Of a stretch of DNA of 44,767 bases, positions 1-44,767 are shown piece by piece. The notes under the pieces are model-generated. The model did not search any database. It was given only the letters and a program-made list of their open reading frames with translations, and had not been told where the DNA came from. The position numbers and the translations under genes were made by a program. How positions within the stretch are numbered: position 1 is the first letter of the stretch; the number at the start of each line of letters is the position of its first letter. The stretch covers positions 1 to 44,767 of the forward strand of contig JAOUNB010000006.1 of NCBI GenBank assembly GCA_029881195.1. Reading direction: 5' to 3'. The DNA is from Candidatus Nitrosopumilus sp. GTDB lineage: Archaea > Thermoproteota > Nitrososphaeria > Nitrososphaerales > Nitrosopumilaceae.

Positions 1-48
1 ATGTTACCAGATATTGTAAACTTTAAGGACAAACTAAAACAGATTTAG

Positions 49-1179
49 TTAACCTGATTTGGAAATAGGATGAAAGTTAGAATCAAATAACATTTGTTCA
101 AGCTTTCCTATCCTGTCTTCTTGAGAGTTTAGTTTCTGTTTAAGATTAGAGTTTTCTTTTGTGGTCGCTTCCAGTTGATCAATTCTCTTTTGTTTTTCTT
201 CTAGTTCTGCCTTTTGTCGTTCAGTAGGATTTACAATTAGTTGAGGAATTGCCTTTACAAATTCTCTGTAACATTCCTCTCTGGTTGGTTGCAGATACAC
301 TCCATCAAGACCTCGCTTGTGGGCCATCAGTTTTTCTGCAATGTTAGAGTTGACAGAGTTTTCCATTTTCAATATGCCATTGAATCTCTTTCTAAAACCA
401 TATGTTATTGCCAAATCAAATCGATTGCCATTCTTCTCCCTGATTATTCCGGCTTTTTTGTAAAGTTTATTGAGGGTTTTGTAGACGGATTGCTGTCCAA
501 GAAAACCGTTCTTTCGAGTTCTTGCATTTTGTTTTGTCGCAAAAAGATAGCTTTCCTCATCAATGTGTTCACCGTTTAGTTTTCTTGTTCGGATGTATGC
601 ATCAAGTGCCTTGCTTGCCTCAGGTGTCAAAAAGGCCCAATAACCTTCTGCTGACTCGTCATAGATTTTGATTGCATACGCATCATCAGACATCTTGTGA
701 AGATGTTTGAATTTCAATGGAGGATCAGTCAGTACTGCCGGCCTCCCACCAGTACTTGCAAGAAAATGGATAATTGCGATCATTCTAAAGTCATTTGTTG
801 CCTTTAGAAGCATCTGTATCTCATCAGTGGTAATCGGGCGTCTTCCTCCCTTTTCATGGTTAGATCGTGGAACCATCTTTCTGATCTTCTTTCTTGCCCA
901 CACAATCTCATTCATGTCAAGCAAAAGCTCAACTGCACTAAGTTTGACGTTTATCGTATTACCCTTTAGTCCTGCGTCCTTGTGGGATTTTATCCATTTT
1001 TTGAGCATTTCCTGGATGTCTTTTACAGGTGTCTTGACTAGCTCATCATACGAATGCAGGTCAAAAAACCTCATGAATTCATTGAGATTCCGGGTATAGA
1101 CAGTCTTTGACTTTTCATTGTTCAGGCCACTCTCAAAGTTACTCCATGCCTCGTCTTCTATTAGTGGTTCCCGGAACAT
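49..1179 (-). CDS. Tyrosine recombinase / integrase family protein
   Basis: Likely catalyses site-specific DNA strand exchange. The N-terminal half (about residues 1-110) looks like a SAM-like core-binding domain. The catalytic half carries STGGRP with the first active-site Arg, YGFRKRF at the usual HxxR box (Tyr replaces His), MAHK, and a C-terminal GVYLQP with the candidate nucleophilic Tyr. Residues from about 320 to the end are a charged coiled coil (ERQKAELEEKQKRIDQLEA). Length (376 aa) suits archaeal integrases. It is divergent from the uS11 gene with about 90 bp between them. No att site or tRNA was seen nearby, so whether it belongs to a mobile element or is a resident recombinase is open. 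Family call is fairly sure; target unknown. Confidence 0.8.
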   Translation of the reverse strand: MFREPLIEDEAWSNFESGLNNEKSKTVYTRNLNEFMRFFDLHSYDELVKTPVKDIQEMLKKWIKSHKDAGLKGNTINVKLSAVELLLDMNEIVWARKKIRKMVPRSNHEKGGRRPITTDEIQMLLKATNDFRMIAIIHFLASTGGRPAVLTDPPLKFKHLHKMSDDAYAIKIYDESAEGYWAFLTPEASKALDAYIRTRKLNGEHIDEESYLFATKQNARTRKNGFLGQQSVYKTLNKLYKKAGIIREKNGNRFDLAITYGFRKRFNGILKMENSVNSNIAEKLMAHKRGLDGVYLQPTREECYREFVKAIPQLIVNPTERQKAELEEKQKRIDQLEATTKENSNLKQKLNSQEDRIGKLEQMLFDSNFHPISKSG

Positions 1180-1237
1180 AGATCATAAAGCTCACACGAA
1201 AATAAAAAAGGTATACATCCTATACTAAAAATCAATG

Positions 1238-1246
1238 TTTTTTAAA
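1238..1246 (+). promoter_or_regulatory. TATA box of the uS11 gene
   Basis: A TTTTTTAAA stretch is centred about 25 nt before the TTG start at 1268. That spacing matches an archaeal TATA box driving a leaderless transcript that begins at or next to the start codon, and it supports TTG as the true start. Inferred from spacing only. Confidence 0.5.
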
Positions 1247-1267
1247 CCCTTAAGGTGTGAGTAGACA

Positions 1268-1774
1268 TTGTCAGAAATAGAAGCTCAGGTTGAAGAAGTT
1301 TCAGTTGAAGAAGCAAAAGAATCTGTTGAAGAGATAGAAACTGAGGCTGAAGTAGAAATCAAGGCTCAACCAGAGGTTAAGAAGGAAGCACCTGACAAAT
1401 GGGGCATTGCTCATATTTACAGTAGTTACAACAACACAATTATTCATATGACTGATCTAACTGGCGCAGAGACCGTGGCCATCAGTTCAGGAGGAATTCA
1501 TGTTAATGCTGATAGATATGAATCATCACCATTTGCTGCGATGAAGGCTGCAAATGCTGTTGTTGAATCTGCAAGAACGAAAGGATTTACAGGATTTCAC
1601 ATAAGAGTTCGTGCAGTAGGCGGAGTAGGTTCCAGAGTACCAGGCCCCGGAGCACAAGCTGCAATCAGAGCTTTGGCAAGAGGAGGATTTAAGATTGGAA
1701 GAATTGATGATGTAACACCTATTCCTCACGATACCACTAGAAAGAAAGGTGGAAAAAGAGGAAGAAGAGTTTAG
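1268..1774 (+). CDS. rps11: 30S ribosomal protein uS11
   Basis: Small-subunit protein of the platform that contacts 16S rRNA near the decoding region. The core begins at about residue 44 with the signature [14 protein letters not shown] and ends in the family tail [16 protein letters not shown] followed by a basic [10 protein letters not shown] end. The first 43 residues are an extra acidic Glu/Val-rich extension, which makes the protein 168 aa against about 130 for most uS11. The start is TTG, supported by a TATA-like element about 25 nt upstream. The gene stands alone here rather than in the S13-S4-S11 cluster common in archaea. Its last 4 nt overlap the convergent 103-aa gene. Very sure of identity. 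Confidence 0.97.
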
Positions 1775-2082
1775 TCAGTTAATTTTATTTTAACATTACA
1801 ACCTCTAGAAAGAAAATAATCGGTCATAAATTTAACAAATTTTTGTGGTTGATCAGTCCATTGATATTTTCCTATCATGTCAGAAAATTTTTCTTCAATA
1901 CCAGTTTGTAATTCAGGTTTAAAAGCCAATTTAAAAAATGTCCATCCAAATTTTGTTGATGGTTCGCCAAGGACATATCCATTATAGCATCCTAGAAGAC
2001 TTTCTATGTGTGAAAGAGATTTTTTTATAGATAGGAGATCATCAATGTAATTTTTTGTTCCAATTTCTAAAACAATATTCAT
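1771..2082 (-). CDS. Conserved hypothetical protein, coupled to PDCD5-like gene
   Basis: A 103-aa soluble protein with no motif I recognise. It is mildly basic at the end and contains [14 protein letters not shown] in the middle. It has no membrane segment or signal peptide. Its ATG overlaps the stop of the PDCD5-like gene by 4 nt (ATGA type), so it is the third cistron of the rtcB operon and is probably translated by coupling. The 3' end overlaps the convergent uS11 stop. Context hints at RNA or translation-linked work, but that is inference; function is unknown. Confidence 0.75.
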
Positions 2083-2495
2083 AATTCATCACTATTTGCA
2101 GATGAGTTTTTACTAAGTTTATCACTTAATGACACAAATTTTCCGTCTTGCTCAACATTGATTTTAGTTTCCATTCTTACGTTGAGACCAACTGATCTAA
2201 ACAACATCAATAACTTTCCACCATCAATAGTTTCATTTATTTCACCAGTCTTGATTAACTCAAATAATTTTTCTACAACAATTTTTGTTTCGTTTGGAAA
2301 CTGGGATTCAGCATTTTCTAAAACTTCTAATCCTCTAAATCCAAGAATATTTACAAGTGAAGTACGAGGATTAACAGAGATTTTCTCCTTTGGTGATTCA
2401 GTAGATTCTTTTTTCTCTCTTGAAGAAATATTTTTTTGCATTTCAGCTAATCGTTTTGCCTTTAATCTTTCCAGTTCAGAATCTTCTTCGCTCAA
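2079..2495 (-). CDS. PDCD5/TFAR19-like DNA-binding protein
   Basis: 138-aa protein of the archaeal dsDNA-binding PDCD5-like type. It begins with an acidic charged helix (SELERLKAKRLAEMQ) like the family start, has a low-complexity linker (about residues 20-45), then a helical core with LVNILGFRGLEVL and GEINETIDGGKLLMLFRSVG, which match the family pattern of a three-helix bundle ending in a leucine-rich helix. The C-terminal 30 residues go beyond the usual length. It overlaps rtcB by 4 nt upstream and the 103-aa gene by 4 nt downstream. Sure of the operon, fairly sure of the family. Confidence 0.7.
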   Translation of the reverse strand: MSEEDSELERLKAKRLAEMQKNISSREKKESTESPKEKISVNPRTSLVNILGFRGLEVLENAESQFPNETKIVVEKLFELIKTGEINETIDGGKLLMLFRSVGLNVRMETKINVEQDGKFVSLSDKLSKNSSANSDEL

Positions 2496-3970
2496 CCTTT
2501 AATCACACCGATAGGCACTAACCTTGCTACTTTTGTGGCTATTCCCAGATTATGAGATACATTAACTACAGCATCAACGTCTTTGTATGCTTGAGGAGTT
2601 TCTTCAACAACTCCATCCCTTGTCAATGCTTTGATAAAGATCCCCTGATCATTAAGAGATTTTTTTACATCATTTTCAGTGTAATTTCTTCTAGCTTTGG
2701 ATCTAGACATGGTCCTTCCAGCACCATGAGCAGTAGAACCAAAACTCAAATTCATTGAATTGGGCTTACCCAATAAAATCCAGCTTGAAGTTCCCATTGA
2801 GCCAGGAACCAAAACAGGTTGACCCAGATTACGATAAGTGGAAGGAATTTCATCGCGGTTTGCAGGAAATGCTCTAGTCGCACCTTTTCTATGCACGACA
2901 AGTTTTCTTTCTGCTCCATCAACTTTGTGCTTTTCTACTTTGGCAATATTATGAGCAACATCATAAACTAATTTCATATCAAGATCAGATTCTGATTGAT
3001 TAAATACACGTTCAAAAGAATTTCTAGTCCAGTGAGTGAGCATCTGTCTATTACTCCATGCAAAATTTAATGCTGCAAACATTGCTTTTCTATAGGATTC
3101 ACCTTCTTCAGAACTGTTTGGCACACACGCAAGTTCTCTATCAGGTAAATCTATACCATATTTTTCCATTGCTTGTTCCGAAACTCTGAGATAATCACTA
3201 CACACTTGATGCCCAAAACCTCTAGAGCCACAATGAATCAAAACAGTAATGGTCCCTTCTTTAATTCCCATTCTGTTTGCAGCTTCTTCATCATGAATTT
3301 CTGCAACCTTTTGTACTTCTAGAAAATGATTTCCAGAACCTAAGCTACCAAGTTGAGGTGCACCTCTTTTTCTTGCTTTATCAGAAACTTTGTTGGGATC
3401 AGCATTTTGAATTTGGCCATTTTCTTCACAAACATCTGAGTCATTTGATGAACCATAACCATGATCAATTGCCCAGTTTACGCCTTTTACCAAAACCTCA
3501 TCAAGTTCTGAATGACTGAGTTTCACTGCACCCTTAGAGCCAACACCGGAAGGAATTGAGCTGAACAGATCATTTACAAGATCTTTTAGTTTAGAACGAA
3601 CTGTTTGTTCATTTAAATTTGAACGGAGTAGTCTCACACCACAGTTGATGTCATATCCGACGCCTCCAGGACTAATCATTCCTTCTTCTGCATCCATTGC
3701 AGCTACACCGCCAACTGGAAAACCATAACCTTCATGCCCATCAGGCAAAACGACACTATGACCAACTATTCCAGGAATTGATGCGACATTTCTTGCTTGC
3801 ATGATTGTCCTATCAGACAGCATTTTTTGTAATAATGGTTCATCAGCGTAAATTCTAACAGGCACTTTCATTCCAAGATTGGAGTCAGATTCAATTTCAT
3901 ATTGATTTTCTCCGATTTTTTTCGGGGCAGCAGAAGACATGAGTATGGGTAAAAATTCCTTCCAATCCAA
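2492..3970 (-). CDS. rtcB: RNA-splicing ligase RtcB
   Basis: GTP- and Mn2+-dependent ligase joining 2',3'-cyclic phosphate (or 3'-phosphate) and 5'-OH RNA ends. In archaea it seals tRNA halves after intron removal. Metal ligands are visible in GGVGYDINCGVRLL (Asp and Cys), GSGNHFLEVQ and HCGSRGFGHQV (His), and the guanylated His lies in STAHGAGRTMSRSKA. The 492-aa length is normal and there is no intein. It is the first gene of a tightly packed leftward operon (4-nt overlap with the PDCD5-like gene). Very sure. Confidence 0.97.
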   Translation of the reverse strand: MDWKEFLPILMSSAAPKKIGENQYEIESDSNLGMKVPVRIYADEPLLQKMLSDRTIMQARNVASIPGIVGHSVVLPDGHEGYGFPVGGVAAMDAEEGMISPGGVGYDINCGVRLLRSNLNEQTVRSKLKDLVNDLFSSIPSGVGSKGAVKLSHSELDEVLVKGVNWAIDHGYGSSNDSDVCEENGQIQNADPNKVSDKARKRGAPQLGSLGSGNHFLEVQKVAEIHDEEAANRMGIKEGTITVLIHCGSRGFGHQVCSDYLRVSEQAMEKYGIDLPDRELACVPNSSEEGESYRKAMFAALNFAWSNRQMLTHWTRNSFERVFNQSESDLDMKLVYDVAHNIAKVEKHKVDGAERKLVVHRKGATRAFPANRDEIPSTYRNLGQPVLVPGSMGTSSWILLGKPNSMNLSFGSTAHGAGRTMSRSKARRNYTENDVKKSLNDQGIFIKALTRDGVVEETPQAYKDVDAVVNVSHNLGIATKVARLVPIGVIKG

Positions 3971-4060
3971 TTTAAATCATCAGAAGAATAGAAAAAGAAA
4001 TCGAGTGATCTACCAAACATGAAATTTATGATCTAATTTATCTAGGATAAAATAGTTTGA

Positions 4061-4267
4061 TTGTACGTGGTAAGAAAAAAGCTAACTGATAAAGAAATTG
4101 AAAAACAGAAAGAAGAGCAAAAAGTTAGAGTGGAAGCATCTCGTGCTGCCAGAAGAAGTGGAAAAAGTATCAAACCAGAAGGCAAGATAACAAAATCAAA
4201 GGCAAAGGCAAAAGAAGCCAGATCATCAAAAAAGATTGCTGCGGTGAAAAAGAGAACGAGAAGTTAG
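4061..4267 (+). CDS. Small Lys/Arg-rich basic protein
   Basis: A 68-aa, strongly basic protein made mostly of Lys, Arg, Glu and Ala (KAKAKEARSSKKIAAVKKRTRS at the end), with no hydrophobic core, so probably disordered and nucleic-acid or ribosome associated. That is inference from composition. The track start is TTG; a GTG two codons later (giving MVRKKLTDKE) is equally likely. TATA-like AATTTATC lies 22-28 nt upstream, which fits a leaderless mRNA. It is divergent from rtcB and followed by other small genes. Function unknown. Confidence 0.65.
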   Translation: MYVVRKKLTDKEIEKQKEEQKVRVEASRAARRSGKSIKPEGKITKSKAKAKEARSSKKIAAVKKRTRS

Positions 4268-4347
4268 AAGTTATTTCAAAGTTTTTGAAACAAACATGTT
4301 TTGAATCTAAATATTAATGAATCCAATATTTTTGTAGTGATATACTC

Positions 4348-4488
4348 ATGAAGTCTGTACAAGAAATTGAAGAATATCGGAAAGAAATCGAAAAAAGACT
4401 AGCAGAAACTGAATCAATGAATGCCATAAAGTATTATCAAGGAGTTCTAAAAGCACTCGATTGGGTAATTACTGGCATAGATGTTTAA
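4348..4488 (+). CDS. Small charged helical protein (46 aa)
   Basis: Not in the ORF track. ATG to TAA encodes 46 aa beginning MKSVQEIEEYRKEIEKRL and ending LKALDWVITGIDV. The first half is a strongly amphipathic Glu/Lys helix, the second a short hydrophobic helix with one Trp. The composition and codon use look like a real gene, and the compact design recalls small conserved proteins of this archaeal group. It sits between two small or stress genes and ends 27 nt before the convergent UspA stop. Function unknown. Confidence 0.6.
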   Translation: MKSVQEIEEYRKEIEKRLAETESMNAIKYYQGVLKALDWVITGIDV

Positions 4489-4514
4489 AATCCAGGCTTT
4501 TTACTGTTTTTTCA

Positions 4515-4940
4515 CTATTTTACAACTAGTATGGGTTTCTTTGATTTGTGAAGTACATAATTAGATGTACTACCAAGAAAGATCTCTTTTACGGCACCCA
4601 TTCCTCTGGATCCAATTACAATAAGATCAAAGTCGTGTTTTTCTGCAACTTCAACAATTCTTTTTCCATCATCGCCATAGGATATCCTATCAAAGAATAA
4701 AATTCCTTTTTGTGCAGCCTTTAATTTTGCTTTTTTCATAATTTTTTGGGCGTGTTCCAATAGAATTTTCTCTAAAGGGGTTATTGGTTCATTAGTTCTA
4801 GGTTTAACAATTCCTATCACATACAAACCAGTAACTGTTGCATGAGATTCTCTAGCCATATGAATAGCAACATCAAGACCTCGAAATGAATTAGCTGAAC
4901 CATCTAATGGAACAAGAATTTTCTTAATTTTAATTGCCAT
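4515..4940 (-). CDS. Universal stress protein (UspA family), ATP-binding type
   Basis: 141-aa single-domain Usp protein, a cytoplasmic alpha/beta nucleotide-binding fold used in stress signalling. It starts with the strand ILVPLDGSANS and carries the ATP-binding G-2x-G-9x-G-S/T type motif in IGSRGMGAVKEIFLGSTS, ending in KKPILVVK. It is the first of four Usp proteins in the window (others at 22472, 24170 and 42717). The leading MAIKIKK before the first strand fits the chosen ATG. It stands alone on the minus strand, divergent from the CBS gene, with which it may share stress or energy sensing (inference). Confidence 0.93.
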   Translation of the reverse strand: MAIKIKKILVPLDGSANSFRGLDVAIHMARESHATVTGLYVIGIVKPRTNEPITPLEKILLEHAQKIMKKAKLKAAQKGILFFDRISYGDDGKRIVEVAEKHDFDLIVIGSRGMGAVKEIFLGSTSNYVLHKSKKPILVVK

Positions 4941-5058
4941 AAGTAAAATTAGGTAATTTTCAATTTAAAAAGTCGATTGAGATTATCTGGTATGATTTTC
5001 AAGTTTGATATTCTAAAAGAGTATAAAATATCCGATAACAGCTATACTAAATTAGCAA

Positions 5059-5520
5059 ATGGAAAATGCTAAAACTATCACGGTCGCAGATGTAATGACA
5101 AAATCGGTAATTTCGGTAGATGCGTCAATGACAATTAATGAAACTGCAAAAATGATGGAGGATGCAAAAGTAGGTGCAGTCATCGTCATGGAAAATAATA
5201 CACCCGTAGGAATAGTAACAGACAGAGATTTTGCCGTAAAGGTTGCAGCTCACGCATATGAAATTTCTACCCCCATAAAACAAATTATGTCATCTCCATT
5301 ATTATCAATTAATTCAGACGAATCAGTGAGGAATGCTGCAGACTTGATGCATGAAAGGGAAGTAAGAAAATTGCCAGTGATTAGTGATGATAAAGTAGTT
5401 GGAATTATAACTGCAACAGATATTGTTAATTTGTTGGCAGTTTGCGTTGAAGAAGATATGAGAGACATGTATTTTCATTCTGTAGCAAAAATTTTCACAA
5501 ATTATAGTCCATATAATTGA
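5059..5520 (+). CDS. Tandem CBS-domain protein
   Basis: 153-aa protein with two CBS motifs forming one Bateman module. The first covers about residues 8-62 (VADVMTKSVISVDASMT to GIVTDRDFAVKV), the second about 72-128 (IMSSPLLSINSDES to GIITATDIVNLL). CBS pairs bind adenosyl ligands such as AMP or ATP and regulate partners. No catalytic domain is attached, so it probably acts in trans or as an energy sensor. A C-terminal tail of about 20 residues follows. The downstream 72-aa membrane protein gene starts 6 nt after its stop, so they likely form an operon. Confidence 0.92.
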   Translation: MENAKTITVADVMTKSVISVDASMTINETAKMMEDAKVGAVIVMENNTPVGIVTDRDFAVKVAAHAYEISTPIKQIMSSPLLSINSDESVRNAADLMHEREVRKLPVISDDKVVGIITATDIVNLLAVCVEEDMRDMYFHSVAKIFTNYSPYN

Positions 5521-5526
5521 GAGATC

Positions 5527-5745
5527 ATGGTAATACATATTATTGTATTAGTAGGGATTCCAATTTTACTAGGAATTGCATATGTAACTCCATTTGATCA
5601 GTCTGAAGTAGAAAAAGAGATCATTCCAGAAGAGCCAGATGTTAGCATTCTGTATTTTATTTTAGTGGGAATATGGACACTTTATTTGTTCAAAATTTTA
5701 TTTCAAATAAAAAAAGGTACTTTTAAGACTACTCAGAGATACTAA
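5527..5745 (+). CDS. Small two-TM membrane protein
   Basis: 72-aa protein with two hydrophobic segments (about residues 4-22 and 43-61) joined by an acidic loop (SEVEKEIIPEEPD), and a basic C-terminus (KKGTFKTTQRY). No family recognised. It is 6 nt downstream of the CBS gene and 1 nt upstream of a 36-aa Cys-rich peptide gene, so it is the middle cistron of a small operon. It could anchor the CBS protein to the membrane, but that is only a context guess. Confidence 0.7.
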   Translation: MVIHIIVLVGIPILLGIAYVTPFDQSEVEKEIIPEEPDVSILYFILVGIWTLYLFKILFQIKKGTFKTTQRY

Positions 5746-5746
5746 T

Positions 5747-5857
5747 ATGAATACAGCCCCTTATTGGAACAAAAAAGTGTGTACTGACTGTAAGAGAATG
5801 AAATGTCAAAAGGGATGCCTTTGTGATTGTCATGAGTTACGAGATAGAATGAATTAA
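5747..5857 (+). CDS. Six-cysteine micropeptide (36 aa)
   Basis: Too short for the ORF track. ATG lies 1 nt after the previous stop; the peptide contains VCTDCKRMKCQKGCLCDCH, six Cys plus a His in 18 residues. Such density in so small a protein suggests one or two bound zinc ions or another metal. The tight spacing to the membrane-protein gene supports translation. No family recognised. It could be a zinc-binding accessory peptide or metal sensor; this is inferred from composition only. Confidence 0.55.
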   Translation: MNTAPYWNKKVCTDCKRMKCQKGCLCDCHELRDRMN

Positions 5858-5900
5858 AATTTTACAAGTAGATTTATTTTCCTTGTAAAAAGAGGAAGAA

Positions 5901-7265
5901 ATGTTGGGAATTTTACCTATTGACAGTGGTCGTTATGGCACCAAAGAGATGATGGATATTTTTAGTGAACAGAGAAAAGTGAATTATCAGTTAGAGATAG
6001 AAGGTGCTGCTGCAATTTCCCAAAGCGAGATAGGAATGATCTCAAAGAGTGCAGGTAAAGAAATCTTCAAAGCTGCAAATTCTGGAAAGATTACTGCAAA
6101 GAGAATCAAGCAGTTAGAAGCAAAAAGTGATCATGACACTGCAGCTTTAGTAGAATCATTAAGTGAGAAATGCAGTAAAAATGCTAGACCGTGGATACAT
6201 TATGGATTAACAAGCAATGATTTAGTAGATACTAGTAATTCAATGCAAATGCGAGATGCATTGAAAATCATCGAACCAAAAGTTGCAAAGATGGCATCAA
6301 TTCTTGCAAAAAAAGCAGTAAAACATGAAAAGATTCCAGCTGTGGGACGAACTCATGGTCAACATGCAAGCATCATATCGTTTGGGTTAAAATTCGCAAA
6401 TTGGGCTGCAGAAATGGCAAAACATGTAGAAAGAATAGAAGAGATAAAGAAGAGAATTTTGATTTGTAAAACACTAGGTGTTGTGGGTACAGGTTCCTTA
6501 ATGGGCGCAAAATCACTTGATGTACAAAAGAAAGTATCAAAAAGATTGAGATTATTCCCAGCAGAAGTAACAACACAAGTTGTTCCAAGAGAAAGATATG
6601 CTGAATACGTATTTGAATTGGCATTAATCGGTTCCACTTTGGAAAAAATTGCAATAGAGATTAGAAATTTACAAAGAACAGAGATAGGAGAAGTTGCAGA
6701 ACAGTTTAAAAAAGGACAAATGGGAAGCAGTGCAGTTCCGGTAAAAAGAAATCCAATTAAAAGTGAGCGAGTGTCATCATTATCTAAACTAGTAAGAAGC
6801 CAAGTTGCAGTTTCATTTGAAAACATTCCATTGTGGCATGAACGAGATCTTTCAAATTCTGCCAATGAGAGATTTGTAATCCCAACAGTATCGATTTTGG
6901 TTGACGAGATGCTTGAGACTATGATTAGAATCGTTTCAAATTTGATGGTTAACGAGAAGAGAATTGTTGAGAACCTATACATCACAAAGGGCCAAATATT
7001 TGCAGAATTTGTCTTAGAAGCACTGATCAAGAAAGGCATACCAAGATTTGTGGCATACAAGGATGTCCAAAGAGTTGCATTTGAGGCAAACGACAAAGGA
7101 ATTCAGTACATTGACGCAATCAAAAATGACAAGGCATTTTCTTCAAATCTAACGGACAAAGAAATCGATTCCATATTTTCACCAGAAAAACACCTAGGTG
7201 CATCTTCGGCAATCATAAAGAACGTAGAAAAATCAGTTCAAAATATGGTAAAAAAATTCATCTAG
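5901..7265 (+). CDS. purB: Adenylosuccinate lyase
   Basis: Cleaves adenylosuccinate to AMP plus fumarate and SAICAR to AICAR in purine biosynthesis. It is a 454-aa fumarase/aspartase superfamily member. Visible motifs are TSNDLVDTSNSMQM (region 1), VGRTHGQHASIISFG (region 2, catalytic His) and the superfamily signature MGSSAVPVKRNPIKSE (flexible Ser loop). AGAGGAAG just before the ATG is a reasonable ribosome binding site. The 3' end overlaps the convergent asparagine-synthase-like gene by 8 nt. Identity is very sure. Confidence 0.97.
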   Translation: MLGILPIDSGRYGTKEMMDIFSEQRKVNYQLEIEGAAAISQSEIGMISKSAGKEIFKAANSGKITAKRIKQLEAKSDHDTAALVESLSEKCSKNARPWIHYGLTSNDLVDTSNSMQMRDALKIIEPKVAKMASILAKKAVKHEKIPAVGRTHGQHASIISFGLKFANWAAEMAKHVERIEEIKKRILICKTLGVVGTGSLMGAKSLDVQKKVSKRLRLFPAEVTTQVVPRERYAEYVFELALIGSTLEKIAIEIRNLQRTEIGEVAEQFKKGQMGSSAVPVKRNPIKSERVSSLSKLVRSQVAVSFENIPLWHERDLSNSANERFVIPTVSILVDEMLETMIRIVSNLMVNEKRIVENLYITKGQIFAEFVLEALIKKGIPRFVAYKDVQRVAFEANDKGIQYIDAIKNDKAFSSNLTDKEIDSIFSPEKHLGASSAIIKNVEKSVQNMVKKFI

Positions 7266-8013
7266 TTTTTAGCAAAGCCTTGTGAATTTTTGAACCATAC
7301 TGTAATGCTTTCTTTCGTTTTATACATGAAAGTTCTGGGACATTAATTTCACTAGCCAATTTTCTAATAATATGTTTGCGATACAAATCTTCAGAATCAT
7401 GGATTTTTTCAGATATGGGAATGGTTTTTGCATACTCAATGAATTTTTGGGACAATAAGGGTTGAAGGATTTTTACTCCAAATTCAGATGCAATAAGATT
7501 TACTGCTTTCATCATTTTTAATTCATTGTCTAATTTTGATTCCATAACTTTGAGAATTTGAGATTCTCCTCCAGAGAATGCTTCACGATATGCATTGTAA
7601 CCGCAAAATAATTCATCTATTCCATTGGCTGTAATCACGGTATCAAGTCCCAAGGAGTTTGCAAGTTCAGAAACATAATGAAAAGCAATACAATTTTCAT
7701 TCCAAGACAGATTCTTGGTTTGGATTTTTTGGTTTATTTTCGAAGATATCCTAGGAAAAGTCCCTGAATCAATTTCCAGAACATGGTGAGGGTACTGTAG
7801 AAATTCATTTACCTGTCTTGCAAATAAGATATCATGGGATTCAGGAAATCCAATAGTCAATAAGGTAACATCAAATTCCATATCTGAGCAGATTTTTGAA
7901 ATCAATGTGCTATCAACCCCACCAGAAAAAGCAATTCCAATTTTCTTTTCTTTGACATTCTCTGAAATGGAATTTTTGATATTTTCAAGCAATTCTTTAT
8001 TTGATTCCTCCAT
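7258..8013 (-). CDS. Asparagine-synthase-like PP-loop ATP pyrophosphatase (no glutaminase domain)
   Basis: 251-aa protein matching only the synthetase half of asparagine synthase B. The PP-loop is IGIAFSGGVDSTLISKIC near residues 24-41, followed by VITANGIDELFCGYNAYREA, typical of the Asn-synthase C-terminal domain. There is no N-terminal Cys-glutaminase domain, so it would use ammonia or an amide donor in trans, or adenylate another carboxylate. In an ammonia oxidiser, direct ammonia use is plausible (inference). Many archaea have such stand-alone domains of unknown substrate. Convergent with purB (8-nt overlap). Confidence 0.85.
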   Translation of the reverse strand: MEESNKELLENIKNSISENVKEKKIGIAFSGGVDSTLISKICSDMEFDVTLLTIGFPESHDILFARQVNEFLQYPHHVLEIDSGTFPRISSKINQKIQTKNLSWNENCIAFHYVSELANSLGLDTVITANGIDELFCGYNAYREAFSGGESQILKVMESKLDNELKMMKAVNLIASEFGVKILQPLLSQKFIEYAKTIPISEKIHDSEDLYRKHIIRKLASEINVPELSCIKRKKALQYGSKIHKALLKTR

Positions 8014-8086
8014 AACTTTTCACATCAGAAATCCCATAGAAATGTAATGAATCAATCTTTTAATTTAACATTATATCTTAAACAAC

Positions 8087-8365
8087 ATGATGCGATTATC
8101 CAAAGACGATATTGATGAAGAACTAAAGGGTCTGCCAGGATGGATGGTTGTGAATGAAAAACTTCACAAAGAATTTCAATTTGAAAATTTCAACCAGGCT
8201 TTTGGTTTTATGACCAGAGCAGCTATGGAGATTGAAAAAATGAATCATCATCCAGAGTGGTTTAACGTATACAACAGAATCACCATAGAACTAACAACTC
8301 ATGACGCTGGAGGCATCACAAAAAATGATGTCAGTCTCGCCAGAATTCTAAATTCTTTGACGTAG
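8087..8365 (+). CDS. Pterin-4a-carbinolamine dehydratase
   Basis: 92-aa PCD/DCoH family enzyme that dehydrates 4a-hydroxytetrahydropterin in pterin-cofactor recycling. The motif [14 protein letters not shown] with paired His and the following THDAGGIT are the family active-site elements, and length is exactly typical. Two ATG codons are adjacent (8087 and 8090). A TATA-like TTATATCTT lies about 25 nt upstream. It is followed 68 nt later by a PTPS-like gene, so two pterin-type genes are neighbours, which supports a shared pterin role. Confidence 0.93.
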
Positions 8366-8433
8366 TTGTAAATGAAGAATTTTAGGTGCACTATTACAGA
8401 ATTTATATTATATCCAAAATCAGTTGACTTCAC

Positions 8434-9249
8434 ATGGCTACAAGCCCCATAATTCTAGATTCAGATTTTCGATATATCGATAAAAAAGGGAATTTACTTA
8501 AAACCAGAACAGAATTGGCAGTAGCACAAATGCTAACATTTCTTGAACAAGAATATCAATACAATCACAAGATCACATTGAAGAGTGGAAACGAAGTCTT
8601 TGTTGATTTTAAAACTGAAAAAGGATTAATCGAAATAATTGACAATGATGAAGATATTGAAAAATACAAACTAATCAAAGAAGACTTTCCTCAGGACAAG
8701 GTAATGGCAATAGGACATGCAAAATACGTTGCGCAAATAAAGGAATTACAAGATATTGTGTTTTATGATAAAACACCTCAAACAGGTTCAATATTTTTAG
8801 AAGATGCATCATTCTCATTTGATTATGCACATATCCTTCCTTTAGTTGAAAAATGCTCCATTTTACATGGACACACCTCTTCTGTAATGGTAGAACTTGT
8901 AGGACAGATGAAAGATAATTTACTTTTAGACTTTGGAGAAGCAAAAAAAATTATCAAAGAAGTTGTAAATGTATTTGATCACAAGTTTTTCATAAACAGG
9001 AGATATCTCAGAAAAGAAGATGGTTCACATTACTACATTCAGTTTGAAGGTCCCAAAGGGATGTTTGATTTACAGGTTCCAAAAAACACCACATACCTTT
9101 TAGAGGGAGAGGCAACAGTAGAGAATCTTTCAAGTGAGATTATTAAATTACTGGCTCCGAAAATGCCATCTAATGTAGAAGCTGTTGGCGTTTACATCTA
9201 TGAAGGATACAACAAAGGATCCCATATCATTTCAAATATCTCAAGATAA
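8434..9249 (+). CDS. PD-(D/E)xK-like domain fused to 6-pyruvoyltetrahydropterin synthase/QueD-like domain
   Basis: 271-aa two-domain protein. C-terminal residues from about 125 are PTPS/QueD-like: FSFDYAHILP (Zn His), KCSILHGHTS (Cys plus two Zn His), LLLDFGEAKKII, FDHKFF. The enzyme would act on dihydroneopterin triphosphate-type substrates in pterin or deazapurine synthesis. The first 115 residues look like a restriction-endonuclease fold: TRTELAVAQML, VDFKTEKGLIEII. The E-x-K lysine is replaced, so catalysis is doubtful. The upstream gene is a pterin dehydratase; valS follows 7 nt later and is probably co-transcribed. The PTPS half is fairly sure, the nuclease-like half less so. Confidence 0.78.
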   Translation: MATSPIILDSDFRYIDKKGNLLKTRTELAVAQMLTFLEQEYQYNHKITLKSGNEVFVDFKTEKGLIEIIDNDEDIEKYKLIKEDFPQDKVMAIGHAKYVAQIKELQDIVFYDKTPQTGSIFLEDASFSFDYAHILPLVEKCSILHGHTSSVMVELVGQMKDNLLLDFGEAKKIIKEVVNVFDHKFFINRRYLRKEDGSHYYIQFEGPKGMFDLQVPKNTTYLLEGEATVENLSSEIIKLLAPKMPSNVEAVGVYIYEGYNKGSHIISNISR

Positions 9250-9256
9250 TTAGAAA

Positions 9257-11572
9257 ATGGAACCCAAAATATCAGAAAAAACATGGAATCCAGAATTAGA
9301 AAAGGAGATTCTAAAGCAATGGGAAGATGAAAAAATTTATGATTTTACCCCACAAGAGGATAATTATACAATAGACACTCCACCACCATATCCTTCGGGC
9401 AGGCCATGGCATATTGGGGCAGCTGCTCACTATTCACAAATCGACATGATTGCACGTACGGCAAGAATGGCTGGAAAAAATGTCTATTTTCCCATAGGAA
9501 TTGACAGGAATGGATTACCAGTTGAATTGTATACTGAGAAAAAACACAATATCAGAATGAGGGAAACAGAGAGGGGTGAATTTCTGAATCTCTGTAGAGA
9601 GGCACTGGATGATTTGGAAGATGAAATGATCCTCATCATGAAAAGTTTGGGAATCAGTGGCGATTTTGCAAATTATTATAGAACAGATTCAGAAGAATAC
9701 AGAAGCCTCACACAGTCAACATTCATCGAATTATGGAAAAAAGGACAAGTGTATCTGGCCAACAGGCCCAACAATTACGATTGGGTTTCAGGTACAACCA
9801 TTGCGGATGCAGAAATCACATACGAGGATTTGTCGACTAAACTCGTATACATGAAATTCAAAATAAAAGATACTGACAAAGAGATAATCATTGCAAGTAC
9901 AAGACCAGAATTGCTTTGTGCATGTAGAACAATCATTGTCAATCCCGAAGACCAAAGATACACACAGTATATTGGACAAAAGGTAATTATTCCAATAACA
10001 AATGTCGAAGTTGAATTAAGAACACATCATTCTGCAAAGCAAGAATTCGGTTCGGGGGCAGTTATGGTATGTAGTTATGGGGATCAAAATGATGTGGTGT
10101 TATTTAGAGAATTAGAATTGGGCGAAATCGTCGCAGTTGGATTGGACGGAAAAATGACAGAAGCTGCAGGAGAATATGCGGGACTAAAACCAAAACAAGC
10201 AAGAGCAAAAATCATAGAAGACTTGGAAACTGGAGGGTTTTTAGAAAAAGTTGAAGATATCATTCACAGAACACCGATTTCGGAGAGAAGTAAGATTCCA
10301 ATTGAAATTATTCCAATGGAAGAATACTACCTAAAGCAAAAAGAAGATGTTGAAAGAATCAAAAAACTAGGACAGGAAATCATATTTCATCCACCAATGC
10401 ATAAGCAGATTCTAATGAATTGGCTAGAATCCATTAGCATTGACTGGCCGATTTCTAGAAGAAGATACTATGGCACTGAAATCCCAATCTGGTACTGTAA
10501 AAACTGCTCGGAGCCCCATGTGCCTGAGCCCGGAAAATACTATAGGCCCTGGAATGAAAAGTGTCCAATTAACAACTGTACAAAATGTGATTCTGCGGAA
10601 TTTGTTGGTGAGGAGCGAACATTTGACACGTGGATGGATTCAAGCGTGTCTCCACTTTTTATCAGCAAATTTGGCAGAGATGTGGAATTTTTCAATAAAG
10701 TATATCCGACCTCAATTAGACCCCAGGCAAAGGACATAGTCCGAACATGGTTATACTATACTATTCTAAGATGTGAGCAACTAACAGGGGAAAAACCATG
10801 GTCAGAGGCGTGGATTATGGGATATGGTCTGGATGAAAAGGGGATGAAGATGAGCAAAAGCAAAGGGAATGCAATAGATCCGTTGCCCGTAATTGAAAAA
10901 CTAGGTGCGGACACCTTTAGGTTTTGGAGTGCAAGTGAGATTAATCACGGTTATGACTTTAGATGCAACGAGCAGAAAATAGAGTCAACCAAAAAATTTC
11001 TCAGCAAGCTATGGAACATTTCAAGATTTCTGTCTAGTTTTCCCATAATTGAATCTGGAAAACCTAATGCATCAGACAAATGGATCTTATCAGAACTGGA
11101 CAACCTGGTAAAGGAATGCAAACGTGGATATGACGAATACAACTTTTTTGTTCCAGCAATTGCAATCAGAGAGTTTACGTGGAATTTGTTTGCAGCTCAC
11201 TATATTGAAATGGTAAAAGCAAGAGCATATGGGATTGGTTTCTCTGATGAGGAAAGAGATGGTGCAATATTTACACTGCACAAGGCACTCTCAACTATTC
11301 TAAAACTGCTGGCACCGATTACGCCATTTATCACTGAACATCTTTGGAAGGTTTTGTATTCAGAGAAAAGCATTCACAAAGAAAGACAAGTTTTGTCAGA
11401 ATCCCCTGAAGACTTTACGCACCTTACAAAAGATATTACAGAGTTCAACTCTAATGTCTGGAATGAAAAGAAGAGCAAAGAGCTGTCACTGAAGGATTCT
11501 ATTGCGGTGTCCGTACCGGAAAGATTATCTGAGTTTGCAAAAGACTTTGCAGCAATGCACAACCTGGAATAA
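9257..11572 (+). CDS. valS: Valyl-tRNA synthetase
   Basis: Charges tRNA-Val with valine. It is a class I synthetase of 771 aa, the shorter archaeal form without a long C-terminal coiled coil. The nucleotide motif is PSGRPWHIGAAAHYS, where the HIGH box reads HIGA. The ValS-type FDTWMDSSVSPL and the KMSKSKGN loop follow. An editing (CP1) domain is visible between about residues 190 and 330 (STRPELL). A zinc-knuckle-like CKNC...CPINNCTKC cluster lies near residues 410-440. It begins 7 nt after the PTPS-like gene stop, so it is likely co-transcribed. ValS rather than IleS or LeuS by the DTWMDSS signature; quite sure. Confidence 0.93.
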   Translation: MEPKISEKTWNPELEKEILKQWEDEKIYDFTPQEDNYTIDTPPPYPSGRPWHIGAAAHYSQIDMIARTARMAGKNVYFPIGIDRNGLPVELYTEKKHNIRMRETERGEFLNLCREALDDLEDEMILIMKSLGISGDFANYYRTDSEEYRSLTQSTFIELWKKGQVYLANRPNNYDWVSGTTIADAEITYEDLSTKLVYMKFKIKDTDKEIIIASTRPELLCACRTIIVNPEDQRYTQYIGQKVIIPITNVEVELRTHHSAKQEFGSGAVMVCSYGDQNDVVLFRELELGEIVAVGLDGKMTEAAGEYAGLKPKQARAKIIEDLETGGFLEKVEDIIHRTPISERSKIPIEIIPMEEYYLKQKEDVERIKKLGQEIIFHPPMHKQILMNWLESISIDWPISRRRYYGTEIPIWYCKNCSEPHVPEPGKYYRPWNEKCPINNCTKCDSAEFVGEERTFDTWMDSSVSPLFISKFGRDVEFFNKVYPTSIRPQAKDIVRTWLYYTILRCEQLTGEKPWSEAWIMGYGLDEKGMKMSKSKGNAIDPLPVIEKLGADTFRFWSASEINHGYDFRCNEQKIESTKKFLSKLWNISRFLSSFPIIESGKPNASDKWILSELDNLVKECKRGYDEYNFFVPAIAIREFTWNLFAAHYIEMVKARAYGIGFSDEERDGAIFTLHKALSTILKLLAPITPFITEHLWKVLYSEKSIHKERQVLSESPEDFTHLTKDITEFNSNVWNEKKSKELSLKDSIAVSVPERLSEFAKDFAAMHNLE

Positions 11573-11818
11573 ACCACAACTATGCAGAACTATGCAAATA
11601 TTGATTTTTAATTATTAATAATATTATAAGTAAAATGCGATTAAACCGTAATTTTATGCCATGGTAGTTGTGCGGAGAATATAGTCAGGAAGTTAGAAAA
11701 CGTACCCACGTAGAACAGACGAAAAAATCTCTTTAAAAACAAATGGATGAAAAATACATAGTAAGATCAAACATTTCACACCTTAGTATTAGAAATAGAA
11801 ATTATCCAAATTGTAATC

Positions 11819-11890
11819 ATGTTAAGCCCAATCGGATTTGGAGTTACAGCCTTTGCGATAATCTTATCTATTCTTGCATATTATAAGTGA
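11819..11890 (+). CDS. Single-TM microprotein or leader ORF (23 aa)
   Basis: ATG to TGA encodes 23 aa, MLSPIGFGVTAFAIILSILAYYK, which is almost entirely one transmembrane helix with a basic end. It overlaps the first codons of the next large ORF in another frame. It could be a small membrane protein or an upstream ORF controlling that gene. Evidence is only the clean helix-like composition and position, so confidence is low. Confidence 0.3.
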   Translation: MLSPIGFGVTAFAIILSILAYYK

Positions 11891-13625
11891 CAGAAACTTG
11901 TTAATTGATGCTGATAAATCATTGGAACAATCAACATCGCCTTCAAAACCAGTAAACCAAAAAATTAAGGCCTCAGATCTGCTTGTAAAGTGTTTGGAAA
12001 CAGAAGAGGTAGAATACATCTTTGGCATTCCTGGTGAGGAAAATGCAGATCTTATGATTTCTCTTATGGATTCTAAAATCAAATTTATTCTAACCCGTCA
12101 TGAGCAAGGTGCTGCATTTATGGCAGACGTTTATGGCCGGTTAACAGGAAAAGTAGGGGTCTGTCTTGCTACATTAGGTCCTGGTGCCACAAATCTGGTT
12201 ACAGGAGTTGCAAATGCAAATATGGATAGATCAAGATTGATTGCAATCACCGGTCAAAAGGATTCTCATCTGCTTCACAAGGAATCCCACCAGAACATGG
12301 ATGCAATAACAATGTTCAAGCCAATAACAAAGTGGAACTGGTCAATCAGAAATGCAAAAAACATTCCTGAAATAGTCAGGAGAGCATTCAAGATTGCATT
12401 GTCCGAAAAACCCGGTGCAACCCACATAGAGCTTCCACAAGACATTGCAAAAAGAAAATCAAACATTCCACCAATAATTCCACAAAAGATTCGGAGGTCA
12501 AAGGCAAATGAAGATCTAATCAAGGAAGCAGCAGAAATAATATTGCAGGCAAAAAGACCGATGCTTTTCATTGGAAATGGATGTATCAGAGAGGATGCCA
12601 GTGAGGCGATTCGCAGATTTGCTGAAAGAACAGGAATCTGTTCAATGAATACGTTCATGGCAAAAGGGGTCATAAGAGATGATCAGGAAAGACACCTGAG
12701 AACAATTGGAATCAAGGATGCAGACCATGCATTGCTTGCCATGAAAGAAGCAGATGTGGTCATTGCAGTGGGACTAGACCTTGTGGAATATAGTCCTATT
12801 AGCTGGAACTCTGAATTGAATAAGACAATAATACACATTGATTTTACCCCTTCTGAGGTTTACACGTTTTATAGACCAGAAGTCGAGATTGTCTCAGACA
12901 TAGAGTATGCCATAAACGCCATCCTGGAGGAAATGGAAAAACAGCAAAAGCAACATCCAGAATCAATTGATCTTCCTAGAAAGGACATTCCTGAAACGTT
13001 TGAAAGAATAAGGCAAGAAGTAGACACCAGAACAGAGTCATTCAAGAATGACAATTCATATCCAATACAACCTGAAAAGCTAGTGTCTGATGTAAGAGAT
13101 GCACTGGATGAGAAAGATATCGTACTTTCTGATGTAGGAGCGCATAAGCTATGGATATCAAAGATATACAAGACATACGAGCCAAACACATGCATAATTC
13201 CAAACGGATTTTGCTCCATGGGATTTGCAGTGCCTGGAGCAATAGCAGCCAAGATAGTCTATCCAGAGCGTAATGTTGTTGCAATGTGTGGTGATGCAGG
13301 GTTTTTGATGAACGTACAGGAACTAGAAACTGCAACAAGGTTAAAGATTCCAATAATTATTGTCATATGGTGTGACAGGGATTTAGGACTGATATCGCTA
13401 AAGCAGTTAGATGAATTTGGTAAGACAAGTCACACAAAATTTGACAATCCTGATTTTGTGTATCTGGCAAAGAGTTTTGGAGCCGTTGGACACCATGTAA
13501 AGTCCGTCAAGGAATTTGAGGAAAAATTACAAGAGGCCAAACTAGAAAAGGAAAAAGTCACAATCATTGCAGTTGACGTGAATTATTCAAGGAACCGTAT
13601 CTTGCTTGATGATAACTTTGCATAG
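11874..13625 (+). CDS. Acetolactate-synthase-like ThDP-dependent enzyme
   Basis: 583-aa three-domain thiamine-diphosphate enzyme. The N-terminal pyrimidine-binding domain has TRHEQGAAFMADVYGR with the catalytic Glu. A central Rossmann-like domain covers about 230-370. The C-terminal diphosphate-binding domain has MCGDAGFLMNVQELETATRLK, the GDG-type ThDP/Mg2+ motif. The latter resembles catabolic acetolactate synthases more than the anabolic IlvB, and no small regulatory subunit is adjacent. The likely reaction is decarboxylation of pyruvate and condensation to 2-acetolactate, but related oxo-acid decarboxylases are possible. The track start is TTG; the first about 30 residues precede the conserved KASDLLVKCL and the true start may lie later. 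Confidence 0.83.
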   Translation: MHIISDRNLLIDADKSLEQSTSPSKPVNQKIKASDLLVKCLETEEVEYIFGIPGEENADLMISLMDSKIKFILTRHEQGAAFMADVYGRLTGKVGVCLATLGPGATNLVTGVANANMDRSRLIAITGQKDSHLLHKESHQNMDAITMFKPITKWNWSIRNAKNIPEIVRRAFKIALSEKPGATHIELPQDIAKRKSNIPPIIPQKIRRSKANEDLIKEAAEIILQAKRPMLFIGNGCIREDASEAIRRFAERTGICSMNTFMAKGVIRDDQERHLRTIGIKDADHALLAMKEADVVIAVGLDLVEYSPISWNSELNKTIIHIDFTPSEVYTFYRPEVEIVSDIEYAINAILEEMEKQQKQHPESIDLPRKDIPETFERIRQEVDTRTESFKNDNSYPIQPEKLVSDVRDALDEKDIVLSDVGAHKLWISKIYKTYEPNTCIIPNGFCSMGFAVPGAIAAKIVYPERNVVAMCGDAGFLMNVQELETATRLKIPIIIVIWCDRDLGLISLKQLDEFGKTSHTKFDNPDFVYLAKSFGAVGHHVKSVKEFEEKLQEAKLEKEKVTIIAVDVNYSRNRILLDDNFA

Positions 13626-13976
13626 CATTTTTTGATATTGTATCTAATCTGTAAAACAGTTTATTTGATACAAGTAATCTTACCATGTATTATTTTTCAA
13701 AAAAATAGTTAATCTCAAATCTAAACAATCATTGACTCAGATTGAACAAAACTTTAATCAAATGATTCTAAGCTAATTTCAAAGAATGTAAAATTCCAGA
13801 ATAGACTTGCACTCAAAATGTTATACGTCAAGCGTATTGCTTGTATTGCACAAAGAAATCTTTGAGGTTGTATGTGGCAATTACAGAAATTAAAACAATG
13901 TCCATGCCTAAACAAATGTATCAAGAAAACAGAGTTAAAATAGTCAAACATCCATTATGTTGTAGAAGATTAATCG
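13626..13976. other. 351-bp spacer without a clear gene
   Basis: AT-rich spacer between the ThDP enzyme and the SHOCT protein. It holds only very short ORFs, for example a 23-aa frame at 13872-13943 on the plus strand with three Cys (QCPCLNKC). I cannot support any of them as genes. No tRNA or strong hairpin was seen. Confidence 0.4.
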
Positions 13977-14444
13977 ATGTCCAAAGAAACAAAGAATACT
14001 GAAGAGTCTCTTAAAAAGACCATAGCAGAAAGTAAGGACAGAATTTTAGAAGATACAATAAAAAAATACGATCAAACAGTGACTCGTGGAAAAAAGATTG
14101 GCCAAGATACCATGGAAAAAATTGAGGAAACCGCAAAAACAGGTACTGAATTCATAAAATCACAACACTATTGGGAATCACTGAAAAAGAGTTCTCAGAA
14201 GATCAAAGAAAAAGGCATTGAGCAAGAAAAGAAACTAAAAAAACAAAGCCCAAAATTATATAGAAAAATCATTAATGGCTTCTTTTACTTTTTTGAAATC
14301 ATTGTCGGAAGAATCAAGCTTGGCACACAGTATGGAAACTCTAGTTTGGAACTGTTGGAAAAACTAGCCAGACTCAAGGAACTTGGAATATTGACTGACG
14401 AAGAGTTTGCCAAGAAAAAGAAAAAGATACTGGACAGGATCTAA
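13977..14444 (+). CDS. SHOCT-domain protein with long helical N-terminus
   Basis: 155-aa protein. Residues 1-90 are very rich in Lys, Glu and Thr and look like continuous amphipathic helices. A short hydrophobic stretch (INGFFYFFEIIVG, about 99-111) may contact membrane. The end, LELLEKLARLKELGILTDEEFAKKKKKIL, is a classic SHOCT (short C-terminal) domain used for oligomerisation. The next gene, a 59-aa membrane protein, starts 7 nt after its stop, so the two form an operon and may act together at the membrane. Specific function unknown. Confidence 0.8.
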   Translation: MSKETKNTEESLKKTIAESKDRILEDTIKKYDQTVTRGKKIGQDTMEKIEETAKTGTEFIKSQHYWESLKKSSQKIKEKGIEQEKKLKKQSPKLYRKIINGFFYFFEIIVGRIKLGTQYGNSSLELLEKLARLKELGILTDEEFAKKKKKILDRI

Positions 14445-14451
14445 TCTCAAA

Positions 14452-14631
14452 ATGTCAAAGAATCTGATAATTGTTGTATTGGTAATTGTAATTGCAATTT
14501 TAATTGGAGCTATATTTCTTACTAATTATGAATGGTTTTCACAGGAATGGCTGATAGGATTGGCAGTAGTTTTAGGAAGTATTACAGGTGCTGGAATATT
14601 GGCATATATCAAGATACGAAAAATAATTTAA
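14452..14631 (+). CDS. Small two-TM membrane protein
   Basis: 59-aa protein from ATG 14452, 7 nt after the SHOCT gene stop. The track start at 14407 lies inside the SHOCT gene and adds an unlikely basic leader. Two hydrophobic helices span about residues 4-23 and 33-53, separated by NYEWFSQEW, with a basic end (YIKIRKII). No family recognised. The coupling suggests partnership with the SHOCT protein. Confidence 0.7.
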   Translation: MSKNLIIVVLVIVIAILIGAIFLTNYEWFSQEWLIGLAVVLGSITGAGILAYIKIRKII

Positions 14632-15153
14632 TCAAAATTAATCTCGAGACAACATGTTTTGCATTATCTGCAAATAGAAATTTAAATTTTTTTAATAGAT
14701 AACTAAAATAATTTGCCTTTTTCTTTTCAACAAATTCATTGATTTTACTATCTGTCATTTGTGGTCTTGTGACAATTACTTTTGTTTTACAATTTTGATG
14801 TTTTTTTGTTTCAATTTAATTTATTTTGTATCTTTCTTTTTTTTTGAAAAATTAATTCTGTCTTCTTTTCGGAATGATTTGTTACAAAATTTGATCAATA
14901 TCTCTTCAAACCCTTCTTTATGCAAATACAAATCTTGGGTAATCTCAACTTGTATCTATGAGGTTAGATTGTTCCCATAAGTTTTAGGGATATATCCCCA
15001 TGAAATAGTTCATTTAACTAAATGGCTTTTCGTTTAATTAAAAATGATTCTGATAAACATGATACCACCATTCCCTTTTCTGTAAGAGTATTTCTTATCT
15101 GAAGTTGGTCTAAACAAATTTTCTATTTTTTCAATATTCAACAATTTTCATCT
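14632..15153. other. 522-bp AT-rich spacer, possible decayed minus-strand ORFs
   Basis: The Phe-rich plus-strand ORF of the track is antisense to a Lys-rich minus-strand reading that looks more gene-like. Minus-strand fragments include VIVTRPQMTDSKINEFVEKK and, in another frame upstream, DLYLHKEGFEEILIKFCNK. No single frame is open throughout and no start is obvious, so this may be a degraded gene. A perfect 12-bp palindrome GGGATATATCCC lies at 14987-14998. Confidence 0.3.
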
Positions 15154-15945
15154 CTAAATCTCCTCTCCGCAGTGTGGACAATGTTTATCTTTTTGTCTTT
15201 TTTTATGCAATTCCTCTGTAAAAGCAGATGCCATAATACCAGTCGGAATTGCATATACAGCTATACCTAAAATGGCTACCCCTGATCCGATTATTTTACC
15301 AGCTGTCGTTATAGGATAAGTGTCTCCATACCCTATAGTAGTAAGCGTAATTACGCCCCACCACATTGATGCAGGAATACTAGAGAACACATCAGGTTGT
15401 GCTTCATGTTCTGCATAATACATTAGACTAGATGCAAAAATTAACACTATGAAGAGAATAAAAAATGCAACTGCTAAATCTCCTGCTTTTGATTTGAATA
15501 CATCACCTAGTGTCTGCATAGGATCGGAGTATCTTGCAAGTTTGAACAATCTAAACAACCTCAAGAGTCGGATTATTCTGATGAATCTGACATCCGTCAC
15601 CACAAATGGCAAGAAGAATGGTAATATTGCAGCCAAATCAACTAGCATCATTGGTGTAAACAGAATTCTGATTCTGGCGTATTTTGAATTCTGGTATTTT
15701 GGATTTAGTTTACAGACTATGATTCTTCCTGCATACTCTGCAGTAAAAACAATAATTGAAAAAACTTCAAACGGTGTAAACAAATAACCATATTCATCTA
15801 GAACAGATTCTTCTGTTTCAATTATCACAACAAGGACATTTACTGCAATTAAAGTAATGATGAAAACCTGAAAGCTTTTTGTAAATTTATCATCTGTGGT
15901 ACCTTCAAGGATTTCGTATGCTCTTTGTAAAACTCGATTGGTCAC
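15154..15945 (-). CDS. Voltage-gated K+ channel subunit
   Basis: 263-aa six-TM channel of the Kv type. The voltage-sensing S4 has regularly spaced Arg (RFIRIIRLLRLFRLFKLARY), the pore helix and selectivity filter are TLTTIGYGDTYP, and S6 follows. The protein ends with CPHCGEEI, half of a zinc-ribbon-like knuckle. It would pass K+ across the cytoplasmic membrane as a tetramer. The start appears to be GTG, 1 nt after the stop of the CorA-like gene, so translation is probably coupled in an ion-transport operon. Very sure of family; gating details are inferred. Confidence 0.93.
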   Translation of the reverse strand: MTNRVLQRAYEILEGTTDDKFTKSFQVFIITLIAVNVLVVIIETEESVLDEYGYLFTPFEVFSIIVFTAEYAGRIIVCKLNPKYQNSKYARIRILFTPMMLVDLAAILPFFLPFVVTDVRFIRIIRLLRLFRLFKLARYSDPMQTLGDVFKSKAGDLAVAFFILFIVLIFASSLMYYAEHEAQPDVFSSIPASMWWGVITLTTIGYGDTYPITTAGKIIGSGVAILGIAVYAIPTGIMASAFTEELHKKRQKDKHCPHCGEEI

Positions 15946-15946
15946 T

Positions 15947-17590
15947 CTATAACCACTTTTTGTTTCTGAACCACAACATCATAGTAAATACAATTATCCC
16001 CATAATTCCAAGCATAACAAAGTAGCTACCTTCCCATTCCAGTTCTGGAACATATGAAAAGTTCGTCCCGTAAATTCCAGCAATGAATGTAATTGGAATA
16101 AATATGCTGGCAATGATGGTAAGTGTTTTCATTACCTCATTCATTTTATTGCCAATGCTTGAAAGATATGTGTCAAGCATTCCCCCCACCATTTCTCTTA
16201 ATCCTTCAATGTTATCCATCACTTGAACGGTATGGTTGTATACGTCGTGAAGATATGTCCTGGTAGATTCCTGTATAATCTCAGAATCCATTCTGTCAAA
16301 TCTGTCAATTACTTCCCTCATAGGCCAGATGGATTTTCTCAACATCACCATTTCACGTTTTAAGGTGTGAATGGTTTGTAATGTCTTGGGGGTAGGATTG
16401 TCCATTAATTCTTCCTCAAGTATTTCTGATTGGATTCCTATTTTCTCCATTACTACATAATAATAATCAATTATTGCATCAACTAGTGCATAAGCCAAAT
16501 AATCACTCTTTTTCTCCCTTATTTTTCCAACGGAATTTTTCAGTCTTTCTCTAACAGGATCAAAAATATCGTCAGATGTTTCCTGAAATGACAAGACATA
16601 GTTTTTTCCAACTATCAGACTAATCTGCTCCATGAATAGTTGATTTTCAGAGAGTAGATGTGGAAGCTTTAGAATTATTTGCAAGTAATTCTCATGATTT
16701 TCTATTTTTGGTCGCAGTTCAGTATTCATTATATCTGATTGCACAAGATTGTGTATCGAATAATGTTGACCAATTTTATGAATTACGTCTGCATCATGTA
16801 ATCCAACTATATTAGTCCACAGTACTGTGGGTTCTTCATTGATGATTAAACACTCCTCTATCGTATCTTTTGTGTTATGCATGAATGCTGTTTTGTCAAA
16901 TTTAATCTGATCAAACGTGACTTTTTCTACTAGTTTTTCCCCCACATGTATTAGGGCTCCAGGATGCAGTCCTACAGTATCCGATGATGTTGTTGCATCA
17001 TTTGATTTTTTGTTTAAGAGTTTAGTAATATTGGAAATATGAGTAAAGTCAACATCACGTGTAATTTCTGTTACTCTGGATGTCTTACTAACCACTCCAA
17101 TAATGACAAATCCTGCTATTATTGAAAAAACAATGCTTATGGCAAACGGACCAAGATCTCCATTTGCGGCAGCTTCGTATATTGCTTGGACATCTGTTGA
17201 TGTGTTGATTTTAACAATTGAGCCAATCATCAGATCAATTAAAAAGAACATAAATGAAATGACTGCTCCAACTATTATTGCAGTGACAGCAGTAATATTT
17301 GGCGGTATATTGATGTCCTTCTCCTGTTTGTAAGGATAGATGTATCTCTTGTTTTTTACAATTAAAATTGCAATTACAGTAATAATTATTGTGGATAATA
17401 TCCACCAAGCAATAAACCATAATCCTTGTTCAGAATTTATCTGTTCTATTCCAGAAATAAGATCTTGAATGTTGCCAGTTAACGGCAAAGACAAAAGCGA
17501 GGTTGCAACACCGATGAAGATTTGATACACAAATGCAAACACAAATCCCAGAACCAATCTGTTTGCAATTATGCCTATTTGCTCTCTCAA
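15947..17590 (-). CDS. CorA-like divalent cation transporter with extra N-terminal TM domain
   Basis: 547-aa protein. Residues about 190-480 match the CorA cytoplasmic domain (HDADVIHKIGQHYSIHNL, then long helices with LKREMVMLRKSIWPMREVI), followed by two C-terminal helices with FIAGIYGTNFSYVPEL. The CorA signature YGMN reads YGTN here. Ahead of this is a non-CorA part with about four hydrophobic helices (about 10-35, 57-80, 98-125, 147-170). It presumably transports Mg2+, Co2+ or a similar ion, but the changed signature leaves the ion open. It overlaps the upstream 90-aa gene by 4 nt and is followed by the K+ channel gene 1 nt later. Confidence 0.87.
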   Translation of the reverse strand: MREQIGIIANRLVLGFVFAFVYQIFIGVATSLLSLPLTGNIQDLISGIEQINSEQGLWFIAWWILSTIIITVIAILIVKNKRYIYPYKQEKDINIPPNITAVTAIIVGAVISFMFFLIDLMIGSIVKINTSTDVQAIYEAAANGDLGPFAISIVFSIIAGFVIIGVVSKTSRVTEITRDVDFTHISNITKLLNKKSNDATTSSDTVGLHPGALIHVGEKLVEKVTFDQIKFDKTAFMHNTKDTIEECLIINEEPTVLWTNIVGLHDADVIHKIGQHYSIHNLVQSDIMNTELRPKIENHENYLQIILKLPHLLSENQLFMEQISLIVGKNYVLSFQETSDDIFDPVRERLKNSVGKIREKKSDYLAYALVDAIIDYYYVVMEKIGIQSEILEEELMDNPTPKTLQTIHTLKREMVMLRKSIWPMREVIDRFDRMDSEIIQESTRTYLHDVYNHTVQVMDNIEGLREMVGGMLDTYLSSIGNKMNEVMKTLTIIASIFIPITFIAGIYGTNFSYVPELEWEGSYFVMLGIMGIIVFTMMLWFRNKKWL

Positions 17591-17859
17591 TTATCATCCT
17601 CTGATTTATTTTTTATTTTTTGTATACATATTTTTGTGGATCTATTTTTTTCTACTTGTTCAACGGTAAACTTTAATGATTTTGGAGTTATAGTATCAGA
17701 TATTTTTGGAACGTTATGTAGTTTTTCATGCAAAAAGCCATTTAATATTAAATAGGCATTCCGTATGAAATATCTGTCTAAGTATTCAGTGATTACGTCT
17801 TCAGGATCAATCTTGTCTTCATGATAAATTAAAGCAACTTTCAATATCTTAACATGCAT
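17587..17859 (-). CDS. Small cytoplasmic protein upstream of CorA-like gene
   Basis: 90-aa soluble protein, mixed charge, with a basic/acidic tail (KIKNKSEDDN). No motif recognised. Its stop overlaps the CorA-like start by 4 nt, so it is the first gene of the three-gene ion-transport operon. It might be a regulator or partner of the transporter; this rests on coupling only. Confidence 0.7.
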   Translation of the reverse strand: MHVKILKVALIYHEDKIDPEDVITEYLDRYFIRNAYLILNGFLHEKLHNVPKISDTITPKSLKFTVEQVEKNRSTKICIQKIKNKSEDDN

Positions 17860-18103
17860 CTGGAGTTAGCTGCTCTTGTTCATATCACAATTATGGGAAA
17901 TGATAATAATGATTGGATTGTGCAGCAAGTGTTTTACATTTGGAGTACTTTACTTATCTCACAAAATATGTCTGAAGCAGTATGCTACAAGTGCATAAAC
18001 TCCTAAAGTAGGTGAAAAGATAACAATTAGACTCCTTGAACTTATGATATAAGATAAGATTGCTTTACATTCATTGTTTTTAGAAAGAGTATTCGTTAAT
18101 ATG

Positions 18104-18910
18104 TTATCTTCGCTTCAAATACTCTGACACTATTTTCTTTGCCATGCCAGTCACATCCAAATCATTTCTTGCAGCCAGACTTTGCAGTTTTCTTGCATTG
18201 CCTTTATTCAGCTCAAGTGTGACCTTGTGCTGTAGTAGTCCTACCTTTGCTTTTTTGAGTAATTTCATGTGAGACGATTTTGGGCTTTTTGCCAGCTGGT
18301 ACAGATATTGTTTGCGAAGTCTTTGGTCAAGTGGGATTATTTTTTCTGCAATCTGTATTGCTTTTGATACATTTAGAACTGCATTATACAGTCTTGTGGC
18401 ATCATCCCTTGAGAGTTGTTTTGGAACATATTCCTTTAATCTGTCAGGAACTCCCGCAAATCCCAGATATTTTTTGAGGGTCTGCTGGGATATTCCAAGA
18501 TACTTTGCAGCCTTGTTTTTTCCGACTGATTCGGCAAGATATACGCATGCTGTTGTCATGTCCTTTGTATCCATCTTGTTTCTGTGAAGATTCTCTACTA
18601 CGGATGCTGCCTTTGCGTTATTCAGATCATACTTTGTGCCTTGCGTGAGCAACAGTACAGGTATCTTTTTTGCACCTAGTCTTTTGAGTGCCGCAAGCCT
18701 TCGCTGGCCTGACATCAACAGGTATGAGTTTTTGGATTCCTTTTGAACCATTGGAGGATTTTGTAATCCTTCTGTTTTGATGGAACGTGCAAGCTCTGCA
18801 ATTCCCTCTCTGTCTAGTTTTCTTGCCTGCGCATCGTGCCATACCTTGATCTGTTTTACTGGAATCTCCCTGAGACGATAGGATATTGGTGGATTGTAAC
18901 GCTTTGCCAC
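18104..18910 (-). CDS. ParB/Srx-fold DNA-binding protein with HTH and RHH-like end
   Basis: 268-aa protein. Residues about 10-110 are a ParB N-terminal domain (IPVKQIKVWHDAQAR, then SGQRRLAALKRLGAKKIPV and ENLHRNKM). In classic ParB this domain binds CTP and spreads on DNA. Residues about 130-170 hold an HTH (NKAAKYLGISQQTLKKYLG). The last 45 residues (VTLELNKGNARKLQSL to IVSEYLKRR) resemble a ribbon-helix-helix. No ParA gene or parS repeats were seen beside it. It may be a chromosome or plasmid partition protein or a regulator derived from a mobile element. Confidence 0.85.
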   Translation of the reverse strand: MAKRYNPPISYRLREIPVKQIKVWHDAQARKLDREGIAELARSIKTEGLQNPPMVQKESKNSYLLMSGQRRLAALKRLGAKKIPVLLLTQGTKYDLNNAKAASVVENLHRNKMDTKDMTTACVYLAESVGKNKAAKYLGISQQTLKKYLGFAGVPDRLKEYVPKQLSRDDATRLYNAVLNVSKAIQIAEKIIPLDQRLRKQYLYQLAKSPKSSHMKLLKKAKVGLLQHKVTLELNKGNARKLQSLAARNDLDVTGMAKKIVSEYLKRR

Positions 18911-19073
18911 GTGTATTCAAGGAAATGGATTTGTGTTAAAAGATATAGTAATCCACAATTGACAATCAATCAAAAAAATGTCTATTTCTCTGACTTTTAT
19001 GACCAAAATACAATTGTTCTAGGTACCTTACCTGGTTTTTTTGATGTTTTTCTAAATAGGTGTAGCTTAATGT

Positions 19074-19466
19074 CTAAATCACAGTTATGTGAAGATCATC
19101 AAATAGTTCTTCTGCTTTTTTTATAATCTTTTTATCATCAGCATCAGGGGCGGCAGCTATGAGAACCAAAAGGTCACCTAATGGAACTGTGATTATCAGT
19201 TGCTTTGTACGTCTTGATGCGATATAGTCAATTGGTCCTAAAACATCGTCTAGTTCTTGTCTCATCTTATAGTCCAACTGCATTTGCATGTACACCATGC
19301 ATACTTTTACATCATCAAGTAATGGTTCTACTCCCTTTTTGAAACCACCTGCTATGAGATGACCTAGTGGGTTGATGACGCCAACATGTCTTACATTTTC
19401 TTCTTTTAACAGTTCCTCGCAGGAATCATTTAGTTTTTTGATCTCATCTACAGTAATAATTGCCAT
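19074..19466 (-). CDS. Conserved archaeal protein, paralogue of the 44235 gene
   Basis: 130-aa soluble protein sharing clear pattern identity with the protein at 44235-44639: VGV-N--G--IAGGFK-GV, MY-Q--L-Y-MR, LG-IDYI-SRR and LVLI-A--DA. Such alpha/beta patterns with a central GG turn recall profilin/roadblock-like sensory modules, but I cannot prove that. No catalytic residues stand out. It lies alone between the ParB-like and MscS genes. Family size and role are unknown. Confidence 0.8.
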   Translation of the reverse strand: MAIITVDEIKKLNDSCEELLKEENVRHVGVINPLGHLIAGGFKKGVEPLLDDVKVCMVYMQMQLDYKMRQELDDVLGPIDYIASRRTKQLIITVPLGDLLVLIAAAPDADDKKIIKKAEELFDDLHITVI

Positions 19467-19552
19467 GAAGCAACATAGAATTCATTGTAATTTTAGCTTT
19501 TTTTCTTTGATTAAGGAAATTCATATATTTAAAGACGGTACAAAGCATCTGA

Positions 19553-20032
19553 TTATCTTGATTTGTCTTTATGAGAAATCATGGTGACTGTTTCACTGAA
19601 TTTCAGATTGGGAATATTCAAAAATTTTCCATCATCTGTCAATGCTATAGTCTTCATTAGATGAAATTCAATTATTGTACCTTTTTTGTCATCTATTTCT
19701 ATTATATCACCTATATCGATTCTCTTGTTTAGATAAAGTCCAATTCCTGCAACCATATTTTTTAGATGGTTCTGTAGTGCAAAGGAGATCAACGCAAATG
19801 CCACTCCAAAAGAGGCCACTACACTTGCAGCCAATGTAAACAAGTCAAACACTATTCCAAGATATGCCATCTCTATTCCAATAATTATGACTGAAATCAG
19901 GCCCAACAGTTTCGGAGTTCCTTTCAGATCTGATAGTTTTTTTGACATGAGGTATTTTGTCATGCCAAATATTGTAATTGCAATTATGATGGATGCTGCT
20001 GAACTGTATATGTCATTAATTTCCAATCTCAA
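19553..20032 (-). CDS. Short MscS-family mechanosensitive channel
   Basis: 159-aa protein with three hydrophobic segments (about 10-28, 42-62, 66-90). The last, GVAFALISFALQNHLKNMVAGI, matches the pore-lining helix of MscS, followed by the beta domain (LNKRIDIGDIIEIDDKKGTIIEF, then TDDGKFLNIPNLKF). It stops right after the beta domain, so the C-terminal cytoplasmic alpha/beta domain of full MscS (about 290 aa) is missing. It may be a minimal channel for osmotic release. An 87-nt structured repeat lies about 200 nt upstream in the opposite sense. Confidence 0.85.
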   Translation of the reverse strand: MRLEINDIYSSAASIIIAITIFGMTKYLMSKKLSDLKGTPKLLGLISVIIIGIEMAYLGIVFDLFTLAASVVASFGVAFALISFALQNHLKNMVAGIGLYLNKRIDIGDIIEIDDKKGTIIEFHLMKTIALTDDGKFLNIPNLKFSETVTMISHKDKSR

Positions 20033-20208
20033 ATCACTTTTTTTGTTGTGCTGCTATGCATTACTAGAATTTCCTTTTCGTGTAGCAAATGTGTTTTGTC
20101 TATTGTCAACTATCATGTTTATGTTCATCTTTGAGAATACTCTTAATAATATTAATGTGAAAAGTCTTTTGAAATACAAACATACCATCGTACAAATTAT
20201 CCATGTTG

Positions 20209-20215
20209 TTTATAT
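20209..20215 (+). promoter_or_regulatory. TATA-like box for the 87-nt RNA, copy 1
   Basis: TTTATAT is centred 26 nt before the conserved GCCGT at 20238. The other copy of the element has TTTAAAT at an almost equal distance (27 nt). Equal spacing in otherwise unrelated flanks suggests a real promoter with transcription starting at or near GCCGT. Confidence 0.45.
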
Positions 20216-20236
20216 CTATGAATTACAACCTGTATC

Positions 20237-20323
20237 TGCCGTCACAAGGTTTGAAGGTAAAACCTAGATGGGAAACCACACGGAAAGAAAAACCTCCAAT
20301 TAACATATCGTAAAGTAATTTTT
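20237..20323 (+). ncRNA. Structured small RNA candidate, copy 1
   Basis: An 87-nt stretch that recurs at 38764-38850 with about nine differences and no gaps. CCGT at the 5' end can pair with ACGG, enclosing a hairpin AGGTTT/AAACCT with loop GAAGGTA and a second hairpin TGG-GAAA-CCA, so a three-way junction is possible. A downstream ACCTCC can pair with the first loop (5 of 6). It ends in a T-run. No plus-strand gene follows, so it looks like a free RNA rather than a leader. No known RNA family recognised. Confidence 0.6.
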
Positions 20324-20461
20324 AGGCATTCTTGTTTGTTGAATTAGAGGAGATGTTTTCTACAGTATGTCATACGATGTTATAACCACCAAAACTAAAA
20401 GTGGACTAAATGTATCCAGTATGAATCAAGTCAAAAATAATATTGTATAGATTATGTTTGA

Positions 20462-20926
20462 CTATTGATACAGGGTAGTTGAATCAATATCAGAACCAAT
20501 TGACATGTCGGAATATGTTTCAGGGTTTAGGGAATAACAGACTTGGGGTTCAAATTGAATCACATTTACATCTTTTTTAGATAATTGTTTTATCTTTTCT
20601 GATGGGTGTCCCTCCAAAGTTTTTTTGATAATTGACTCTTTGATTTCAGATTTTGTGGGTTCATCAGTAATGAAACGTACAATTCCTCTAAACTGATACC
20701 CTTCCAAATTATCTTTATTAAAAACAGAAATTGTCACACATGGATTTACTTGAATATTTCTGTAGGATTTATGTTTGAAAAAATCAAGCCAGTAAATTGC
20801 ATCTTCTTCAACTTTAAAGAAAATTCTGGGAGAGATATTTGCAAATTTACTTCCGCCTATCGTTCCTACAACAAAAATTCCTTGAGCATCAATAAACTCT
20901 TTAATTAAATCGGGAATTTTAACCAT
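20462..20926 (-). CDS. Pyridoxamine 5'-phosphate oxidase-like FMN-binding protein
   Basis: 154 aa from ATG 20926. The track's longer start would overlap the upstream gene, whose stop lies only 2 nt before this ATG. The split-barrel fold is suggested by IFVVGTIGGSKFANISPRIFFKV, DAIYWLDFFKHKSYRNIQVNP and a C-terminal FEPQVCYSLNP. Such proteins bind FMN, F420 or haem and reduce or oxidise small molecules. It is co-transcribed with a secreted cupredoxin protein, but this one has no signal peptide and is cytoplasmic. Substrate unknown. Confidence 0.75.
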   Translation of the reverse strand: MVKIPDLIKEFIDAQGIFVVGTIGGSKFANISPRIFFKVEEDAIYWLDFFKHKSYRNIQVNPCVTISVFNKDNLEGYQFRGIVRFITDEPTKSEIKESIIKKTLEGHPSEKIKQLSKKDVNVIQFEPQVCYSLNPETYSDMSIGSDIDSTTLYQ

Positions 20927-20928
20927 AA

Positions 20929-22143
20929 TTAAAAGTCGTCTGCCCAGCCTCGTTTTATCAAAATTTCTGCAGTAGTTTCTTTCACACAAACTGCTTTTCC
21001 ATTAGATTTTTTCATGAACAATTCAAGTCCTTCATTGCATATTACATCACTTGAATCGGTTCCTGTTTTCATCTGTTTTAGTGGAGACTTAAACTCTTTT
21101 GGAGCAATTCCAAAATCAAATGGCAAAAACAGGCTCTTTGCACTAGGACCAGTAATTTTTACACGGTATTCTCCAAAGTCCCGAAACACACCACTTGTTG
21201 AAACTGTCTCAGTGAATTTTGTAGAATCTATCAGAGGGATTACTTTATGATAAACGGTGTTGCCTTGTGGGGCAATAACATCCAGAGTTAATTCATACAA
21301 TTGGACAGGATTTTTTATTTCACCTGAAATTACTATTTCATCCCCTCTCTCATAGAACTTTTTATCTGTCACGCCAAACATTTGATTAATCAAAACATGT
21401 TTCTTTGGAGCAGATGTACCAATAACATCAACTCCGACAACTTTGACTTGCTCAGCTGCTTCATGTAATATTACAGTTAGTGTTGTAATTCCGTTTGTTT
21501 TCTTTAATTCATAATTTGTGATTGATTTATCATCTACAAATACGGATTGAGGATCTTTGATTAGTTCTTCTGGCAAATATACTACAAATTTGTCATCGTC
21601 TATTTTCCCCACAAAACTAAATGTGATGCTTTTTCTTACTGGTTCTACTGCCACGTCTACTAAATTCCTTTGAACCTTGTACACTATATCTACAGGTGAC
21701 TCTGAAAAATCAGATCCCACATTATGAAACACATTATAATCTGCAGCAAGATTAACTACATTTACAATTCCAGTCATCCATGGATGAATTGTACAAAAAT
21801 ATTTGATTTCTCCGGCTTCTTTTTCACTAAAGAGAACTGAAAATCTATTTCCCGGATCCATATGTCCACTATCAAACATTGTGGTAATTCCTGTCTCCAA
21901 TGTTCCAGAAGTCACAGTATGTACAACAGAATCAGCATTTCCCCATTCAACCCTGTCTCCAAACCTCACTGAAATTTCAGATGGGGTAAAATGTACGGAG
22001 GATTCAGGCATAGATGAACCTGTAGGAATTTGCACTTTCCACGTTTCAGCATGCACAGCATTAGGAACAACTGCAAACATCATAGTTACTGTAATACTAA
22101 GGAAGAGTAGTCTGAAAAACAATATGATAGGACTAATTTCCAA
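20929..22143 (-). CDS. Secreted plastocyanin-like copper protein with C-terminal GWA module
   Basis: 404 aa. A hydrophobic N-terminus ends near VPNAVHAE, like a signal peptide. A type 1 copper domain covers about residues 33-132: the first His is in SVVHTVTSG and the others are in YFCTIHPWMTG, giving Cys, His and axial Met. A middle part (about 140-340) looks like beta-sandwich domains. The end holds C-x16-C-V-K-x10-GWA, a module found in two other secreted proteins here. It probably moves electrons or holds copper outside the membrane, as many copper proteins of ammonia-oxidising archaea do. First gene of an operon with the flavin-like protein. Confidence 0.88.
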   Translation of the reverse strand: MEISPIILFFRLLFLSITVTMMFAVVPNAVHAETWKVQIPTGSSMPESSVHFTPSEISVRFGDRVEWGNADSVVHTVTSGTLETGITTMFDSGHMDPGNRFSVLFSEKEAGEIKYFCTIHPWMTGIVNVVNLAADYNVFHNVGSDFSESPVDIVYKVQRNLVDVAVEPVRKSITFSFVGKIDDDKFVVYLPEELIKDPQSVFVDDKSITNYELKKTNGITTLTVILHEAAEQVKVVGVDVIGTSAPKKHVLINQMFGVTDKKFYERGDEIVISGEIKNPVQLYELTLDVIAPQGNTVYHKVIPLIDSTKFTETVSTSGVFRDFGEYRVKITGPSAKSLFLPFDFGIAPKEFKSPLKQMKTGTDSSDVICNEGLELFMKKSNGKAVCVKETTAEILIKRGWADDF

Positions 22144-22456
22144 GTATATTATTAGAGATATTGATTTTCAGAAATGAGAAGATTAGTACATCTACTGAAT
22201 CTTGAATTTATGTGTCATGATTAACTTGAAATGTATGACTTGTTAATTCAGAAATATGATTTAAAAATCGATTTTCCACCATTTGTAAGATGACATTACT
22301 TTACAATAGTTACATAGAGGTCTTTTGTTGGGAGAATATATCGCATATGCAATTTTCTTGTTTTACTCATTAACGACATAATTTTTGAATCAAACTTAAA
22401 GAAAACATCAAAGTACCTAATGCAAGAATTTTTGAGCATATGTTAATATTTGAAAA
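22144..22456. other. 313-bp divergent promoter region
   Basis: Separates the leftward cupredoxin gene from the rightward UspA gene. It is AT-rich without ORFs worth calling. TTAATATT at about 22443-22450 is centred about 25 nt before ATG 22472 and fits a TATA box for UspA. Nothing else stood out. Confidence 0.4.
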
Positions 22457-22471
22457 ATGATTAACTTAAGC

Positions 22472-22915
22472 ATGACAAAAAATATTTTGGTTCCTTATGA
22501 TTTCACAAGTTTTGCTGAAAAGGCATTTGAAAAAGCAACAGAGATTGCCAAAAAATTTGATTCGAAATTAACACTATTGGGCATAATAGGAAGTGACATC
22601 AATACATCTGGAATGGATTGGTCACGTGCTCAAGAAGCACATGATGAGGCAGAAAATAAGGCCAAACTGGATCTAAATAAGATAAAAGATTTGCACAATG
22701 ATGAACATGGAGATATTTCTGTAAAAATCATCCACAATCCATCTATTGTGGATGGGATTATTTCCTTTGCTGAAAATAACCAAATAGATTTGATTGTGAT
22801 GGGCTCTCATGGTAGATCAGGTTTTAAAAAACTAGTACTTGGGAGTGTTGCGTTGGGTGTCGCAACAAAGGCCAGTATTCCGGTTCTGATTGTAAAATCT
22901 TCAAAGTCAAATTAA
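22472..22915 (+). CDS. Universal stress protein (UspA family), ATP-binding type
   Basis: 147 aa from ATG 22472, chosen over ATG 22457 because the protein then begins MTKNILVPYD and a TATA-like box lies about 25 nt upstream. It has a full nucleotide-binding motif, MGSHGRSGFKKLVLGSVA, and ends ASIPVLIVKSSKSN. A cytoplasmic stress protein that may bind ATP and dimerise. It is a single gene in the envelope-stress region, with another Usp gene 1.3 kb away. Identity sure; condition unknown. Confidence 0.92.
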   Translation: MTKNILVPYDFTSFAEKAFEKATEIAKKFDSKLTLLGIIGSDINTSGMDWSRAQEAHDEAENKAKLDLNKIKDLHNDEHGDISVKIIHNPSIVDGIISFAENNQIDLIVMGSHGRSGFKKLVLGSVALGVATKASIPVLIVKSSKSN

Positions 22916-23084
22916 AAGATTAACAAAAAGAATCTAGTAAAAATTGGAATGTATGAATAATTAATCGACTCAAACAGTCAGAAATACAGTCAAAGTGATT
23001 TGGCAAAATTAATTCAGTACATGATCAACCCTCTTGAAACTAAATCTTAGATGCGATAGTATTTTGTAAAAAATGTTCCTGGGT

Positions 23085-24086
23085 TCAGGGTTTGAATAAC
23101 AAAAATCCCAAAAGAATACTCAGGCCTATGAAAATTGTGATTGTAACAATCATGTGACGCTGAGCCTTTTCTTTCTCGTAAAATTTTCTTGGAGTAACAC
23201 CTACAATGAAAAATATTACCATCATACCTAGAACCAACCCAATAATGTTTGCTACAGTAAGAGTTAGAGCGCTTGAAAAAATATCAAAATCCCATAACGC
23301 AATACCAATTCCTGCAACCGTGCCAGGAGGAACTAAAGCAGCTGCAATTGCCACTCCAACCAGAATTCCCGGAATGTTTGTAGTCATTGCAATACCACCT
23401 GCCAATCCCAATGCAATTGCCACTCCCAAGAATACAGGTGAGATCTCTGTTCTAGACAAAATCTCATTTGTTAATGGCAAGTCTGTAAACTGAATTGCAA
23501 TTGCCGTCAAGAGAGCACCTGTTCCAATTACTGCCACCAATAAGATCATACCCGAGATTAATGACTTGAACATCTTGTCGGATTTTCCAACTGCAGTGTT
23601 GAAGGAAAATGCCGAGATTGGGCCAAGTAGTGGAGATATCAGCATAGCACCTATTACTAGAGAGGCGTTGTTTGCAAAGAGTCCTGCAGCTGCAACTCCT
23701 GCGGCGATGACTATCATGAACAGGAGATTTTTGTTAAAACTCACATTTGGGTCTATTAATGACTCATATTCTTCAATCAGTTTTTTCTTTTTTATCTTGA
23801 CTTGCTTTGTCTCTAACTCTTTTACATAATTTGATAGATAATCTGAAAGTGTTGCCTCTATTGCAAGGCTAGTCACATACAATTCTTTTCTCCTAGTATC
23901 TATAATCTTGTTCAATTCATTTGTAAGTCCACTAGATAAAGAATCAGGACATATTCCAGTATATCTCAAAAGCTTTTCTTCTTCTGCCAAAGTCAATTCC
24001 ACATGAAAAGGAATCTTATATTTTTTGAAAGTGTACTCAACGCTTTGACTTTGCTGCTCGTAACAAATTATCTCAATCTTTCTCAA
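23085..24086 (-). CDS. DUF389 / TIGR00341-type membrane protein
   Basis: 333 aa. A soluble N-terminal part (about 1-115) is followed by six or so TM helices rich in Gly and Ala, with the family patterns NNASLVIGAMLISPLLGPISAF and NIPGILVGVAIAAALVPPGTVAG. Family members are integral membrane proteins of uncertain transport role. The duplicated GAMLISPLLGP / VAIAAALVPPG patterns hint at an internal repeat. It is in a run of transporters and Usp genes and stands alone on the minus strand. Confidence 0.87.
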   Translation of the reverse strand: MRKIEIICYEQQSQSVEYTFKKYKIPFHVELTLAEEEKLLRYTGICPDSLSSGLTNELNKIIDTRRKELYVTSLAIEATLSDYLSNYVKELETKQVKIKKKKLIEEYESLIDPNVSFNKNLLFMIVIAAGVAAAGLFANNASLVIGAMLISPLLGPISAFSFNTAVGKSDKMFKSLISGMILLVAVIGTGALLTAIAIQFTDLPLTNEILSRTEISPVFLGVAIALGLAGGIAMTTNIPGILVGVAIAAALVPPGTVAGIGIALWDFDIFSSALTLTVANIIGLVLGMMVIFFIVGVTPRKFYEKEKAQRHMIVTITIFIGLSILLGFLLFKP

Positions 24087-24169
24087 ATCTTATGTTATTC
24101 TTTTTGAGTAGATAAATTCTTTGCCTATCTTTATCCATGATGCCTTTTGTGAAATTCATTAGATGGATG

Positions 24170-24661
24170 TTATTTTACAATTAAAAGAGGACATTTTAGA
24201 TCATTTAAAAGATAGTTTGACATGCTTTCGTGATATTTTCCTTCAGTACCGATAAGTTTTGTTTGGCCTATGATCACTAGATCAATGTTGTTTTTTTCAA
24301 CATAATCTACGATTGTAGAGGGGGCAAATGAGGATTTCATGACAATATGTTTTACTGGTTTTTTCAATTCCTTGATTTTTGATTCAATTTTTTTTAGTTC
24401 TGATTCAATAATCTTTTTTTGTTGATCAAATTTTTCATTTTTCATTTTCTTGAAAAATGACAATATTGATTGGTTTTCAATGCAGGTCAACAAAGTGATT
24501 TGCCCGTCTATTCTTTTTGCAAGTTCTATTGCAGCCTTTAGTCCTCGTTCTGCACCAGGAGTTGCATTATATGGTACCAAAATGGATTCAAAATTAAATT
24601 CGTCATTCATGTCTGTATTCTGTAAATCTTCTCTTGAATTTAAACTAGAGATGAGGTTCAA
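24170..24661 (-). CDS. Universal stress protein, divergent, probably non-ATP-binding
   Basis: 163 aa. The first strand is ILVPYNATPGAERGL, and the protein ends LKCPLLIVK, as in Usp proteins. The glycine-rich ATP loop is absent: the corresponding part reads IIGQTKLIGTEGKYHESMSN, without the G-x2-G-x9-G-S pattern, so it resembles the non-ATP-binding subclass. ATG at 24610 (MNDEFNFES) is an alternative start. Between the DUF389 and symporter genes, which suggests membrane-stress context. Confidence 0.85.
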   Translation of the reverse strand: MNLISSLNSREDLQNTDMNDEFNFESILVPYNATPGAERGLKAAIELAKRIDGQITLLTCIENQSILSFFKKMKNEKFDQQKKIIESELKKIESKIKELKKPVKHIVMKSSFAPSTIVDYVEKNNIDLVIIGQTKLIGTEGKYHESMSNYLLNDLKCPLLIVK

Positions 24662-24775
24662 AGTTAGTTTATGTTACAAATAGACCTGTGTTGTGCAAAA
24701 AATACTCTAAAACATAATGTCAGAATAACTAGAGATTGTATTAGTTCAGATAAACCTGATCATGATTTGCTTGGA

Positions 24776-26110
24776 TTATGGGAGACGTTTATCGTCTGCA
24801 GGTAATTTGTTAGTTTTAATCCTCTTATCAAAGAACATACATGCTGTAAGATCGCCTCCCACATTTACCATTGTTCTTGTCATGTCCAAGATTCTATCTA
24901 CTCCCAATAACAGAACAATTCCAATGACTGGAACGCCTGCAGTTAGTAGAATTGATGATAGAATTACAATGCCTGCACCTGGAGCAGACGGAGCGCCAAT
25001 GGATGCCATAAGTGCAGTTACTGCAATCAAAAGAACGGTTGTAGTCCCCAGTTCAATGTTGAAGAGCTGGGCAAGGAAGAATACTGCTACTATCTGGTAT
25101 AACGCAGTACCATTCATGTTGATTGTGGCACCAAGTGGGACTACAAATTGTGAAATCGCAGGTTTGACTTTCATCTTCTCTTCTGCGGTTTTCAAGGAAA
25201 CAGGCATAACAGCAGCTGAGCTTGATGTGGAAAAGCCAAGAAGCAGAGGCTCCTTCATCATTTTTAGTGTGGACAGAATGGGTCTGTGAGTAAATACTTT
25301 GATAATTATTAGGTAAACCAACATCATTATCAAGAGGCCTGCTACTACTGTTCCCATGTATGTTCCAAGTCCCACAAGTGCATCCAGACCTACTTTTGAT
25401 ACAATGTCTGCCATCAGACCAAATGCAGCAAATGGTGCCAATCTCATGGCCCACGAAACTACCTTCATCGTAATTTCCTGTATTGACTCTAACAGATCCA
25501 TTATGGGTTCAGATTTCTTTTTAGGTAATGATATCATGGCAACTGCAACAAATAATGCAAAAATGATTATGCTCAGCATTTCTCCAGACATAAAAGATGT
25601 CAAAGGATTGCTTGGAATCAGTCCAATGATCTGCTGAGGGATATCCATAAAATTGAATTCAACATTTTCTACAAGTTGTTCTGTCTCCTCAATTTCCAAA
25701 CTTTCCAGCATTGAGGTACTGTCAATGAAACTTCCGGGCATTATAATTGTCGCTACAAAGACTCCAATTCCTAATGCAATTGCAGTAGTTACAACAAAAT
25801 ATAATACAACAGAAACACCCATAGTCCGAAGTTGCTCAACACTTCCTGCTGACAAAAGGCCACGAATTATTGAGGCAAAAATAAGAGGCACTATAATCAT
25901 CTGAATGATTTTGAGAAATATGTGAGCCGGAATAGAAAGCCAGGTGGTGATAATCCCGCGGGTATCTTTTTCAATTATCCCCGTTTCAGGTCCCAGAAAT
26001 ATTCCCAACACCAATCCTAAAAACAATCCGACTAGAACTTGTGCCCATAATTTTTTCTTAATCAGATATGTTACTTGAGGAATTGGAACCTTGAATGATT
26101 TTATCACCAT
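24776..26110 (-). CDS. Na+/dicarboxylate (DAACS/GltP) symporter
   Basis: 444 aa with about eight TM helices and two re-entrant hairpins. Family motifs: SSAAVMPVSLKTAEEKMKV (first hairpin tip), GATINMNGTALYQIVAVFFLAQ (NMNGT where GltPh has NMDGT), and VGVDRILDMTRTMVNVGGDLTA. It would take up glutamate, aspartate or C4-dicarboxylates with Na+ or H+. The NMNGT form and a basic N-terminus (MVIKSFKVPIPQVTYLIKKK) are visible. Uptake of organic acids by a presumed chemolithoautotroph would be notable. Family is sure, substrate is not. Confidence 0.92.
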   Translation of the reverse strand: MVIKSFKVPIPQVTYLIKKKLWAQVLVGLFLGLVLGIFLGPETGIIEKDTRGIITTWLSIPAHIFLKIIQMIIVPLIFASIIRGLLSAGSVEQLRTMGVSVVLYFVVTTAIALGIGVFVATIIMPGSFIDSTSMLESLEIEETEQLVENVEFNFMDIPQQIIGLIPSNPLTSFMSGEMLSIIIFALFVAVAMISLPKKKSEPIMDLLESIQEITMKVVSWAMRLAPFAAFGLMADIVSKVGLDALVGLGTYMGTVVAGLLIMMLVYLIIIKVFTHRPILSTLKMMKEPLLLGFSTSSSAAVMPVSLKTAEEKMKVKPAISQFVVPLGATINMNGTALYQIVAVFFLAQLFNIELGTTTVLLIAVTALMASIGAPSAPGAGIVILSSILLTAGVPVIGIVLLLGVDRILDMTRTMVNVGGDLTACMFFDKRIKTNKLPADDKRLP

Positions 26111-26273
26111 TATACAATACTCTGAATTTTTTACTATTAAGATTTACAAAACAAAAAAATCATGAAAAAAGTTCCACAAAGGGAAAAATTCTTCAAATAA
26201 GGACTACAATATCAACAAATAATGTTTAACGTGAACAGCATTCCTGAGATACACAAAATAGCCACCATGAAAA

Positions 26274-26507
26274 CTATGCATCTTGGTCTACAACAGTGCT
26301 TGTTGGGATTTTTGTTTCTCTTGCAATGTCTTCTGCCCGTTTTGCTTTGTTTTTTAATACAAACAGTATTGTCCTATATTCCAAATCCGCTAATGTCTTT
26401 ATGATTTTTTGATCTATATCATATCCATCTAGTTGTCCAGGAGTAGGTTTTTTCATCGATTCATGATAACATGTTAATATTTCATTTAAAATAATCCTGA
26501 ATTCCAA
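26274..26507 (-). pseudogene. Truncated winged-helix regulator remnant
   Basis: The frame ends in a winged-helix start: DQKIIKTLADLEYRTILFVL then KAKRAEDIARETKIPTSTV, after which a stop comes within five residues. The recognition helix would continue there in regulators of this kind (normally followed by a wing and about 40 more residues). A shorter start (MKKPTPGQLDGYD) is likely. Other frames downstream do not resume the domain. It looks like a 3'-truncated gene, though a tiny functional HTH is not excluded. Confidence 0.45.
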
Positions 26508-26572
26508 AATTCTAGAACAATGTCATAAATTCATAAACATGGTTAATAACAAATACTTAGCTTAAACTAACT

Positions 26573-26643
26573 ATCATTGGTTTCTTTACACTTTTCATAG
26601 TCTGGAAAGTTACTATTGACGCTATTACTTGGAGACCAATGAT
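26573..26643. repeat. Inverted repeat pair 1 in spacer
   Basis: ATCATTGGTTTC at the left end and GAGACCAATGAT at the right end match in 11 of 12 positions as reverse complements, with 47 nt between them. It would form a stem closing a loop, or terminal repeats of a tiny element. Confidence 0.5.
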
Positions 26644-26697
26644 ATTTTTTGTGCATGATACAAATACGAAAATTGATATTTTTACATCTTATACAAT

Positions 26698-26804
26698 CAT
26701 GGTAAAACTAGGACAGTAGAAAAAATAATGCCAATAGTAAAAAACTTTTGTTGACTAAAGTATGTGGATTTACTATCAGTACTGGCCATCATAGTTTTAC
26801 CATG
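26698..26804. repeat. Long nested hairpin in spacer
   Basis: CATGGTAAAACTA at the left end is the perfect reverse complement of TAGTTTTACCATG at the right end. Inside, ATAGTAAA pairs with TTTACTAT and TGCCA roughly with TGGCCA, so the 107 nt can fold as one long imperfect hairpin. Confidence 0.55.
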
Positions 26805-27027
26805 GAGTGTTTGATTGCCGTAGACTTGTATCGGAGAAAAATTAATCATTGTACAGCAATCATTTAGGTTCAGCGAAGGAATTTATTATAATCATCGAAG
26901 ATTCCAAATAATTATTTTAAAAATGTACATCAAATGTTGGTTTGATTATTTTTTCATATTATAACAAAATAAAATACCAAAATAGATTGTTCTGTATTTT
27001 TAATAGCAAAACAAATTATGTGAAATC

Positions 27028-27330
27028 ATGAGTCAACAAGAAATAAAACCTTGGGTAATAATTACAATATTCAAAGAAAGTATAAACGTAGAAGACCTTC
27101 AAAGAATTTCCCCACAGATTCAAAACCTAATTGATGAATGGCAAAACAAAGGAAGAATGATGTGGTCTGGTGCATTCAATGACAATGCAACGGGAATGGC
27201 AGTATTTGAAGGAACAGAAAGAGAGGCAAACGAGGTTTACAGTAAGTATGACAAGATCTGTTCTGGAGTGTTAGAGTATTCGATGTATCAGTGGGATGCA
27301 ATGCCAGTTCTTTCTATTCTGTCAAAGTAG
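27028..27330 (+). CDS. YCII-like / dimeric alpha-beta barrel protein
   Basis: 100-aa soluble protein with the pattern of a small ferredoxin-like barrel: ISPQIQNLIDEWQNKGRMMWSGAFND, a strand GMAVFEGTEREANEVY, and YSMYQWDAMPVLSIL. This recalls YCII-related proteins, which may be small enzymes or ligand binders. A TATA-like TATTTTTAAT lies about 30 nt upstream. Assignment is moderate; function unknown. Monocistronic, in an area of small accessory genes. Confidence 0.6.
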   Translation: MSQQEIKPWVIITIFKESINVEDLQRISPQIQNLIDEWQNKGRMMWSGAFNDNATGMAVFEGTEREANEVYSKYDKICSGVLEYSMYQWDAMPVLSILSK

Positions 27331-27570
27331 ATAACCCATAATTTTTTGGACATGCTAAAAAATGAACTGTATAGAAGGAGTGGCTATGATATACAAGAAT
27401 ACAAAAAATGCTCACAGTACAACATGGTAGTATCTAGAATTTGCAAATTCTGTAAAAACATTTTGATGAAATTCATTTGCATCAATTCAATTCAGAATAG
27501 TTCCAAGACATTGAAACAACAGAAAAAAATGATAATATTGTTTTAATTTTTGTATGAATAAAAAGGACTT

Positions 27571-27696
27571 GTGTATCTGGGAGTTTCCATTAGGTGTTGC
27601 GGTGGTTGTGGCAGAGTTTTTTCATACTATGTTCTAAAAAATTCAAAACTATGTCCGGATTGCAGGTGTCTCTCTATATCAGGTCATCAGACATGA
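27571..27696 (+). CDS. Small zinc-ribbon protein, coupled to next gene
   Basis: Not in the track. From GTG 27571 the frame encodes 41 aa with RCCGGCGR and LCPDCRCLS, two Cys clusters spaced like a zinc ribbon. Its TGA overlaps the ATG of the next zinc-ribbon gene by the classic ATGA. The start codon is a guess (GTG, preceded by AAAAGGA). Probably zinc-binding, perhaps DNA, RNA or protein contact. Confidence 0.5.
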   Translation: MYLGVSIRCCGGCGRVFSYYVLKNSKLCPDCRCLSISGHQT

Positions 27697-27866
27697 CTTG
27701 CAGGGGAATTTGTGAGAGATACAGGTCCGAGAAGAGAATGTATTCAGACAATGCAAAACGATGTACATCTTGTAATGTTTACATCTGGTATGAGGGAACA
27801 AAATGCCCATGCTGTAATTTTTCTCTCCGACTCAAACGCAAGGCCAAATTTCGTAAATCACGCTAA
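27693..27866 (+). CDS. Small zinc-ribbon protein of archaeal type
   Basis: 57 aa from ATG 27693, within the longer track ORF. It begins MTCRGICERYRSEKRM and continues with KRCTSCNVYIWYEGTKCPCC, then a basic tail (RLKRKAKFRKSR). The CxxC-type pair with Trp before the second knuckle is a pattern I associate with small thaumarchaeal zinc ribbons. The start overlaps the stop of the 41-aa Cys-rich frame, so the two are probably made together. Nucleic-acid binding is inferred from the basic tail. Confidence 0.7.
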   Translation: MTCRGICERYRSEKRMYSDNAKRCTSCNVYIWYEGTKCPCCNFSLRLKRKAKFRKSR

Positions 27867-27951
27867 AAATCATGTATGTGCTAATATCTTTCTAGTCTTG
27901 CCTCAGAATCAGATCTGAATTTGTGCGAGAATGCACTTAGGATAAGGGCAT

Positions 27952-29214
27952 GTGACATATCCAGATGTGGATGTCCGAATAACTGATGGAGCGGTGGTAA
28001 GTCTACCTGCTGTATTGGATGCAAGATATGGAAATGACATTGCTCTAGAAGGTTTGTTTAACCCATCAATTCCTGGAGTAGGCGAAGTATGGGTAGATAC
28101 TCAGTTTGAGATGACATCAGGAAAAGAGAAACCGGGTACTGCCACTGTAATTAATGCCCAGACATGGGAGCCAGAAAGAAAGGTATCCCTACCACAGATT
28201 GAAATGAACAATCCTCACAACATGTGGACTGACAGAGACCAGAATCTGATATACCAAACACAGTGGTTTGATTCTAAACTTACAGTGTTTGACAGAACTA
28301 CTGGAAAATTAGTTAAAAACATCAGCGTAGGTGAGTCTCCAGCACACGTCATGACTAGAGTCGACACTGACCAGATTCATGTCACGTTAAACGGAGAGGA
28401 GGACAACAGATCTGTAGTTGAGCTAAAACCATTAGCAGAAGGAATTGAAAGAGAGATCGACATTGGACGAGGACATCCACATGCTCATTGGATGAGTCAT
28501 GATGGACAAATAATGGTAACACCAAATGTTCTTGATTCTGATTCTTCAATCTATGACTTTGATTCAGATTCTGTTACTACAATAACTGATGCAGGTTCCC
28601 ATCCTATTGCAACAGGTATGATGCCTGATTCAAGCAAGTACTATGTTGCAAATTTGCTTGACAGTACAATGACCGTGATTGAAACCTCATCTGGAGATAT
28701 ACTTGATACTGTCAATCTAATTGCAAACTATGACCCAATCAGTGGCAAAATAATAGGCCCAGTAGGTGCATTACCCATACAAACTCCGGTCAGTCCTAAT
28801 GGAAACTATATGGTCACTGCAAATACTCTGACAGGAACTATCACCATACTTGATACGGATACAGACCAATTGGTAGCTATGCTTCCATGTGATCCTGGAT
28901 GTCACGGGGTTCAATTTGGGGCAAAACAAGACGGTGGATACTATGCATATGTCTCAAGCAAGTTTTCAAATGAGCTACTTGTAGTAGATGCAGATCCTGA
29001 TAACGATGGTGATGCGTCAGATGCAGTGATTGCAGGTCGTATATCCTTGGTTTCATCACCCACTACTGCAATTGACGATACAATCGTAGGAAGTAATGGA
29101 ATGGGAGGACAGGGAGTATTAGCAATTCCAATACCATACAACGGTTGGGTTCAAAACCTGCCAGATGTGTGGAAGGATCAGTTAACTGCAGAACAGCAAA
29201 ATCCAATCCAATAA
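27952..29214 (+). CDS. YVTN/YncE-like beta-propeller protein, no signal peptide visible
   Basis: 420 aa. Repeated strands with SPNGNYMVTANTLTGTITILDTDT, GHPHAHWMSHDGQIMVTPN and KYYVANLLDSTMTVIETSSG are typical blades of a YncE-type seven-bladed propeller. Such proteins are normally secreted, but this frame starts at GTG directly in a mature-like sequence (MTYPDVDVRITDG) and an in-frame stop (TAA) lies three codons upstream. So the 5' part may be lost. A T-rich terminator follows. The next gene (29380) is a cupredoxin-propeller fusion, pointing to a shared extracytoplasmic role. Confidence 0.75.
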   Translation: MTYPDVDVRITDGAVVSLPAVLDARYGNDIALEGLFNPSIPGVGEVWVDTQFEMTSGKEKPGTATVINAQTWEPERKVSLPQIEMNNPHNMWTDRDQNLIYQTQWFDSKLTVFDRTTGKLVKNISVGESPAHVMTRVDTDQIHVTLNGEEDNRSVVELKPLAEGIEREIDIGRGHPHAHWMSHDGQIMVTPNVLDSDSSIYDFDSDSVTTITDAGSHPIATGMMPDSSKYYVANLLDSTMTVIETSSGDILDTVNLIANYDPISGKIIGPVGALPIQTPVSPNGNYMVTANTLTGTITILDTDTDQLVAMLPCDPGCHGVQFGAKQDGGYYAYVSSKFSNELLVVDADPDNDGDASDAVIAGRISLVSSPTTAIDDTIVGSNGMGGQGVLAIPIPYNGWVQNLPDVWKDQLTAEQQNPIQ

Positions 29215-29230
29215 TCTTTTTTCTTTTTTT
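29215..29230 (+). terminator. T-rich terminator after propeller gene
   Basis: TCTTTTTTCTTTTTTT directly follows the stop codon region. Archaeal transcription ends efficiently in such T-runs without a strong hairpin. Confidence 0.5.
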
Positions 29231-29379
29231 AAGATATAAAATTTTAGAATCTTTGTTGAATCTCAAATAAAATAAGAAGTTCTATTCATTTTTATGAATT
29301 ATCTCAATTCATCTTTCGCAATAATAAATGATGATTTGAATATGTAACTTAAATTAAGTAAAAGAAATACGTATTACAT

Positions 29380-30864
29380 ATGATGATAAAACTATTTTTT
29401 ATTTTATCTTTAGCTGTGTTATTTTCTTTTTCTATGTTACAGGCAGATGCATCACACTTTACAATTCCAATTCCTCAAGATGATCATATTCCAGGTATGA
29501 GGAGTGTAATTGATTTCTATGTACCAAGGAGTCATTCTGTAAATGCTGGAGATGTCATAACTTGGACCAATGAAGATTCCATACATCATACCGTTACCAG
29601 TGGTAAAGGTACATCTTTGGTCAAACAGCTAAGAGAATTCGAAGGAAAGCATGATGGGTTTTTTGACAGTGGAATTATTAATCCACAAGAATCTTGGTCA
29701 TTTACCTTTTCGGAACCTGGTCAATACACATATTATTGTACACTCCATCCATGGGTGGAAAGAAGCATAATCGTACTAGATTCAGAGCGCAAGGTACCAA
29801 GTCCTAGAGTACAGATAGAAGAAGGAGTAAAACCCTACGACATCAAGTGTAATCCAGATTATTCTCTTGTCTTCAAGTCTTGGGATTTAAAACCAGTCTG
29901 CATAAAATCTGAGCATACACAGAAACTGATGGATTTTGGATGGGCATCCACATATGATCCATATCCTATGATTTTGACAGTACCTAATGCACAAGACAAG
30001 GCATATGTCACACTACAGGGGGATAATAAAATCTCAGAGGTTTTTTCTGAAGAGAAATGGGAGACAGGTCCAAACATGACATATCTGGACATTTCTCCTG
30101 ATGGTTCTTTGTTATTGGCAACGAGTAGCCAAAGTGACACGGTACATGCATTTGATATGGAATCTGGCGAACAGATCAAGGAAATTACAGTAGGAAAGAC
30201 TCCGAAGGGAGTAAAAATTCACCATACTGGAAAGATAGCATTTGTTGCAAATGAGAATTCAGGAACAGTAAGTGTGATCAATCTTGATACCTTGAATATT
30301 GCAAAGGACATTCCAGTTGGAGATGTACCACACAACATTGTATTTCATCCAAACGGACTGGAGGCTTTTGTAACAATTCAAGGAGAAGATGAAATAGTCA
30401 CAATTGATATTAATTCGTTAGAAAAAACCGGTTTCATTCAGGTTGGAAATTTGCCTCACAATCTCGACATAACTCCTGATGGGAATACTTTGTTTGTAAC
30501 AAATATTGGAAGCAATGATGTTGCAGTAATTGATCTGGATGATAAAGAAATAATCAAACGCATCCCAGTCAGTAAGGGCCATCACGGTATTGACATTCCA
30601 CCTACTGGAAATAGAATTTTTGTTTCAGGAATTGGAGATGACAAGATAAGTGTAATTGATACGACATCATTTGAAGTGATCAAACAGATTGTTGTAGGTA
30701 AAGGACCACATGGATTAAGAACCGACTCTAGCGGAATCAAATTGTTTGTGGGAGTAACTCAAACAAATGAGATTGTTGTGATTGATACTGAAACTCTGGA
30801 GATAATAGACAGATTGAATTCAGGTAATACTCCATTCTGGGTTGCAATTCCTGGAAATCCATGA
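29380..30864 (+). CDS. Secreted cupredoxin plus beta-propeller fusion protein
   Basis: 494 aa. A signal peptide (FILSLAVLFSFSMLQADA) is followed by a type 1 copper domain (about 30-135): SIHHTVTSG supplies His and YYCTLHPWVERS supplies Cys and His, but the usual axial Met is Val. Next is the module C-x16-C-I-K-x10-GWA (about 153-184), then a YncE-like propeller with about seven 40-residue blades such as VIDLDDKEIIKRIPVSKG. It likely sits outside the membrane and handles electrons or copper. Related to the neighbouring propeller gene. Domain calls are sure; the partner is unknown. Confidence 0.9.
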   Translation: MMIKLFFILSLAVLFSFSMLQADASHFTIPIPQDDHIPGMRSVIDFYVPRSHSVNAGDVITWTNEDSIHHTVTSGKGTSLVKQLREFEGKHDGFFDSGIINPQESWSFTFSEPGQYTYYCTLHPWVERSIIVLDSERKVPSPRVQIEEGVKPYDIKCNPDYSLVFKSWDLKPVCIKSEHTQKLMDFGWASTYDPYPMILTVPNAQDKAYVTLQGDNKISEVFSEEKWETGPNMTYLDISPDGSLLLATSSQSDTVHAFDMESGEQIKEITVGKTPKGVKIHHTGKIAFVANENSGTVSVINLDTLNIAKDIPVGDVPHNIVFHPNGLEAFVTIQGEDEIVTIDINSLEKTGFIQVGNLPHNLDITPDGNTLFVTNIGSNDVAVIDLDDKEIIKRIPVSKGHHGIDIPPTGNRIFVSGIGDDKISVIDTTSFEVIKQIVVGKGPHGLRTDSSGIKLFVGVTQTNEIVVIDTETLEIIDRLNSGNTPFWVAIPGNP

Positions 30865-31228
30865 CACCCAAAAAATCTTCAGCATTTTTTGTATTATGCT
30901 AAAATAATGAGTTTAGAAAAAATAATTTTGTGGTTATTATCCTGGAGACAAGTATCTATTAGGTTGTAAAATATGTAATCCAAAAAAGGCAAAGGCAGTA
31001 GTTGAGATTATTAGAATTTTAATTCATCTTCCTTTTTTCATATATTCAAATTTTAAACAAATTTCAAACTTATACGTGGGTACGAAGTCAAATGCCTAAA
31101 CTATATCTTACACATGTTGTGCTGGAGGGCTCTGATACGTCGATGGGACATAATTCTACCTGTTACTTTTCGGAACATAATTAAGATTCTTCAGATGTGT
31201 CTTTTGAGATGATGGGTTGGGCATAGAT
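30865..31228. other. 364-bp spacer with possible zinc-ribbon remnant
   Basis: A minus-strand gene starts left of 31396. On the plus strand, a frame without a start reads CGYYPGDKYLLGCKICNPKK. Its 19-nt AAAAAAGGCAAAGGCAGTA also occurs at the end of the 35289 gene, so a decayed small zinc-ribbon gene is possible. TACGTGGGTACG at 31073 matches (inverted) a site at 11701. Confidence 0.35.
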
Positions 31229-31396
31229 TCAAAAAAGGTCTGGTTTTTTTACAGATATTTTCTTTCTAAGTATTTTTAATGCAGATTCAGCTAAATCAAT
31301 AGGGCCGTTATCAGTTAGATCAAAATTGCCTATTTCTTTGATTGAGAGTTGAGTATAAAAATTAGGGCCTATATTTTGCATGACCTGTTGCGACAT
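31229..31396 (-). CDS. Small hypothetical protein (55 aa)
   Basis: Not in the track. ATG to TGA encodes 55 aa with MSQQVMQNIGPNFYTQLSIK, then LTDNGPIDLAESALKILRKK and a basic end. The composition looks coding. It lies 134 nt downstream of the large HTH gene on the same strand. It may be a free small protein or a remnant of a longer one. No family recognised. Confidence 0.4.
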   Translation of the reverse strand: MSQQVMQNIGPNFYTQLSIKEIGNFDLTDNGPIDLAESALKILRKKISVKKPDLF

Positions 31397-31530
31397 CTGA
31401 TCTTGTATTGAATTTGATCTTAAAGGTTGTATCTACCCTGAAATATCTTCAGAATAATGTACCATATCTTTGCCATATGCTTTTTTTATTTTAAATTTTG
31501 TATGTTCACAGTTGGTGAAAATATTGTTTT

Positions 31531-32841
31531 CTATCGGAAATCGGGTTTATCCATTCCAATATCTTTTAGAACTTTGTTTGTTTGGTTCATTGCATGTTTT
31601 TTGATTTTTAGCCTGTCTTCTTTTTTGATAGATTTAGATGCAAACTGAAGCATCTCATCCATTATACGTATTCCTTCCTCAGTCCCTTTTTTTAGTCCCA
31701 ATTGATACAACATTGGAAGATTTGAAAGGTTAGGTGTAACTTGCATAATGTAATCCTTTATGACAGATGGTTTTTTGTCTGTAGTGTCAAGTTTAATGAA
31801 CTTATCCACTACTTTTGAAAATAAAAATTCAAGATTTTCGCTAATATTTCTTTCCATCTTTGTAGTTTTTTCTTTTCTTGCAATCATCACAGTTCTTTTT
31901 ATTTTAAGAAGTGCTTGATTTGTTTCCACAGGATCAAGATCATTTGCATTAAGATCCAGACCAAAATCCTGCATATAGCTTGTAATAATATATGATAATG
32001 CATCTTTTCTGCATGATGCCTTTGTTGTTCCAAATGGACAGTTATCACAATTTGTTGTGAAATATCTTGCGCCATGCTTACCAAAACTGGACAAAATTAT
32101 TTTTTCTTGTTTTCTTAATTTTGTAAGAGTTCGTGATACTAATCCTTCATCGATTAGAAGTGCCTGAGAGATTTCTTGGTTAGAGTATGATCCTTCATCG
32201 ATTAATTCCAAAATTTCTTTTTCCAACTCCCCTGGAGACCTTCTTGATGGCTCTTCTATAGCATCAGCCAAGTAATGTGAAACTAATTTATCTCCTTTTT
32301 TATGATTAAACACAATCTGGTTTCCATCAAAACTTGCATCTAGCCCTGCCAACAATTCTGTTTTGATGATTTTTTCAAGTGTTTTCTCTAAATTTTTGAT
32401 CTTGAAATCTTTAAGTAATTCCGAAATTTTCTCTTTTGAAATTTTTACATTCCCAGAATTAAAAATATAATAAACCGCCCATCTGACTTTTCGTTCATCA
32501 CTTCTTTCAATCAATCTTAACAAGCTGCAAAAATCATCAATCAGACTCCATTTTATCTCTGTGATTTCATCTTCAGAATTTTTGACAAACAGTATTTTGT
32601 CCAGATTGAATATAAAATCTTCAAATTGTTTTACAATATTGGATTTTTTTATTTTTGATGTTTGTTTTATTTTGGTACTTTTTTGAATTGCTTCTAAAAG
32701 ATCATTTTTAGATACGATATCTTCACCTCTGAAAGATTTGGTCTCATATTTTAAAAACTCAAAGAATTCCAAAGTTCTACCAATAACGGATGACGGTGGG
32801 AAAACTCTAAGAGCAGATAGATTTGCAGTTGAGAGCCCCAT
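31531..32841 (-). CDS. Large HTH protein with internal Cys cluster
   Basis: 436-aa soluble protein. The N-terminal half (about 1-200) is helical and rich in Lys and Glu. A winged-helix-like part follows (about 205-260): EILELIDEGSYSNQEISQALLIDEGLVSRTLTKLRKQ. Directly after it is a four-Cys group, CDNCPFGTTKASCRKDALSYI, that could hold an Fe-S cluster or zinc. The rest (about 300-436) is helical. It looks like a redox- or metal-responsive regulator, but this is inferred from domain order. It stands alone on the minus strand, next to the dyad site at 33055. Family not recognised. Confidence 0.7.
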   Translation of the reverse strand: MGLSTANLSALRVFPPSSVIGRTLEFFEFLKYETKSFRGEDIVSKNDLLEAIQKSTKIKQTSKIKKSNIVKQFEDFIFNLDKILFVKNSEDEITEIKWSLIDDFCSLLRLIERSDERKVRWAVYYIFNSGNVKISKEKISELLKDFKIKNLEKTLEKIIKTELLAGLDASFDGNQIVFNHKKGDKLVSHYLADAIEEPSRRSPGELEKEILELIDEGSYSNQEISQALLIDEGLVSRTLTKLRKQEKIILSSFGKHGARYFTTNCDNCPFGTTKASCRKDALSYIITSYMQDFGLDLNANDLDPVETNQALLKIKRTVMIARKEKTTKMERNISENLEFLFSKVVDKFIKLDTTDKKPSVIKDYIMQVTPNLSNLPMLYQLGLKKGTEEGIRIMDEMLQFASKSIKKEDRLKIKKHAMNQTNKVLKDIGMDKPDFR

Positions 32842-33120
32842 GTATACACACTCACAGTGGATTATTTATGCATATGAAGACATACAAAATAATTATCTTG
32901 TGTATCTATTCCAATCAAGTTTCCATGAATTCAATTTTTTAGAATTATCGAATCGGGATTTTTTAGAATATAATGGAACATACATACAGAGTTAGTTCTG
33001 CATTGACATTTCATACTCGAAAAATTAAATTGAATTATTTAAAGTGTGTATGAGTTGACTTCATCCAAAATAAGATCAAATATTGATTAGATTTTAACTA
33101 ATTTTTAGTATGCGTTTTTG
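32842..33120. other. Intergenic region with the first dyad site
   Basis: 279 bp between the HTH gene and the first small gene. It contains ATTTTTTAGAAT twice within about 35 bp (near 32935 and 32960), the dyad at 33055-33079 and a TATA-like stretch near 33092-33100. Confidence 0.4.
33055..33079. promoter_or_regulatory. 25-bp dyad operator candidate, site 1
   Basis: TTGACTT-N11-AGATCAA. It lies 42 nt before the TTG start of the 33121 ORF and about 13 nt before a TATA-like TTTTAACTA. Same layout as the other four dyad sites. Confidence 0.5.
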
Positions 33121-33273
33121 TTGATTAACCACCATAAAATAACTTCTGAGAAAAAGGCATATGATCCTGCAATACATTGTAACTATAGTACAGAAATAGG
33201 GAGCAACAAGGATTATCGTTTAGATTCCTGTGAACAAAAAGATACAAGTGAGTATAAAGAATACAACATATGA
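33121..33273 (+). CDS. Small hypothetical protein, first of a coupled pair
   Basis: Not in the track. TTG start, 50 aa, with MINHHKITSEKKAYDPAIHC and SCEQKDTSEYKEYNI. Hydrophilic, two Cys. A TATA-like stretch is about 25 nt upstream, so the mRNA may be leaderless. Its TGA overlaps the next ATG (ATGA). Composition alone cannot prove coding, but the coupling and the upstream dyad make it plausible. Function unknown. Confidence 0.4.
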   Translation: MINHHKITSEKKAYDPAIHCNYSTEIGSNKDYRLDSCEQKDTSEYKEYNI

Positions 33274-33419
33274 TTGCTATGAACTATTCAAACTCTGATG
33301 ATGGAAATACTGTTGAGCAACAATTTGAGAAGTTGTATCCAGATTATGACTATGCATTAGAATCTTCATCTCATGAAAAGGATTCAAGAAAAAGAAAAAG
33401 GATGAAAACAATGTACTAA
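33270..33419 (+). CDS. Small charged protein (49 aa)
   Basis: Not in the track. ATG to TAA encodes 49 aa: an acidic first half (SNSDDGNTVEQQFEKLYPDYD) and a basic end (KDSRKRKRMKTMY). Such acidic-then-basic tails occur in small nucleic-acid or ribosome-associated proteins. It overlaps the 33121 ORF by 4 nt and is followed 48 nt later by the GNAT gene, so it belongs to the same rightward run. Function unknown. Confidence 0.5.
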   Translation: MIAMNYSNSDDGNTVEQQFEKLYPDYDYALESSSHEKDSRKRKRMKTMY

Positions 33420-33467
33420 TGATTGTGCATATATGCTCAAAATCTTTTAAATTTAGTTAATAAAAAA

Positions 33468-34124
33468 ATGAATTCCTCTACTCACACAAGAAAAAGTCGT
33501 ATAATAATACGAAGAATGGAAAACAAGGATATTCCAGAAATCGTAGAATTACAAAAAATTGCATTTCCCTATATGGCAGCAGAAGGAGTTTACTGGAGGC
33601 CTGATCAACTTGAATCCCACCTCAAAATTTTTCCTGAAGGTCAATTTGTTGCAGAATATAATGGAAAAATTGTCGGATCTTGTAGCAGTTTGATCATACA
33701 ATTAAAATCGGAATATGAGCCACATACTTGGAAAGACGCCTGTGGGGATAGTTTTTTTAAAAATCACAATCCAAGTGGTGATTCTCTGTATGGTGCTGAT
33801 GTTTCAGCTCATCCAGATTATAGGAGGCTGGGAGTTGCCACAAAACTATATGATGCAAGAAAAACATTAGCAATCGAACTTAATCTAAGAAGGATAATTG
33901 CAGGGGCAAGACTATTCAATTATTGTGAGCATGCCCAAGAGTTTTCTCCCTTAGAATATGTCCAAATGGTGAAACGACATAAAATCAAAGAACCTGTATT
34001 GTCATTTCAGATAAGAAATGGATTCAAATTCATCAAAATACTTCCTAACTACATGAAAGATCCTAGATCATTGAACAATGCAACTTTTATTGAATGGAAA
34101 AATCCTCATTTCGTAGAAAAATAA
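33468..34124 (+). CDS. GNAT-family acetyltransferase (nitrilase-associated type)
   Basis: 218 aa from ATG 33468. The track's start at 33423 adds a leader after an unlikely codon, and TTTTAAATTTA lies about 20 nt before ATG 33468. The acetyl-CoA loop is in VSAHPDYRRLGVATKLYDARK, with RRIIAGARLFNYCEHAQEFS and FQIRNGFKFIKILPNYMKDP, which resemble the GNAT part of bacterial GNAT-nitrilase fusions. It acetylates an unknown amine. The amidohydrolase gene follows with a 1-nt TAATG overlap, so the two are surely co-translated. Confidence 0.88.
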   Translation: MNSSTHTRKSRIIIRRMENKDIPEIVELQKIAFPYMAAEGVYWRPDQLESHLKIFPEGQFVAEYNGKIVGSCSSLIIQLKSEYEPHTWKDACGDSFFKNHNPSGDSLYGADVSAHPDYRRLGVATKLYDARKTLAIELNLRRIIAGARLFNYCEHAQEFSPLEYVQMVKRHKIKEPVLSFQIRNGFKFIKILPNYMKDPRSLNNATFIEWKNPHFVEK

Positions 34125-34924
34125 TGATTATTGATTGTCATGTTCATGTAAATCAGTATGAACTCACTCAACATGTTCCGTTATTGGAAGATAGATTGGA
34201 GATGCTCCAAACTGAAATGGTTAGTAACAATGTAGATTATGCAATAATTCTGTCATCTTACAAAACCAATGCTGAAAGACCATCAACTGAACAAATTATT
34301 GAAGGAATAAAAAAATATGACAACCTTGGTGTTGCAGCAGGGTTCACCATAGAGAATCACACTGATGAAGATCTTAGAAATTATAGACATTTGATCAAAG
34401 AAGGTAAAATCAAAGCGTTGAAAATTTACTCCGGCTATGAGCACTATTATCCCTATGACGAAAGATATCAAAAAGTCTATGACACTTGTATTGAATTTGA
34501 CATTCCCGTAATGTTTCATACTGGAGACACATATTCTGAGAAAGGGAAATTGCGATATTCTAGGCCTCTTAATCTGGACGACGTAGCAGTGGACAATCCT
34601 GAACTTAAAATTATAATGTGCCATTTAGGCAATCCGTGGATTCAAGATGCTCAAGAAGTGATCTATAAAAACAAAAATGTCTATGCTGATGTATCTGGTC
34701 TTGTTGTAGGCTCATTTGATCACTTTTTTGAAAAGATGATGAAGGACAAAGTTGCAGAATTGATAAACTATGCTGGAGAACCAAGGTACTTGCTTTATGG
34801 GACTGATTGGCCAATCAGTAGCATGGATTCATATCTCACTTTTGTAGCAAAACTAAACATCAAGAAAGAATTCCGAGATACTTTCATGTACCGGAATGCA
34901 AAAAAGTTATTCAAGATTTCATAA
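34124..34924 (+). CDS. Amidohydrolase (ACMSD-like TIM-barrel metal hydrolase)
   Basis: 266 aa from ATG 34124, sharing one nucleotide with the GNAT stop. Metal ligands: CHVHVNQ near the start (HxH), VMFHTGDT, IIMCHLGNPWIQDAQ, and the final Asp in LLYGTDWPIS. This is the amidohydrolase-2 pattern, hydrolysing C-N bonds or decarboxylating small acids with one metal. With the GNAT partner it may deacylate or acylate the same metabolite (inference). Length is normal. Family sure, substrate unknown. Confidence 0.9.
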   Translation: MIIDCHVHVNQYELTQHVPLLEDRLEMLQTEMVSNNVDYAIILSSYKTNAERPSTEQIIEGIKKYDNLGVAAGFTIENHTDEDLRNYRHLIKEGKIKALKIYSGYEHYYPYDERYQKVYDTCIEFDIPVMFHTGDTYSEKGKLRYSRPLNLDDVAVDNPELKIIMCHLGNPWIQDAQEVIYKNKNVYADVSGLVVGSFDHFFEKMMKDKVAELINYAGEPRYLLYGTDWPISSMDSYLTFVAKLNIKKEFRDTFMYRNAKKLFKIS

Positions 34925-35003
34925 AACGATCGGATCCCAAAAGTCATCTTATAATCATTTTTGTAATCAGAAACACATTTCCAACGGAATTAATTTGGTG
35001 AAT

Positions 35004-35155
35004 GCAGACCCATTTTTTAAAATGAGATAAAACAACTACATATAACAAACTGTCTTATCACAAGTTTACTTGCAAAATGTCATCTATTCTAACTTGTTAA
35101 CCTACACATTTTTGATTTAGTTCAGAATAAAGTCAACTTCCATTTTCTTTAATTA
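35004..35155 (+). repeat. Diverged intergenic repeat, copy A
   Basis: Shares ordered blocks with 39142-39285: GCAGACC then CATTTTT, CTGTCTTATCAC, TTTTGATTTAGTTCAG, AGTCAACT and TTTAATTA. The 60-nt distance between the CTGTCTTATCAC and TTTTGATTTAG blocks is identical in both. The dyad at 35112 is inside it. Confidence 0.55.
35112..35136. promoter_or_regulatory. 25-bp dyad operator candidate, site 2
   Basis: TTGATTT-N11-AAGTCAA. The arms match as reverse complements in 6 of 7 positions. TTTAATTA follows 12 nt later and ATG 35171 follows about 20 nt after that. Confidence 0.55.
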
Positions 35156-35170
35156 CAAAAACCCACTAAT

Positions 35171-35284
35171 ATGCTTGAAGGTAATATGATCGAATTTGCA
35201 TATTTGGCCGACTATCTAATGATTATGTGTAAAGAGAAGATTCAACTCAAAGTTGACAAAATTATCTCAACGGTGATGAAGTGA
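35171..35284 (+). CDS. Possible small protein or leader ORF (37 aa)
   Basis: ATG to TGA, 37 aa (MLEGNMIEFAYLADYLMIMC then a basic tail). It precedes the zinc-ribbon gene by 4 nt. Downstream of the dyad and a TATA-like box at typical spacing for a leaderless mRNA. It might be a real short protein or a leader for translation of the next gene. Weakly supported. Confidence 0.3.
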   Translation: MLEGNMIEFAYLADYLMIMCKEKIQLKVDKIISTVMK

Positions 35285-35288
35285 TAGT

Positions 35289-35456
35289 ATGAGGTGTCCA
35301 AACTGCGGAAACCAGGCAAGCTGGCGAGATCCTGATTGCAACAAGTGCGATTCAAAACTGCATCAAAAAAACTGCAAGACAAAATCTCCAGACTGCAAAT
35401 GCCATGGTATCAACCAGAGTATCTGGGAACAAAAAAAGGCAAAGGCAGTACAGTAA
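35289..35456 (+). CDS. Small Cys-rich zinc-ribbon protein (55 aa)
   Basis: Not in the track. ATG to TAA encodes 55 aa with MRCPNCGNQASWRDPDCNKC and NCKTKSPDCKCHG, seven Cys plus His, so it very likely binds zinc (two sites possible). The end is basic (EQKKAKAVQ). It is richer in GC than its flanks. It follows the dyad site at 35112 and the 37-aa ORF. The same 3' sequence AAAAAAGGCAAAGGCAGTA appears at 30979. Function unknown. Confidence 0.65.
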   Translation: MRCPNCGNQASWRDPDCNKCDSKLHQKNCKTKSPDCKCHGINQSIWEQKKAKAVQ

Positions 35457-35764
35457 TAGTACGCCTATGTCTGGAATGTGTTCGTACTGCATAAAAACTG
35501 GTTAGCAGTAGACAAGAATCAGCAGTTAACCCTCTAGTAAAACAGAGATGACATCAAAACTTTGAGTGATGTACCTGATTTGAGCGTATTTTGTCTCTGC
35601 CCAAATTTATAGGCAAGAGACATGTATCTGCATGTCACAGACGGGAATACAATAAAACCACATTGATTGAATGGGCCTTGTATAGGCTGTCAGCAGTGAC
35701 TGTGACATGAGCTTTTAATAAACAGCACAGAAATTAACAGGTTCCAAGGGGAAACAAACTTGTC
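35457..35764. other. 308-bp spacer without a gene
   Basis: No ORF on either strand is convincing. I saw no tRNA-like T-arm. It separates the rightward zinc-ribbon gene from the convergent leftward 51-aa gene and probably holds both transcript ends. Confidence 0.35.
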
Positions 35765-35920
35765 CTATTCGTCTAGTATCACTAGTGCAGTATACAGTAT
35801 TTTTTCCTGAAAAACGGTGGTTGTTAATTTAACATCTATGACGTTTCTCCGTGCTATTACCTCATTTACAAGCTTGTCCAGTTGGGACAATTCTTCGGTT
35901 TGAACTGTTTCTATTTGCAT
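35765..35920 (-). CDS. Small hypothetical protein downstream of coiled-coil gene
   Basis: Not in the track. ATG 35920 to TAG encodes 51 aa, MQIETVQTEELSQLDKLVNE then TTVFQEKILYTALVILDE. It has no TM segment. It begins 18 nt after the stop of the 445-aa secreted protein, so it is likely the last gene of that operon. It has hydrophobic strands alternating with charges. No family recognised. Confidence 0.55.
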   Translation of the reverse strand: MQIETVQTEELSQLDKLVNEVIARRNVIDVKLTTTVFQEKILYTALVILDE

Positions 35921-35938
35921 GTATGTTTTGATACAGTG

Positions 35939-37276
35939 TCAATCATATATTTGATTTAGGATCCTAAAGAGATCCAATTTCAGCTCATTGATTGTGTTGC
36001 GTGTATGGATTATTTCCGCAGATATTTTGCCAACTATCTCATCATAGTTTTCTGATTTTGGCTGTTCATGGACTATCTTACTTAACTTTCTCTTGTTTTC
36101 CAGAATGTGGTTTTGCAGTTCTGAAATTTCCCTTTCAATTTCTGACACTAGTCCTGATTTTTCGGCAGAATCGGCCAGGGATATCTGAATGGATGCAGGA
36201 TCAGATGCTGCAATCTTTGCCCCCGTTACCTGGCATGAGTTCGGTGCAATCTTGTCTGAAAGTTTTACCCTTATAATCTCCTGGTCTGACTTTATCTCTG
36301 CAACTGGAATTCGTAGAATTTGGCTTGCGGTGCATACCTGAAATGCCACATCATACTTGCCTGCCTTTGATACAGTTTCAGATATAGAGATAATGTCTGC
36401 AAGTATGCCCTTGATAGGATTTCCCAAGAAGGACTTTGGCATCTCAAATGGCAGTTTGCTTGGCTTTTGCGCATCAACATGCAATGCAAACAGGTATCTG
36501 TTCATCTCTTCCCTTGCGTCATTGAGATTCGCTCGAAGATTGATGATTTTTTCAGATCTCACTTCCGGACTGAGGTTGTTTTCAACATCACTTGCAAATC
36601 CTCTTAGTTCTATGCGAATCTTTTCTTGCAATTCTTTGATGGTATCTTCCATGGCAGTAATTTTTTCTGTAACTGTTCCGTCATTTGTGAAAAATGCAGA
36701 TATTGACTTTGGCTCCTCTGCATTAATGATTGCAGAGTTTGTCTCACATGAGTTAGCCGTCATTTTTTGAGATATCTTAACATACTTTACCTGAGAGTCA
36801 GACACTATTGCGATTTCTGGTGCCATTATTGTTTCTGGTCCCGCACATGCCTCAAAAATATAATAATATGACATAATTTTTGACTGGGATGCTGTCTTTT
36901 CTTTTGCAGGAATTACATCCACTTTTTTGACAGTTCCGACGTTTTGTCTGTTTACGTTGTTTTGCTCAAATACCTGAAGTTTTTTGATGTCTATTTTTTT
37001 TGCCCAACCCTGTTCTGACATTTTTTTTGCAGAATCAGGCTTTACACATGCGGCATCACCTGTATTTTGTTTGTATACCTTGAACATGCCTTGTTTGCAA
37101 AATACTTCATTTGGTGACAGTCCATATTTCTGCTGTTTCTTTGGTGTTGCAACGTCTGCAAATGATTGTGATGTAACAGCACTTGAAATTAAAATTATTC
37201 CAAACAAAACAGATGAAATTTTCAACAAACTCGTAGCATCAGATTGCAATGATATACTTGTTTTGTTGTGAAACAT
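35939..37276 (-). CDS. Secreted coiled-coil protein with GWA module and duplicated Cys domain
   Basis: 445 aa. A signal or anchor helix (about 18-40, ISSVLFGIILISSAVTSQSF) is followed by the C-x16-C-V-K-x10-GWA module (about 60-91). Then come two similar units (about 133-225 and 308-400), each a beta-rich part with two Cys (CAGPETIMAPEIAIV / CTASQILRIPVAEI and NSCETNSAII / NSCQVTGAKI) followed by a coiled coil (IKELQEKI / EISELQNHI). An internal duplication is therefore visible. It is probably an extracellular structural or binding protein. A 235-aa ORF encoding a TM coiled-coil protein lies just upstream, so they may form a complex. Confidence 0.7.
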   Translation of the reverse strand: MFHNKTSISLQSDATSLLKISSVLFGIILISSAVTSQSFADVATPKKQQKYGLSPNEVFCKQGMFKVYKQNTGDAACVKPDSAKKMSEQGWAKKIDIKKLQVFEQNNVNRQNVGTVKKVDVIPAKEKTASQSKIMSYYYIFEACAGPETIMAPEIAIVSDSQVKYVKISQKMTANSCETNSAIINAEEPKSISAFFTNDGTVTEKITAMEDTIKELQEKIRIELRGFASDVENNLSPEVRSEKIINLRANLNDAREEMNRYLFALHVDAQKPSKLPFEMPKSFLGNPIKGILADIISISETVSKAGKYDVAFQVCTASQILRIPVAEIKSDQEIIRVKLSDKIAPNSCQVTGAKIAASDPASIQISLADSAEKSGLVSEIEREISELQNHILENKRKLSKIVHEQPKSENYDEIVGKISAEIIHTRNTINELKLDLFRILNQIYD

Positions 37277-37313
37277 ACTATAAAAATATGATGAAAAAAT
37301 AAGAGCAGTCAGA

Positions 37314-37964
37314 CTAACTGCTCTTCAATGCAATCAGGGTTTTGATTCCTGATTGTGCAGACTTTATCTGGGATTCAAGAAGTTGGGCCTTTTCAGTCAG
37401 GTTTTGTATCTTGACATCGTCATAGCCTATATTTTTGTACTGGCTTATCTTCTGATTGACCTGTGCCAGACTGTTATTCAGGTCATGCACCTTTGCGTTA
37501 AACGATGATACAAGAGAGTCAATGTTGTCTTGTGAGAACAAGGTTACCTTTATGCTATCTAATTCTGTTAGAACCTTTGTACCATATTGGACACAGTCTC
37601 TGTATTTCACGCTATCCGGATCAATTGGTACTGGCACTGCATCAAGATCTGAGATTACAAGTGCACCTGTTGATTCTTTGCTATACTTGTTGAGGCAATA
37701 GTCAAATGTGACACTAGATGTATTTTGTTTGAGATCAATGACCTTGATGTCACGTATTCTGTTCCTGTCAATCTCGTCCTGTGAATACGCAAATGCATAC
37801 TGTATTAAGACCATTGCAACAATTATTGCAATCACAACAAGACCCAAAGCAAAGTTTGCAGATGTCACAAACCTGTAAGTCGGCAACACTATCTTTGACT
37901 TTACTTGCTCTGTGTTGTGAGGAATTGCCTTGTCAATATCTCTTATGATTTTATAAACTGTCAT
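37314..37964 (-). CDS. Membrane-anchored extracytoplasmic coiled-coil protein
   Basis: 216 aa from ATG 37964, because a strong GGAGGTGA ribosome binding site lies just before it; the track start adds 19 residues. A basic cytoplasmic head (about 1-34) is followed by one TM helix (NFALGLVVIAIIVAMVLIQY), and the rest is outside: a domain with two Cys (DYCLNKYS and YRDCVQYG) and a C-terminal coiled coil (SLAQVNQKISQYKNI, LTEKAQLLESQIKS). It lies 37 nt upstream of the secreted 445-aa gene, so co-expressed. No family recognised. Confidence 0.7.
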   Translation of the reverse strand: MTVYKIIRDIDKAIPHNTEQVKSKIVLPTYRFVTSANFALGLVVIAIIVAMVLIQYAFAYSQDEIDRNRIRDIKVIDLKQNTSSVTFDYCLNKYSKESTGALVISDLDAVPVPIDPDSVKYRDCVQYGTKVLTELDSIKVTLFSQDNIDSLVSSFNAKVHDLNNSLAQVNQKISQYKNIGYDDVKIQNLTEKAQLLESQIKSAQSGIKTLIALKSS

Positions 37965-38125
37965 TTTTTGTTCACCTCCAAAGGAACATGTAGAAAACAG
38001 ATGATAACCAAACATGAACAATTAGTCTCATTTATGAGACTAATTATCATCTGCTTTCATTTTTGTGTTGTAGATTTTTACCTCAGGGTATTAATGTGCA
38101 ATCTTGTTTATTAGACATATACAAG

Positions 38126-38150
38126 TTGATTTAATTCAAAACGAAATCAT
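38126..38150. promoter_or_regulatory. 25-bp dyad operator candidate, site 3
   Basis: TTGATTT-N11-AAATCAT. The arms match in 6 of 7 positions. It lies 52 nt before the ATG of the 38203 zinc-ribbon gene, with a TATA-like CTTAATTTT about 12 nt after it. Confidence 0.5.
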
Positions 38151-38202
38151 TTCTGTCAATCCTTAATTTTCAATATGCGATAAAACAGGCAAAGGTGAAA
38201 AA

Positions 38203-38412
38203 ATGAATATTTATGATTCAAAGACAATTTTCTGCAGAAACTGCGGCAAGTCAATTGGTGAGATTGATTATGACGCAGAGGTAATGCTTCCCCAATGCGG
38301 CCAGTGCATAAATCCAATGCCTGAAGGGGACAACATTGCATACACTGCAAGTTATTTCAAGAATAACCCTCCTCTGAAAAAATCAAAAATGGTTGAACCA
38401 CCAAGACATTAA
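38203..38412 (+). CDS. Zinc-ribbon protein (69 aa)
   Basis: 69 aa with FCRNCGKSIGEIDYDAEVML and PQCGQCINPM, a CxxC-x20ish-CxxC zinc ribbon at the start, followed by a flexible Pro/Lys-rich tail (NNPPLKKSKMVEPPRH). AGGTGA lies about 6 nt before the ATG as a ribosome binding site. The dyad site at 38126 is upstream. It may bind RNA, DNA or a protein complex. Convergent with another small zinc-ribbon gene that ends 24 nt downstream. Confidence 0.85.
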   Translation: MNIYDSKTIFCRNCGKSIGEIDYDAEVMLPQCGQCINPMPEGDNIAYTASYFKNNPPLKKSKMVEPPRH

Positions 38413-38436
38413 GATCTTTAGGCTTGAGATTTAGTA

Positions 38437-38607
38437 TTAATCCAACTCGTCCAGATACACTTCTTCGTTTTCTGAAGGGCCAATTTCAATTTGCTCAAAA
38501 CTGGTGCTATTGCACTGTGGACATTCTGTGATTATTGTGACTCCTGCTTTTTTGGAGAATACGTTACCGCAAGACTTGCAGACTCTCAATTCATCTATTG
38601 TCGCCAT
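38437..38607 (-). CDS. Small zinc-ribbon protein (56 aa)
   Basis: Not in the track. ATG 38607 to TAA encodes 56 aa with RVCKSCGNVFSKKAGVTIIT and ECPQCNS, two CxxC knuckles, then an acidic tail (ENEEVYLDELD). It resembles the small zinc ribbons of archaeal transcription or ribosome-associated factors. Convergent with the 38203 zinc-ribbon gene. The second copy of the 87-nt repeat lies about 155 nt upstream in antisense direction. Function unknown. Confidence 0.7.
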   Translation of the reverse strand: MATIDELRVCKSCGNVFSKKAGVTIITECPQCNSTSFEQIEIGPSENEEVYLDELD

Positions 38608-38734
38608 GAGAGAACAAGTGTATGATCCTTATTTTACGTATTGCAAAAATCCAACTTTGGTAAATCATAATCTGAATTTAATTTTCTTTTACAAAATACT
38701 AATTTATAAAAAAACAAAAGATGAATTCGCCAGA

Positions 38735-38741
38735 TTTAAAT
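38735..38741 (+). promoter_or_regulatory. TATA-like box for the 87-nt RNA, copy 2
   Basis: TTTAAAT is centred 27 nt before the conserved GCCGT, almost the same distance as in copy 1. Confidence 0.45.
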
Positions 38742-38763
38742 CCATGGAATCATATGCTGCTTT

Positions 38764-38850
38764 TGCCGTTACAAGGTTTGAAGGTAAAACCTAGTTGGGA
38801 AACCATACGGAAAGAAAAACCTTCAATCGATATATCGTAAAGGGATTTTT
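38764..38850 (+). ncRNA. Structured small RNA candidate, copy 2
   Basis: Same 87-nt element as at 20237-20323. In this copy the loop TTGAAGGT of the first hairpin and a downstream ACCTTCAA pair over 8 nt without mismatch, so a pseudoknot or alternative fold is possible. CCGT/ACGG and TGG-GAAA-CCA pairings are kept. It ends in a run of five T. The nearest plus-strand gene starts about 470 nt downstream. Confidence 0.6.
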
Positions 38851-39141
38851 CTCAATTCGTGATGTGTTTTTAATCTCAATTCACATGTGAGTCTTTTGAT
38901 TTAATTATATACCAACTGATACATAGATAGTACGTATCAAACATGTTACCATATAACTACACTTCAAAATCAAAGAAATAACATTACAAAAAAGATACTT
39001 CGCTGAAAAGTTCTTTGCGAGTTATCTTGAGGACTAGCCTATACAGAAATTTCATGCATGCACAATCATACATTCTATGGATTACATAACGTCTGCATCA
39101 GTATGTCACTGCCAACATCCTAAAAAGTGAATTCAAATGAA

Positions 39142-39285
39142 GGCAGACCTGCATTTTTCATGAGAGTTTACAGTGCAGCTGTCTTATCACGAACTCACTT
39201 AGTATACATTATGAATAGTGATTCTTAAACAAATATGCTTTTGATTTAGTTCAGTGTTGAGTCAACTCATCATTTGTTTAATTAT
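39142..39285 (+). repeat. Diverged intergenic repeat, copy B
   Basis: Partner of 35004-35155, with the same ordered blocks and an identical 60-nt distance between the CTGTCTTATCAC and TTTTGATTTAG blocks. It holds dyad site 4 and a TTTAATTA box in front of a small membrane protein gene. Confidence 0.55.
39241..39265. promoter_or_regulatory. 25-bp dyad operator candidate, site 4
   Basis: TTGATTT-N11-GAGTCAA. TTTAATTA follows after 12 nt, exactly as at site 2. ATG 39319 lies 53 nt downstream. Confidence 0.55.
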
Positions 39286-39318
39286 TTGATTATACTGAAT
39301 AGTCCCGAGGTGAAAGAT

Positions 39319-39459
39319 ATGCAAACTCAGAAAATCAGCACACTAGATAAAATGGTACATGCCCCATTCAGAAAAGTCATTAAATTTGATCTTATTTGTA
39401 TGGGAATAGGTGTTGTAATGGGTATGGGTATTGGTGCCTTTATTGCAACCAATATTTAA
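39319..39459 (+). CDS. Small single-TM membrane protein (46 aa)
   Basis: 46 aa from ATG 39319, preceded by GAGGTGA at good spacing; the track start 39274 is less likely. A basic head (MQTQKISTLDKMVHAPFRKVI) is followed by one Gly-rich TM helix (GIGVVMGMGIGAFIATNI). No family recognised. It is downstream of dyad site 4 and repeat copy B. It may be a small regulator or subunit of a membrane complex (inference). Confidence 0.65.
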   Translation: MQTQKISTLDKMVHAPFRKVIKFDLICMGIGVVMGMGIGAFIATNI

Positions 39460-39523
39460 TTTTCTCAATACAGGGAATGATACAGACAATGCGTCCGTAT
39501 CTTTCTAGTTTTCTTTAATTTTG

Positions 39524-40036
39524 TTAGTCTTGCATGATTTTGGGTAACTTGTCATCAGGGTTTTTCTGTATGCCGTATTTCTTACAAAACTCAAAATTGT
39601 TTGGCCAGTTTGCTTTTGCAATCTTTCCATAGTCATCTCTTATCATTTTGTCATACCAATCAATAATGATAAAGCCGTATCCAAAGAAACGCCGCAAGTA
39701 AATTCCTATCTCTGTTGGGATTTTATCCTTTAACGTAAGAAATGCGATTGCATCAAGAGTGTTAAGATAATCATTTGCATATCTTTCACAATCTTCTGTT
39801 GTTTACAAAACTGTATTCTTTTCTAATCTTTTGGTCAGATCCTCATGAAATGATCTTAATAGTTGAGCATAAGTAGCCTTTGTATTTTCTTTGGTAGTTT
39901 CCCAAGTAATCCATAAAGTAATTGCAAAAATAGTCATAGTTACAGAACTGATCATTACTGCCAAAACTGGAATATCTATTGGCAGTTGAGATAGCTGAAG
40001 ATGGATATTATCTAGGATAGAATTCATGATTATCAC
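39524..40036 (-). pseudogene. Membrane-anchored protein gene split by an in-frame stop
   Basis: One frame reads through 171 codons. The first 77 residues (one TM helix, VMISSVTMTIFAITLWITW, then a Glu/Lys helix) end in KRLEKNTVL at a TAA (39803-39805). The same frame continues at once with TTEDCERYANDYLNTLDAIA and runs to a normal stop at 39524. Coding-like composition on both sides suggests a single ancestral gene with one nonsense change. It might alternatively be a real short protein followed by a remnant. Confidence 0.65.
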
Positions 40037-40064
40037 TAAATTTAAACATATTATTATGATTCTG

Positions 40065-41012
40065 TTATTGCCTATATAGCAAAAATATCACATATCCAAT
40101 GTATCCTGTAATTAGAAGTATTCCTTCTTTTCTAGATATGATAAAACCACTACGCATTATTGGAATTAATACAAGACTGAATGCAAGCATGATTCCAACA
40201 TCAACTAGTACTTTCTCACTTACTGTAATTCCTGAAATCAATGAGGATATTCCAAGTATCGCCATGATGTTAAAGATGTTGCTGCCCACAATGTTTCCAA
40301 CACTAAGATCTGCATGGCCCTTTCTTGCAGCAACTACTGACGTTATTAATTCTGGAAGGGAAGTTCCTATTGCAACTACGGTCAATCCCATGAATAGTTC
40401 TGATATTCCAAAGCTTGTTCCGATGATTACTGCATTGTCTACTGTAAGGAATGAACCGCCAGTTAACAGTAAAAAACCGGCAATGATAAACACGGTAGAT
40501 TTTAAAAAGATATTTTTCTGTAATGTTTTAGAGATCGGAACTTCTTCAATGTCTGTATCTTTTTTTGAACTACGATAACTGTACCATGAAAAAACAATAA
40601 TTCCGGCAACAAGTAATGTCCCATCAACCAAGTCAATTTTCCCATCAAATATTATTGCCAACAAAAGAAATGAAATTCCAATCATTATAGGAACCTCTTT
40701 TCTTATTGCAGATTTTGAAACTATGATTGGACTGATTATTGCAGAAAGTCCCAGGATTGCACCGATATTGACAATATTACTACCTACCACATTTCCTAAT
40801 GCCACGTCTGATAGGCCTTGCATCGCCGATGAAACACTTACTGCCAATTCTGGTGCCGATGTACCAAAAGCAACAACAGTAAGGCCAATTACTAACTGAC
40901 TTACACCTAGTTTGTTGGATATTGCAATGGAGCCTTTGACTAACCATTCAGCCCCAAAATACAACATGGTTAATCCTGTACCTACAAGCAAAAAGTTGAA
41001 AATTATCTCCAT
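40065..41012 (-). CDS. Ca2+/Na+ (CaCA) antiporter, YrbG type
   Basis: 315 aa with about ten TM helices and two inverted alpha repeats. First repeat: GTSAPELAVSVSSA with GNVVGSNIVNIGAILG. Second repeat: GTSLPELITSVVAA with GNIVGSNIFNIMAILG. These GTS-PE and GN-VGSN motifs hold the Ca2+/Na+ ions. A cytoplasmic loop (about 140-160, SSKKDTDIEEVPISK) links the halves. It exports Ca2+ for Na+ or H+. It follows the split gene by 28 nt on the same strand and may have been co-transcribed with it. Family very sure. Confidence 0.94.
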   Translation of the reverse strand: MEIIFNFLLVGTGLTMLYFGAEWLVKGSIAISNKLGVSQLVIGLTVVAFGTSAPELAVSVSSAMQGLSDVALGNVVGSNIVNIGAILGLSAIISPIIVSKSAIRKEVPIMIGISFLLLAIIFDGKIDLVDGTLLVAGIIVFSWYSYRSSKKDTDIEEVPISKTLQKNIFLKSTVFIIAGFLLLTGGSFLTVDNAVIIGTSFGISELFMGLTVVAIGTSLPELITSVVAARKGHADLSVGNIVGSNIFNIMAILGISSLISGITVSEKVLVDVGIMLAFSLVLIPIMRSGFIISRKEGILLITGYIGYVIFLLYRQ

Positions 41013-41053
41013 AAGAAGTACCCTGATATAATGTTCTGTTACGGTTTTTGATT

Positions 41054-41446
41054 ATGAACGTAATGCTTTCTCCACCATTTAAGAAAGGACTGAGTTTTGT
41101 CAATTTTTCATTAATTTTGGTGTTTGTTTTTGGACTGGTCAACATTGAGCATTCTTTATTGGGAATTTCTGAACCTCTCATAGCGATTACGGATGAAACG
41201 ATATTCATATTTGACATTATTTTTTGGATTATAGTTTGTCTCTTGACACTGGAATTAGTAATTGCGTATCTCAAAATTCGAAATACTAAAACTTTTTTGA
41301 AGAAGTACTGGCTTGAAATAATCCTGCTAGTCCTTATGCCTATTTTTGTCGGATTTAAAATACTAAAAGTTAGTTTGAAGATTATAAAACAAGCCAAGAT
41401 AGGAAAAACAGTGTTTAAACTATTTCAGAAAATAAAAAAGGCGTAA
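41054..41446 (+). CDS. Voltage-sensor-like four-helix membrane protein
   Basis: 130 aa from ATG 41054 (track start is a TTG two codons earlier; ATG 41063 also possible). Hydrophobic helices at about 14-32, 45-68, 82-100 and a fourth with Lys in a 3-4 residue rhythm (KILKVSLKIIKQAKIGK). Helix 2 holds an acidic LELVIAYLK and helix 3 YWLEIILLVL, as in S2 and S3 of voltage sensors. No pore helix or filter is present. It could be a stand-alone voltage or pH sensor (inference). Divergent from the Ca2+ antiporter, so the pair may share control. Confidence 0.6.
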   Translation: MNVMLSPPFKKGLSFVNFSLILVFVFGLVNIEHSLLGISEPLIAITDETIFIFDIIFWIIVCLLTLELVIAYLKIRNTKTFLKKYWLEIILLVLMPIFVGFKILKVSLKIIKQAKIGKTVFKLFQKIKKA

Positions 41447-41622
41447 AAACACAAAACATCCTTTTCCCCGATATATTGTCAGGGTTAATTAGAAAAAATA
41501 CTTTTAATCTTAGAATTTTGAGATAATAACTCCACATTTCAAAGCATTAAGATTTAATTTCAAATAGATTCCAATCTAAAACACTACAGAATGTTTTTAA
41601 TTGTAATTAAAACACCACAATT

Positions 41623-42126
41623 ATGGATGAAGAACCAAAGGACGTAATTGTTTTAGGCACAATCAAGTCAGGTGTCAAATCATTTAACAAAATCTGTCAG
41701 GTGGCAAAAATTGAGCCAACAGAACTCAACTCCATTCTTGAAAAATTGGAATCACGTGGACTAATAGATGTAAGAGAAAAAAAAGGACTGTTTGGAAAGA
41801 AAGTGGAGATTATTGCAACTGAGAAAGGGGCAAAGGAATTAGAGTATCGAATACATGAACTGGAAGGAAAGTGGAACCAAATGGCACAACTGTACAAGTC
41901 GGGAGACAAGCAGAAACTTCAAAAATACATGGATGAAAACAAGATTTCATTTAAGGAGATGATGTTTTTCGGGGTTATTGACATGGTTATGTTTTCTATG
42001 ATGTTCAGTATGTTGGGAATGACTATGACCAATTTTATTCCAGCAGAGGACATGCCCCAGGACGCAGGTGGGGAAGGAGACATTGATAGTGATGGCGGAG
42101 GATTTGATTTTGACATCGGGTTTTAA
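41623..42126 (+). CDS. Winged-helix protein with Met-rich hydrophobic part and acidic tail
   Basis: 167 aa. A winged-helix domain (about 5-75): TIKSGVKSFNKICQVAKIEP, ELNSILEKLESRGLIDVREKK, VEIIATEKGAKELEYR. A charged helix follows (about 75-108), then a hydrophobic Met/Phe-rich part (MMFFGVIDMVMFSMMFSMLG) that could enter a membrane, and a Gly/Asp tail (GGEGDIDSDGGGFDFD). A membrane-bound regulator or a redox-sensitive Met stretch are possible. TATA-like TTTTTAATTGTAATTAA lies about 30 nt upstream. Only the HTH part is recognised. Confidence 0.75.
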   Translation: MDEEPKDVIVLGTIKSGVKSFNKICQVAKIEPTELNSILEKLESRGLIDVREKKGLFGKKVEIIATEKGAKELEYRIHELEGKWNQMAQLYKSGDKQKLQKYMDENKISFKEMMFFGVIDMVMFSMMFSMLGMTMTNFIPAEDMPQDAGGEGDIDSDGGGFDFDIGF

Positions 42127-42226
42127 AATACAATCAAACTTGATATTGTGTTGACTGAGATTATGTGGCGTTAGTAATCAGAGGTTTCAAGATTTTTTGA
42201 TCATAGAGTTACATGTCTCAGTAGAC

Positions 42227-42652
42227 TCATGTATCTCTTGGTTGCTCGTAGTCTTTTTTTACAATCAACTCATCAAATCCCTCATCAATTACTGGCGTCT
42301 CAAGTTGGTTGAGTTGCTTATAGATTGCAGATATCGGAAATGGGTTGCGTCTGCTTCTCTGCCGTTTTTCAAGTAATCCTCTTGAAGTGTTCATGAGAAT
42401 TCCTCTCACCCTTGCACCATATTTCCTGGCAAGGTCTATGTGTTGTTTTCGTATTGCTGCAGTCAGATTTGTGTCATCTATAACAACGCTTTTCCCTTGA
42501 CTCAGACATTTCTCTATGTACTCTATTTCCTTTTTCCGGTCGTTGTCAAAATAAGACAACGCAATTCGCTCATGATCAAAATTTGCCTTGACGTAAATGG
42601 TCTTGCCACTTAGTGCGACGCCAATCATCAGGACATATTCTATCTGAGACAT
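42227..42652 (-). CDS. P-loop kinase (AAA_33 / PNK-like)
   Basis: 141-aa nucleotide kinase fold. P-loop IGVALSGKTIYVKANF (residues about 11-26, G-x4-GKT), then an aspartate pair in SVVIDDTNLTAAIRKQHIDLA, as in polynucleotide-kinase-like or zeta-toxin-like small kinases, and an Arg-rich lid (EKRQRSRRNPFPIS). It would phosphorylate a nucleic acid 5'-OH or small metabolite. No toxin-antitoxin partner was seen. Alone on the minus strand, 64 nt after a Usp gene. Family fairly sure, substrate unknown. Confidence 0.8.
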   Translation of the reverse strand: MSQIEYVLMIGVALSGKTIYVKANFDHERIALSYFDNDRKKEIEYIEKCLSQGKSVVIDDTNLTAAIRKQHIDLARKYGARVRGILMNTSRGLLEKRQRSRRNPFPISAIYKQLNQLETPVIDEGFDELIVKKDYEQPRDT

Positions 42653-42716
42653 ATAAGTTCAATTGTAAAATATGATTTAAAAATTGATTTTACTGTTTAT
42701 TCCTATTCTGAGATGT

Positions 42717-43184
42717 TCAAATATTTTCAATATCAATCAAAGTGACAGGACAAGTTACGTTCTCTACAACTTTTCTTGAGACACTGCCTAATGACAAAAG
42801 TTTTTTCATTCCTTTGAGCTTTCTTCTCTTTGACATAACTATCAGATCCACTTTTTCTTTTTCAACAGCATCTAGAATTATCTCAGCTGCATCTCCAATT
42901 TCCACTTTAATTACAGATTTTATGTCTTTTTCATTACATTGCTGAGTCAATTTTTCCATCTTCAACTCCATGTCCTTTCTCATTTCCTCATTTGCATCAT
43001 CAATGCTTTTCATCAGACTTTTTCGTTCAGATGAAGACAGGGCAAATGATGGTGGATACTGTATTGCTTCTATTACGTGTAAAATGATGATTCTTGATGT
43101 ATCATTTGCTGCAAAGATTGCATGCTTTAATGCCTTATCCCCAGCTGGGGTTCCTGCATGAGGAACAAGAATAGTCTTGTACAT
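42717..43184 (-). CDS. Universal stress protein (UspA family)
   Basis: 155 aa. Starts ILVPHAGTPAGDKALKHAIF and ends VTCPVTLIDIENI. The ATP-loop region reads VMSKRRKLKGMKKLLSLGSVS, a modified G-rich motif with extra basic residues and no leading G-x2-G, so nucleotide binding may be altered. A helical insertion (about 45-80, RKSLMKSIDDANEEMRKDME) is typical of Usp. Fourth Usp of the window. The start fits the first strand; gene order with the P-loop kinase suggests one transcript (64-nt gap). Confidence 0.9.
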   Translation of the reverse strand: MYKTILVPHAGTPAGDKALKHAIFAANDTSRIIILHVIEAIQYPPSFALSSSERKSLMKSIDDANEEMRKDMELKMEKLTQQCNEKDIKSVIKVEIGDAAEIILDAVEKEKVDLIVMSKRRKLKGMKKLLSLGSVSRKVVENVTCPVTLIDIENI

Positions 43185-43372
43185 GATAAATTATTCATTT
43201 CTTTCTAAATAAACTATGAAGTTGTTTTTCAGATTAAATTTTGTTGAAATAAAGATAAAAAATATGATAATTATGTATCTATCATTATGATTCACATGCA
43301 GTGTAAAGATAATGAACCAAACCACAGTTACTAGAATTATAGTAGGTTGATTTATTGCAAATAGTGTTGTTC

Positions 43373-43389
43373 ACCTCTCGAGGTTTTTT
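43373..43389 (+). terminator. Hairpin followed by T-run
   Basis: ACCTC and GAGGT are directly opposed with a minimal loop, followed by TTTTTT. Resembles an intrinsic terminator on the plus strand. The short loop makes the fold uncertain. Confidence 0.35.
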
Positions 43390-43435
43390 GTAACATGTTA
43401 GACGCCTAGATTCCTTCTGGGAATCCCAACATCAG

Positions 43436-43460
43436 TTGATTACATCGTAAGTGAAATCAA
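43436..43460. promoter_or_regulatory. 25-bp dyad operator candidate, site 5
   Basis: TTGATTA-N11-AAATCAA. The arms match in 6 of 7 positions. It lies 70 nt before ATG 43531; the TATA-like ATTTTAATA is about 40 nt after it, further than at sites 2 and 4. Confidence 0.5.
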
Positions 43461-43530
43461 CCAGTTATTGTATTGTGATATTGGAGCAAAAATCTATTAT
43501 TTTAATACTCTCTTGCAGCACTATCATTCC

Positions 43531-43692
43531 ATGACACAACAAATCATGTTAAAAAAATGTGAACAAAAAACTAACCAAAAACATTTGGTTGAATGTGAAG
43601 CCAAAAATCCTCTTTCAAGCATTACCGCCATGGATATGATTGGGCTAACATGGATCTTCAAAGATGAAAATTTGCTTGAAGAATTCAAATGA
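43531..43692 (+). CDS. Small hypothetical protein (53 aa)
   Basis: 53 aa from ATG 43531. The track start at TTG 43468 is less likely because a TATA-like TTATTTTAATA is centred about 28 nt before the ATG. It has two Cys (LKKCEQKT and LVECEAKN) and ends in DMIGLTWIFKDENLLEEFK. Soluble. No family recognised. It lies 33 nt before the phasin-like frame on the same strand, so they may be co-transcribed. Its upstream region holds dyad site 5. Confidence 0.55.
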   Translation: MTQQIMLKKCEQKTNQKHLVECEAKNPLSSITAMDMIGLTWIFKDENLLEEFK

Positions 43693-43710
43693 TTACACTT
43701 AATCAAATAA

Positions 43711-43719
43711 GGGGAGGTG
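43711..43719 (+). promoter_or_regulatory. Strong ribosome binding site deciding the phasin-like start
   Basis: GGGGAGGTG lies 6 nt before an ATA codon (43726). There is an in-frame TAA just before this codon and no ATG, GTG or TTG near it, so the site points to initiation at ATA. Confidence 0.6.
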
Positions 43720-43725
43720 CAATAA

Positions 43726-44142
43726 ATAAGTAAAATAGAAAATACAAACAGCTACAAAGATATCTATTCTGTATGGAAAGACGGTCTAGATCATTTCTAT
43801 TCAAATGTAGAAAAGTCAATTCCACAGTTCCATCAAGCAGCCACTAATCTGGTTCAAGAATATGTCAAATCATGGAATGATGTTTTGTCATCAATAATTG
43901 ATATTCAGAGAGAATTTGCAACCAAAACAAGAATAAAACCAAATCTTCCAGAAACATCAATTAGTATGATTCACGATTCTGCAGAAAAGATCAACAGATC
44001 ATTTGATGCCCAAAATAAAATATCTATAGCATCAATTAATGCAGTACAACAAAATATCAAGACATGGAATGAAAATTCAAAATCTTTTATTAACATCAAC
44101 AGAAACATGATGGATTCTTTGGCATTTAATCCAAAAATATGA
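43726..44142 (+). CDS. Phasin-like helical protein with apparent ATA start
   Basis: 138 aa if read from ATA 43726. The track lists only an 85-aa piece from TTG 43885. The long frame reads SKIENTNSYKDIYSVWKDGL, then HFYSNVEKSIPQFHQAATNL and helices to the end. The pattern of long amphipathic helices without Cys and with aromatic spacing recalls phasin or PhaE-type granule proteins that coat polyhydroxyalkanoate, which some ammonia-oxidising archaea make. No phaC is in the window. A strong ribosome binding site sits 6 nt before ATA. The start is unusual, so the N-terminus needs proof. Confidence 0.65.
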   Translation: MSKIENTNSYKDIYSVWKDGLDHFYSNVEKSIPQFHQAATNLVQEYVKSWNDVLSSIIDIQREFATKTRIKPNLPETSISMIHDSAEKINRSFDAQNKISIASINAVQQNIKTWNENSKSFININRNMMDSLAFNPKI

Positions 44143-44147
44143 TTGAT

Positions 44148-44181
44148 GTGTGATAGACTAGTCCATCATCACCCTTTTTTT
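44148..44181 (+). terminator. Hairpin and T-run after the phasin-like gene
   Basis: GTGAT and ATCAC frame a short loop just upstream of CCCTTTTTTT. Placement right after the stop codon fits a terminator. Confidence 0.45.
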
Positions 44182-44234
44182 CTTAAAATAATCTTGATGG
44201 GGTAATTTTAGATTAAAATTTTATCTTTTTATTC

Positions 44235-44639
44235 ATGTCTGTAAAATACAATATTGTGTCTTTAACTGAAATTGATAATTTAGAACGATCTTGTCAGAAG
44301 GTTTTATCTCTTCCAAAGATTCGCTTTGTTGGAGTATTGAACAAAATGGGAAATAAAATTGCAGGAGGTTTTAAAGAAGGCGTGAAATCATTCCTTCCCG
44401 ATAAAGAAAATAGAACGATGTATGTTCAACTTATGCTAGAGTATATGATGAGAAAAGACTTTGATGCACAACTAGGCAGTATCGACTATATTGTTTCAAG
44501 GAGAAGTAACGTTACAATGATCAGCATTCCAACAAAAGAATATCTTGTACTAATTTCTGCTGAACGAGATGCGAATGCTCAAGATATTATCATGCATGTT
44601 AATTCTGCTTTTACCACACTACCAGATATCAAACCATGA
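44235..44639 (+). CDS. Conserved archaeal protein, paralogue of the 19074 gene
   Basis: 134-aa soluble protein of the same family as the protein at 19074-19466: FVGVLNKMGNKIAGGFKEGV, TMYVQLMLEYMMRKD, LGSIDYIVSRRS and EYLVLISAERDAN align along the whole length. The central IAGGFKEG turn is the best conserved part. ATG 44235 has a TATA-like TTTTATCTTTTTA about 20 nt upstream. It is monocistronic. Role unknown; the family may be a small sensor, but no ligand site is identifiable. Confidence 0.8.
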   Translation: MSVKYNIVSLTEIDNLERSCQKVLSLPKIRFVGVLNKMGNKIAGGFKEGVKSFLPDKENRTMYVQLMLEYMMRKDFDAQLGSIDYIVSRRSNVTMISIPTKEYLVLISAERDANAQDIIMHVNSAFTTLPDIKP

Positions 44640-44767
44640 TTCATTTAAGCGAATTTTCCCGTCAATGTTATTTGAATGGTTTTTTGTAACACGTTTCTTT
44701 CCACTAGGTCTTTTATTCAATACCTTAACTATATCCTATACACGTTATGATCCTAATCAAATTTGAA

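Follow-up and report, generated by a model that had tools for sequence, protein, structure and literature searches.

What kind of element is an 87-nt sequence that occurs twice within a short stretch of an archaeal chromosome? The window considered here is the whole stretch that was analysed, 44,767 nucleotides from Candidatus Nitrosopumilus sp. (contig JAOUNB010000006.1). An earlier note, made from the letters of the window, had described an ungapped pair of about 90% identity, and copies a and b, both on the plus strand, do agree at 78 of 87 positions with no gaps (Table 1). Ordinary genes fill the segment between them. In the 1.59-Mb genome that contains the window, these two are the sole real copies (E values of 1e-47 and 1e-27), and the next match has an E value of 0.5, so the pair is not a product of chance. 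The element belongs to a family of small folded RNA genes, called R here, that had not been catalogued before.

Table 1. Positions of R, its promoter and structural elements, and of the second RNA, M, in the window
Feature	Position	Strand	Remarks
R RNA copy a	20237..20323	+	core 20237-20299, T-run 20319-20323; covariance model R1, 83.5 bits
R RNA copy b	38764..38850	+	core 38764-38826, T-run 38846-38850; covariance model R1, 90.1 bits
TATA box TTTATAT of copy a	20209..20215	+	box at -29..-23, conserved among copies
TATA box TTTAAAT of copy b	38735..38741	+	box at -29..-23, conserved among copies
Conserved upstream element AAATTATCCATG in the promoter of copy a	20194..20205	+	from profile of 59 non-redundant promoters
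P1 5' strand CCGT, copy b	38766..38769	+	pairs with ACGG at 38807-38810; invariant
P2 loop GAAGG, copy b	38780..38784	+	proposed pseudoknot partner CCTTC at 38820-38824
A-rich conserved tail AAAGAAAAACCTTC	38811..38824	+	nearly invariant in 60 copies
M RNA	39127..39198	-	covariance model R3, 79.1 bits; terminal stem GUGAAUUC/GAAUUCAC, then T-run; preceded by a TATA-like box of its own

Size and range of the R family

The element had been described as two-copy, which holds for the window genome but not for the family as a whole. Of the 250 genomes that represent the archaeal family, 40 carry R. They hold about 66 copies in all, distributed over three genera with one to five copies per genome. 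A DNA search of 60 relatives yields 15 further copies, all in the same genus. Covariance model R1, built from the 17 copies of alignment A1, gives 67 matches in 40 of the 250 genomes, and model R2, built from 60 copies, recovers this set again together with one doubtful match in a different genus. The weakest members (L129-L131, 29-36 bits) are degenerate, truncated or doubtful, and the total is therefore given as about 66. In one of them (L129:5992-6057), the 3' half alone is intact, and a 122-aa open reading frame on the opposite strand starts inside the copy.

The distribution of R is patchy. About one sixth of related species carry it, and 28 of 131 good-quality genomes of the archaeal family are positive with model R1. 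Beyond the archaeal family, samples of 400 genomes from the order and from the class contain no copy, and neither do 2.9 million viral contigs searched with two patterns. A Rhizobium match from a pattern search of genome contigs was judged to be chance. Searches of relatives with DNA and covariance models, which the earlier note had proposed, thus return homologues. The Rfam 15 covariance models give no match in the window at gathering or relaxed thresholds, and the best sub-threshold score is far below gathering. No description of R was found in the open-access literature. The suggestion of an unrecognised small RNA family is supported by the lack of an Rfam match, by a promoter spacing that is fixed in nearly all copies and by the covariation of helix P3 described below.

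Promoter, fold and 3' end

The promoter profile was built from 59 non-redundant upstream regions aligned on the G of GCCGT. Positions -29..-23 read TTTAWAT, each carrying about 1 bit, and this is where an archaeal TATA box is expected for a transcript that starts at GCCGT. A second conserved block, AATTATTCATC, lies at about -43..-36, and conservation is slight beyond -48. TATA-like hexamers start at -30..-28 in 39 of the 59 copies. Nearly all other offsets are represented by two copies at most; one exception is -15, with eight copies, which falls inside the ATTTTAA stretch. The boxes that the earlier note had placed 26-27 nt before GCCGT in the window are present, centred about that distance before the G. 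R therefore has a promoter of its own at a fixed distance, as a free-standing sRNA gene should. A TTTAWAT box that is nearly universal and fixed in place, together with the upstream element, makes it almost certain that R is transcribed as an RNA gene.

An S-layer-like gene of the window genome (L141) is preceded by the same upstream element (AAATCGTCCAT) and a TATA box. The upstream element was considered as an sRNA-specific signal and set aside on this account, as it is probably a general feature of strong promoters. The occurrence of both elements before this gene suggests that the R promoter is strong but not special.

The pairings CCGT/ACGG, AGGTTT/AAACCT and TGG/CCA had been noticed before, and all three can be formed in copies a and b. 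Together they predict a three-way junction in which P1 (CCGU/ACGG) would enclose P2 together with P3, the variable and covarying helix. The idea that the pairings are kept by compensatory changes applies to P3 only. In 57 distinct copies, this helix consists of a U-A pair, a G-C pair and an inner pair of varying identity (A3 columns 37-51) that is GC in 39 copies, AU in 7, UA in 5 and GU in 4. In another alignment, built by hand, the columns of this inner pair have the highest APC-corrected mutual information of any column pair. One copy (L126) has a wholly different P3 (AGGAGACUCCU) that retains pairing. Through P3, R displays the conserved structure with compensatory changes that is expected of a free-standing sRNA. 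P2 does not behave in this way: its GGU/ACC portion is kept, but at its ends column pair 12-31 is broken in 9 of the 57 copies and column pair 17-26 in 11, with no compensation. P1 is essentially invariant and hence uninformative. P1 and the kept part of P2 are consistent with the model, and P3 is shown by its covariation.

The structure proposed earlier was also incomplete, as it overlooked an additional loop-tail pseudoknot. The A-rich tail probably folds back so that its CCUWC sequence pairs with the GWAGG loop of P2, or in part with the 5' strand of that helix. The comparative support for this likely pseudoknot is partial. Among 61 copies, its variable pair is a U-U mismatch in 36, while A-U occurs in 11, U-A in 7 and G-U in 1, and another pair shows one change from G-C to A-U. 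The minimum-energy folds of window copy b and of L126 include the loop-tail helix. The AGGUUU strand of P2 is invariant even though its partner varies (AGAACC, ATAACC, GTTACC), which suggests that AGGUUU may also contact the invariant AAAAACC tail, either in a competing helix or in a U-A triple. Thermodynamic folds of single copies are barely better than those of shuffled sequences (z of about -0.4 to -1.2). R contains no conserved open reading frame, since in-frame stops occur and P3 changes length by 1 nt.

The 3' end is less constant than the core. Both window copies end in TTTTT, as had been noted, and close relatives have this run at +82-87 as well. In other homologues, the T-run is not fixed in position. 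Four consecutive T residues occur within 40 nt downstream in 25 of 49 copies compared with 18 in shuffled sequences, a modest excess, and no fixed terminator is seen among the copies. The family as a whole is therefore not defined by a length of 87 nt, which describes the similarity between the two window copies; the unit conserved across species spans only about 63-67 nt.

Neighbouring genes and a second RNA

Of 64 copies, 40 have a next downstream gene that runs in the direction of R and 24 have one that runs against it, and there is no common neighbour. At both window copies, the next downstream gene lies on the opposite strand. Neither is thus the leader of a nearby plus-strand gene, in agreement with the earlier note. 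Some loci are vertically inherited (L077/L078/L082/L102 and L087/L089/L100/L105). Many other pairs of loci have one flank in common, with upstream homology that ends at +63..66, where the RNA core stops, or downstream homology that begins at about -30..-45, at the promoter; R often marks a synteny breakpoint. For example, the upstream flank of L116 matches that of window copy b, and its downstream flank matches that of one copy at L095. The simplest reading of these one-sided similarities is that they would arise by recombination between R copies. A search for antisense targets among 1656 gene starts gives no signal once a self-match of L129 is excluded.

Gene families near R were compared between 54 R loci and 60 random 12-kb regions drawn from nine complete R-bearing genomes. 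The families were chosen for their recurrence, which makes the following enrichment p values optimistic. Universal-stress proteins (Usp) are found near 13 of 54 loci versus 1 of 60 control regions (p=3e-4), DUF6659 proteins near 17 versus 4 (p=1e-3), a small basic open reading frame, X, near 9 versus 0 (p=8e-4), and CorA near 11 versus 2 (p=6e-3). Signals for a Na+/Ca2+ exchanger and for small zinc-ribbon proteins are weaker against the same 60 regions. Cupredoxins, CBS proteins and TFB are not enriched near the 54 loci.

Several flank modules recur among R loci. Four of them (X, Y, Q and Z) turned out to be small protein genes. ORF X (..YPNYDYSLESSSHEKDTRKRKRMKTMY) lies upstream of R at L073:4414-4554 and also at L104, L111 and L086. 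ORF Y, a small conserved membrane protein (MQTQKISTLDKMVHAPFRKVIKFDLICMGIGVVMGMGIGAFIATNI), occupies window positions 39316-39459 on the plus strand; its orientation differs among the several genomes in which it lies beside R and the module M. At L095:3285-3742, a divergent pair of R copies about 330 bp apart has M between them, and CorA and DUF6659 flank the pair on opposite sides.

M was first met as a flank module common to R loci and is itself a structured RNA. Its inner stem shows double changes at three pairs, a TTAATAA box and an upstream element precede it, and the T-run that follows its hairpin is conserved, as is the box. Like R, it has no match in Rfam. Model R3 identifies 37 copies of M in 23 of the 250 genomes of the archaeal family, and 21 of these 23 genomes also carry R (Fisher p=1.5e-17 over the archaeal family, uncorrected for relatedness). 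Within the genus, the p value for co-occurrence lies between 6e-6 and 1e-10 if the genus is taken to comprise 60 to 100 genomes, again uncorrected for relatedness. Ten of the 37 copies lie no more than about 2.1 kb from an R copy, compared with an expected 0.16, and their relative orientation varies. The sequence CCUUCA occurs in the R tail (window 38819-38825) and in the 3' arm of M (39127-39198), and it complements the R loop UGAAGG of some copies. This match may be due to chance.

Possible roles and relation to known RNAs

That R is an RNA gene is nearly certain from its promoter and covariation. On balance, we favour a free-standing and probably trans-acting sRNA tied to stress or ion homeostasis. 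Its TATA box and upstream element, whose positions are fixed, would start a transcript at or beside the G of GCCGT. This RNA could act by way of a protein that binds the conserved core, or by base pairing of its tail or loop. Trans action is likely because R occurs in many contexts and in both orientations to its neighbours. A role within an accessory set of stress and ion-homeostasis genes is more tentative, and is suggested by the neighbouring genes and by co-occurrence with M.

A different interpretation has R as a mobile or recombination-prone DNA element, such as a MITE or a transposase or integration site, whose hairpins act in DNA and whose promoter is carried along. The patchy range, the one to five copies per genome, the many pairs of loci with homologous upstream or downstream flanks only, the 3'-half copy at L129 and two divergent copies about 330 bp apart in G189 would all fit such an element. 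However, neither terminal inverted repeats nor fixed borders are seen, the viral contigs match neither of the two patterns, several loci have been inherited vertically over several species, and the breakpoints are accounted for by homologous recombination between copies. The constant TATA spacing and the covarying P3 are also features that a DNA element does not need, and we regard this interpretation as improbable. An integration (att) site was rejected because single-copy genomes lack an att-like partial second copy; L129 is a lone partial. Slightly less probable still is that R serves as a cis-acting, riboswitch-like leader of stress and ion-transport operons, in which the A-rich pseudoknot would be the sensor and stand-alone copies would be displaced or have short nearby targets. 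Three loci (L110, L115 and L128) place R directly before a DUF6659-CorA operon, with homology over R and 0.8 kb and with different upstream flanks. An R copy at L095 precedes another CorA, CorA is enriched near R, and an A-rich strand combined with a U-rich helix resembles riboswitch pseudoknots. A leader should mostly lie 5' of same-strand genes of one function, and only the DUF6659-CorA subset does so. The next gene is opposite in more than a third of copies, including both in the window, the downstream families are diverse, and no conserved expression platform, such as a fixed terminator or start codon, is present. Control of CorA as the general function of R was discarded, as genomes have one or two CorA genes and most R copies are far from them.

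A conserved pseudoknot scaffold followed by variable sequence could also belong to an RNA that serves a nuclease (TnpB or IscB, as omega RNA) or another RNP as guide or scaffold, with the variable 3' flank as the guide. This is highly improbable. TnpB domains are absent from the window genome and from seven of nine single-contig R-bearing genomes, R is not placed at the ends of such genes, and the TnpB guide reading is largely refuted. Other RNA classes were rejected as well. ARAGORN finds no tRNA or tmRNA, and inspection of the 60-copy alignment reveals neither a RUGAUGA/CUGA pair nor a 3' ACA expected for C/D or H/ACA guides, for which Rfam snoRNA models also give nothing at threshold.

Riboswitches of the preQ1-II and SAM-II types have loop-tail pseudoknots with an A-rich connecting strand, and R resembles them in this respect. 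R differs in having its own promoter, in lacking both an Rfam match and a conserved downstream gene, and in not preceding one gene class. To our knowledge, the known archaeal intergenic trans-acting sRNAs belong to families other than R. Such sRNAs, reviewed in PMC3432209, are like R in being short intergenic genes with their own promoters and no single downstream gene; the three-way junction with a tail/loop pseudoknot, the multiple copies and the patchy range set R apart. Tan1 of marine Euryarchaeota (229 nt) and the multi-copy Yfr103 of marine cyanobacteria (about 300 nt) are likewise unexplained structured ncRNAs of abundant marine prokaryotes, and their descriptions distinguish them from R by length and taxa (PMC5069720). 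TnpB omega RNAs share with R a pseudoknot scaffold and a variable 3' side, but most tested R-bearing genomes have no TnpB.

The association of R and M permits a more speculative proposal, to which we assign little probability. The two RNAs could form one system, for example an sRNA and a partner or sponge with CCUUCA in common, that spreads as small co-travelling cassettes among stress and ion-homeostasis genes in marine ammonia oxidizers, and the RNA genes might double as recombination points that reshuffle these genes.

The searchable open literature yielded no description of a small regulatory RNA for ammonia-oxidizing archaea, which rank among the ocean's most abundant cells. With its strong-looking promoter and clear structure, R offers a directly testable entry to RNA regulation in this group, and several of the single-contig R-bearing genomes may represent cultured isolates. 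The co-travelling M family makes a system common to both RNAs plausible.
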